Shown one piece after another: positions 1 to 62,727 of a stretch of 62,727 nt of DNA (positions within the stretch are counted from its first letter, which is position 1; each line of letters opens with the position of its first letter). Origin of the DNA: Dinochytrium kinnereticum (taxonomy: Eukaryota; Chytridiomycota; Chytridiomycetes; Chytridiales; Chytridiaceae); assembly GCA_027604005.1 (NCBI GenBank), contig JADGJT010000100.1, positions 2,334-65,060 of the forward strand. The letters are read 5' to 3'. The notes beneath the pieces are model-generated. The model was not told the DNA's origin. It did not search any database and saw nothing but the letters and a program-made list of their open reading frames with translations. The position numbers were made by a program, and so were the translations under genes.

Positions 1-128
1 CTTTCTTTTTTTTTTTTTTTTTTTTTGTTGTGTTTGTCGTGTTATTTGGCTATCCTGTCAGGGAGAAACCCCGTCTCATCATGCGCCATCCTTTTTTTTT
101 CTCTTGCCACTCGTTTTTTGCTCTTGGG

Positions 129-184
129 TCATTCATTTACTCATTCATTTATTCAGTCATTCATTCATTCATTCATTCATTCAC
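129..184. repeat. (TTCA)n-type microsatellite in intron
   Basis: An imperfect tetranucleotide run of TTCA/TTTA units lies inside the T-rich sequence upstream of the first recognisable exon. It is read as intron of the partial dehydrogenase gene at the left edge. The stretch from 1 to 223 holds nothing else I can support. Confidence 0.8.
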
Positions 185-223
185 TTATTCGTATTTTTTT
201 TCTCTCCCTTCTTCCATGCTCAG

Positions 224-662
224 GTTTTTTCGTAAACGTAAAAAAGGAAACATCAGGCCCAGACATTGACACATCCACAATCTTTTCCGAGGAAAACCCT
301 GCAAAGGGAGCCTGGAATCCCAATCACGTTGTAGACTACACCTTTGAAGGCATCCAGAAGAACAGGTGAGCAAAGCAAAAAGTTTTCCTGATGGGTGCTG
401 CCCACAATCTCATGCATCCGTTCCCGTTTCTTATCATCTCTTTTCCTTCTTTCATTTTGAATCCTTTATTCCATCTCTCCCTCATCCTGGAACTGATTTT
501 TTTGATGGAAGGTTTTACATTGTCTGTCCGGATAATGAGGTTGATGCGGCAATGGATAGGAAGAGGATCTTGTGGGCTGCTGGTGACATTGTGAATGATC
601 GATCCCCTTTGTCTAGATGGGATGCAAAGTATTCGGATGAGTTTAAGGCGTTTGAGCCGTGA
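224..662 (+). CDS. Short-chain dehydrogenase/reductase, C-terminal part (5' end outside window)
   Basis: This is the 3' end of an SDR-family NAD(P)-dependent oxidoreductase gene. Two exons are visible, 224-365 and 512-662, separated by a 146-bp GT-AG intron. An upstream acceptor at 222-223 shows that more exons lie off the left edge. The last 49 codons carry the sequence CPDNEVDAAMDRKRILWAAG followed by a DRSPLSRW motif; this tail is recognised from memory as typical of a subgroup of SDRs. The catalytic Tyr-Lys and the nucleotide-binding glycine motif are not in the window, so substrate and activity cannot be judged. The stop at 660-662 lies only about 170 bp before the ABC exon that follows, on the same strand. 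That tight spacing matters for the next entry. Confidence 0.65.
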
Positions 663-834
663 GGAGTGTGATGACATTTCTTCCTTCTTTTTTTTTTTTT
701 GTTTATTGTTAAGAGGGGTGAAGCGTTTTTTTTGGGGTTTTTTTTTTTTTTTTTTTTTGCATGAGGTGTTTGGGTTTTCGAGACTTTTCAAATTTTTTCG
801 GTGCTGGTACTAATGGATGTGAATCCCTATGCAG
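663..834 (+). other. Intron 3' end left upstream of the truncated ABC gene
   Basis: This T-rich stretch ends in what looks like a complete intron 3' end. A TACTAAT branch-point-like sequence at about 808-814 is followed some 20 bases later by CAG at 832-834. No exon belonging to the ABC gene can be found between the dehydrogenase stop and this acceptor. The upstream half of the intron and everything before it is therefore missing or elsewhere. Confidence 0.5.
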
Positions 835-2004
835 AGCGTTGCAACGAGTACCTGAAGCTCGAGCTTGAGGCCCCCGCGATCGTTGACAACAACCGCCCAC
901 CGCAGAACTGGCCCTCTGAAGGTCGCATCTCCATCAAGGACCTTCGCCTCCGTTACGCCCCAGACCTTCCCGAGGTTCTGACTGGACTGTCTGTTGAGAT
1001 TGGGGCGTGTGAGAAGGTTGCTGTTGTTGGACGAACTGGGGCAGGCAAGTCGTCGTTTGCGCTTGCGCTGTTTAGGATGGTTGAGCCGTCGTCTGGGGAG
1101 ATTTTGATTGATGATGTTGATGTGTTGAGGATTGGGTTGGAGGATTTGAGGTCGAATTTGACCATTATTCCGCAGGATCCGGTGTTGTTTACGGTGGGGG
1201 TTTTTTTTTGTTGTTGTTTGTTTGTTTTGTTTTTTTCTTTTCTTTTTTTTTCTTTCGTCTCGGCTCTCACCTTGCTGGTGGAATGCGGCTGCAATTTTTA
1301 GCGTCTGATTGGTTTTGTTTGGAATGTGAACGAGGATGGGAGTTGCTTTTTTGCTAACGCCTTTTTTTCCTTTAAATTTTTTTTTTTTGGGTTGCGGTTG
1401 GATTATCAGGGTACCATCCGATCCAATCTGGATCCATTTGAGAGCATCCCTGATGCAGACCTCTGGGTCGCACTTAAACGCGCACACCTCATCTCCAAGA
1501 TCCCGTCCTCGTCACCGACCGTCAGCGCGTCGACGTTGAAGAAGGGCGAGCTGAAGCGCGCCAATGAGTCGAGCGACACTCTCATTGAGGAGGATGATGG
1601 TGGGAGCGTTAATTTGGAGACGGAGGCTTCTTCGTCGAATGATGTGGCTATCACGCTTGACACTGGTATTGCGGAGGGGGGGTCGAACCTCTCGGCTGGA
1701 CAGAGGCAGTTGCTTTGCCTTGCTAGAGCTCTTGCTAGGAGGTCTAAGGTCATTGTGATGGATGAGGGTGGGTTGTTGTTGTTTTTTTTTTTGTTTTTTT
1801 TTGCTTGCTTTTGTTGTTTTTTTTTGGTTGTTGTGGTGATGCTGACGGTGGTTTTCTTTCTTTCTTTCTTTCCTTTTTTAGCTACCGCGTCTGTGGACAC
1901 TGAGACGGACTCTAGGATCCAGCAGACCATTCGTGAGGAGTTTGATGATTGCACTGTCATCACCATTGGTAATGCCCTCCTCAGTTTTCACATGGTTTTC
2001 CTCT

Positions 2005-2037
<33 letters not shown>

Positions 2038-2469
2038 TTTATGGTTGGGCTCTAACGTGTTGTTTGATTTTGTTTCAACCAGCTCATCGCCTCAAGACCA
2101 TTGTTGATTATGATCGTGTCATCGTTCTTGACGCTGGTAAAGTCATTGAGAACGATTCTCCTTATGACTTGATTGAGAATTCGGAGCCTCGCGTGTTTAG
2201 GAGCATGTGAGTTTTTTTTGTTCTGTTTTGTTGTTGTTTTGTTTTGTTTTTTGTTTTTTGTTGTTGGATTTTTTTTTAAATTTTTTTTTTTTGACTGGTC
2301 TCTGCTGTTTTGATGCTTTGTTGTTTTTTTGACTGATTCTTTGTGTTCGCTCTCTTTTTTTTTTCTTTTCTCTCTCTTATTCTTGCTCTATAGGTGCGAG
2401 GAGACGGGCGAGTTTGATGACCTTTTGACCATCGCCAGAAGCAGGAAGGCTCAGACCAAGTCGCGTTAA
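835..2469 (+). CDS. ABC-C (MRP-type) transporter, second nucleotide-binding domain only; 5'-truncated copy
   Basis: Five exons (835-1193, 1410-1767, 1882-1968, 2083-2206, 2394-2469) encode NBD2 and the C-terminus of a multidrug-resistance-protein-type transporter. Visible motifs are Walker [10 protein letters not shown], the Q-loop in PQDPVLFT, signature LSAGQRQ, Walker B VIVMDEATASVD and the AHR switch histidine. It is closely related to the end of the full-length transporter at 39-46 kb. Exon lengths 359 and 87 match that gene exactly, and its 27+97-nt pair equals the 124-nt exon here. No membrane domains or NBD1 precede it, because a dehydrogenase gene ends just upstream. An in-frame ATG at 814 could start an NBD-only protein. 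It is either a truncated duplicate (possibly a pseudogene with intact motifs) or an assembly join. The ORF is uninterrupted once spliced. Confidence 0.75.
2001..2029. repeat. (TC)n run in intron
   Basis: A pure CT dinucleotide run lies in the third intron of the truncated ABC gene, followed by a T tract. It belongs to the general pyrimidine richness of introns here and has no further meaning that I can see. Confidence 0.8.
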
Positions 2470-2708
2470 TCGTCTTTCTCTATTTTTTCCTTCATTCTCT
2501 ATACCTTTTTTTTCTTCTTCTCTTTCTCTTTTGGGCTTTCTCTGTTTTTCTCTTTCTCAAGCTTGATGCTTTTCCTCATGTTTTCCGTAATGTCCTTGCT
2601 TGGAGGACCTTACTCTATTTGTTTGTTTTTTTGGTTTGTTTTTTTTTGGTAATTTCACCAGTCTGACGTCCATCCTGTTCAAGTCGCTAATTCTATCAGC
2701 GTGTGCTA

Positions 2709-2741
<33 letters not shown>

Positions 2742-3135
2742 TTTCCTCCTTCTTTCAGTTCTATCTTTGTCTTTGTCGGAGTGTTGTTTGGCCTTGCGTT
2801 GTGTGGTTTTGCCCGTGCGTGTTCTGGGCACAGCAACGAGGTTCTTCTGTTTGGCCAGTTGGGGTGAAAATAAAAAGGAGTTTTGCTTGAGACTGGAGCT
2901 GAAATTCAACACAACTTTGCCCCATGCTGCGTGTGACTACGGAGTGTTGGGTGATGGGTGGTGGTTCGGAGAGATAGCCGTCGCCAGCTGTTTGGTCTCT
3001 GATTCATGCCCCAATCTCGACGATTGTTCGGCAGGTTGCGGGGGGTTACCTTGGCCTACTGGAGAACGGGTGCGCCAGACGCCGTCACTGTTTGTTTGAT
3101 CCATCCTCGTTGCGTTGCGTTGAACACTCTGCAGC
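2470..3135. other. Intergenic, pyrimidine-rich; 3' UTR of ABC fragment and promoter of next gene
   Basis: This stretch lies between two same-strand genes. It holds a (TC)n/(TTTC)n microsatellite at 2709-2739 and long T tracts. Short ORFs in it are low-complexity translations of those repeats. I see no additional exon with acceptable splice sites. Confidence 0.6.
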
Positions 3136-5506
3136 ATGGCCGACGCAAGCGCTACCAGCAGGGCTGCCTCCCGCCCCACCACTGCGAAATCAAGCATGGG
3201 TGATGACCGCGTGCCCTCCGATGCGTCGACTCCAAAACCCCAGTCAAACACTCGCCCTCAGACCCCTCAGTCCCCAGTCACCCGACCTAAAACCTCACGA
3301 GGGAACCCCCCATCACGTCCGACCTCTGCTGCAGCCAGCGCCATCACAGGCGACAGTCGAGGGTCCACCCCCCGTCCCTCCACGCGCTCATCGACGGCCC
3401 CCCGTGATTCCTCGGCCTCAAAGTCTCCTGCAAATGGCTCGAAATCACGCCCCTCGTCTCCATTGAAAGGAGAGACACCAGAGGACGTCCCCTCCCCAAG
3501 ATCCTCCCGTTCGGTCACCCCCAAACCCGCATCTCCGAAGGCGTCATCCCCGAAACCCTCGACGCCACGAATGACCTCCAAAGCGGCCACGCCGGTCTCG
3601 TTGTCACGCAGCACGAGCTCGACGAGGATCGTGCCGGCCAGCGTTGATAAGGGGGAGATTGTCAGGGCCATCAGGGCGGATCAGGAGGTGGCGTCGATGG
3701 CGGGGTCGAGACCGGTTTCGGCGAAGAATGGGATGAGGTCTGGGAGTGCGAGGGTTTTGAGGACTTTGGAGGCTGCTGCTGATGCTGGGAAGACGGGGGT
3801 GGCGGTGAAGGCTTTGTCGAGGCATTCGTTGTTGAAGGCGTCGCAGAGTTTGGAGGTGTTGGTTAAGAGTGAGTTTTTTTGGTTGGCGTTTTAGGGGCGT
3901 TGTTGTTTTTTTTTTCTTCTTTTTTCTTCTTTCTTTTGAGATTGGGCTTTAATGAATGTGTTTGCTTGTTTGCTTTTGCAGCGATGCCTAGGTCTGGGGG
4001 ATGGGTTGGATGGTACAGTACCAGTGATAGCGAGATGACAAAGATATTTTTTGAGGTCGCGCTCTCGATTGATGGGCAAGGTAATCTCAGCGGTGGGCCG
4101 AGGGAGGAATCTAGTCCGTTCTCGTGCATAGGTCAGTCTCAAGTCCTTCGCATGATATTTAGACATCTGCTTTTAACATTATTAATTTTTTTTTGGCATT
4201 TGATTGCCATTGCCTCATGTTTTAGGCACTGTATCCAAGAATGAGCCGCATAAGGTTTCGTTCTTGGAGACGGAGAGGTTTGGACATGATATTCAGTTTG
4301 ATGGTGTTTTTGTGGAGAGCGCTATCGCCGGACGATGGCATAAGAATCAGGCGGCTGATCCGAGGGGAAGGCTTTGCTTGTTTAGGATCAGTGATCGGGA
4401 TCCAAGTGTTAAAAGTAAGTGTTTTCCTTTTTTTTTTTTTGGCTTCGGTTTTGCGGGGGTTGTACGATTAATGCGTAAATGGGCATAGTGCCTTTTAGAA
4501 ACGGCAGATGGGCAGGATGCTGTTGGTCGGAGAAGGAGAAGGATTGGATTCAGGTCTCATTTGCATGGCTTGAGATCCGTGACAGTATCATCTATGGTAA
4601 AGATGAGCTCACAGACGATAACGTCTTTATAACGACACGAGGTACTCTCCAAACGTTTTTTTTTTTATAAGAAAAATCGTCATCCGTCTGACCAGATCAC
4701 CCACTTACCTTAGGAACTTTTGACCGCACCACTGGCAAGATTCGGATCATGGTGACCGAATGGTTTGAGCAGGATTCTTCATTCCGTGTTTACTCTGGTG
4801 TTTTGGCCCAAGATGGACATGTTCGTGGGCTTTGGACGTCCTCTGAGGAGAGGGATCTTGATGATGACGATGAGAGCATTTATGATGCTGTTCCGGAGGA
4901 GGAGGAGGCGACGTTTAGAGTTTGGAGAGTGGATGGAGATGATGCTATTGAGTGGCTCCCGAAGGAAGGGCATCCGGAGTTGGATGGTTTGTGGTTTGAT
5001 CTGTTTGTTGTGATTGTGATGAAGTTCTTCTTTTTTTTGTACCTGACCTTTTTTTTTGGGATTTAGCGCGAATCCCCGAGTCCAAGTGGACTGGAACTTG
5101 GACTTATGATGGAGGTATTCAGTCTACGGATCATTGCACGTGGAACCTTCGATTCCTTTCCGGCAAAAATAGAATTCAAGGAGAAGGGTTGGTCAAACTC
5201 ATAAGCCTCTTCTGACATTCTTTCTTAGAATTTCTGTGCTGGAGAACCTTGAAGAAGGATTTGTTTGCGATGGTGGGTTTGGCTTTCCAACCGCCACGAT
5301 CCGTGTCTAACGATCGTTCTGTTATGGAAACAGGCTCCTACGACCGCGAAAAGAACACCATCAAGCTCTATCAGTCTTACTTGACCACCCTCTCAGTCTA
5401 TGTTTACGATCTGAGTTTTGGAGAAAATGGGTGCATCATTGGGAAGGGAAGCTCTAAAGATGACTCGGATGGATTGGTGGTGGATTTTAAGTTGACGAGG
5501 ATATGA
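3136..5506 (+). CDS. Hypothetical protein: disordered S/T/P-rich N-terminus plus three beta-rich tandem modules
   Basis: Eight exons (3136-3868, 3982-4131, 4226-4414, 4489-4641, 4714-4986, 5067-5187, 5229-5272, 5334-5506) give about 611 residues. The first 240 are basic and rich in Ser, Thr and Pro (SPKP, TPRM, SRPTS), with no signal peptide, so a cytosolic or nuclear place is likely. The rest is three copies of one module. Each opens with a W-x-G-x-W-like motif (GGWVGWYS, GRWAGCCWS, SKWTGTWTYD), continues through a Gly-rich turn (e.g. IIYGKDELTDDNVF), a stretch reading G-x-x-D/F-x-x-x-T-x-K-I, and ends near V-Y-x-x-x-L-x-x-x-G-x-I-x-G. The pattern suggests calycin-like or other small barrels, but I do not recognise the family. 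An acidic insert (DLDDDDESIYDAVPEEEE) interrupts module 2. The ATG at 3136 is the first in frame. Confidence 0.75.
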
Positions 5507-5805
5507 CTTTTTCGACGCAGAGCTGATGTACTTGTTTGGCGCAGTTCATCCCCTCCTACAACCCCCCTATTTAAGATTACAATCATAATACAAATAGAAT
5601 CCTGGTTTAATTTTCTTTCTCTTCGTGATAAGCTTTTGTAACATTTGCTGTGTGGGCGCCGAAAGAGAAAAGAAAGGGCTGCAAAGTACATGAACGAATA
5701 GAAACATGAGGAAAGCGGCGCTCGCGATGAGATTAAGGTATGGCGGGATTGCTGATCCCGTTCAACCAAAGATACATACATGATGGCGCATGCAGCACAA
5801 GCATA

Positions 5806-9684
<3,879 letters not shown>

Positions 9685-9799
9685 GGGACGACGGCAGTTG
9701 AGATGGTGTGGTTGTTTGGCCTGTGAAACGGGATATGGTGACAAACAAATTTAAAGACACAGAACGTGAGGGGAGGCACTTCCCTCAAAAATGGGGAGC

Positions 9800-9883
9800 T
9801 CCCTTCATTTCATCCCCGTTCGTCTCTCCGTTTAGGAGGTATCCCTTCATTTCATCCCCGTTCGTCTCTCCGTTTAGGAGGTA
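9800..9883. repeat. Perfect 42-bp tandem duplication upstream of the kinase gene
   Basis: The unit at 9800-9841 (TCCCTTCATTTCATCCCCGT and on through TTTAGGAGGTA) is repeated immediately at 9842-9883 with no difference that I can see. It sits about 120 bp upstream of the kinase start codon, in the 333-bp gap between the kinase and the alpha-galactosidase, so it could be 5' UTR or promoter. Nothing else of note is visible in the gap. Confidence 0.9.
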
Positions 9884-10017
9884 AAGGGGGCGAGCTAATA
9901 GATAGAGGGGGATAGGTTCATTTTATTCGCTTGCGTTTCTTTTTGATGATTAGCAACATGCTTGTTGGATATCCTCTTGCTTTCTTCAAGTGCGGCTAAG
10001 AACGAATCCTGGGAAAC

Positions 10018-12057
10018 TTAGTCGAGGCGAATCTGGCCCTCACGGCGAGATCGAAGAACTTGGTAAGCGCGGTAAACGGCGTATCCGAGCAAAAAACACA
10101 TTCCAAGTACGATAAGTAGCTCGGAGAATGTAAGGGAATGGTTACTGCCTGTTCTGCCGTGTATGGATGAAAGTTGTAAAGAAATAGGCGCGGAAGAGGC
10201 GGGAGAGATCTGGTTTATTTTTCAAGTATTAAAAAGATGTAATTATTTAGATTTATGGTGAAGATGTCAACGGAAAATGAGATAGCGAAAACTCACCCTA
10301 AACATAGCGACATCATGTGGCTCTATCGTGCCAACCTCGATAAACTCGGTAAAGTATCCAACGTCTTTCCTTGTCCACAGATTCCTGGCCGTCACCTTCC
10401 GTCCGCTCTTCACCCCGGACTTCGGCCCTAAAACTTGCCTTTCATCCACACCAAACTCCTTCTCATACAATTCAGCACGCAGGGGATGCGTCTGAGACTT
10501 CCCATTCCTCCCAGCAAACTCATCAAAAAACACCATCCCAAGATCAACCCCAAAATTCTCGACCCTGCTCTCTCCCCGATTGAGCACAACCAAAACGCGA
10601 TCTCCACCTTCAAGACCTCCAGCCCAAACATCCAAAAACTTCTGATCACCTATCTGACCAGTCTTCCAAATACGTCGAGCGGCAACCCCCAATGCATCTT
10701 GATTGATGGCGATCACTTCAGGATTAGAAATGAGGTCTACGAGGTCTTGACTCATGGTTCGAAGGTCATTGCCCAGGAGGAGTGGGGATTTCGTCACCAC
10801 CCATGCGGAGAAGTGAGATCGGTATTCGGCGAGCGTCATGCCGCCGTTACCGACTTCGAGCATATCCAGGTCGGCGAATCCACCAGGAGAGGAGTACTGG
10901 ACTCGGTCGGCGTTGGCGTCAAGAAGGTTCATCACGGCGCAGTCTCGGCCTTGATATTTGTCACTTTCATTTGTTCGCATATTAGACCCCCATTACTGTC
11001 ATAATTCCTAAAATAAAAAAATGAAATAAACTGAAGCTCACCATATATCTCCAGTTGTTCTGAACGCATGACCTAGTCTGCTGCCGTACTCCCAGCTCCT
11101 TGACTCCCCCCAATTACACAAACTGAAATAAATAGGCCGACCAGTGGCGTTCAACGCGTCCCTCATGTTTCCGTAACGATATATGGTGCCTTCCTTACTT
11201 CCGAGACCTTCGTTGAAACAGTTGTCGAGCTTAAGGTAGTCAACTTCCCAGCGGGCATAGGCGATAGCGTCTTCTTTTTCGTAACGAAGGGACCCTGGAC
11301 GGCCTTGACAGGTATATGTCCCTGCGGAAGAGTAGAGACCAAATTTGAGGCCCTTGGAGTGCACTTGGTTAAAGGGTTACTGAAAATACATCTCATTGAA
11401 CTGTGGCTTACTATAATCGGCTAGGAACTTCATGCCACGAGGGAAGGCGCGTTCGTCCGCGACAATATAGCCGTCTAGATCTCTGTAGAGCTGCCAGCAA
11501 TCATCTAGATTCACGTACTTGTACCCAACCTTATCAAGTCCTAGTACGAAGAAAAAAACAACATGGTATCAATTAGATACTCAATTACTCCGAAGAATAG
11601 GAGAATATTTTACCCCTTTTCACAATGGTGTCTGCAATCTCCATTGTTATCGTTTCGTTGATATCACACTGCGATGAAAACGATGAGAAATGCCGTGGGG
11701 AGAGAATTCGTCCGTGTTTCAACTCACAGAAAAGAGATTCCAGCTGTTCCAACCCATAGCAGGGGTTCTATGAATCAATAAAAACCCATCGATTTATGGG
11801 TTTAGCGGCAAAATATGAAGCAGTCGTTAGTATGGACTACAATAAAATGGTTCAAGCCTCCTTTCCATGGCTGCATGTTTGGACTTGAAACACACCACCA
11901 GGCATCCAAAACCGACACCAGTCATCACCAAATTCAATCACAGATGCATCACTTACAATCCAAGTCCATTATTGAGAGCGGCTGCTGGCGACGACAGCGT
12001 CGTGACGAGTGCCACAGCTGCCGCCGCATAGGCGGAGAGGACGGCCAGCTTGAGCAT
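10018..12057 (-). CDS. GH27 alpha-galactosidase with signal peptide and C-terminal transmembrane anchor
   Basis: Seven exons (12057-11957, 11767-11728, 11668-11614, 11540-11412, 11363-11042, 10963-10297, 10209-10018) encode about 501 residues. Glycoside hydrolase family 27 removes terminal alpha-linked galactose. Family motifs are LTPAMGWNSWN, NLDDCW, HSKGLKFGLYSSAGT, the nucleophile loop YLKLDNC and the acid/base region PGGFADLDMLEVGNGGMT. The N-terminus is a signal peptide rich in Ala and Leu. The last exon adds an S/T-rich linker, a hydrophobic segment (LLIVLGMCFLLGYAVY) and a short tail with RSRR, so the enzyme is probably tethered outside the plasma membrane rather than released. The acceptor of exon 6 (AAAG at 10965-10964) is unusual but keeps frame. 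It lies downstream of the kinase on the same strand and diverges from a glyoxal oxidase. Confidence 0.88.
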
Positions 12058-12720
12058 TTGGGATGGGAATGTAGAGAGGGATTGGGATGGAAGGCTCGAC
12101 GCTGAAGGAGTGAGTTGCGCTGTGGTGTGCGTTGAGGGAGGCTGTGCTGCTGAGAGGCGATGAGGTGATGATGGTTTGTCGGAGATGAACTTGTCTGAAA
12201 CCGCAACGGTCTCAACTCAGGTCATGTGAGGGGATCGTCCACGTCTTTACTGTAGCCGTGCTCGTGCTTTACTTCTTGGTCCCAAGCTATACAAAAAAGT
12301 AATAGGACGCAAGACGATGCCTTCGCGCGTCGCCTGCATCCAGCGATCTCTCTCTGCCGAGTGATTATGGGCGTGGTGTTCTGGCATGCAGCGTCTGACA
12401 TTCACGCACTCGCCTTTGCTTGCCTGCCAGTATCATGTCATGGTGGTGGCGTGGACCAAGTAGCCTCCAGCCTAGTGCCCCACGCAAACTCGTAGGCGGG
12501 AGTCCCTCCTCCGCGTCCCTAGGGGGTCCTTGTCCTTGTCTGAAAAATATTTCTCAAATGCGGTCCGATGGTGTCGGACAGACGCTGCCAGGCATGCCAT
12601 GGCACGTCGCTCCGCAATCAAGCAGAGCCACCGCTGACTCTGAGCAGGGCTTCCATTGTCTTTTCTCCCTTTTCCACCGGCCATCGAGTGAAGACTCCTG
12701 CGCTGCACGGCCAAGCAAGC
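12058..12720. promoter_or_regulatory. Divergent promoter region, alpha-galactosidase (-) / WSC-oxidase (+)
   Basis: The two start codons face away from each other across about 660 bp, so both promoters must lie here. No TATA box or repeated element stands out. Short ORFs within it have no family features. Confidence 0.5.
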
Positions 12721-15700
12721 ATGCTCCGTCTAGTCCTGATAGGCCTTGCGCTGGCCACTGCATCGGTCATCGCGTCACGCGACCCGACTTGCAAACCGTT
12801 GCAGAAACCGACAGAGAATGGCTTCAGCTACGCCGGATGCTATGAAGATGTGAACTCCATGTCGGCGATGACATGGCAGTGGAATGGGTTTAGAGTCATG
12901 ACCGTTGAGATGTGCGTGAAGCATTGCAGACGATTTGGATATCCCTTGGCTGGACTCAAGTGTGCGTATACTTCTCTTTTCGGTCACATGAAGTGCCTTC
13001 GTTCTAATGATGATTGTCTTCTCGCATGGGCGGTATCCAGTTGGGCATCAATGTTGTGAGTTGGATTGCTTTGCTTTTCTTGTTCAAGTTCTGGTGGCTT
13101 TTTTAGCTTACAGTTTTCTTACGATCGTAACCCAACAGGGTGCGATGATAAACTTACGGAAGAACAGAGAGTTCCTGATCAGCAATGCCGCTTTACTTGC
13201 GATGGGAATGAAGATCAGTGCTGCGGAGCCCCAGACAGGATCTCCCGTAAGCTGTCTTTAGTTTATGATGCCTGGTCATCCTCCTTTAATCATCCCGTGC
13301 TTTCACAAATAAGTGTACGCTGCGGACAATACTACATTTTCTCCGGTTTTTGAAAAGCCAAAGAACTCTGGAAGGTTTGAGTACTTGTTCACTGGACCGG
13401 TTGTGCCCTCCTTGACCGCATTGACGAAGACAAACAAGGTCATATTCTTGGAAAAGGTCTGTTTTAAGTGACTTTTGTTATGGTGGTATCGAAGTTCAAT
13501 CTAACTTCATATGAACTTGCCATAGTTCCCCTTTCTATTTTCCGGAAGTGCGGTCAATACAACCCACGCATATGAGGTGAGCTTTCAAATAAAATGAGTT
13601 ATGACACGAAGCTCATCACCTCCTTTCTATTGATAATAGTTTGACTACTCGATCAAGGACCCTAAACGTGCCTTCTACGAGATGAACGTCAAGACTGATA
13701 TAATATGCAGCGCTTCCGCAATGATCCCTGATCAGTGGGGGAGGATGCTGAATGTTGGGGGTAACATTGGTGCTGCTTTGACCGGAATTCGAGTTTACAG
13801 ACCTACTGGACGGGCTGGGGTGAATTCGACTACTGATTGGAATGAGAACCCGAAAAAGTTGAAGATGCAGGTAGGTCGGGGCTTTTATCTGAATAGAAGT
13901 TTATTTTTCGTTGCTATATCTTTTGCGTTCTCCCCCGTTTTTCCACAGGAGCCCCGATGGTACCCTTCGATTGTTATGTTGAGGAATGGCAGCCATGCGG
14001 TTATTGGAGGATCGCCTAACCCTGACACTATTGGACAAACGGCATCGGTAGAGATTGTGCCTTACAATGGCGTGGGACCCATTCCGTTGCAGATCCTCGA
14101 AGAGACCTACAACAAGAACCTCTACCCCATTGTGTGAGTTTTACAAAGAAAACAAAGCCGCGTTCCTCCTCCTCACAAACTGAACTATTACTCTCCACTG
14201 TTTATTTACAGCCACGCGCTCCCCTCTGGCAAGATCGTCATCGTCGCTGACAACCGCGCCGTCCTCCTGGATTCGGATACGTTTGAGCAAACTCGCGAGC
14301 TGAAGAGGGTTCCTGGGAAACCAGATGGGGATTCGGTGGCGCACCCTGATGGAAAGGGTGGGAGAACATACCCGTTGATTGGAGCTTCTGCCATGTTACC
14401 TTTGATGCCGCCATATGATGCCCCTGCGGAGATTTTGATTTGCGGAGGCAGTGACGGAAGCTATGGGAGACTTAGCACGATTAATACCTGTGTGAGGACT
14501 AGACCGGATGTTGAGGGGGATGAGTGGATTATTGAGAGGATGGTGCGTTTTGTTCTTTTGGGGGACTTAGGAGTGCTCATTTAGATCATTTTTAACTTTT
14601 TTATTTTTTTTTTGATGAATAGCCTACAGGCCGAACGATGTCGACGGTGGTTGCGCTCCCTGACCTAACGTTTTTGATTGTAAATGGCGCCAAGAGAGGT
14701 CAAGGTGGATGGACAAAAGCGACGCATCCCGCTGGGACTGCATTGATTTACGACCCCTTTAAGCCTGAGGGGAGGAGGATCTCGGAAGCGGGATGGACGG
14801 ATATTCCTAGGATGTACCATTCTGAGGCGCAGCTTGTGCATGATGGACGGGTGCTTATTTCAGGAGGTAATCCTGTTGATTCGAGGTTTCCTGATGTGAG
14901 TCTTGTTTATCCTTTCTTCTTTTTGTTTTTTTGTTGTCTATGTTCTTTTTCTGTTCGATGTTTTTCTTAAGAGTTTTGGTTTTGCTCTTTAATCAGAAAC
15001 TTATTTATTTTTTTTCGGTTTAGGAATGGCGACTCGAGTTTTATTACCCGCCTTATTTGACCTCTGGGCTTAATAGACCTACCTTTGAGATGCTGCCTGG
15101 GGAGGGGGGAGTTCAGAGGGCTTTTAAGTATGGCGATTCTATTAGGATAAATGCGAATATCACTAGCGGTGATTTATCGACGATTCGGGCTTCATTAATT
15201 TCAAGTGAGTGTTTTGAATTTGACTATAAGAGTTAGAGTGCTCTGAGTGTGTGTGTTGGTGTGTGTGTGTTTGTTTTGCCTTTTGTTTTTTTTAAATGCC
15301 TTTTTTTTTTTTTGGTGGGTGAGGTGATTTCTTAACTCCCTTTTCCTTTTTTTTTCTTTCTTTAGAGGAGGGCGGAGGGATGGCTTTGGGGTTTGGTTCT
15401 TGTCGTTTTGGAGGGAAGGGTGATTGGTTTGTGAGGGATGTTTGGTTTTTTATGGTTGTTTTTTTTTGTTTTTGGTTTTTGTTTATCTTTATTTTTTTTT
15501 TTTGTTTTNNNNNNNNNNGTGTGTGTGCGATTTTTGGTTGCTTATAACTTTTTAATTCCCAACCCACAGCTGGTGGCAATACCCATTCCCAGCAATACGG
15601 CCAAAGATCCCTTGGCCTCCTCATCACCTCGAATGGAGGCAACTTGTTCACCCTTGGACCCCTTCCTAAATCTGATCTGGTGATGCCTATTGGGAACTAT

Positions 15701-15841
15701 TTGTTGTACGTGTTGGATGGTCCAACCCCGTCTGAGGGACAGTGGATTCGGGTTGGGGATGAGCCGGCGTTGTATAGGAATTGGCCTACGCCGAGTGTTG
15801 AGGATGGGTTTGAGAGCGTGCCGGAGTGGACGCCTCAGTAG
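12721..15841 (+). CDS. Secreted WSC-domain glyoxal oxidase-like copper radical oxidase (copy 1)
   Basis: Eleven exons (12721-12961, 13041-13055, 13139-13246, 13314-13456, 13526-13576, 13640-13870, 13949-14133, 14212-14542, 14623-14895, 15024-15204, 15570-15841) give 676 residues. After a signal peptide comes a WSC carbohydrate-binding domain (YAGCYED, MCVKHCRRFGYPLAGL, CDGNEDQCCG). The rest is the glyoxal oxidase seven-bladed propeller with a C-terminal galactose-oxidase-type domain. Family knowledge predicts aldehyde oxidation with H2O2 release. Candidate Cu/radical ligands are Cys in DIICSASAM, Tyr in RWYPSIV, Tyr-His in PRMYHSEAQ and His in GGNTHSQQYG. Exon 2 is a 15-nt microexon completing the WSC motif (FGHQC). 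The last intron contains the N gap. A tail-to-tail paralogue follows. Confidence 0.9.
15509..15518. other. Assembly gap (10 N)
   Basis: Ten Ns lie in a T-rich, GT-repeat part of the last intron of oxidase copy 1. The real size is unknown; coding sequence on both sides joins in frame. Confidence 0.98.
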
Positions 15842-16925
15842 GTGGATGTTGCTGGGTTTTTTTTCGTCCATCCTTCGGTTGGTCGGACACTTGGAATCCT
15901 CCGAAGGTCTGACGTATATTTTTGTTTCTTGAGTCGTGGGCTGGGGGGGGGTGAGTTGGAACCTTTTAATTGCTTGGAAGGAGAGTTTATGTCAAGTTTG
16001 GGTGATGGTCATCGTAGCGGATGGTGTTAACGGTGGCATTTGTGCGATTTCTCGCATGCTTTTTGCTTTCTTTTCCTTTCTGTTAGATCGGTGTGAAGTA
16101 GTCTTATCATCATTATCTCTTTTTTCTTTGACTTATGTTTATTTACACGTATCCTATCCGTTTTCTTTTTACATTATAGCATTTCTTCGGCTAGTTGTTT
16201 CTCTTTTTTTCCCCATGGTTTTGCTTTTATAAAATATTGTTTGTGAGACGTGCTTGACGGAATGTCGAAGGATACGCGTTGTCTTCACCTTTTTTTTTTA
16301 TTTTAAAAAAAAATAATGGCTCGTTATCTGTTGAAAGCTGTCGAGAAGACCATAAGTTTTGGCAATATGTCGGGCCAAAACACACAAAAAAACACAGCAA
16401 GTGTAAAACGCACAAAGCAGAATAAGAATTTGGAGAAAGAAAAGAAGATGGTTTTTTTTTTTTAACGAATAACAATTGAATTATGGGAGGTCTGAAATCC
16501 CTTCCCCAAATTAAACCAGAGATGACTGAATACGGAGTTTGCATAGGTTCAGGAAGAAAAAACAGAAACGAAAGAAAGGAAGGAAGAGATAAAAGCAAAG
16601 TCAACGACGCGAGTGTGGATATAAAAATTGATATGCAGCAAAGCCTTAATAGAGAGAGGGAGAGAGTTAAGAATAAAAAGTGAAGTGGATCGAGTTTCGA
16701 TTTAAAGGGGGGGGCTAAACGTAGTAGGAGAAAAGGAAGAAACAACCACAGCTGCGAAATCAAGTCAGGAAAACAAGGGAAGCATTCGAGGGCCAAAACG
16801 TGACGCCAAAAACTGCAAACAAGAAGAAAGAAGAAGAAAAGATACGTAATAAAAGAAACTTTAAAGGACAACTTCCCTTTCAAAAGAATGTAACGAGAAG
16901 AAAAAAAAAACAAAAACAAAAACAA
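15842..16925. other. Convergent intergenic region between the twin oxidases
   Basis: This 1.1-kb region holds the two facing 3' UTRs. It is T-rich on the left and A-rich on the right, as expected for two converging transcripts. An A/T inverted repeat (T9-ATTTT-A9) lies at about 16290-16314. A 232-codon minus-strand ORF across it is a low-complexity translation of these tracts. I see no gene. Confidence 0.65.
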
Positions 16926-19815
16926 TTACTGCTCTGTCCACTCCGGCACACTCTCAAACCCATCCGCCACATTCGGTGTCGGCCAATTCTTGTACTGCTC
17001 AGGCTCATCCCCAACTCGAATCCACTGTCCCTCAGATGGGGTTGGACCATCCAACACGTAAACAAGGTAATTCCCCAAAGGCATTACGAGATCCGACGTC
17101 GGAAGTGGTCCAAGTGTGAACGAATCTCCTCCGGTCGATGTAATGATGAGTCCCAGAGATCGTTGGCCGTATTGCTGGGAGTGTGTGTTGCCGCCAGCTG
17201 TTATTATTTTATTTTGAAATGAATTGGTTTTCAAGGGTGCGAGAGAACAGGTTAGGATTTTGCGAGAAGGAGAAGGAGATGGGTGAAGAGATTCCAGGGC
17301 ACTTACTTGATATCAAGGACGCGCGGACGGCGGATAAATCCCCGCTTGGGATGTTGGCTCGGATTCTGATGGTGTCGCCATACCTAAACGCTCGCTGAAC
17401 GCCTCCTTCCCCAGGCAGCATTTCAAATGTCGGCCTCGCAAGACCAGAGGTCAGGTAGGGAGGGTAGAAGAACTGCAACCGCCACTCCTAAAACCAAATC
17501 ATGTTACTACTCATTCAAAAAAAAAAAAAGAAACGAAGAAGCTCACATCAGGGAACCTCGCATCCAAAGGATTGCTTCCTGACAACAAAACCCTCCCATC
17601 ATGCACAAGCTGAGCCTCAGAATGGTACATCCTTGCAATGTCCGTCCATCCCACCTCCGAGATGCGTCGGCCCTGAGGCTTGAATGGGTCATAGATTAGT
17701 GCCGTTCTGGCTGGATGCGTGGCGGATGCCCAGCTCGCGTAACCTCTTTTGGCGCCGTTGATGATCAGAAACGTTAGGTCGGGGAGAGCAACCACCGTTG
17801 AAATCACTCGGCCAGTCGGCTTAATCGCGAAACGTTTCGGGAAAGTGTTTAGCGTCAAAAGGCATGATCGCAAAAAGAAAAGTGACGTAAAATGGCGACA
17901 CTCACCATCCTCTCAATAATCCACTCATCTCCCTCCACATCTGGTCGTGTTCTCACACAGTTATTTATCGTGCTAAACTCTCCAAACCCTCCATCGCTCC
18001 CTCCGCAGATCAAAATTTCGGCTGGATCCTGATACGGTGGCATGAGAGGCAACAGGGCTGCTCCTGCAATATTGGGGTACGTTCTACCACCGGATCCATC
18101 TGGATGATCTTTTGCGTTTCCGTCGGCTTTACCAGGAATTCGCTTGAGCTCTGAGAGTTGTGCAAAGGTGTCGGGGTCAAGGAGGACGGCACGTGTGTCG
18201 GCTACCACTAATATCTTGCCAGATGGGAGGAAGTAGCTGTTTTTTTTTTTTTGTTGTTAAATGGTCGTGATGAAAATCAGAGGCGAATCATTTAAGGAGA
18301 TGGTGGTGGCTTACACTATAGGGTAAAGATTCTTGTTATAGGTTTCTTCCAGGATTTTGAGACGGATGGGTTTTGCGCCATTATAGGGGACGACTTCAAC
18401 GGACGCTGTCTGTCCTATTGCAGATGGGTTTGGGGCTCCCCCAATGACTCCAAAGCTTCCGTTTCTCAGCATCACAATTGAAGGGTACCATCTCGGCTCC
18501 TGTGGAGATGAAACCAAAGCAGACAATAAGTTTAGTAGAATCACAAAATCAACCAACCCAAATCCCAACACACCTGCAACCTCAATCTTGAAACATTCTC
18601 ATTCCAATCCGTGGTCGCATTCACTCCACTCCTTCCAGTGGGTCTGTAAATGCGAAGGCCGCTCAACGATTCGTCTCGCTGCCCGCCAACATTCACCAGT
18701 CTGCCCCATTGATCGGGGATCATGCTGATGGCGCTGCAAAATATGTCGGTCTTGACGTTCATTTCTCGGAAGGCGAGTCTGCGATCTTTGATCGAGTAGT
18801 CGTACTGTTCGGATGTAGAAAGACGTGGGAGGGCGGGGTGAGCCTCAACACTGGAAGGGTGGCTGATGGGGAAGGCAAGGGGGAGATGAACTTACCTCGT
18901 AAGCATGCGTTGAGTTGGGTGCACCTCCAGAGATGGGGAAAAGTCCCTGTTATGAAAATAGAGTGATCATGTGAGTAAACAACTCTCCACCTTGAAAGAA
19001 ACCAACCTTCTCCAAAAAAATGACCTTGTTGGTCTTTGTCAAGGCCGTTAAAATTGGCACGACGGGCCCAGTGAACAGGTACTCAAACCTCCCCATGCTC
19101 TTTGGCGTCTCAAAGACAGGTGCAAAGGAGGCATCTTCGGCAACGTACACTGCCGGGTTGCGGGTTAGCAGAGAGCCAGAAAGGAACGGGAGGAAAGAAA
19201 AGCAACCAGCGAGAAGGTAACCCACGAGAGATTCTGTCAGGGGCTCCGCAGCACTGGACGTCGTTGCCGTCGCAGGTGAAGCGGCACTGCTGGTCGGGGA
19301 CGCGTTCTTCGCTGCGTAGAAAGTCGTCGCAGACTGTGACTTGTCAGTAGTGGCTGAAAAGGCTGACGCGGTTTCTACTCACAGCACTCAAATCCAACTG
19401 CATGCGTGAAGGAACGACCAGGGGGTGGACGGAGCGACGGACGATCGCGTCAGAGAAGAATGATTCACCCAATAATTAACTGCTGTCGGATCGCAAGAAA
19501 GAAGAAGAGAAAAGAAAAAGGGAAAAAAATGGGGAGAGGGAGGAAGAGGTGTGCCTTACACTGCAGCCCAGCTACAGGATACCCAAACCTCCTGCAGTGG
19601 TCGACGCACATTCCAACCGTCATGACCCTGAAGCCATTCCATTGCCATTTCAGCGCTCGGTTTGACACAGAGTCCTCGTAGCAGCCCGCATAGCGGAATC
19701 CTCTTGCAGCCGGACCCACCGCCGGCTTGCATAACGGATCGCCCTGAGCACTCACCAAGTGTGCGCCGGCAAGTAAAAAGAGCGCGAATGTGATCCAGCT
19801 GCGGCTGCTGTCCAT
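16926..19815 (-). CDS. Secreted WSC-domain glyoxal oxidase-like copper radical oxidase (copy 2)
   Basis: Eleven exons (19815-19560, 19397-19383, 19333-19226, 19149-19007, 18946-18896, 18804-18574, 18499-18315, 18236-17906, 17819-17547, 17487-17307, 17197-16926) give 681 residues. Architecture matches copy 1: signal peptide, WSC domain (YAGCYED, MCVDHCRRFGYPVAGLQ, FGFEC), propeller and C-terminal domain. The same candidate ligands are present: Cys in DIFCSAISM, Tyr in RWYPSIV, Tyr-His in ARMYHSEAQ, His in GGNTHSQQYG. Exons 2 to 11 have exactly the lengths of copy 1 (15, 108, 143, 51, 231, 185, 331, 273, 181, 272), while introns differ. Exon 5 is the most divergent in sequence. The pair is an inverted, convergent duplication. 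Both should act at the cell surface or outside, probably on aldehydes or other small alcohols, producing peroxide. Confidence 0.9.
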
Positions 19816-20333
19816 TTCACTGTGTATTGTGTTGGGACGGGGATGGATGGGACAACGGGGCTGTTTATAAACACGGTTGAGTGAGAATGGCGAGGGCTCT
19901 TCTCTTCAGGGACAGGCCGTTGTTGGGAAACGCAAGGGGGAAGCAACGGCTCATGACGGGGTTTTTTCAAACCTTTTTGCAGATAGCCGCAATGAGTAGA
20001 TGATAAATGAGCGTGTTTATAAGCGCTTGGGTGTTTATTTTTTAGTAGTGGCAGGCACAGGAAGGTTGAGTTGCCGGACTGAAAAAAAAAAAATAAAGCT
20101 GAGCCCACGACAATTGGAGTGGTATCTACCAGTCACGCACGCACGCACTCACGCACGCTGCTTGCCTGTCCTTCAAGACAAGAGCGAGCGAGCGAGCGAA
20201 CAGAAGGCGTGTGCGCTCAATGGCCAGCGCCTGCCGTCGTCCTCGTCGTCGGCTGCTTGCTTGTTCGCGTGCGCAGGCCGTCAGTGACTGGAACGCTCAG
20301 CTGGCGCTGTTGGGGATTTTTTGAAGTGACAAG
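19816..20333. promoter_or_regulatory. Divergent promoter region, oxidase copy 2 (-) / F-box protein (+)
   Basis: About 520 bp separate two start codons on opposite strands. It includes a short (ACGC)n run near 20137-20160 and a (GAGC)n run at 20182-20199. No recognisable core promoter element is seen. Confidence 0.5.
20182..20199. repeat. (GAGC)n short tandem repeat
   Basis: Four to five GAGC units lie about 140 bp before the start of the F-box protein, in its presumed promoter or 5' UTR. Confidence 0.8.
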
Positions 20334-23075
20334 ATGCAACAAGGAGGGCATCATCGCTGGAGCACTGCACCCCGCCCCTCAATCTACGCCGCGGAGACAC
20401 CACCTCCCGTCCCTTCCCTGCCCCTCGAACTCATCGCCAGGATCCTCTCCTTGGCTGCCACCTCCCTGCACTCGCTCACCACCCTCTCCCTCCTGAACCG
20501 CTCAATCCACTCCCTCATCACATCCTCCCCAACATCAAAGCTGGATCTCCTTCTGGCCAGATACGGCCGTCGAGGCGCTTTCCTCCACCTCTCTGAGATT
20601 CTTAGGTTCCCCGACGCAGAGTCAACAGTCCAACTTCTCTGTCGGAAAGGGTGCGCGTTAAAGTGTCCAGAGATTGGCCGATCCAATATTGCAAGTTTTA
20701 AAGGAGGTGCTGGCAACCTCTTGGTCCATGACTGGCAGTCATGTCCATTCATGGCTATTTCAAGATCCAGTAGGGGCTGCAAGGTTGATGAAGACGGGCT
20801 TTGCAGGATCCTTGCGGCCATGATGAAGGCGGGGATGGACATGGAGAGCCATAATCGGATGGGTGTCTATCAGGAGTTTAGGAAGGAGATCGAGAGGCAC
20901 ATTGTTGATGCGGGGAATGGGAAACTTCTTCTGGCTTTACCCCCCATAGCAAGAGACGGAGCGACCGTGGGAGATGGAAGCCCTGAGCCCCCCCTATTGG
21001 TGAAGACTGCCATCGACAAGGGCTTACTCCCCATCATCCGCTTCGAATCCCGTCGCAGACGACGCCGATGGGGAAGCAGGAAGATTCTTGAAATCATTGT
21101 TCAGTCAAGAGACATCACATTCTTGGAGGAATACCTCTCTTTCGACCTTGAGACCTGTCAGTTTCGCGATCCAAAGGAGAGAGCCCGAGCGGTCAGCTCG
21201 CAGACTCTCACCGCTTCTCCTCTTCGAATCGCTATTGAGATGGGAGATGTGGAGGCGGTCAGGGTGCTTTTCAGCCATGGGTTCGCCATCGGCGGCGATG
21301 TGGATAAGATCGTCATCTCCTCCCAAACACCTGGGGCGCTGGCCGCTCTGATGGAAAAGGGATGGACCCCAACCCAACCCATCCTTCTCTCATCCATTCC
21401 GTCATCACCTCTCTCCGTCATAAAGCATCTCATCGCCATCTCACCGCCGTCCTTCATCTCCTCCATCGTCTTCACAAAGTCCATCCACTTTGGTCGCTCG
21501 GACTTGATTCGTCATCTTGTTCAATCGTTTCCAACTTGCCGCCCAATAGGCTCCTTAACCGAGGCCGTCACAGCCGTTCTCACATTTCTCCTTTCCCCAA
21601 ACCTCTCACCCGCTGGGCCGTGCCTTTCGGATTTTCTTGAAACCGTTCGCATCCTAGCGTCCTTTGAGGCGCCAACGGAGGCTATTATGAGAGCTGCGTG
21701 TCAGCCTCACTCGTGTGTGGAGCTTATTGAGATTCTATTGGATAATGGTGGAATCTTTTGTGATGCTTGCTGCATGATGGCTCCACGTAGCGACATGTTT
21801 GAGAGCCTCTTTCAAATATTAGAGCCTAGCTGGGAGACCCTTTATTACGGATGTCTCCGTCGATATGAATCAATTGTTGAGAAATCGCTTCACCTCTTCA
21901 TCCCCATCGACGCGTGGCATATTTCTGCTGCTGCACTAAGCGGTTCGATATGCATTTTACAAACCATCTTATCATCATGCTCCCCAACCGTTTTTTCTCG
22001 GTTCCAAAAAAACTCCTCGCCCAATCCTGACCTTTCGTCTCCGAATCGACACGTCAAAGCCCCAAATCCTTTGCTTAGTCTTGTTCGACTTGGAAACCAT
22101 AGAGCCGTTTCGATGCTTCTTGATGCCGGATTGAAGGCAGCAAAACGCGATAAAGAGTTTGTCATGGCTGCTGTGGAGTCGGGGTGTGGCGAAATGGTTC
22201 GCGTGATTGTTCACGAAGGGTTTGATGTGGATCCTAGGACGGTTGATGTGGCGTGTCAGAGGCGGTTTAGCGGCATTCTTCAAATCCTTCTTGAGGACGC
22301 TCGCATTGAACCTGCGCAGTATCACCTCTCACTCGTTCTCAAAGGTCGATTGCCGAGTGGCTCGAGACCTGATGACGATGCAACGTCAGAATGCATCAAA
22401 CTTCTTATTCGAAATTCGTCGAAGCGGAATCGAGTCATTGTGCCAAGGGATGTGATCCTTGCTGCTGTTTCTGAGGATAGGGTCAAGGTTGCCACGACTC
22501 TTATCCAAGAATCTGATAACGAGATTATGGTCCGGCTTGAAGATGCGCTGCCCATGGCTTGTAGATCTGGCAATGCGGAGATGGTTTCAATGCTGTTGAG
22601 AAACGGTATTCGACCTAAGGGTGGTGCCTTCTCTTTTTGTTCGTCAGGGTCAGTATCAGACGGCGCTTACCGTATTCAAGATATCATCTCAACCGAGAGG
22701 GTCGGAGTTGCCTTATTCCGTAATCGCGCTATCCAGCTAACCCCCACCGCCCTGGAAGCCTTTGCGAAGATGGGTTACGCATCGCTTGTGAAAGCCACGC
22801 TAAGACGTGGCATAAAAGTGGATTCGACAGCCTCCCTTGCCCAAGCCGGCACGCGAGCCGTGCTTGACCTTTTGATTGATTCTTTGAAGGGTGAAGGATG
22901 GGGTAAGATGTCTTGGAGGCAGTTTTCCACTCATGTGATGAGTTTGGAGGTTGCGAGGAGGTTGTTGGTAGGTGGGTGGGTGGAGGTTCCCAAGTACGGG
23001 GCGGTTGCGATGCCGTTTTTGAACGGACATGTGGTGGTCGCGCAGGCTTATGATGAGCTCTTGTACGGATCTTGA
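20334..23075 (+). CDS. Intronless F-box-like / degenerate ankyrin-repeat protein
   Basis: One uninterrupted exon encodes 913 residues. Residues about 27-63 (LPLELIARILSLAATSLHSL and on) fit an F-box, which in SCF ubiquitin ligases binds Skp1. The remainder is a series of about 30-residue helical pairs of ankyrin type, with recognisable units such as SPLRIAIEMGDVEAVRVLFS, RAVSMLLDAGLKA, GEMVRVIVHEGFDV and ACRSGNAEMVSMLLRNGI. Many units are degenerate. The likely role is substrate adaptor of a ubiquitin ligase, but no partner is visible. It is the only long gene here without introns apart from the next one, which fits a lineage-expanded or retrocopied family. The start is the first ATG after a GC-rich leader. 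An AATAAA signal follows the stop at 23082. Confidence 0.75.
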   Translation: MQQGGHHRWSTAPRPSIYAAETPPPVPSLPLELIARILSLAATSLHSLTTLSLLNRSIHSLITSSPTSKLDLLLARYGRRGAFLHLSEILRFPDAESTVQLLCRKGCALKCPEIGRSNIASFKGGAGNLLVHDWQSCPFMAISRSSRGCKVDEDGLCRILAAMMKAGMDMESHNRMGVYQEFRKEIERHIVDAGNGKLLLALPPIARDGATVGDGSPEPPLLVKTAIDKGLLPIIRFESRRRRRRWGSRKILEIIVQSRDITFLEEYLSFDLETCQFRDPKERARAVSSQTLTASPLRIAIEMGDVEAVRVLFSHGFAIGGDVDKIVISSQTPGALAALMEKGWTPTQPILLSSIPSSPLSVIKHLIAISPPSFISSIVFTKSIHFGRSDLIRHLVQSFPTCRPIGSLTEAVTAVLTFLLSPNLSPAGPCLSDFLETVRILASFEAPTEAIMRAACQPHSCVELIEILLDNGGIFCDACCMMAPRSDMFESLFQILEPSWETLYYGCLRRYESIVEKSLHLFIPIDAWHISAAALSGSICILQTILSSCSPTVFSRFQKNSSPNPDLSSPNRHVKAPNPLLSLVRLGNHRAVSMLLDAGLKAAKRDKEFVMAAVESGCGEMVRVIVHEGFDVDPRTVDVACQRRFSGILQILLEDARIEPAQYHLSLVLKGRLPSGSRPDDDATSECIKLLIRNSSKRNRVIVPRDVILAAVSEDRVKVATTLIQESDNEIMVRLEDALPMACRSGNAEMVSMLLRNGIRPKGGAFSFCSSGSVSDGAYRIQDIISTERVGVALFRNRAIQLTPTALEAFAKMGYASLVKATLRRGIKVDSTASLAQAGTRAVLDLLIDSLKGEGWGKMSWRQFSTHVMSLEVARRLLVGGWVEVPKYGAVAMPFLNGHVVVAQAYDELLYGS

Positions 23076-23480
23076 TTAGCAAATAAAGGCAATGAGGAGT
23101 AGGAGTATCCTATTGAGCGCGTTGGGTCTCGTGCAGAACAGAGGGTATGCCGGGTAGCGTTGAAGACCGTCTCTGGCCTGTCTGCAGCCTCAATGCTCCC
23201 GGGGCAGATGCCAACGGATGCGACGCGCAATATCATCAGCTTTTGTACTTTTTGTTTTGGGTTCCGGCGTCTTTGTCGTTTAGCAGCAGGGCTATCGCAG
23301 CAGCGCTGTGGTAGTTAACAAATTCCGATTCGTCGTCTTTTTTTTCACCAACTCTTGCCCTAAAGCCCATTCATTTGTTTTAACGCCATCACCATCGCCT
23401 GCCTGGCTGCGGTCGTCGTTCGTCCGTTGGGCGCTTGACCCTCCTCCATCGACTCTGGAACGACAAGCAACCTCGCAATC
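23076..23480. other. Intergenic; AATAAA signal and promoter of ZZ-serpin gene
   Basis: An AATAAA at 23082-23087 lies seven bases after the stop of the F-box gene and could direct its polyadenylation, although that is very close. The remainder should be the promoter and leader of the next gene. No further exon is supported. Confidence 0.5.
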
Positions 23481-25493
23481 ATGGCCCAACAGCAACAGCT
23501 CGCAGTCCACGAAGACGTCTCCTGCGACAGCTGCAACCACCACCCCATCATCGGGACACGATTCATGTGCGGGAACTGCGTCGAGTTTGACCTCTGTTCA
23601 GCTTGCATTGGTTCATGCAGGTCGATTCATGATCCATCGCATGTCTTTCTCGTGCTGGATCGGCCCACTGGTGTCAGGCTGGTCAATCCGGCGCTTCCCA
23701 TCCTCTTTTTTCCGGCGTCAACTTCCCCTTCCATCACCACCACTCCAGTAACGGTCATTGGACGTGGGCCTATCTCTGCGGGATCGTTGCCACCGCAGCA
23801 GCCGCTGCCTCCTCCTCATCAGCAGCAACAGCCTCGTCCGTCTTCTGCTCTCCTTTCGGATGCTTCTTGGGATGGTTTGGTGGGGTCTGCAACGTGGGAG
23901 GGAGGCTCCCCTGTTGCTAATGTCGCCACACCGCTCTCCACCGCTTCGTCCACCCATCCTCCTCTTCGATTTCCCACCCCAGTCATCTCGACACCTCATC
24001 TCACCCCATCCAGACCGTTACCCCCATTAACTCGATTCTCGGTACGCTTGTTGCAGTCCCTCCTTCAGGTATCGGTTAAACCTGAGCCTCATGTCATCTT
24101 CCCCATCTCCCTCTGGTGTTCTCTTGGTCTTGCGGCGATTGGCGCTCGAGGACGAACGTTCTCGGAGCTTGTTAGGATTTTGGAGGTCTGCGATGCTGCT
24201 GGCGGCACCCATTCTTCGTCGGAAGATGGGAGGAAGAGAAGGGGTTGTGATGAGGAGATGGCTCAGGATGATATGCATCTTATTTGGGAGACTTTGGTCT
24301 CGGAGATGCAGGGGTGCATTCCGAGGTTCACTGTTTCGGGTGGTGCGGGAAATCCAATGGTGCCTTCCACCACGCTTCGGATAGCTAATGGCGTTGTGGT
24401 GGATAGACGGTTGCCTCTCATGCCTGGGTATCAAAACCTTGTTGGGACTGTGTTTGGGGGGAGGGTGTTTGGTGTGGACGTTGCGACCATGACACCGGGA
24501 AGTGGGGACGATGTTCTTCATCCTATGAGGTCTTGGGTCTATTCAAAATGCTACAATGGCTACGGACCTCCGCTTGCTCCACCGCCACCGGGTCCCTCAC
24601 CACATCATAGCCGTCTGGATTTCTCGAACCGTATGTCAATCTTCTCGGCCCTTCACCTGTCAGCACCTTGGAAGAATCCACCGGATGTTGTTAGAGAGGA
24701 GGGTGGACCCGTGCTTGTCTTTCGAGATGTTGAGACCTGGGGTGTTGGAAGTTCCATTGGAGGAAGAGAGGCGTGTCGCGCCTTTCGGATTCCCCTTGGT
24801 TTATTGCCCGTTGCCCCAATTAAATCATCAAAAGACACCGCCCCCACACCCCTCTCGAAGAAGAGGGGCACCTTATCCCTGCTCATCCTCACCACCTTGG
24901 ACGACCGAGAAGGTTCATCGCCCTCAATTCTAATCCCATACCTTCCTCAAGCCCTAACGGCAGTTCTGGACGGTGGAAACCCACCGGCGGTGGTCTCCCT
25001 TCGCCTTCCCGCCCTGAGGTCCCTGACTCCCCCGACCGCGTCGCTGGTCCCCGCTCTCAAGGCGCTGGGCATGTCAACGGCTTTCGATGCCGCTGCCGCT
25101 GATTTTGGCGGGATGCTCGTCAGCGATGACACCTCTGGTGCTGGATCCGCTGCATCTGGGAAGAGGCCCCGGAAAGCTGGTGGAGCCTCTGGGGAGGGGG
25201 AGGGGAAGGAAGGCGTTGTCTCTGTGGTGGATGTGGGGAACCCTGGGGTTGGAGGCGTTTGGATTAGGGTGGATGGGGAGGGTGTTAAGGCTGGACCTGC
25301 GTTTGGTGGAGGGTGGGAAGGGATCAAGGAGGAGATTTTGGGGGATTCTGGGATGGCGAGGAAGGGTGGGGGAGGTGGGGGTGCGGATAAACTTGTTTTG
25401 GAGATTGGGAGGAGGGGGGGAGGGGAGTGGGGGATGGTTGCGGCGATTGTGGAGGAGGAGGTTGGGGACTTGGTTATGGTTGGGATTGTTTGA
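23481..25493 (+). CDS. ZZ-type zinc finger fused to a serpin-like domain
   Basis: One exon encodes 670 residues. Residues about 11-50 form a ZZ zinc finger (CDSC, CGNC, CSAC, then a His-containing SIHDPSH). A Pro/Ser/Gln-rich linker follows. From about 188 to the end the sequence follows the serpin fold: helix A/B region ISLWCSLGLAAIGARG, LRIANGVVVDRRLPLMPGYQ, the ALHLSAPWKNP strand, and VSLRLPALRSL then LVPALKALGMSTAFDAAAADF. The hinge-like IRVDGEGVKAGPAF and the last strand follow. There is no signal peptide, so it should be intracellular. The hinge has Gly-Pro where inhibitory serpins have small Ala/Thr residues, and a Gly-rich stretch sits where the reactive loop should be. I infer a non-inhibitory serpin or a scaffold. 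The 5' half of the linker is very proline-rich. It converges on the RING-VWA gene. Confidence 0.8.
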   Translation: MAQQQQLAVHEDVSCDSCNHHPIIGTRFMCGNCVEFDLCSACIGSCRSIHDPSHVFLVLDRPTGVRLVNPALPILFFPASTSPSITTTPVTVIGRGPISAGSLPPQQPLPPPHQQQQPRPSSALLSDASWDGLVGSATWEGGSPVANVATPLSTASSTHPPLRFPTPVISTPHLTPSRPLPPLTRFSVRLLQSLLQVSVKPEPHVIFPISLWCSLGLAAIGARGRTFSELVRILEVCDAAGGTHSSSEDGRKRRGCDEEMAQDDMHLIWETLVSEMQGCIPRFTVSGGAGNPMVPSTTLRIANGVVVDRRLPLMPGYQNLVGTVFGGRVFGVDVATMTPGSGDDVLHPMRSWVYSKCYNGYGPPLAPPPPGPSPHHSRLDFSNRMSIFSALHLSAPWKNPPDVVREEGGPVLVFRDVETWGVGSSIGGREACRAFRIPLGLLPVAPIKSSKDTAPTPLSKKRGTLSLLILTTLDDREGSSPSILIPYLPQALTAVLDGGNPPAVVSLRLPALRSLTPPTASLVPALKALGMSTAFDAAAADFGGMLVSDDTSGAGSAASGKRPRKAGGASGEGEGKEGVVSVVDVGNPGVGGVWIRVDGEGVKAGPAFGGGWEGIKEEILGDSGMARKGGGGGGADKLVLEIGRRGGGEWGMVAAIVEEEVGDLVMVGIV

Positions 25494-26107
25494 TATGTTT
25501 AATTGGCTTTCAGCTGCCATGTTCTAGCTGTCTCTTTCTTCGTTAGCCGTGTGGTCGATGGCCACACTACGCACTTCTCTTTTTTCTTCCTCTTCCTTTT
25601 TCTTCTTTATTCTTCCACCTTGTCTTGTTGTTTCTTCTTTGTAAACGGCGGAAGGCATACCTCCTTTTTCTTCTTCTTCTTCTTTCCTTCACCCTTGTTT
25701 TCCCTCTTCTTCACGCTTGCTGCTTTGATTTGGCAGGCTGTGGTGGGGTGGGATGTTGTTTTTGCAACTATACATATTATTGCTTGTTGGCACCTTGTAT
25801 TTTGGACTCGCTCCTCCGTCCTGTTTTTTGGTTGTTTTTTTTTGATTAAGGTAGGCGAGATGTCTCAAGTGAAAAGCGAATAACGCGGCACTGAATGCGA
25901 AAAGGCGCTTTATTCAAGCCGAAGAAGAAAAAAAACAATCCTCACCTAACACACACAGCTGTACAAGCAAAACAGAGAAAAAGGCAACAAGACGATAAAT
26001 AACTCAGCCAGAACACAAGTTAAGAATAATTGATGAATGCAAACCAAAGGGAAAGAAAAAAAAACAAACAAAAAACAGAGCTTTGTGGCAATATTCATCG
26101 AGAAGTA
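25494..26107. other. Convergent intergenic region
   Basis: This holds the facing 3' ends of the ZZ-serpin and RING-VWA genes. The left half is T-rich and the right half A-rich. No ORF in it shows family features. Confidence 0.6.
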
Positions 26108-28266
26108 TTAACCCTTTGGAACCATCTTTCTCGAGCTATTCTGCTGATAAGTCGCAGACACCTTTGACTGCATCCGCATCCCAAGCGCCGAGCCATCCCC
26201 CGCAGCCGCCGGGTCCGAAGATGAAGAACTGTAGACAACTCTTTGCGAAGTATACGTCGAAACCAAAGCTTTCTGTGAGGCCCTGTGCCCAGCACTTTGA
26301 TACTCCTGAAAAGTGGAGGAGAACCGTGACGTCGCGCGATCAACATCTTCTAGAACCGCGAGGAAAAACTGCCAATCTTCAATCGCCAAGGAGCTCGCCT
26401 CAGGTAGAGGATGGGAGTCGATAGTGTATCGAAACGTGGAGGATGAAGAACGACTTGCGTTGGAGCGCTCGGGTGGTGGTGATGGAATGGATGAAGTCAG
26501 GAGGTTTCGATCGATTCCGGTGGCAACGAGGATCCCGTCGATGATCTCCTGACGTGTTTTCAACATTATGGCTCTTGCCGCCTTGATTTGACTGTCATCT
26601 GCTTTGGCGTTCGCCTCCCGGATTCCTTTCAACGCGTTGAGTCGGAGCAGCTGTCTGTTGATCTTCGTGTCGGGCTTGACTCCGTCCGGTCGTTCCGAGG
26701 ATCCTGAATGAAAACTTACAACAAGAGGTTCTGAGGGGCGTGGAGGGTTTAATCGACCGTCTTGAACCGAAGTGAAGGAATAGTCTGCATGGAGCAATTG
26801 AAGGGTGGCGGACGCTGGGTCGGCGGGTGATTCGTATTTCCCAAGTTCAAGTAAGACAATGGCATCTCTGGTCTCTCCCGCAAAGAGATCACCAAACTGT
26901 ATGGTGGCTTTCTGACGCTCACGCTCATCGACTGAGTAATCGTAAGAGCAGATGATCTTTGAAATCTTTATGGCGTCTCCTCGACCAACAGAGAGCTTCA
27001 CAGTGACTTTTTGGAACATTGTGGATTTGATCCCACCAATGCATCCGGCGAACGCGTCCTGAACCATGTCTGGGGATCGAATAAATGTAAAGGTTCCACT
27101 CTTCCCGGCAAGGCGAAGCAGCATGGCATCGTCATGATCGACTCCATAGCCAAACGTGAATATGGCAGTGTCAAGGCTCGCGGCTCTCGATACAAGCTCA
27201 TCATACTGACTACCCTGCATGGAATCCTGTCCATCGCTAAGAAGCACGATCGCACAGGTCCTGTTTCTGGTTCTCCTTCCACCCACCATCTTCAAAGCCG
27301 CGTCTAGACCAGCGTAAATGCTGGTCCCGCCGTCGGCTCCCAGCCCATTAACCGTCGCGACCAGACGCGCTTTGCTGCTTTGTCCGGTACCACTTGGCCC
27401 TGCTTCGGAGCTGCACAAAAGGAATGGAGCGACCACCTGAGCGGAGGAGTTGAACTTGACAATCGACAGACGGTCGGTCGGGGCGAGGGCGTCAACTATG
27501 TAATGGAGAGTTGACTTTACCGAGTCGATTTTCGCTCCGGTCATTGACCCTGAGACGTCCACTACAGTGATCAAGTCCAGGGAAGCTAGAGCAAGGTCAA
27601 CGACTGAGGTGGTTGGTGTCCCAACGGTTACCATTGCCGTGAAGCTAAAAGACTTATTCGGAGATTTGGTAGGAATGGATGGGTACAGCCCACTGAGAAC
27701 GACTGTTGGAGTCAAATCTGAGATGGATGAGGTGGCGGTTCCATCTGAAATCTGCACGTTGTCATCATCAGCGTTCGTGAAGGTGGGCTCTTCAGGTAGA
27801 CGCTCCCAATGATAATATTGAACAGGCTGAGCACGCCGGTCATATGCAGGCATCAATTGCTGAGCAGGGAGGGCATTGACAAACGTTGCTTGCGTAAGAT
27901 TCAATGGAGAAGCCGGAGAGACGTTGGAGCCAGCGTCAAGCCCCGTGAAAGAAGCCCGACAAAGAGGGCACCGTGCGTTTGCAGAGGCCACGCATTCCGT
28001 GTAGCAAGCCATGTGCATAGAATGACCACAGCCTGCGCTCAATTAAGGGAAGACGATATGAATCAACGGAAGCGGTGACGTGGACAAACAGTACCTGGAT
28101 TGATGATGGGAAGGCCACCGCGCAGCTGGCACGGCTGCAGGCAGACGGGGCAGGACTCGACGTCCGCATCCACCAGCGTTGCGGAGGAAGTGAAGTTGTT
28201 GAGTGAGCGCCGGCTCGCTCTCTTTCCGAGGACGGGGGATGACGGCCTAGAGGGGTTGTTGCCCAT
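26108..28266 (-). CDS. RING-finger protein with von Willebrand factor A domain
   Basis: Two exons (28266-28095 and 28032-26108) give 698 residues. A C3HC4-type RING (CPVC, then CGHSMHMAC, then CPLC) spans the intron at residues about 38-85. A VWA domain follows with a complete MIDAS start (DVSGSMTG), the TDRLSIVKF strand, GGTSIYAGL and the ALVLLSDGQD-type strand (here CAIVLLSDGQD). After a beta-sandwich-like region come C-terminal helices (RQLLRLNALKGIREANAKAD). This layout resembles plant WAV3-type E3 ligases and other RING-VWA proteins. By family knowledge it would be a ubiquitin ligase whose VWA part binds a partner through a metal ion. It has no signal peptide, and the MGNNPS start is a possible N-myristoylation site. 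It shares a 205-bp divergent promoter with the lipase gene. Confidence 0.88.
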
Positions 28267-28471
28267 GGCGAAGGCTGATGCTTTGGAGGGGGTCTGAGGC
28301 GAGGGGGGGGGCGAAGGGCGCGGCTTTTATACGCAGATTTGGCAAAGCCACATTATTGCCAAATATGCGCGGGATGTTCCAGATATCCCTGGGAAGATTC
28401 ATGGCGGTAGAAACCAAACAGAAACTAAAAAAAATAATAAAAATAATAAAAAAAACGACTGCCACTGAAGC
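28267..28471. promoter_or_regulatory. Short divergent promoter, RING-VWA (-) / lipase (+)
   Basis: Only 205 bp separate the two start codons, so regulation is probably shared. It contains an A-rich AATAATAAA-like run just upstream of the lipase start. Confidence 0.55.
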
Positions 28472-30709
28472 ATGACTGCTGGAGGCCGTCCTGTGCCGTC
28501 GCCGGACAACTCGTTCCTGGACGGATTCCCCTTCCGCTCCATCCGTGAAGAGCAGGTGAGCTGCGGGAGGAGCTGCCTGCCTGCCGAGGTCATGGCCAGT
28601 GGCGGTGAAGGGCTGGATGGAATCGTGGACGCCGTATTGACACATTCCGTCTATGTTGCTTTAGGCAAGAGCGCATCCACGGGCCTCAGCTATCCCGCAA
28701 GGCATTCCCATCGAGCTCATTCACTCCATTCTCTTTGGATTGGTGTTGACTGATGCGTGGAACCACCCCGACAGCTCCTTTGTGCCCGACCGTGGCTACT
28801 GCTTCACCACACTGCCCGTCTCTGACCAGAAGGCGTCGCTCAGGGAAGGCGATGAGCTGGTCCAGGCTCTCCTCATGTCCATGGCTGTCTATGAGCCCAA
28901 TCCTGTTGCGTTCCTGTCAGCAAGAAAGTCCTACCACCAGTGCATTCAGGTTGTGTCAAGGAGGTTCGAGCATGACGAGGGGTATCTTGTGGGCCTTCAA
29001 CCGCCAGCCTCCGCCAACACCAGGAATTATGACAGGCAGAATGGAGAAGATCGTTCGGGTGGGAGTCTCGGTGGTGGAGGCAGGGCCTTCATTGCTTTTA
29101 CGGGCACAAAAGACTGGAAGCACGTTAAGGAGGCATTAAGCTTTCTTCCTGGAACCCTGAACGGTATGCCAACACTGAGCAACTTAGGTTGCCATTCGGG
29201 ATACCTCAGCGTCGCTGAGCAGATTCCTGACCTCATTGGAGCCCTTCAACAGCAGAATTACACCGACATTATCCTTTGCGGCCATTCTCGTGGTGGCGCT
29301 CTGGCACATCTTGTTCTACTTCTCCATCTCTACAGGAACGACAGTAGGGATGACCCATCCTTTGCTTTATCGGATGAACAAGGATGGGGAGGGATAGGTC
29401 CGTTAAGTTCATCTCAACAAGGCGCTTCTCCGCCAAAGAACTCTGTTCGTGCATTTGCCTTTGGAGCCCCCTTTGTGATCAACGAATCTGTGTCAGCCTT
29501 CCTTGCAGACCGAAATCTCCACCATCGCTTTCTTAGTGTTGTGAATGACGGTGATGTTATCCCTGGTGTTATGTCCACCCTGGGAGGCCTCTCCGCTGCT
29601 GATGTTTCATCTCTTGGCACCAAGGCAGCAGCCACTTGGGTGGGTGTTGATGTGGACGGAATATTGAGGACTATAGGACCGTTGTTAGGGGCTGCAACCG
29701 GGTATCCTATTCCTGCAGCCGTTGGGGCGACGGTCGGAGGCTTGGTTTGGAACTCGTTTTGGACGGGGTTCGTCAGCTCACCTGTTCTCACCTATCGTCC
29801 AATTGGAAAGTACGTTTTTCTACGAAAAAAGTATGGGTCTGAGACTCGTGGTCGTCCGGGTGAGTTGAAGTTGTAACGAAACTTTCATCATTTAAAGGAT
29901 AGTGTGCTGACTTTGGATGGTTTTCGCAGGAGATTACCTTACTTCACCTGATGTAACAACCTCTTTGGATTCTGTCCTTCACCACTTCCAGACGATGGGA
30001 AGAGACTTTACAAATCGCATGTCCAGCACAACTATCGCTGATCTTCATCGCCATCACTCCGCCGATTCATATCTCCACGCGATCAAAGCTACCTTTAGCG
30101 TGCCACCTCTACACAGCTCTTTCTGGCGTATCCGGAATCTTACACCCCCCTCATCGCCTCCTACCTTATCAAGGTATGGATCCTCTGTTAACGTACCTGG
30201 AGAATGGCAGAGCATGATGGATCCGTATGGACTCACCGCGAAAACGTCGTACATTTCCGTAATGGAGGAGATTGGGCCTGTTCTCGCACCCGATGCTATC
30301 TCACCATCCATCACCAATATCATTGGACAGCAGGTCTTGCTTCCTGCTCCTGCAACTACGGCGTCTAAGGATGAGGGGCTCAAGGCTGCTCCAAGAAAGG
30401 TAAAGTTGGACATTTTGGGATCGAATTTGGATCTTTTGGATATGAAAGAGGGGATTTTGCTTGAGCGCTATTTTGTGGATCCTGTGAGGTTGCATAGTGT
30501 TGTCGCTCGGACAAAAGATAAGATGGTTGTTGAGGGTAAGAATTTTGTCTTTCAACTGTCATTAATATATGTCCTTTCTGTATACAGTCACTATTGATAC
30601 TGGAATCGAAAAGCTTCCTGGTAGGAGCAATACTCACGGTCCAGTGGTTGTCTTCAAGTCGGTTCATGATGGTGCAAAGCCTATTGTCAAGCGTCTGACT
30701 GTTGAGTGA
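28472..30709 (+). CDS. Class-3 lipase-like alpha/beta hydrolase with C-terminal extension
   Basis: Four exons (28472-28555, 28665-29859, 29930-30535, 30588-30709) give 668 residues. The core shows the oxyanion strand AFIAFTGTKDW, the nucleophile elbow GHSRGGALAHL and the acid motif VVNDGDVIPG, which together define a lipase_3 fold. Where many members have Y-x-H-V-G, this protein has YRPIGKYVFLR, so the catalytic His is not at the usual place. From memory, a Y-R-P-[IF]-G motif also occurs in plant EDS1/PAD4-type lipase-like proteins; that likeness is inferred and unproven. The 240-residue C-terminal part has no family I recognise. No signal peptide is seen. It lies divergent from the RING-VWA gene and only 64 bp before the P-loop gene. 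Confidence 0.85.
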
Positions 30710-30773
30710 TTTTGTATTTTAAACCATCTGTTAATTCAAAACTGACGCCTTCACTCCTTTACCTTCACAGTCT

Positions 30774-33367
30774 ATGACGACTGTGGATGCGGCCTACCCT
30801 ACGAACGGCGCCTTATCCCCTCACTTCCCTGGAAATTCTACCTTGGCGGACGGCACCGTCTTTGACGTGGCCATCAATGCGTTCAAGAGGGCCGTGATCA
30901 ACAGGTCCCATGAGCTCCGGGCTGCAGCCATGGGCTTTACGGCTCATCCGGAGGTGCAGGAGCGCTTGTCCGAGGTTAAGAGCGCCTTTGACCGTCTCGA
31001 AGCTCTTTGTCCTCTTCCTGGAGCCGCCGCGACCTCGATCAGCGCTGGCCCCAGCCAAGCCAGCAGTGGTGCGCCTACCCCTTCCTCCTCAGCAGCGTCG
31101 CTGCAGTCGGGCAGCCGCATGGGCAGTGCTGCTGATTTGGGGACCCCTGGGTTTATACCTGGACGTCCGTTGGCCACGTCGCAAACTGCAACTGGTGGTA
31201 CCTACACCAGCCCCGCCGGCACAGCACGGAGCCCCCGCCCCCTCTCTCAGCTCATCGAGATCCTGGCTCGCATCGATGCCTTCCCCGATGCGGATCTTTC
31301 GTTTGCCACATGCGGTGTCGCGGGTGCCCCGCTTCCAATGGAGGCAAGCCTTGACCCCGTCACCGGGATTTACCGGAACGCGACGGCAGGCTCTAAGGAG
31401 GAGCAGGACGCCGCGCTTCTCTTGCGGGAACGAGAGATATCTCGTATAGTTGCTCAGACGATGGAGGAGGCCACGTCGAGATGCAACAGTTTCCTTCGGA
31501 CTGTTTGTTCGAGGATTGATGTGACGCTTGAGCCGTCGGTTTATTTTGTTGTTGGGAGCGGGGTCGTTACAGGGCTTGTCACGGCTCTTTCCATTGGGTT
31601 GCTCTTGCCTGAGGCACCTGTGATCGCTGCCGGGATTGGTATGGGGTTCCTTACCAGCACTGCTGTGGGTCCTTTAGGGCTCGGTGATACGGTGGTGGTT
31701 AGAGCCGCGCATAGGGAGCTGGATAATCAGTACCGATTTTTGCTGATGGAGCTTGTGAAGTGGGTTGGGGTGTCGAATGCTGATAATGCTGGACTTGAGT
31801 TTTTGAACGCTTACACCCATGAACGGGCGATTGAAGATCGGTTGTTGTTTCAGGGGTTTCAGGCAGAACGGCCGGATCTGCTTGATCCTGCGAGGTGGAT
31901 GTGCTGGGATGAGGACCGGGAGGAGGTGGAAGAGTTTTTGTTGTCAGCAGAAGAGACTGGGAAAAGGGGAACGCCGGATAGAGTTGATGCGACAAGTAAG
32001 AAGAAGGAAGTTCTTTTACAGGTCACCGAATCCGAAAAGGACTCTTTAGCGAATGAGAAGAGGTCTGACGGGAGCGAAGACTCTAACTCGGCTCCCATGG
32101 ACGTAGATGTTCCAAATCCGTGGAAAGATGCTGCCTCATCACCGCTTGCCTCTTCTACCACCATTGAAACTGGCCTCGAATCCGCCTTAGCATCAGTGAA
32201 AGTCTCCACCGAATCTCGTAAATCCCCTAAAGGACCCACTCCCCGCCGACATGGGTCCCTCCTGAACGAAGACCTCTTTGGCCCTGGTAAAACCTTTGAC
32301 CGAGCCACTCGAGCCTCCCTCGCGGCCATCGCGAAGCGTATCGACATGGTGCGACAGATTCACCGGATTCGCCGACTTATTGTTGAGGAGACGGTGGTTG
32401 CTCTTGTCGGAACACAGGACGCTGGAAAGACGACCGCTGCTCGCAGGTTGTTCCCTCATGTTGAGAGAGAGTTTCCCGCCTCGATTTATCGGAGACATAG
32501 AATTGGCGAGACGGGGAATGGTGGTGGCGGGAAGGGAGTGATTAGGAGGGGGATGTTTGAACATACTAGTGGGGTGAGGATGTTTCCACAGGGGAGGTTA
32601 GTGGTTGCTGATTTTCCCGGGTCGGATAGCACGGCGCTTTCCTTGGATCAGTGCGCTAGGAGGTATGGGAGCGTGGCTTCGGTTGCGCTCTTGCTTTGCC
32701 ACTTTAATGGGGATGCTTCTGGGGAGGTGTTGAGGAATTTGGAGGAGATCAAGGTGTGTATTTTTTTCTTTCTTCTCCTCATTTGTTAGCAGTGTGCTTG
32801 CTTTTGCGGTTAGTCTCAATCCTTTTGGACTTAGACTATTCACCCTTGCGAGCTCTTTAATGTCGAGGCTGAAAAGTCCATTTTGCTTAAACGTATTTTC
32901 GTAATTCTTTTCTTTTTTCCTAGGAATGGTCCTCGAGGATCCCTATCCTCCTTTGCATTCATCAGGCGGGCAACAAAGTCAACTCTGACCCCAATTCGAT
33001 CCTTTATCACGATGAGCTCACCAGTCCAGATGACGTAGACCGTTTCATTCTCCGTTGGGCAGACACCATCCGCTCTCGATTCCCGAACCTTCCCGTCAAC
33101 CCCATACTTGCCTCGCATGTGGATGATGACTCTTCCTCTAAGCGACTCTCGACGTTTGGAACACCGGGCTCGACCCCTGGAGGTGGATTGGCCCCAGGCG
33201 TTACGATTGTTATGACAGAGTTTGCGAAAGAGTTGGGGCTCTGTCATTCCTTTGGGATTTGGGGGGTCAGGGAAGTCCGTGGGTGGGTGAGGGAGAGGAT
33301 CGCTGAGGGAAATGCGTATATTGATGCTGGGGATTTACTGGAGGTGTTACCTGATGAGGATTCTTGA
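30774..33367 (+). CDS. P-loop (GTPase-like) protein with internal hydrophobic segment
   Basis: Two exons (30774-32753, 32924-33367) give 807 residues. An N-terminal helical part and a Ser/Ala-rich linker precede a long hydrophobic stretch at about residues 256-310 (YFVVGSGVVTGLVTALSIGL and GIGMGFLTS), probably one or two membrane passes or a membrane-inserting hairpin. A P-loop follows near residue 545 (GTQDAGKTT), with a Walker B/G3-like VVADFPGSD and possibly a G4-like GNKVN. The order is unlike Ras-type GTPases. It recalls membrane-remodelling or immunity-type large GTPases, but no named family is recognised. The start is 64 bp behind the lipase stop, which is tight enough to suggest linked expression. 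An AATAAA lies at 33451. Confidence 0.7.
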
Positions 33368-33929
33368 GAGCCTCAGCTTTATTAATTATGTTTGTTTTTT
33401 TTCACGCAGTTTAATTCTTACGCTTACGCTACTACTCATTATTATTTATCAATAAACCGAGTTAATGAATGAAGCGGCTATTGATTGGGAATGTTCGAGG
33501 CATTCTTTTTTATTTGCCTTCGGCTGCCTTTTCTTTTAGTCGAAGGTTCACCAAGTGACCAATAACAATCCGTAGGGTGATACGGTACGACGGATAAGTA
33601 TCTAGTACTAACAGAAGATTGGGATGACAATAAATTTAGTTATCAAGCTCAACCTTTGCCAGCAGCAAGGTTTTCGCCCCCAAATCACATGCATTGGACA
33701 CTTCTGATTGGTGTAGACACGAAAAGCACCCACAGACACGAACATCTCCGTAATTGACCCAGTGCGGAAAGTGACCTCCGCTTCAGAGTCCCTGCTTTTG
33801 TCTCGCCTCAGACGATCGCTTGAATTCAACGCAGCCCCAAACAGAGCACTGCGAGCGACGAGCGGCTACAAAAAGCATCCAGCGACACACACCAACCCCC
33901 AACACTCTCCTCACACTGCTCACGCCGTC
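33368..33929. other. Intergenic; poly(A) signal and promoter of TMEM184 gene
   Basis: An AATAAA at 33451-33456, 84 bp after the stop, is a likely polyadenylation signal of the P-loop gene. The rest is presumed promoter. Small ORFs on either strand have no supporting features. Confidence 0.55.
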
Positions 33930-35508
33930 ATGGTCGGAACAACGCTGCTGCCTGCTGCGATGCTGCTCGCGGTTATGCCATCATTCGTCGCTGCCGCTGA
34001 CGCTGCCTCAGAAGGTTCACACGGTGAAGACTCGCTTTGTGTGGTATGTCCAAAGTTTTCCGAGCACTGCTCTTACCGCCTGCTGTCTTCCACGACACTT
34101 TGCTTTCTCTGTTTTTCACTCCAATAACCCGCTCATCGACTTTCAACAGCATGACCTTGGCAACTATCAGCGGTTTTGGTCAAAGTCAGACTTTGACGGT
34201 GCGGGATTTCGTCAGCTAGAGACCCACCAGATTATGTGGATCGTATGCCTGGTTTGCACCGCCGCTACCGTTGTCCTTTCTGGTATCAACATGACAAAGC
34301 ACCTTAAACACTTTACGAAGCCGTCGGAGCAGGTTAGCATTGATCTGGACTGGATCCTTTTCTCTACTTTCCCTCTGAATTATGCGTGGTCATTCTTACA
34401 ATCTCTCTCAAAAGGTACCCATTATGAGGATCATAATGTTCGCCCCGGTCTATGCTGTGATCTCGTTCCTTGCATTTCAATTCTACCCTAAGGCCGTATA
34501 CATCTTTACCGTCCGAGACTGCTACGAGGCCTTTGCAATCTACTCCTTCTTCACCCTCTTGATGCAGTACGTCGGCAAGACGCATCAGGAACAGATCGCA
34601 TATCTGGCTACAAAGCATGAGCATCATTACCCAGGTCCCTGCCGCTGTTTTGGAAAGTTTGACCCAGCGTCCCCAAGATTCTTCAAGAGGACGAGGATGA
34701 TGGTGCTTCAGTATGTCATTGTTAAGCCGCTGCTCACCATCATGGCCGTTGCGCTTGAGTCAAAGCATAAGTTTTGCGAGGCTTCGATGAGCCCGAAGTA
34801 TGGCCACTTTTGGTACGTTGCGATCGGGCTTACGAGCATCCTTACATGCGTGTATGGGTTAGTTACGCTCCTTCACCTTATACGTGATGATATTCCGCAG
34901 CATAGGCCGACTGCAAAGGTGAGAGAGTTGCCCTGTAAATCTACCCCCTTTCCACTTTCTTTTGTAGGCTGCAGTTCTTACCATTATGATTCCGCTTGCC
35001 GCTTTCAAACCAGTTTCTGTCCATCAAGATCATCATTCTTGTCTTGGTGATCCAGGCCGGCATCCTAAGCTCGCTCGCAACTAGCGGTAAACTCAAGGCC
35101 ACCGAGTTCTTCACTCCGTCCAACATCGCCAACTCTATCGATGCCATCCTCACCTGCGCCGAGATGGTCATCATCTCTGCCTTCCATTTGTATGCCTTTA
35201 GCGCGACCGAGTATGCCGCGAACACCAACGCATCAGAACGCGGTTTCCCAGCATCAGCTACCGCAAGGCTTACCGCTGGTGCGGCCCTGCTGAGGACTCT
35301 TAATCCGTTGGATATTTGTTTGGACATTCGACACGCTTTCCAGCATGCGTTTCCATCGAACCGCCGTCAAGGGGATGGGAAGGATTCTTCGATGGAGGAG
35401 GTGCCATTGTCAGATGTTCAACCTTCCGCGTTTCTTATGAACCAGACGCCGGCGTCTACAGAGCATCTCCTGCAGCAGGAACAGACGGTGGAGGGTCGCA
35501 GGGCTTGA
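33930..35508 (+). CDS. TMEM184 / organic-solute-transporter-alpha family membrane protein
   Basis: Four exons (33930-34043, 34150-34332, 34415-34918, 35014-35508) give 431 residues. A signal-peptide-like start is followed by seven hydrophobic segments. Family marks are SGINMTKHLKHFTKP, the RIIMFAPVYAVISF segment, RDCYEAFAIYSFF, the cysteine-rich CRCFGKFD loop, QYVIVKPLLT and PTAKFLSIKIIILV across the last exon junction. Members are multi-pass proteins of endomembranes or plasma membrane; function in fungi is not settled. The last intron has two possible acceptors: a typical TAG near 34967 and the one used here at 35013. Only the second keeps frame and restores the conserved K-F-L-x-x-K motif. 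The C-terminal tail is hydrophilic. Confidence 0.88.
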
Positions 35509-35954
35509 TGGTTGGAGTTTGGTATTCTTTTCCTTATCTGTCTGTTTATTTGTCGTTGATGTTCGATCAATCTGCGGTCAGAGCCCATCCAGCTCTACAA
35601 CGCACGGCAACCCAACCTTGTTCACTCCTCCAGCCCCCTTCTCCATATGACCGTTCATCCCTTGTTGGACGGCGCAAACAAAGTTTGTTTTTGGGTGGTG
35701 TCTGTTAACCCTTAACTGTAATTCTTTTTTTCCATCTCCGAAAACAACAAACACGAAATAAAAACAAACACAAACAAACAGAAAAGATCATCGCGAACAC
35801 CTGCAAATAAACAATTCTCAACGAACGAGAATCTAAACCAAAACCATAACGGCTCTCTTGGCCATAAAATGATGGCTTGCATTTGATCTGGACGGTTTTT
35901 TCTGCAGCGAACAACAGACGTTCACCCTTTTGACACGAACAACAATTGCTAGAT
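35509..35954. other. Intergenic
   Basis: This lies between two same-strand genes. Its right half is A-rich (AAACAAACAC repeats near 35745-35780). No further gene is seen. Confidence 0.5.
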
Positions 35955-37099
35955 ATGCTAAGAGCCAGCATTGGATTCCTGTTGACGGTGCTGCTAGCGG
36001 CGCATCCAGTCCTTGCGTACTCTGAGCGCTCAGGAATCTGCAGTATCAACGATGGAACGGTGGCGGTCGTGCGTGGGTCAGGAGCTATGGGCGATGAGAT
36101 TCCAGAGGACTTCAGGTTGGTTCTTCAGTTGGTTGAGCTCTTTATGCACCTGTATCATCTATCATTGATGGTTAACTGCCTTTGTGGCTTCCTTGAACTA
36201 TTAGGATTGGGTTTCAACATTCCACCTACCTCTCTACGGAAGGAATCTACCGCATCGACACATCCCACATGCATGGTTTCTCAGGCCATCTTCATCCCAA
36301 CTGGTCAACAGCGGCGACTACTCTGCAGCCGACCACCACACTGTCAACTACTCACCTTTCCTCTCACCTTCATACCCACAACACGTCCACAACCACAATA
36401 ACTACACACCACCCAGCCCATGGCCAGCACACACCCACCCCCGACATCCGTCACGTTGCAATAACACTCACTGGAAAAACAGGGGATGCTCTTCTCGGCC
36501 TACTTCTTTATGGAGAGGGTGCGCGGAGTAGGAAACGCGTTGGGTCTTTCATATTTGGTGATGAGGTGGGGAACTGGGTTGACAGCCCGACTGAAACATC
36601 TGTTGAGACCATACCGACGGAGGAAGCGGAGCACGAGGATGATAAGCATGAAGGTCATCATCACCATCACGACAGACGATCAAAGATTCGACGTGACGGC
36701 GAGAAGAAAGCAATGTTCCGCCCCATCAATTGTGATCCTTCAAACCCGAACTCTACCTTAAGTCACAACTCCAATGCCCTCAAACCAAATTCTTGGATCT
36801 TCCACTGGGAGGTGGAGGTACCCTCAAAGCCATTATCCACCACCATTTCGCGCACCTCCACCTCCACCACAACCACTGCCACATCTTCAGCAATGACTGT
36901 TATCACTGCCACACCCCCTGTACGGTCGCAGCAGCTCATCCCTCCCAAGAAGATTGGACCAAGGCGAAGGAATGAGGAGAGGTTAGTGAGGAGGAATGAG
37001 GAAATGAAGATGGAGGAAGCCTCGCTCTACACCTTCCGTGGACTTGTGGTTACAACCAAAGGATGGCATGTTTTGGAGCCGCAGACTGTTTGGATTTGA
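35955..37099 (+). CDS. Secreted Reeler-like domain protein with His/Thr-rich insert
   Basis: Two exons (35955-36115, 36205-37099) give 351 residues. A clear signal peptide (FLLTVLLAAHPVLA) is followed by elements that fit a Reeler domain, an extracellular beta fold. These are IPEDFR then IGFQHSTYLS, a GDALLGLLLYGEG strand resembling the usual F-x-G-F-x-L, VGSFIFGDE, an NCDPSNPN turn leading to LSHNSNALKPNSWIFHWE, and the final YTFRGLVVT strand. Two low-complexity inserts interrupt it: a Thr/His-rich run (TTHLSSHLHTHNTSTTTITT) and an acidic His run (HEDDKHEGHHHHHD), which could bind divalent metals. The assignment is by pattern from memory. The role is unknown; related proteins act in matrix or defence. 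An AATAAA lies at 37261. Confidence 0.65.
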
Positions 37100-37524
37100 A
37101 AGGGCACTTCTTTATTTTTCTCTTTCTCTTTCTACCCGTTATATATGGGAATGACTTTTAGAACGTCTGTTGGGAGAGTTTATTTGCTGTGAGGATATTT
37201 TTGTATTTCTGTATCGTTGTTGTTGTGGCATTATTAGAATGAGTCTCATGGAGCATTAGCAATAAAAATAAAAGCGCATTCGTATAATCAAATCCATTCC
37301 CTGCCATTACAGCCGAATGACGACTCAGATCAGACCAGCAGTAAGTACATATATGCCTGAGTCTGCAAAGCTACTAACTCGAACCCTATTTCGTGCCCTC
37401 CCTGCAGTTGCCCCAACTTCCCAGTCCATCTCAAACTTATTCTCTAAGGCGACCTTCCTAGGACGCGCATTCGTGGTAAAGCCTGAACACTGAAAGAAAG
37501 AGATGATCGCTATTACAGAATGGC
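37100..37524. other. Convergent intergenic region with an open minus-strand stretch
   Basis: It holds the AATAAA at 37261 for the Reeler-like gene. On the minus strand a good acceptor at about 37487 (CTTTCTTTCAG) opens a run of roughly 55 codons, including KVALENKFEMDWEVG, down to a stop near 37321. I could not find an in-frame donor before the stop of the acidic gene, so it is not annotated as an exon. Confidence 0.45.
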
Positions 37525-39113
37525 TCAGCCTTTCCGTCTCCTTCTTCTTCTCCCCTTTCGAGATTGCGTCGCGAAGCCAACGACAAGCGGGACCAGAGGG
37601 AAGTCATTTCCTACAGAACTTTCCGGCTTTAATTCCGTATTTGATGCTTTGGAGCTGGTAGTTGGAAGTGGAGATGGGTTTGGGCTTGGGTCTAACTCAT
37701 CGTTTTCATCTGAGTCAATTACGCCTCGCCTTCTCTTTCGTGCTAAGTTGGGAGGAGGTTCGTCTTTGTCTTCTTCGCAGCTACTACCTCCTTCGGCTAA
37801 ATCACTGTCATTATGTTCATCGAGCTCATCGTGTTCTTCCTCCTCCAACTCGTCTTCCTCCTCGTCATCATCGTCATCGTCGTCGTCCGAGGCAGATAAG
37901 AGGAGAAAATCGCGACCAGTGAGAGCCTTTCCCTCCTTTCTTCGTCGCCTTCTCTCCATGTATTCCTTTTCTTCCTTATCTTCTGAATCATCCTCCTCCT
38001 CAAAGTAACGTTTGTTCTGGGAGTTTGCAGCAATAATACGCATACTTCTCCGTCGATACGTTGAATCGTGACCATCCATCTCTTCCATTTTTACAAGCGG
38101 TTCAACCTCAACATCCGGTTCTGTCTTTATCTCAACTCTATCGTAATCCTTATCCTCATCATCGTCTCCAATTTCGATGATAATACCTTCAGACGATGAG
38201 CCCTCAGCTTCACCTCTATCCCGTGAATGCATTAGCATCTGCCTGTTCATTTCTCTTCTCTTACGAAGCTTTGCCAGCAGCATGCCGCGTACACTACCCT
38301 CCTCATTTTCCTCATCGTCCGATTCAATCCAAGGGCGCAACTTGTGTTCACGGATAACACGGCCCAGACCAGGTTTCTTATGGGCCTTTTCTCTTTTCCT
38401 CTTTCGGGAGTTGAATTCGTCGCTGCTAGACGATACCATGTCAGCAGACTCGAGTGCCTTGAAGGCGTTTGTGATTTCGTTGAGGCCAGCGGCCATTTTA
38501 GCGAGACCCGATTTGATCTGCAGAGGCAGAAGGCATATGAGAAAAAGGTTTCATGCTTTGCAGGTTGGATGGGGTAGGTAGACTTGCGGTCAGAGGAGTA
38601 TTTAGGCTGGCAGAGCTCACCCCCGCTTTCCACTCATCGACACGGAGTCAGGCTGTTTGATGATCACAACCACAATTCCATCGCAAATGGAACAGGCCAT
38701 ACATTTAAACCCACACTCAATAACGAAGAACAACTGAAGAGGAAGCAACGATCGCAAAACCAAAGCTCACCCACCGTTTTCATCAGATCATTGTCAACGC
38801 CATGGACGACATGCACACATTTCGAACCCCTACCACCCGAAACAGGATGACCATGCACCATAGATATTCCATCCTCTTTCTCCTCTTCATCCTGATCATC
38901 GTCCTCCTCTTCTGGTTCAGGATGCGTCCGCTTTGCAAAACTGGACTGTACCCTGGTGTTCATCGCACGGCGACGGCCAACGCGATTCGATGCCGTTCGT
39001 GCAAGGCCCTCATAACTTACTCTCCTTGAGGCGGACGTTGTCGCGGCGGGTTTGGATGACGGGGCTTTGGCCTTTGCCGCCCTCTTATTGAGACGAGAGC
39101 GATGCCGAAGCAT
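37525..39113 (-). CDS. Acidic, charged, probably nuclear protein of unknown function
   Basis: Two exons (39113-38775 and 38517-37525) give about 443 residues. The N-terminus is basic (RHRSRLNKRAAKAKAP and RVGRRRAMN). A short helical part follows (IKSGLAKMAAGLNEITNAF), then long Asp/Glu-rich stretches (EEEDDSEDKEE, DDDDDDDDEEEDELEEEE) alternating with basic patches (RRRRRKEGK, RKRRRGVID, and a final RRRRRRK). This is the composition of chromatin or nucleolar chaperone-type proteins, but no family is recognised. A third, middle exon may be missing: minus-strand codons for VDEWKAG just before a GTGAGC donor near 38620 would join smoothly to IKSGLAKM, yet no AG acceptor gives that frame. Exon structure between 38517 and 38775 is therefore uncertain. 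Confidence 0.6.
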
Positions 39114-39427
39114 TTGAAGTGGGCAAAATTGTTATTTTTTTGTGTCGTTTGGCTTTAAGAGCAACGAGGAAAACAACGCAAGTCCCATTTATTACTTCCG
39201 TTTAAAAAACCAAATGGAAACGACAGAGACTACAGCAGCAGACAGAAATCAGAGGGAGGTTGACAATGAGATAGATAGAAAAGGCATTCGATTGCTAGTC
39301 TAGCCGAAAGTAAAAAGAAGGGAAAAGACAATGATCGGAATGATAGGAGGAAAGAATTAGAACGTTTCAACCAAAACAGTACTTCAAAATAGATAGAATT
39401 GCCAGCGATCACCGCACTTGACTCCTT
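39114..39427. other. Intergenic between two minus-strand genes
   Basis: About 310 bp comprise the 3' UTR of the ABC transporter and the promoter of the acidic protein gene. I see no further gene or repeat. Confidence 0.5.
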
Positions 39428-42400
39428 CTACAACGTTTTTGATTCGCGATTCCTAGCGATAGAAACAAGTTCTTCAAACTCCCCAGTTTCCTCACACCTG
39501 CAGTCCATGAGAAAAACGGTTGATAAGAACAAAAACTTGGTGAAATCATAAAAAGGAACGGAACTAAGGAATGACAAAAGGAAAGTAATAGCAAACAAAC
39601 ATGTTTCTAAAAACGCCAATTTTAGAGCGTTCAATCAACTCTAATGGAGACCCGTTTTCAATCACTCTCCCTGCGTCCAGAACGATAACCCGGTCATCTT
39701 TGTCAAAAATTATGAGCAGTTAGAAAATTAGCATAGGTTTCGACTTTCGAAGTCAGTGACAGCTGAAAAAAGCATACAATCAGCGATGGTCTTGAGACGG
39801 TGAGCTAACGAAATGAAAAAAATTCAAATAATTTAGTATATCTGCATGTGTATCTTCTAGACAAAAACACAATGCATACCAATAGTGATTACAGTGCAGT
39901 CATTAAACTCGCTTCGAATGGTCTCTTGAATCCTTGAGTCGGTTTCAGTGTCAACGGATGCCGTAGCTAACCAAAATGATTAATACACACCGTTCAGATT
40001 CCTAGTCCACCCTATTTTTTTTTTTATTAAAACTCACCTTCATCCATAACAATGACCCGAGTCCTTCGTGCCAATGCCCTCGCAAGGCAAAGAAGTTGCC
40101 GCTGCCCTGCCGATAAATTAGCTCCACCTTCCGCGACCGCAGTTTCAAGCGTGATCTGGACGTCGGAATACATCTTCGAGTCCTCTGAGGTTGGCATTGA
40201 ATCATCGGAAAGGGCTTCCTTCACAGTAGATATCTCGGCAACCTCCCCAGAAGTTGAGATAAGATGCGACCGTTTTAAAGCGGCCCAAAGGTCAGCGTCC
40301 GGGACGGTCCCAAAAGGATCAAGATTGGATCGAACCGTGCCCTAATGACAGAAGAAGGTTAAGTCAGGAATGTAGAAGCTATAATATGAAGAAGCGCACT
40401 TACTGTAAACAAAATAGGGTCTTGCGGGATGATGGTCAAACCCCCTCTCAAATCCGCCAACCCAATCTCTGACACATCCACTCCATCTATGGTTACCCTA
40501 CCCCCGCTCGGTTCGACCATTCTAAATAGGGCAAGGGCCATGGACGACTTTCCAGCGCCAGTTCTTCCAACGATCCCAACCTTTTCCCTTGAACCGATCT
40601 CGGCAGAGAGGCCGCGGAGAACCTCAGGAAGATCCGGGGCATATTTGAAACGCAGGTCCTGGATCGAGATCCGGCCCTCAGAAGGCCAGTTTTGAGGCGG
40701 TCGATTGGTCGGGACGATGGCTGGAGCTTCTTGCTCTATCTGAGTGTATTCGTAGAGGCGCTCTAAGATGATCCATTTGGTGGATATCAGCAAGATATAC
40801 TTAAAGATTCAAACAAGAGCAACTATACACTTACCAATAGAATTCATACACATCTCATACCAGCTCTGATTAGTCACAAGCCCAATCAATGCATTGGTTA
40901 GGCCAAAAGCAAAGTTCAAGCAAAGACCCGTCAAATTTCTCCCAACGCCAGCGTAAACCACTAAGTCAGCAGCCAGGAGCATGATGAGAGCCCCAAGGAC
41001 CTGTACGCGAATGGAAAGCCAGAGGAAAGAGATACCACTGAAATAACTAGATCGATTGAAACTGTCAAATTTCTGCCATGCATCTTCCGTGAAGCGATGG
41101 GCATCGTTGAACGCTCGAATCACAATCGCTCCACTTTACAAAAATTAACATCAGCGATGTTGAGGAGTTTTTCATGACTATCTTACTTTATGGTCTCGGA
41201 AAAGTGGGAGAAGATTGGGGACCGCGTGATCGAGTCTATACGTTTCAGCGATCGAGAGGCCCGGAGGTAGAATTGCCCAATCTTGAAGTAAACGAAGGCT
41301 GGAATCATTAAAGATTTGCAATTTGATTAGATGTGGGAGTTGAAAAAAGTACCCACCAACTGGGATCATGGCCAACAGAAGCTGGGGAATGACAATTGAA
41401 ATAGATCCGACGATAAATATGATCATCACTACGTCTAGACGTAAAACAGTTAGCTATCACGAAGCAGCTCAAAAATGATAACGAGTCACTATAACGTGAA
41501 AGGAACATCGCTACAGCTTACTGTAAAAAAAGTTTGCGGAAGTTACGCCAACTTCGAAATCAGCAGCAGCCATGTCCTATAATTAAGATTTTCAAAGAGC
41601 GAAGAATAAGCGCGTTGAGTTCATCAATGAGAAGAATAAGGGATAGCAAACCCCACCTTAGTAAACCGATTAACAATTCTGCCGATAGGCGTTACCTCAA
41701 AGAATCTCAACGGAGACCCCAGAACCCTCCGTAATAGTACCTTGTGAATGCATCTACCCGCTGAGATATTTCCGTACCAAAGAACTAAAAATCTGCCAAG
41801 AGTGGAAGCAAGTGCAATCACCATTACGGCCGCATAAAAGGGAATGTAGATGCGAGCAACAGGATCAAATTCTAAAACAGAAATGGTCCCATTATGGATC
41901 GGCATCATCATGGAAGATACAGTCACAGCTGGAACATTTGCCAAGGAGAACCCCGGGAGAATCCAACCTCCAAGCTCCTCATAAGCTTGAATCCACTTCA
42001 ACACAATCCAATCCAAACCCATAACTGAGAAATGATTAACACTATATCCCAATAGCAGCAATGATAAAAAGAACCACCCTCCAACTGCCTTGTAATAGAA
42101 CCCGTACACCTCTAGTCCAACCTGTCCCTCCTCCATTTTCTCATCCTCGACCAATCTTGTGCCAGCGTCCTTATTAACGAGGACCCCGGAATTCTTTGGT
42201 TTCTTCTTAAAGAGCTCTTCAGTGGCTTCCAAGTCATCATATGCTTCCTCCAACTCTTGCTTAGCCGCATATCCGCCCTCACCTAAGTTAAGGCGTTCAG
42301 CAAGAATGCTGTCAGTTATATCCCTCAACCCTTCAATAAAAGGGACGAAGGCTGACAAGGCCTCGGTATCGGAAAGCAAAGCGGACGAAGAGGATGGCAT

Positions 42401-45400
42401 TCCCCCGGGAGACAAAAGGGGTGACCCAACCACAGTAGAGGACGTCGAGGAGTAAAAGACCGAGGAGATACTGGCCAGAACTTCTTCGACGCTGCCTTGG
42501 TACAAGACGCGGCCTGCGTTCATAACAATGAGGTAGTCGGCGCGAGGAATGGCAAGGCTTATGGCATTGGTGACGAGGATACGAGTTCTGTCCGAAAGAA
42601 TCCCTAAAAGGCAAAAGGTTCATTTGCTTAATTAAACGTTTCAAAGAATATAAAAGTAAAGCCAGAGATAATAGGAAACAAGTGGGATGTTCCTACCCAT
42701 AACACACTCCTCCATGATAAACCTCGCAGTAGGGGCATCAACAGCACTCAAAGGGTCGTCCAAAACAGCAATACCACTACCAGAATAGCAGGCCCTAGCA
42801 ACCGCAATTCTCTGCTTTTGTCCTCCACTCAGGTTGATTCCTTTCTCACCAACCTCTGTCAAATCACCCCCTTCCAGCAATCCCAAATCTCGTTCAAGAG
42901 CACAGGCCCGGACAACTCGGCGATAGCGATCTTCATCAAGGCGCGTTCCAAAAGTTATGTTGTCACGAATGGTAGCGTTTGTCAGCCACGCGACTTGTGG
43001 GACGTAGGCTATTGGGCTTTGTCTGGGGCGATGAAGATAGCCCTTGGTGCGGTGCATTTCGCCGAGGAGCGCTTGGAGGAGGGAAGACTTTCCACTGCCA
43101 GTGGCACCAACAACCTTATTTTTAACTATGGTTATGAAGGTCTTCCTCGACTATGATCGTGTTCAAGAATTGACGGAATACATACCACAGTCAATTTCCC
43201 TTCTGGAAAGACCACATTGAGGTCCCTAAGCTCAAATCCTTGCGATGAGGTCTCGTCGCTAACAACCGTAGCCACCTCAGCATCTACCTTCTGCCCCCGG
43301 CCAAAGCCAGAAAACCATTTCCACTTTTCCTGAGGTACAGTCAGAGCAGGCTCATCCTTGGCCTTTTCCCAAGCGAACGACGCATCCGTGAATCCTAGAA
43401 TAGGATCAGACGCTGAAGGGAGGTGCGACGGTTCCTTGAGATCCTGAAGCTCCTCTTCTTCCAAGAAGGTAGCTATCCGGCGGAGAGAAATCCAGGAGTC
43501 TAGGAGTTGAACGATGGTATCGGGGAACATCTGGAGGTTGGACGGTTAGAAAAGTACAATTTCTTGTCAAAACGAGAAGGACTGAAATGCAGAATCGCCC
43601 GGAAAAAAAAAGGACATAAAATGAAGAACCTGAATTGGACCCTTCAAAAAGCTGAACAGGCTCAAAGCTGTGAAAGCGACAGTCGCTGTCAATTGATGCC
43701 CGGCGACGGCCGTGTAAACACCCAAAACAACTAAAGTTGTCAAGAAAGGCGCTGCATACCAAAGAACCCTAGTTGCAGTGTAGAGTACATTCGTTTTCAA
43801 AGTAACACTGAGCTCTTTCTGTCTGAGCTCTTCAACTTTGGACATGAACTGGGGCTCCCAGGCGAAAAACTAGGTAGAAGGTACCGTTAGCAATCTAGGT
43901 TAAGCTGAGGCTCAATAGCAAAAAGAACAATATAAGAACCTTTATGATCTTGATCCCTTGCATAACTTCATTAAATGCGTTGACTCGGTTATCCCGAGCC
44001 TCCTTAATTGCAACATACCCAGAGTTGACAGATTTCGCCAAAGGAGATCCCGAAAATAGCAAGACAGTCAAGACAAAGATTCCCGGAAGAGAGGGCCAGC
44101 CAAGTATGTAAATCAAAGCTCCCACGCAAAGAAGAATTTGAAGGCCAGTAATTACAGGTGTGCCTATGAAAGCTACCCAATCGCCCACAGAAGTTGCGTC
44201 GACTATTTTCATGTTGGTTTAAGTTGGTTTGTTAATTGTTTTAATGTTTATAGAGAGGGTTCAAAAAATGGAAGACAGTAAGAAATGAATTATATGAAGT
44301 TGAAATGTGGAACACTNNNNNNNNNNAAAAAAAAATAAATGGCATACCAGACATGAGGTTGGCAATTTTCCCCGCGGAGGCTCCAGAATCATTTTCTTTT
44401 GTGCTGGAAGGATCTCCACCGCCAGGCACTTTCGGTACTCTACGTAGCGATTTTCGATAAATGAGTGCACACAGGACGTTTCTGATGCGCATGCCAATTT
44501 TCCTGCCCAGCTGAATGGGAAAAAAGGAAAGAAAAAAAATGTTTGATTAAAATAAGACCGATATTAAAAGACCTAAGGCCAAGTCAAATAACTCTATACA
44601 TTAAAGGGCGTAAATAGCCTTAATGACAGATGACAAAAAAAGGTGAAACAGTAATGAGTATTTACCAAGGTACTGGCAGTATCAGCAAAGACCTTTATAG
44701 TAGCAGTCCCAACCATCCCAATAATTAAAGCATACACCCACGACCCCGACACCCCAACCTCAGGAACCTCCTTCAAAAGGGTAGCAAAGAACCAAACGTT
44801 TGCAAAGAACAGCAGAGTTCCTGCAAGGGACAATCCAAATTGCATTAAAATGGACCACCAGTGGAGGGTCCAGAGAGCGCCGGCGAGGGATGGTTTCTTC
44901 AATGAGGAGGAGACAGCAGATTCATAGGCGAGCATGCAATACTCAGTCCGCTCTTCTGGACCAACGTTGTAGAGGTCATTGAGATACAGTGGTTGATTAT
45001 TGCCCTTGCTCATCAAAGGGTTCATCCAGGAGAAAGTTGCGCGGGAGAAAAAGGAGGATTCGGTCTCCGGGCATGGAACGATCTACCGGAAATGGGCATA
45101 AAAAGAGTTTCTCTTTAATTAAGTTTTCCGATAATTAAAGCAGGGAAAGGAAAAAATGACGAGGCCATCAACAAAAGCATTAAGGTGAGACTCTGACAAA
45201 TACCCCATCCACCGGTTTCCGTAACAAAGTTCCAACGTTCATTCCCCATGCGCACCACCCTGAAAGTCCTGCGAGGACAGCTCCCTCCACCATGAGGCAG
45301 ATAGTCATTGCAATGACATAGGACCCAAAACTCTCAGTGGCATCTTGAAGAAAGTAGAATGCGAGGAACGAAACGAAGGAAAAGAAGAAGGACAGGTGGT

Positions 45401-46212
45401 AAAGAGAAGCTCTTATTTGGGCCTTTGCGCGCTCTGTTCGCACAGAGACGGTGACAGGAGAAAAGGTATTCTTTGTGAAGAGGAGAAGGCGGGTAATGAG
45501 GGTCGCGGCGAGAAGCTGAGAAAAGAAGGTCAGTAACCATCTCAAAATGCCATATTAGAAAAGCAAATCGGCAGGATCCCGAGGATGGAGAAAGGTACAC
45601 ACAAAACACCTCCAGAAAAAGAGAAAGAACACTTACACCAGGCGCAAAGACCAAGCCAGCCACCGCAGCGCTTGCATACGTGGCGCCGGAAAACATCCAA
45701 AAGATAAGGCACCACTGTGCGCTGTTCACAACAAACGCAATCACAATCAGCGAAACAACAGTCCGAAACGCAGTGCCCATAAGCGGATGTGAGGCCCACG
45801 CCTTTAGAAATCCACCACTCTCCTCGTCCCGCGCCATCGGCATGACCTCCCAGCCTTCATCCGGGTCGACTGCGCTTGCATTCGATGGATGCGGGAGAAG
45901 AGACGTGGTTTCATCTACTGCCTCATCAGCAGCAGCGGAAGATGTGGCGCTGTTTGAGGCCGCGGCCGGCGCAGCAAAGACGCAGAGGTACGCAAGGGCG
46001 ACGGCAGCGGTCCCCAGGGCAGCGGTGTCGATGGAGGCCTCCATTTGCTCACGCAGACAGACGATGGAGCAGCAGGCGGACAGCGTGCGGACAGGCAGGC
46101 AACGGACTTCAGGCTCTTCACACAGAAATGATTCGTGCTGAGAGTGGGAGGTTTCTACCTGCCCATCATTTACGCAGCTGCTGGTTCCATGCCCAACAGC
46201 CGCCGCATCCAT
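39428..46212 (-). CDS. Full-length ABC-C (MRP-type) transporter
   Basis: Nineteen exons from 46212 to 39428 splice in frame to about 1722 residues. Order: N-terminal membrane segments ([24 protein letters not shown]), TMD1 with [16 protein letters not shown]1 (Walker [10 protein letters not shown], signature LSGGQKQR, Walker [13 protein letters not shown]), a Ser-rich linker, TMD2, and NBD2 (Walker [10 protein letters not shown], signature LSAGQRQ, Walker B VIVMDEATASVD, AHR switch). Family members export glutathione or other conjugates and lipophilic drugs from cytosol to vacuole or outside; the substrate is not readable. NBD1 Walker B ends in D where the catalytic Glu is usual, as is typical of degenerate NBD1 in this family. 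The start is uncertain; an ATG at 46044 is an alternative. One intron holds an N gap. It has an intron in the switch region that the 835-2469 relative lacks. Confidence 0.92.
44317..44326. other. Assembly gap (10 N)
   Basis: Ten Ns lie in an A/T-rich intron of the ABC transporter. The exons on either side join in frame through the conserved NLMSVDA motif, so probably no coding sequence is lost. Confidence 0.98.
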
Positions 46213-46563
46213 GGCCTCCACCTGCCGACGGCATGGGTTGAAGGCACTGCTGCTGTGAAGGGGAGGCAGGGCTGCTGCGTGTCAGCACATGCAGGGGAGG
46301 GTGGAGAGCCCAGCATTCAAAAAACGACACAAAACGGCTGCCAAAGGATGTCTCAAGCGTGCAGTATTTATTATCCATTGCCTCATTAAATACGAGAACG
46401 TGTTGAAAGAAAGAATGAACGAAAGAAGAGGCGCCAACAATAAAGAGAAGGAAGTGCGATTAAAAAAAAAAAAAGGGAGAAGAAAAACGGAATTATCGAT
46501 GTTGCATCCCTCTCTAATATTGCCCACCTAACCACCCCTCCAAAATAAAACAGTCTGAAGTCT
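46213..46563. other. Intergenic; promoter of ABC transporter and 3' UTR of carrier
   Basis: On the minus strand an AATAAA-type signal (TTTATT on the plus strand near 46367) lies about 190 bp after the carrier stop. No gene is seen. Confidence 0.45.
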
Positions 46564-47940
46564 CTACAGACTTCGACACCAGGCTAGCACCTGCTCATAA
46601 ACCAAGAAATTCAGAGCATGCACAGGAAACGACCGAACAAGTTGAGGCCCAATGCCCCGATAGAATCCCATTATCCCCGCCTTCCGGTACCGATGCCGGA
46701 TGAAATCAACACCTCGCTTGTATTTTGGCGTCAAGTTCAGAGCCTCTCTCTGAATGACGGACTTGACCTATTCAATGTCATCATTGTTTAGCAACAGAAA
46801 AATTACAACAAAACGAAGCATAATATAATAGTAAGGAAGCACATATCACCATATCAATAGGGAAGAGGACAAGCCAGCTAGCCGTCCCCGCAAACCCTCC
46901 CGAAGCCATATGCACCAGCTGAATTGGCACCCCAAAGCCTCCAGAGACCGATGAAAGCGCATTCTTGGTAACCTCATAGATGCAAAAGTAAAGCGCGGTG
47001 CCTGTCGCATCTCTAGCAAGATGCCATTGGTACCCCGAAAACAATCCAGGAAGTCCCTTCAGCGCAACAATGTGATTCACCCACTGCATCATACTCATTG
47101 GAGGCCGTGGAGGAGCTGTCACAGCGGTTTGAGGCGTTAATGTGGGGTTTGGTTTAACGGTTGTGCCTCGGGGTTTCTTAGTCCTCCGCTCCTCAGCATC
47201 CTGAGCCGCGCCTTCCCCCATCCCGCCAGCGGGACCAGAGAGAGTTCGACTTGGAGACTCGATAGCATCCTCAACGTGCAAGCGCATAGTGTGAGCAGAC
47301 CGTTTCGTTGAAGAGATGGTCGTTGAAGCGGCAGAGCCGGACGGAGAAGAAGATGTGGTGGTAGGAGATGCACTGGACGATTTTTGAATGAGCGCATCAA
47401 GCTGTCTTTGAACCTTCACAAACTCAACGGGAGCGTTCATCGTCGCCACTACGCTCCCTGAGATCATTCCTGCCCCCAAAGCCATGACGGCGATCCTGAA
47501 TGTTGCTCTCTCGTCTCTCAATGCACGAGCTTCAGTGTTGGCATCGAGAAACAGACCAATCCTCTGCCTCATTTCCGTGTAAACGTAGAATGTAATGGAC
47601 CGAAAGATTGAGACTGTTGTCACGACTGGCGCGACCCCAGTGAAGAAGCCGAAAAAGCCATCTGCGTGATAAACTTCCCGAACGCATGCATTGATAGATG
47701 GGTAGCGAAAAGCCTGCATCCGTGTCTTGATGAGGTCAAACTGAATGGACCAGCGAGAGGATAAATTGTGATCGATCAGTCTATAGCCATTCCATGAGTG
47801 AGAGACAACAAACTTACGGGATATCCTGCGGTCACGGCGGAGATGGCAGCGGAGGTAGCAGCAATGACGGTAGCATGATCCCGAATCATCGACCGCACGA
47901 GGGCTTTGTGGTCCCTATCGACGCCCGTCCCGTTCGCCAT
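46564..47940 (-). CDS. Mitochondrial carrier family (SLC25) protein
   Basis: Three exons (47940-47818, 47740-46850, 46767-46564) give about 405 residues, longer than the usual 300. Three carrier signatures are visible: YPFDLIKTRMQ, APVEFVKVQRQL (Ala for the usual first residue) and FPIDMVKSVIQ. Each is followed by a G-F-F/Y-x-G-type matrix helix end (FFGFFTG, GLPGLFSGYQW, IMGFYRGIGPQ). The extra length is a Ser/Thr/Pro-rich insert of about 90 residues after the second signature. Carriers move small metabolites across the inner mitochondrial membrane. The loop differs from ADP/ATP carriers, and the closest types by pattern are the amino-acid or carnitine carriers, but substrate is not assigned. 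It ends in a normal short tail. Confidence 0.88.
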
Positions 47941-48516
47941 ATCGGATGCAATGATGGGGTTCTGAACAGTTGCAGAACGTAGGCCCAGAACACTGGCACA
48001 CACTCACGATCTTCAGCCTGCCAGCAAGTACAGATTCAGTACCTCGTAGAGCAGGCGTAAAGGATTCCGATGGCGGACACCGGGGCGATGGGCAAGGTCG
48101 ATGGCGGGCGTTTCGGGGGATGCGGACGTTGGGAGATGCGATGTGATGTGATGCGAAATGTCACGGAAAATCAGTTTGAGCCTGAGGAAAAACGCAGATT
48201 GATCATCTCCTCATGCCAACTTGCGAGCACACGCTAACCTCAGCACCAAAATGAAAAGAACGCGTTAAAAAAGAAGTCTCGTAGGGGATGTGCATGAAAT
48301 AGACAGAAACAGGGTGAATTCGACGCGGAAAGCAATTGTGAAGAATGGGGTTTTATTCTCTGTTTTGGTACTTTGGGGGGCCTTTTTTTCTGTTCTAAAG
48401 AGGTCACGAAAGCAAAGGATATGATGGAAAGCAGCGAGAAACAGGAAAAGAAAATAAGTGAGGGAGAGACCTGCTGAGAGATGCGATGGATAGAGTTATG
48501 CATGCAGAGGAGCGGT
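47941..48516. other. Intergenic between carrier and actin genes
   Basis: Both flanking genes read leftwards, so this is the carrier promoter and the actin 3' UTR. A TTTATT (minus-strand AATAAA) near 48352 suits actin polyadenylation. No gene is supported. Confidence 0.5.
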
Positions 48517-50020
<1,504 letters not shown>

Positions 50021-50026
50021 TGTCAT

Positions 50027-50863
50027 TGCTTTTTTTTTTTTGAGATAGAATGGCGATGGGAGGTCGCGGTTGTTGGTTGTCAAGAGTTGCAGATGCTGTG
50101 GAGCTACAGTTTGAAGATGGAAGCAGCGGACCCAACTTCTCCTTAAATAGGCCTCACCACCAAAGTGTCCGCAAGGATGGAGATACCGTCTTTGCAGCAG
50201 GCGAACGCGTAAACGACGGGTGGATACCCTTTGGGCCGAACAAGAAACACGAATTGCCCTTTCCACCCCTCATTGCAACCTTTGCCAAAACGCGCTTGAA
50301 ATTTTTTCTCTCTTTTGGTGGGGTGGAGATTCAAAGGGTCTTAAGAAATATATCAGTTACTAAGGAAAATCCATTCGCCCGCTGGAAGAGACGGACGGTA
50401 CTTTATGCCAATGTATCCATTCCACCATTATTGTTATGGAATATCTCCTATCATATTTCTCGGTGTATATCCACCCTGACGGTTATTCGAGCCGAGATAT
50501 CATGTTCGCGACTAAACATCATAGTACAGCATCTAATGCCAAAGAGATAGATGTCTGCGATATTCTTCGGACACTTCTATCAAATGGGTGGAGATATTAC
50601 TCTTTATTCCTTGCCTGAACACAACATCAATCGCAAAAGCGAAAAGGATAGGAGGAAAGAAGCAAAAAAAAAAAGTATCCATGACCACATCGTCTATGAG
50701 CCAATAATAACGGCAAAAGACTGCATCAGGAATGGATGGAAAGCAGCGGCAAAGAAGCAAATGAAGCCAACCTCCTCTCATAATTAAAATGGAGCCAAAA
50801 AAAACCTTAAGCGCACCTTAGCAAAACCAAAATCAAGTATCAACATACAAACCGTAACGGATA
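50027..50863. other. Intergenic; actin promoter and SDR 3' UTR
   Basis: About 840 bp lie between two minus-strand genes. A plus-strand ORF of 166 codons at 50050-50550 lacks any family motif and overlaps the actin promoter, so it is not called. An A-rich tract lies near 50660-50680. Confidence 0.5.
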
Positions 50864-51723
50864 TCACACTGCGAACCCAAAGCCACCGGAAGCGATGAAA
50901 TTCTGTCCAGTCACCCATGCGCTCTTTGGCGATAGCAAGAACTCAACCACCTGCGCGATATCGTCTGGCTTCCCAACACGACCAAGAGGACTCATCTTTT
51001 CCCCCATCTCGTACTGGGTCTCGGGCAACATATCGGTATCAGTAAACCCTCTGAGAAAAAAAAATATATGTAAGAACCGCAAGACTGCAATCATACAAAA
51101 CCCATGGCAGGTGAAGAGCTTGGAAAGAGGAAAGAGCGGATGAAGTAAGAAAGAAAGACAGCAACGATACTTAACGGCGACACCGTGTTCACACGAATCC
51201 TTTTTGGAGCAAGTTCGACAGCCAAAGCCCTCGTAAAAGCCTCAATAGCTCCCTTCCCAGCTGTATAAACTGTCTGATCCGCAAAAGGACGATGAGTAAC
51301 GGCCGACGACACGTTCACTACACTTCCTCCCTCAACTAAATGCGGAATAACTCCGGCCGTCAACAAAATCGTTGACTTGACATCATTCTCAAACACCTTA
51401 TCAACATCCTCCTCCGTCGTGTTTTCAAACGGAGCAGCATGGCGGACTCCAGCATTGTTCACTAAAGCCGTGATGTGATCGTATTCTTCAATGGTGCGTT
51501 GAACGAGTTTGTGAACTCCTTCACAAGATGCGAGGTTTGTTTCGACCATGATGCATTCGGAGCCTTTGGATTTGATTTCGTCGCAGCAGTGTTTTGCGGA
51601 TTGCTCGGCGGTATGGTAGGTTACGACGATGGCTGTGTCCGGGGATGCGAGGCGGGTGGCGATGGCATGTCCGATGCCGCGGGAGCTTCCAGTGACGATG
51701 TAAACGTTCTTGTTGCCCGTCAT
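50864..51723 (-). CDS. Short-chain dehydrogenase/reductase, FabG-like
   Basis: Two exons (51723-51176, 51050-50864) encode 244 residues, a complete classical SDR. It shows the NAD(P)-binding [12 protein letters not shown] motif, NNAG, the catalytic Ser in NVSSAV, Tyr-x-x-x-Lys as YTAGK, and the PGFTDTDM loop after the exon junction. It ends with [12 protein letters not shown], the usual G-Q-x-x-x-x-x-G-G. Closest by pattern are 3-oxoacyl-ACP-reductase-like and general carbonyl reductases; the substrate is open. No targeting signal or membrane segment is seen. It diverges from the small membrane protein gene across 181 bp. It is not a copy of the left-edge dehydrogenase, whose tail is different. 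Confidence 0.9.
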
Positions 51724-51904
51724 AATGTTTCTTTTTCTTCGGCGTTGTCCAAAGTGAGGTCGGCCTTCCCCTTTTTATAAAACTCTCCAGCGGTTCCATT
51801 GTCGTCATTGGCCGTCTCCACCCGTAACGGTGATGGGCGTCTCCCAGTTCAACCATCCCATCCCATCCCGATCGAATTGTTTTCCTCAGCAAAAAAAAGA
51901 AGAC
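51724..51904. promoter_or_regulatory. Short divergent promoter, SDR (-) / small membrane protein (+)
   Basis: The 181 bp between two start codons must serve both genes. No named element is recognised. Confidence 0.5.
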
Positions 51905-52186
51905 ATGCGTCTTGTGCGGCCCCGAGAGCCTTTTCGCTTCCCCTTCCAGTCCAAGATCAACACCTGGCAAGCGTTTGCGGTTGCTGGAATCGGAGGGTTC
52001 ATGGCTGGGATGTGAGCGATGCTCTCCTCGTTTGTTTGTTTTTGCATTTGGTGATTTAACCACCTCATTGTGCTTTTTTGTCGGCGTCGGTGCAGTGTGT
52101 TTTGGGTGCCGCTGCTTGAGGCGAGATATGGGCCTCTCGACGAATCAAAGCCTGCTGCTCCTTGGGCCAAGACAAAGGACAAGTGA
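51905..52186 (+). CDS. Small single-pass membrane protein, 65 residues
   Basis: Two exons (51905-52011 and 52096-52186) encode 65 residues. A basic, amphipathic N-terminus (MRLVRPREPFRFPFQSK) is followed by one hydrophobic helix (AFAVAGIGGFMAGIVFWVPL, with a small-residue GIGG face) and a charged C-terminus ending in KTKDK. Length, basic N-terminus and topology resemble small subunits or assembly factors of mitochondrial inner-membrane complexes. I do not recognise a family, so that is only a suggestion. The intron sits in the membrane helix. It is too short for most ORF filters, but the splice sites (GTGAGC, TGCAG) and the reading frame on both sides support it. Confidence 0.7.
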
Positions 52187-52419
52187 ATCTGGTTGGAGTT
52201 TCAAAGGAAGGCTCGCAAAGTGCGAGGAGGAGATTGCGGTGAAGAAATGGAGGCACCTCGAAAATGAGATTCTTTTGTTTACGGAAAGAGACAAGAATCG
52301 CGGTGAACGATGTAATAAAATACGTGTAAAGAAACAAAAATGCCCGTGCTTTGATTAAACTAAATGCCCACTGACAAAAACGATACTCCAACTGAACCAC
52401 CACATTCAAAAACTTCCCC

Positions 52420-54007
52420 CTAAACCCCCCCAATATTCTTCTGCAACGAGGCCAAAGCAATACTAGCCAACGGCTTCGCATCATCGTCATCACCCTCGTC
52501 ATTCCCAGACTCTTCCTTCCTCCCAGCTTCTCTCTTCTTTCTCCTCCCACTCCTAGCCCCACCAGAGGCAGAAACAGACGGCGTAGACCCAAGAGATGAC
52601 GGGTCCCGTCTTGACCTTTGTCTACCTAATGATGGTGACAACACAGGTTCATCGGGAGTTTGGTAGGAGGCGGTTCGGCTTGTCACAGGCGGATCAAGGG
52701 TGTCGGCTACTTTTGGTCTTGGGAGGGAGGTGGAGGATGCTGGGGTTGCAGAGGGCCTTCGACCAGAGATATGAGATGTTGACGACGGTGCATGAGGATG
52801 GTTGTGCTTCGATGGCCTTCTCCCCAACCTCTCTTCAGATTTGAAAGGCCCCATTGTGGGGCCAGAAGATGTTGGGCCAGAGCGATGAGGGTGGTGGTAG
52901 TTAGGATATTCCTCGTCGTTTTCGTCAGAATCTGAAGAAGGGCCTGGGGTCCTTCCAGACCTTCTTGATCTTCGATCGAGCGACTTGACCGCGTTGTTCT
53001 CTACCCAGTCTGCTACATAGGAATTCTCAACGCCGGACCTTTTTGACCTTCGATCAAGTGACTTGATCCCATCGTCAACCGAGTCCCCCAAAAACGTTCC
53101 TGGCGCAAAAGAAGGTTCACACCCTGATTTTTTTGACCGTCTATCCAGCGATCGGACACCTTCATCATCGGCGGAATCTCCCAAAAATGTCCCTGGAGTG
53201 AAGGGGGTCTCAGCCGCAGAATTCTTCCGTCGATCCAGCGACTTTGTTCCATTATCAAGGACGGAATCACCTAGAAGAGTCCCTGGAGAGAAGGGAGTCT
53301 CAGCAACGGATCTCTTCGATCGAAGAGACCTGGGAAGACTGCCCTTGCCCGTATGGCCATGGGAGGCAGGTTGAGCGGCAGATTGCTTAGACCTATCCCT
53401 TGACAATGAGGACAGATCCCCAAGAAGCGTTCCCGGAGCGCCAACAACAGGTAAATGATTGCTTGCATCGTGCGAATCAGGAGGAAATACATGGTCTCTG
53501 GGCACCGACGACACCGATGTCCGCCTATCGTCAACTGTCACTCCTAAAAACGTCCCAGGTGTGAAAGGGGTTTCCTCCTCACGCTCCTTCCTCGCCCTCA
53601 TAGCCTGCATTATCTCAGGATCATAGCTGGGCTTCCTTCCTCTCCTCCAAAATGATCTCTTCCCCGATAGCTCTGGTTCCTCTTCTCTTGAGAAGCAAGG
53701 CCCACGACGGTAGATGGCGAAACCGATACCCACAAGAAAGATAAAGATGATGACGGCCATCAGGATGACGAACCATACTGGTTGCACGCCTATGGTACCC
53801 AGATTCACAAAGCCGGGTGCGGTGCCCGATGCTGAAGGGCTTGAATCTTGGTGGCGAGATGGATGAATGGGAGATGCATAAAAAAGGCGTTAGAAGGTCT
53901 GCAGACTGACAGAGGCATGCGGGGAGGACGGGCATGCACAGGGGTGGGTGCAGCGATTGAAGCAGAGCAGGAAGGGGTTGGGCTCAACTGGTGTCCGTCG
54001 TTGCCAT
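52420..54007 (-). CDS. Single-pass membrane protein with cytoplasmic ~30-residue tandem repeats
   Basis: The main exon (53846-52420) encodes a short S/T-rich N-terminal part, one transmembrane helix (FVILMAVIIFIFLVGIGFAI) with a positive stop (YRRG), and a long tail of Ser/Asp/Arg-rich repeats built on TPFTPGTFLGDS and KSLDRRSKKSG. A first exon at 54007-53989 (MATTDT) spliced to 53846 gives 481 residues in frame, but its donor (GTTGAG) is weak, so the N-terminus is tentative. The tail after the repeats is Ser/Pro-rich and ends with a charged block. The topology (outside N-terminus, inside repeats) recalls fungal surface sensors, though no WSC or other extracellular domain was found. Repeats carry many basic-Ser motifs suitable for kinases. 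Confidence 0.7.
52935..53590 (-). repeat. Protein-coding tandem repeats (about six units of ~30 codons)
   Basis: Units begin with a core such as ETPFTPGTFLGDS and end with KSLDRRSKKSG. The best-conserved three are at about 53060-53330. The first (TFLGVTVDD) and second (APGTLLGDL) are degenerate, and the last keeps only the KSLDRRSRRSG half. Unequal crossing-over is the likely source. Confidence 0.8.
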
Positions 54008-54891
54008 GACGCCGGGGGGAGGATTCAGACAAAAGTCAAGGAGGCAGTCCCTTCTGTGCTATTTTTGCTGCAAGAATGTCTTTTTGAAACCAGTGCGACC
54101 CGCCGTTGCTGGCCAGCCATCCAACGGACGACGCTGATGCGGGAGGACGGCGGTGACGGGCGACGCGGAGGAGACCTCGAAGAGATGGAACGGAAGCTGA
54201 AGAGGAGCAGTCTGCGTCTCTGGGTTGCGGGGTGGAAGGACCAGCGGTGCAGTAGCATTGCAAGAGCAGGTTTGCGGGTCACAAGCGTTTGTTGATGCTG
54301 AGCGGTGGCGTTGTGGCCACCGCTTGCACTGAAATCTTGGAGGCAATGAGACGGGTTTATTCTTTCAGCTTCCCTTGGAGCGAGGCCAGGCTATGCTGAT
54401 GAATATTCGTTGACATCTCCGACTGCCACTTACACCTTTTCAGTACATTCGGACGCCCTTATTTGAGTGGTTGTTCAATTGTGTGTGTTTCTGTGTCCAG
54501 CCCTAGACCTATTTTCTCTGAGGCATCATGCGCCAATTTGCCAAACGAATCAATAATAAGGCGAGGAAAACGAAACGGTTCTATCGATTATGTATTTCTT
54601 TTTTTCTCTCTCTAATAACACATTATTTTCAATCAGAGCACGTTGAGAAAGAACGTGTCGAAAGCGTAAAGTCTTTCCTCGCAAAAAGAAAAGAAAAAAA
54701 CCGAGAGGGGTGAGTGTGAAGGTCCGGAATCATTAAAAAAAACAGAAACGAACGGAAGTAAGAGCAGAAAGAAGCCGCAAAACTGTGAAAGAGATACGCA
54801 AGAAAAGAGAAGGGATTATGAAGGAATTATCACGAGTGCGAAAAAGTGAAAGAAAAGACAAAGGGAAAGGAGCTCCTCTATATCATTTTCC
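54008..54891. other. Intergenic; possible upstream exons of the repeat membrane protein
   Basis: This 0.9-kb stretch lies between two minus-strand genes. A minus-strand ORF at 54346-54059 contains a Cys-rich NACDPQTCSCNATAP sequence, but I found no splice path from it to the downstream gene. The left part is GC-rich and the right part A-rich. Confidence 0.4.
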
Positions 54892-57800
54892 TCATGCCAC
54901 AGTAAGCCCAAACAAGCTCATCCTTGTCCTTCCACCACACACTATCGACGTGTCGACATTGCACCGAATGTTGCAATCGGACTCGGGGGCAGCAATCCTC
55001 TTGCTCACGTCTCTTCCACACCAACATTCACCACCAAACTCGACCCCCGCGAACGTCCATCCCCGGTTCGCGGCTAGGCAGGCTTGTTGACAGGTTGTAG
55101 GGGTAAGACGGGTTCCTACGAGTCCTCCAGGGAACAATCGAGGAACAGAGGAGCCATTGAATGTACCTCCGTTCACAGTGCAACCGATGTAGGACCATGG
55201 GCTGGTGGTGGGAGGCGCGGTAGTAATAGCAGGAGGCGGTACCGGGGACTGCACGGGATCCTCTGAGATAGGGGTTGGAGCTGTGGTCGCAAGAATGGTG
55301 CTGGTGGTTGAGGTGGTGGTAGGCACGATGTATTGGTACAAGGAGAGACGGTTGCCGCCACCGCAGATCTGAGAGCGATCGGCCGTGCAGGGCATAGAGC
55401 AGCCGGCTTCTGGGGCGGCCACGCGTGCGTTTGCAGACGATCCGCACCAGCATTCACCGCTATTTGGGGGAAATCAAAGAGTTAACGTGAGGTGACGTGG
55501 TTTCACTTTGTCAATGAAGTGAAACACGAAGGTATAAGAAAAGGAGACAGGACTCACCCAAACTCCATTCCAGCAATCTGGAATCCTCTGGCTAAGCAAC
55601 CTGCCTGGCAGGTCGTCACAGTGTATCCGACCCCTGGAAGCTGACCTGCTGGGAACAGACGAGAAACGGGTTCACCATTAAACGATCCCCCGTTCACTGT
55701 GCAACCGACATACTCCCAACGAGGGGTGGCAGAGGCGGTGGCGGTGGCGGATGCATCGACACTAGTGGTGATTGTTATGGTGGTGGTGGGTACTTCCACC
55801 CCAGTATCCACCTCCGTGGTTGACGTCGCTGAGGTAGTAGGGACAGACGTTGTTGCGGTGGAGGAATAGGTGCTCGAAGAAGAAGACGACACCGCAACAT
55901 TGAAAGCAAATAAGCTCATGCGGCTGCCACCACCGCAGATTAGGGACCTGTCCGCGTTGCAAGCCATGTTGCAATCACGTTCCGGTGCAACAATGCGGTT
56001 CGTGATGGATCTTCCGCACCAGCATTCGCCACTATCGACACAGAACCGACAAGGGAAGAGCATTAATAAAGCCAATTATCGTAGAGAAAGAAGAAGCAAT
56101 TTGAAGGCTGGTAGCAAGTCAAGAAAAAGTAAAAAGGAGGAAAGAACCTACCCAAACTCCACTCCAGCAAACAAAAACCCTCTTCTATCCGCTAGGCAAG
56201 CCGACTGACATGTCCCAGGTGTGTACCCCACGCCTATCAACCCATCTGGGAAGAGCCTCGACACCTCTGCCCCATTAAAGGATCCACCGTTCACCGTGCA
56301 CCCCACGTAAGTCCACGAAGAAGAAGACGGAGTCGCGGTGGCCGTGGTTTGGGTCGTGGTGGGTACTTCAACGGTGGTGGTTAGAATGGTCGAAGGGACG
56401 GAAATCATTGTAGAGGTCGAGGACGTGATGGTGGTGGTGGAAGGGGAGGCTGCGAAGGCGAACAGGCTCAGGCGGTTGCCACCGCCGCATATTTGAGAAG
56501 TGTCGGCCGTGCATGGGGTGGAACAGTCGGTCTCCGGGGCGGGGATGCGAGATGATATAGATTGACCGCACCAGCATTCACCGCTAAGGAAGAATGAGAG
56601 GAGGATCGGTAAGTATGATTAAAAGTGTAAAAGAGAAACAGGGAAGGACGCAGGGGAAAAAAGAAGGGAAAAAAAAATGCAACAAAGGACGAGCGGTTTC
56701 CGAATCATCAAGGAAAAGAGGATGGGTGAAAGGGTGTGGGGCTGAAAGTGGAGGTACGGGTTTCCAAGCACATGCCCTCAAACGGGTAGGAGAATAGAAT
56801 GAAACATACCCATACTCCAGACCAGCGAAGGTAAAGCCACGGTTATCAGCCAAACATGCCGCTTGACATGTCGCAGGGGTGTATCCCGTGCCCAACAAAC
56901 CAGCCGGGAAAAGTCTTGGAACCTCTCCACCGTTGAAAGTTCCACCGTTCACAGTGCACCCGACATAGCTCCATGGTGAAGACGGGGGTGACGTTGGAGA
57001 CGAGGTGGGGGAGGATGACGTGCTAGTCGTGAGGGCGGTCGACGTCGCTATCGCAGTAGTGGTTGTAGTTGTGGTGGTAGAAGTGGAAGAGATCGTCGTT
57101 GTCGTGGTAGGAGACCCAGTGACCGGGATGATAGCCGGGTTTACGTAAACATTTAAAGCCCCAGGTCCGCCACACAACGCCGTGCTGTTACCCCTGCAAG
57201 CCAACGTGCATTTCCTGCTCCCACCTCCAGAGACGGGAAGCCTCGTCCCACACCAACACTCACCAGCAAACTCAAGACCCGCCACAGGATACCTTCCCTG
57301 AGGAGCCGTCCAACAGTTTTGAATGCAGAGTTGAGGGGTCATGACGCTTGACTGACCATTCGTCAAGGCGTTCGTCAGGATCCTGGGGCCCGTGTACTCA
57401 AAGCAGTCCACGTGAACCCACGTCTCGAAGGGGGGTGGGAGAGATGGGAACCCGGCTGTACCGGAAAAGAAGAAGGAGCGAACTCCGCCTTCAGCATCGT
57501 CAGAGTTCAGTGGGAGTTCGCCGCGGACTTGGAAAGATTGACCTCCCAGCACCGTCGGTGGCCTTGAAGGGTGAATGAAGGTGATAGGGACCGTGACGCT
57601 GTCGCCAGGATTCAGCTGCAGCCCTTCACCGATATCGTTAATGTTCCCCTGTATAGGACCCACTTGAGGGAGCTTGACCTTGGTCAAAGTAAGCCTAGAG
57701 GCTCCCACGTTCAAAACGCGGACCCTCATGACTTTGGTCTGGCCCGGGAAGATGGTTCCAAACTCGACCGTTGTGTTTGGGCTCCATGAGCCATCGGGAA

Positions 57801-60800
57801 GCTCTGACTCGAGCTTCATGATGGGTGGGCCCGCAGAGGTTCCTGAGAGGGAGATTGTACCAACACCACCGTTCGTGTCGATTGTGAAGGATCCAGTAAA
57901 GGTTCCGTCCTCTGTAGGCCTAAACTCAACCGAGACGGTGATGGAGGAGTCGCTTTCGATCACAGTATTCGAAGGTGGGGGGTTGAGGACTCGGAAAGGG
58001 CTCACGGCGTCGGGTAAGATGAGGCCCTTAATGACGAGGGGCTCGATGCCTTGATTCGCGATTTGGACAATGGAGGTCACGGCTCCGGCGTTGGTGATAA
58101 CGTTGCCGTATACAATGTTTGGTGGGGAGAGGAGGAGTCGAGGCGTCTGTGACTTGCCACTACCCCTGAGAGTGGCAAAGGATAAAACGCGTGCTGAGCT
58201 GGAGGTTTGAACCGTTAGCTGAGCGGTAAAAGAACCAGTAGATGTCGGATCCAGTGTCACAGGGATGAGGAGGCTTTGACCCTTGGTTAAAGTCAGTGGG
58301 AGGGTCGGACCGTTGGGAGCGAGGGTGAAGTTGCGATTGGAAATCTCGATAGCAACCACCTCGACCGTGTCGGCGATGACGGTGAAGTTAATGGTGCGGG
58401 TTTGTGGTTGACCCAGGATAACGAGCCCAAAGTTAGTGTCGGGAGCTTTGAGGGGGAAGTTGTCGGGAGATCCAAATGCAAATAGCCTTCCGTCCGATGA
58501 GACAGTGTAGACTTTACCGTTGCCGAAAGCTGGACGGAGAAACTTGTTGTAAGGGTAGAGGCCTGAGGGGGTGTCGGAGAAGAGACGGACAAGCTTCTGA
58601 TCGACGGGGACGGCACGGTAGGCGATGAGGGAGCCAGAAAAGTCAATGTACCATACGATGCCAGTGTCATCCTGGCCATCAATGGAGGTGACGACGGGAG
58701 AGCCAGAGAACTGAAAAGTGTTCTTGTCGGATTGCCCAGCATAAAAGAAGCTAGGGTTCCCCTCCGAATCCACCGCCCACTTGTAAGCCTGAATCGGGTT
58801 CCCAGCAGGCCCAAAGTACATGTAACCTCCGTTCCCAGGGAAAGCCGTTACCTGACCAAACACCGAGTTGTTGGCCTTCACCTTTTGAAGGAAGAGATCA
58901 CCATTTCCGGGTCCTTGCTGAAATCCTCCCAGATTATCCACGTCAAAGATGAAGATGTCACCAGGTTTCCCGACCGCCGCGCCAATTCGCTTCACCTTAT
59001 CCGTGCTGAAGACACCAGGAACGTCGTTCGGGAAAAGGGTGAACCCTCCAGCACCGAAATCACGGTCTCCTCCATTCATTGCCTGGTAGTTAAACGGCAA
59101 GAAGTAATCTGTCGGAGAGATCTTTCGGGTAAACCGGTTGATCGAGAGCTCGATTACGGCGTTTCCAAGAGTCTCGGGGATCTGATTTCCAGGTGTTGGA
59201 GAGCGGACCGGGGAGGCGTAGGCGTTTCCCGTGACAACGTACATCTTATCACCTACCGCCGCGACGCCGTTACCGGATTGCCAGATCCCAGCTCCACCTT
59301 GATTTGTGGGGTTGGCGTCGGTCACCCAAGCAGTCACAACGTCACCCGTCGGAGCGTCGAAGCCGATAAGCCAACCTATGGCGCGGAAGAGCCCACTGTA
59401 GATGAGAGGTCAGTCTTATATTTAAGTACAACACCCGCAGCCAAAACAAAAAGGTAAAATTGTGGTAACCCTCAGTTGAAGGGACGGAATAAAGGCTATA
59501 GTGGCTAATTTTGCATAACAAAAGAAAAGAAGAGAGAAAGAAGGGAGAAAAAACGTGAAGAGAAGGAAACTTAAAGAAAAGGAAACCGAATGCTCACCAA
59601 TGTGACCCAAATGCTACATATACCGTATTATCCAAAAAGTGAAGCCCTGGCCTCTGAAGCTGGATACCACCGTTGAAAGTAGTTCGAGGATCGTTCTCAG
59701 CTGGGGTGCCCTGAATGTCTCGTGGGTAGTTCGGACGTTCCGCAAGTGTCAGTACGTCGACGGCATGGATTCGGTAACGTCCGTTCTCCAAGCCTGAAGA
59801 GGTTCCGGGAGCATAGGTCTACGGAAGGAAGTTAAATAAACGAAATTTTGATCCTCTTCTTTTTTGGTGCAGGCAGAAAGTCTAGGGGAGGAGGGACGTA
59901 GGTTGTATATTGGAACGAGGTCTAATCATCACGCACCTTTGACAAAAAGTAAGCCGTCCCTGTGGCGGGGTCAATGACGGGGCTTCCGGTCACGCCGACG
60001 TTGGAGTTGATATCACCGCACAGCGGGATGTCCTTGAGATCAGAAGAGAGAAACGGCACCCATATGTTAAGTTTTGCAGCATTCACGAAAGTCACTAAGA
60101 AAGAGAAAAAGAAAAGAAAACACTCACCCTCAAAATGTCAAATGGAGTGCTGAGGTGACGAGATGCAAGGATGGCGCCGGTGATTCCATCGACGGAGTAA
60201 ACTGGATAAGACGCGAGGCGGGACGGGTCAAACAAGTAAGACGGAGCAACAGAGGAATTTCAGACTTACTGTTGTTATTCATTGTTGCAACAAAGACGAT
60301 GGTCTGACCAGATTCGGTGGTGTAGACCATAGGAGCTGCGTAGTTCTGTAAAAGGGTAATAAGAAATAGGCAAATACTTTAGGAATTATGCAACGAGGGA
60401 GGGAAAGGGTTCTGAGTTGGATGAAAGTGAACTAATCGTAAGTAAAACATGAAACTTACAGTGCCTGGCGGAACGCTGTCAAGAGAAATGCGTGTAAACG
60501 CATACAGTCAGTAATTCATACCAAACACAGGAATCAAATCGAGGACATGCACTCACCCATTGATCGTAGGAAGACGGGTAAATCCTTGAGGGAAGATTCG
60601 ACCAAAGTTCGGGCTTCCCACCACCGCAGGATCCAAGTTCGCCGTTGGGCTGATTGTGTTTTCGGGGAGAGAATGCGATGTGAATGAGTATGGCAAAAGC
60701 AGACAAGTATGGTTAAGAAAGAACAGGCATTAGAAATCGATGCCTCACATGTGGCCATGGCGGAGCGAGCTTCCAGTGAGTGTGAGGTAGTCAAAGGCTG

Positions 60801-60894
60801 CCGTGGCTGACGCCAAGTGTGGGATTGAAGCAGAGATGGCGATGAGGAAGCAGAGGGCCTTCGCCCACGCGCATCGCGACGAAAGGACGGCCAT
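54892..60894 (-). CDS. Secreted PQQ-type beta-propeller / ASH-like / five-WSC-domain protein
   Basis: Eleven exons (60894-60749, 60649-60557, 60475-60460, 60345-60270, 60201-60124, 60094-59937, 59818-59598, 59395-56810, 56583-56152, 56031-55558, 55459-54892) give 1615 residues. A signal peptide is followed by a propeller-like region with PQQ-dehydrogenase-type repeats (VGSPNFGRI, TTESGQTIVFVATM, VGVTGSPVIDPATGTAYFLS, GNAYASPVR). Three or four beta-sandwich modules of the ASPM/SPD-2/Hydin kind come next (VEFGTIFPGQTKVMRVRVLN). Then come five WSC carbohydrate-binding domains linked by Thr/Ser runs. Four WSC copies are near-identical in pattern (VGCTVNGGxFNG, GECWCG). No membrane helix follows, so it should be secreted or wall-bound. 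Exon 3 has only 16 nt. An intron interrupts three WSC domains just before GGECWCG. Confidence 0.85.
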
Positions 60895-61791
60895 TGGCGA
60901 TCGCAGGTTGACGGATGGACGATGACGGTGGGGAGGTGGGGAGGATGACGACGGGCAGGAAGGAATGAAGGCGGAGCGATGAGGGATCGAGCGATACCCT
61001 CACACCACGAACAGCAGGAGCAGAGTTTTAAGGTTCGTGCGCTGACTTTTAACGTTGCTGTGTCACCGCAGACGTCGCACAAAGCAGCAGCACTGCGGTT
61101 ACACACAGCGGGAATCTTATCACCCAGCGCCGTGGCACAGGCGGTGTCTCGGCCAATGGGAATTTGCCGCACGCACTCAAGGGGAGCAGCAGTCCTTGGC
61201 CCAATAAGTAATAATAAGAAAATAGATTTTCTCTGGCATGAAAATAAAATATGAAAATGTCACACACAGTGACAGTTCAACACTTTCTTAATAATAAGAC
61301 TTGATTGGCATTCGTGCCTGCAACTGTGTGTTACCTCTGCCACTTGGTGCCCAACAAGTGCTGAAGGCGTGTGTGTGACACACGCACTGAGTCAGTCACG
61401 TCACACACCCACTCTGGTACTTCCTGCCAGGTGGCAAGTTCAGCCCTGCCAATGACTGATGAATGACGAATAAGAAACGCACGCTTATCAGTGTTGGGGC
61501 CAAAGGGGTGGTGACGGGAGAACCCCAGTGCTGAACACAAACACAAGTATCAATCCTTGGAATATGGGCAAGAAAAGGTTTGAATCGGCACTATAATCAT
61601 GTTGTACCACGGGTCGAAATCAAAAACTGGAAGATGAAAAAAAATCAAAAATCCCCGTCATAATCACTTACTTATTTTGCGGCGCCGGTGAGTCGTTCGA
61701 TGAGCGTAAGAAAATGGACTGAGGAACTGAAATCCGGCTCAACCAGAAGATTAGCGTGCTCTGAAGGAAGCTACTTTTTATTGTAAATCAT
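60895..61791. other. Intergenic with GTGTG/CACAC-rich part
   Basis: This 0.9-kb region lies upstream of the PQQ/WSC gene on its minus strand and so holds its promoter. Around 61360-61410 there are several short inverted GTGTGTGACACAC-like elements, and a related TCACACACAGTGACAG lies at 61259-61274. No ORF has family features. Confidence 0.5.
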
Positions 61792-62669
61792 TTAATGTAA
61801 CCGAGGCAATATCAATGTTGGTTTTTCCTTCGAAAGTCCTACGCAATTGGTGTTTTCTTTCATGATGTGTTTGTAAGTAGAGCCAATACTAACATCACTT
61901 ACTTTTGTCGCCCACTGCTGGACATCTGATACTTCTACAAACCATGCAATGTGTTTTGCAGCTTCCTCTTCCTGAAGCACCTGTTTGAATATTTAATGGA
62001 GCTTCAATAATTCAGGAACGGCTTACCTGGACATGTGCTCAACCCGCATCCTTTACATGTCCTTTTTTTTCTTTCTGTACTCTTCCCTCCCTTTTCTGAT
62101 TCTTTACTCTGATTATTTAACTCCTGTTCAGATCTCTCAAAACTCAGTCGTACACTAGTGGCCGAAGACATGCCCACGACGAAGCCACAGCCAAGGGACC
62201 TGACGTAGCCAAAGTTTTTTGAACTTTCCACGCTTGATTGAATCTCCCTATTTCTTTCATCATTCCCACTTTCTGCGCTCCTCTTTTGCGTTCCAGTTTG
62301 GCGTTGGTTTCGGTTGGTGAGTAGACTCGTTGATGCTATTTGACTTTCAACTATTCTAGATAAGAGTAGCGGTTGGTCGGGCTCGTCCATATCCCCAGCA
62401 ATATTTATGCCCTCATCGGGTTGATGAGATAAGTCAGTCAATAACTCATTCCGTATTGTCTCATTACCATCGTTATTCTCATTTGAGGTTTCAGTGAAAT
62501 CCCAACTAATTTGAAAATCAGGGAGAAGAGGTACGGCGTTGGCGACTGACACTCCCTCAGGCCGAAGAGGTAATGCCGCCTGTCGCTGGCGATTTTCTAA
62601 TGCCATTTGCTTCATCGAATGCTTGCAAGCAAGCAGTTGGTAAGCGAGGTCCCCTATTTGTTTGAACAT
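61792..62669 (-). CDS. 3' part of a Cys-rich gene running off the right edge
   Basis: The main exon (62669-62027) is preceded by a likely acceptor (CTGAAG), with LESYYK codons before a GTATAT donor upstream of it, so the gene starts outside the window. A GTAAGC donor at 62026 splices to an acceptor at 61981. This turns the apparent end CPGKPFLNY into a longer Cys/His cluster: CKGCGLSTCPG, GRGSCKTHC, CMVCRSIRCP. It then stops at 61895 or, after one more possible intron, at 61792. The pattern C-x2-C-x4-C and so on is a probable zinc-binding tail. Upstream is a disordered Asn/Glu-rich part. Similar tails occur in transposase-like or DNA-binding proteins, as I recall, but no family is assigned. 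Confidence 0.5.
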
Positions 62670-62727
62670 CTTCAGGTATTCATATATGTCATTAAATAAA
62701 TTATATACCTTATAGTAACTTTCCAGA

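Follow-up and report, generated by a model that had tools for sequence, protein, structure and literature searches.

Introduction

The serpin fold is familiar above all as a protease trap that can be used only once, and in the inhibitory members the hinge of the reactive-centre loop follows a pattern of Glu at P17, Gly at P15, Thr or Ser at P14 and small residues at P12-P9. Fungal serpins are poorly known, and in a superfamily-wide tree they are left unclassified (PMC8233489). Among those described, the celpins of anaerobic fungi combine a CBM_10 domain with a serpin domain and are cellulosomal (PMC8778642). The myco-serpin of Metarhizium has relatives in Aspergillus, Fusarium, Microsporum and Trichophyton, and before it was studied a Piromyces protein was the only fungal serpin reported, according to the authors of that study (PMC13236867). 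Outside the fungi, the chromatin-binding serpin MENT, which carries a DNA-binding interhelical M-loop, is both a chromatin-condensing protein and an inhibitor of cathepsins V and L (PMC2648895). ZZ zinc fingers are known from other systems: fungal Nbr1 binds its cargo by ZZ domains, and the acidic pocket of fission-yeast Nbr1 ZZ1 reads the N-terminus of the cargo (PMC9233695).

We analysed a stretch of 62,727 nucleotides from the chytrid Dinochytrium kinnereticum (the window), for which a sequence-only reading had proposed that a ZZ zinc finger and a serpin-like domain are fused in one protein. That reading considered serpins rare in fungi, which is broadly right but has to be qualified by the celpins and by the Metarhizium myco-serpin and its relatives. 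It also knew of no described ZZ-serpin, and none is named among the matches listed in the literature on ZZ plus serpin, fungal serpins, and serpins plus Chytridiomycota, a body of literature in which subscription papers are mostly not represented. What appears to be new is that the known ZZ and serpin domains are joined, and that a single genome holds a version with an inhibitory look as well as one that looks disarmed. Aiming an intracellular protease inhibitor by means of an attached ZZ finger would be novel, and with both versions in one genome the roles of the ZZ finger and of the hinge can be compared side by side.

The window protein resembles the celpins in that a fungal serpin is accompanied by a second domain (PMC8778642). 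It differs from them in that celpins are members of the cellulosome, whereas its own partner domain is a ZZ finger and a secretion signal is not evident. The Metarhizium myco-serpin is a fungal serpin too, but has 365 residues, with the serpin domain at residues 13-365 (PMC13236867). With the serpin superfamily (PF00079) the window protein shares the predicted fold and two ordered stretches of profile similarity, and differs in its degenerate hinge, its longer loop and its retention of only 22 of 51 conserved columns.

Results and Discussion

Structure of the ZZ-serpin gene

The ZZ-serpin gene (23481..25493, forward strand, as are all its features below) is a single open frame from ATG to TGA, encoding 670 residues plus the stop. 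It encodes in order a ZZ zinc finger (residues 10-54, 23508..23642), a post-ZZ extension recognized by local alignments with a second ZZ-serpin and with another ZZ gene of this genome (residues 55-79, 23643..23717), a low-complexity linker rich in Pro, Ser and Thr (residues 80-177, 23718..24011; composition counted over residues 80-183) and a serpin domain (residues 178-670, 24012..25490). The linker is predicted to be disordered, and pLDDT of the structure model is below 50 at residues 59-171, which cover most of the linker. The fusion proposed at this position is borne out, because both Pfam families match above their curated cut-offs within one open frame: PF00569 at residues 10-45 (1e-7; 32.1 bits versus a cut-off of 21.4) and PF00079 with its best stretch at residues 184-335 (4e-10; 39.9 bits versus a cut-off of 27). 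Both profile searches suggested by the sequence-only reading thus give significant matches. ZZ and serpin are the only Pfam families detected in this protein at E<=1, and CBM_10 is not among them.

It may be supposed that two adjoining genes are read as one. The coding score gives this frame no preference at residues 1-67, 135-201 and 336-402, as would suit such an artefact. However, there is no stop codon between the ZZ and serpin parts, an in-frame intron is not found among the donor motifs scanned, and a second gene has the same architecture and corresponds to one 566-residue protein in the public record. A gene-model artefact is therefore very improbable. By codon usage, the frame is the best of the forward frames in 7 of 10 segments and the best of all six frames in 5 of 10, the glycine-rich end included, with the strongest support at the diverged C-terminus. 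The open frame and its codon usage together provide a moderate argument against a pseudogene or mis-joined genes.

The hydropathy peak of the N-terminal region (12-residue segments) is 1.1 for the window protein, as compared to 1.95 for one serpin judged to be secreted. The protein is probably cytosolic or nuclear. Two basic clusters are candidate nuclear-import signals: RKRR (residues 251-254, 24231..24242), located between predicted helices at residues 224-233 and 258-278, and KRPRK (residues 561-565, 25161..25175), located in a Gly/Ser-rich insert. The M-loop of MENT is interhelical, and RKRR likewise lies between two predicted helices, which we take to be the same pair as those flanking the M-loop. 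MENT is not known to have a ZZ finger.

ZZ finger

The window ZZ has the typical arrangement of zinc ligands, in which three Cys pairs precede a closing pair of His residues; the likely ligands are C15/C18, C30/C33, C39/C42 and H50/H54, assigned by eye from alignments with solved structures. The best matches among solved structures are HERC2 (1e-10; SUMO1- and histone-H3-linked constructs) and p62 (1.7e-9; peptide-linked constructs), while fission-yeast Nbr1 matches more weakly (5.6e-4). The finger itself is modelled at low confidence. For p62, D129, N132, R139, D147 and D149 are reported to be important for N-degron binding or degradation (PMC6098011). Mapping by eye on the printed alignment places them at D16, N19, R27, E35 and D37 of the window protein, so that four of the five are identical and Asp at the D147 position is replaced by Glu; in the second ZZ-serpin the same positions are D, G, R, D and D, also by eye. 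By analogy with p62 and with Nbr1 ZZ1, reading of protein N-termini would be the most likely function of this ZZ finger. Pfam detects neither a PB1 nor a UBA domain in the window protein, which otherwise shares with HERC2, p62/SQSTM1 and Nbr1 the ZZ family (PF00569).

Serpin domain

When the serpin part of the window protein is compared directly, sequence to sequence, with solved structures, the matches are marginal, the best being 6.7e-4. An HMM of 87 serpin sequences, with both proteins of this genome left out, matches this part with 48.5 bits in two collinear stretches, residues 184-336 to model positions 8-124 and residues 503-549 to model positions 257-301. Neither any of 200 shuffled sequences nor the reversed sequence was reported by this HMM. 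The middle and the C-terminus are too diverged to be reached by the HMM, and the evidence for these regions is therefore the structure model. As the sequence-only reading had anticipated, a serpin fold is predicted across the whole domain; the core is modelled at high confidence, and the fold looks complete from the first helix to the C-terminal strand. The alignment from which the model was built contained 61 true serpins. The domain is very diverged in sequence: 22 of 51 highly conserved serpin columns are kept, as compared to 40 of 51 in the second ZZ-serpin.

Second ZZ-serpin gene

To the assembly from which the window derives (22.4 Mb, 558 contigs), a PF00079 profile search was applied in six frames, with introns ignored. 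Only two matches were obtained, the window gene and a gene on contig C399 (L013 5623-7335, reverse strand; a frame of 570 residues), and both carry an N-terminal ZZ finger. The second protein matches the serpin family with 2.9e-51 and the ZZ family with 1.1e-10, and is identical to HDU67_006923 of Dinochytrium kinnereticum (566 residues) over 99% of the query (100% identity). The same contig bears a frame for an XPB-type helicase, which agrees with ordinary nuclear sequence. Thus, the ZZ-serpin fusion is real, as the earlier reading held, but it is not a one-off. The ZZ finger of the second copy contains an insert between the final Cys pair and the His pair; this insert could conceal a GT-AG piece of 42 bases that is in frame and has a poor donor, and it was left as read.

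ZZ matches in the genome number six, two of which are the serpin fusions. No serpin half is visible in the listed frames beside the other four ZZ genes (contigs C53, C363, C342 and C228). By eye, the ZZ gene of C53 is Nbr1-like, and that of C363 consists of a ZZ finger with an EF-hand-like sequence in the next frame. The C363 gene (L016 4677-5051, reverse strand) has a ZZ finger and a downstream extension that resemble those of the ZZ-serpins, and it is a candidate ZZ donor.

Relatives elsewhere were searched for with a method that requires shared exact words and scores a limited set of candidates, so that distant ZZ-serpins of other chytrids could be missed. The window protein matched only itself among 7,987 scored candidates. 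The second copy matched itself and nine other serpins, with a ZZ domain listed for none of them. Its ZZ region, for which ten candidates were obtained, matched itself and five other ZZ proteins, none with a listed serpin domain. An IMG/VR locus (L019) was dropped as a relative, as its listed frames include no clean serpin frame on the matched strand.

Hinge and reactive-centre loop

The hinge of the window protein (P17-P8, residues 599-608, 25275..25304, placed by alignment) is GEGVKAGPAF, and that of the second copy is EAGTEAAAVT. In 61 comparison serpins aligned with them, P17 is Glu in 61, P14 is Thr in 59 and P8 is Thr or Ser in 61. The window hinge departs from the inhibitory pattern by Gly at P17, Val at P14 and Pro at P10, and retains Gly at P15 and Ala at P12. 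Gly at P17, Pro at P10 and Phe at P8 each occur in none of the 61, a contrast that may be sharpened because the comparison serpins, which come from prokaryote genomes or from records that are metagenomic or unlabelled, were selected because they resemble canonical serpins. The loop region from P15 to the conserved PF position (25281..25412, defined by alignment and model) is glycine-rich and consists of 44 residues, as compared to 30 in the second copy and 24-34 in the comparison serpins. It therefore exceeds the longest of these by 10 residues; pLDDT is below 50 at residues 609-636. The hinge of the second copy fits the inhibitory pattern except for Val at P9, a residue found at this position in 23 of the 61.

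Among inhibitory serpins the hinge is conserved, and its conservation is weaker among those that do not inhibit (PMC6379291); a scabies-mite serpin lost chymotrypsin inhibition in two P14 mutants (PMC3394726). Nevertheless, Val at P14 alone was rejected as a proof of lost inhibition, because SERPING1, inhibitory in a table of PMC6379291, has Val at P14, and part of the hinge change is therefore tolerable. The case for lost inhibition rests on Pro at P10, on the absence of Glu from P17 and on the length of the loop. In antithrombin, an Ala-to-Pro substitution at P10 turns the inhibitor into a substrate; this is not counted as evidence here. The window copy has quite probably lost inhibition. 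It is unlikely that the window protein is still inhibitory and acts with an unusual hinge on some intracellular protease, although Gly at P15 and Ala at P12 are kept, SERPING1 has Val at P14 (PMC6379291) and the predicted fold looks complete, because its residues at P17, P10 and P8 are foreign to all 61 comparison serpins and the loop is longer than any of theirs. The hinge EGVKAGPAF, called atypical by the sequence-only reading, is degenerate in this alignment as well. The same reading suggested a non-inhibitory or repurposed fold, which suits the window hinge, but the second ZZ-serpin keeps a canonical inhibitory hinge. Thus, the term non-inhibitory would apply to the window copy, not to the ZZ-serpin architecture.

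One fusion or two

In the ZZ finger and extension, the two ZZ-serpins align at 35 of 100 columns. In the HMM alignment of their serpin domains, they share rare residues at 8 of 267 columns, which is rank 1 of 90; the mean rate of the others is 0.0067, and a bacterial serpin follows with 7. In a MAFFT alignment the number is 9, tied with the same bacterial serpin. By BLAST, the serpin domain of the window protein gives 26.6 bits with that of the second copy, and up to 50.4 bits are obtained with bacterial serpins. When the whole window protein is compared with the genome, the second copy is found only via the ZZ finger (residues 7-44). In a serpin tree of 51 of the 91 sequences, a branch with 88% support separates the window protein and a bacterial serpin from the second copy and the rest. 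Both ZZ-serpins are on very long branches, and that of the window protein is the longest in the tree (2.03). This tree argues weakly against a common origin of the two copies.

Two independent fusions, in which ZZ fingers were joined to different serpins, would explain why the tree keeps the serpin domains apart and why each is closer to some bacterial serpins than to the other. This origin, which is compatible with any of the functional readings, is a real though lesser possibility, since the two proteins have the same order with the ZZ finger N-terminal, a similar post-ZZ extension and rare serpin residues in common. The shared extension does not prove one fusion, because the C363 ZZ gene, for which no serpin is seen, has it too. 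We lean slightly toward a single fusion as the source of both ZZ-serpins.

The long branch, the loss of 29 of 51 conserved columns and the glycine-rich insertions would also be expected if the window gene is a decaying duplicate, in which the serpin half drifts without a function of its own, and the codon usage, with the frame best of six in only half of the segments, is moderate. This is doubtful, because the 670-codon frame is intact, its codon usage is strongest at the diverged C-terminus, and the model of the serpin core has high confidence.

Possible roles of the two ZZ-serpins

The best explanation, in which we place roughly even confidence, is that both proteins are ZZ-guided serpins, of which the second copy still traps a protease and the window copy is its disarmed counterpart. 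It builds on features that are directly supported: the ZZ and serpin families joined in one open frame, the predicted fold of the serpin part, the existence of a second gene and the difference between the two hinges. The N-terminal ZZ finger would dock on a partner, most probably the exposed N-terminus of a protein, and the flexible linker would join it to a complete serpin fold. The second copy probably still inhibits, as its hinge looks inhibitory, and would serve as a ZZ-guided irreversible protease trap. The hinge of the window copy could no longer power fast loop insertion. This copy would recognize a ZZ partner like that of the second copy and might also bind a protease, for which it would act as a substrate-like decoy or a scaffold but not as a trap; judging from its sequence, it probably serves for docking or as a decoy and does not inhibit. 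The two copies may act jointly.

In a more specific and rather improbable scheme, the ZZ-serpins would be cytosolic suicide traps acting on cleavage-exposed N-termini or on Nbr1-type hydrolase cargo, the trapped complex would be passed to the N-degron pathway or autophagy, and the window copy would be a competing pseudo-inhibitor that sets a threshold. If this scheme is true, the ZZ finger would place the trap where the protease acts.

Neighbouring frames

Directly upstream of the ZZ-serpin gene, on the same strand, is an uninterrupted frame of 913 residues with ankyrin repeats (20334-23075, forward strand). A frame with a VWA domain (9.5e-19) at 26108-28042 (reverse strand) is convergent with the ZZ-serpin gene, and its N-terminus is RING-like by eye. 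Elsewhere in the window, a single frame at 56584-59337 (reverse strand) matches HYDIN/ASH-type Ig domains (2.5e-11) as well as a WSC domain (3.3e-17), so that a ciliary-type and a cell-surface domain are unusually paired.
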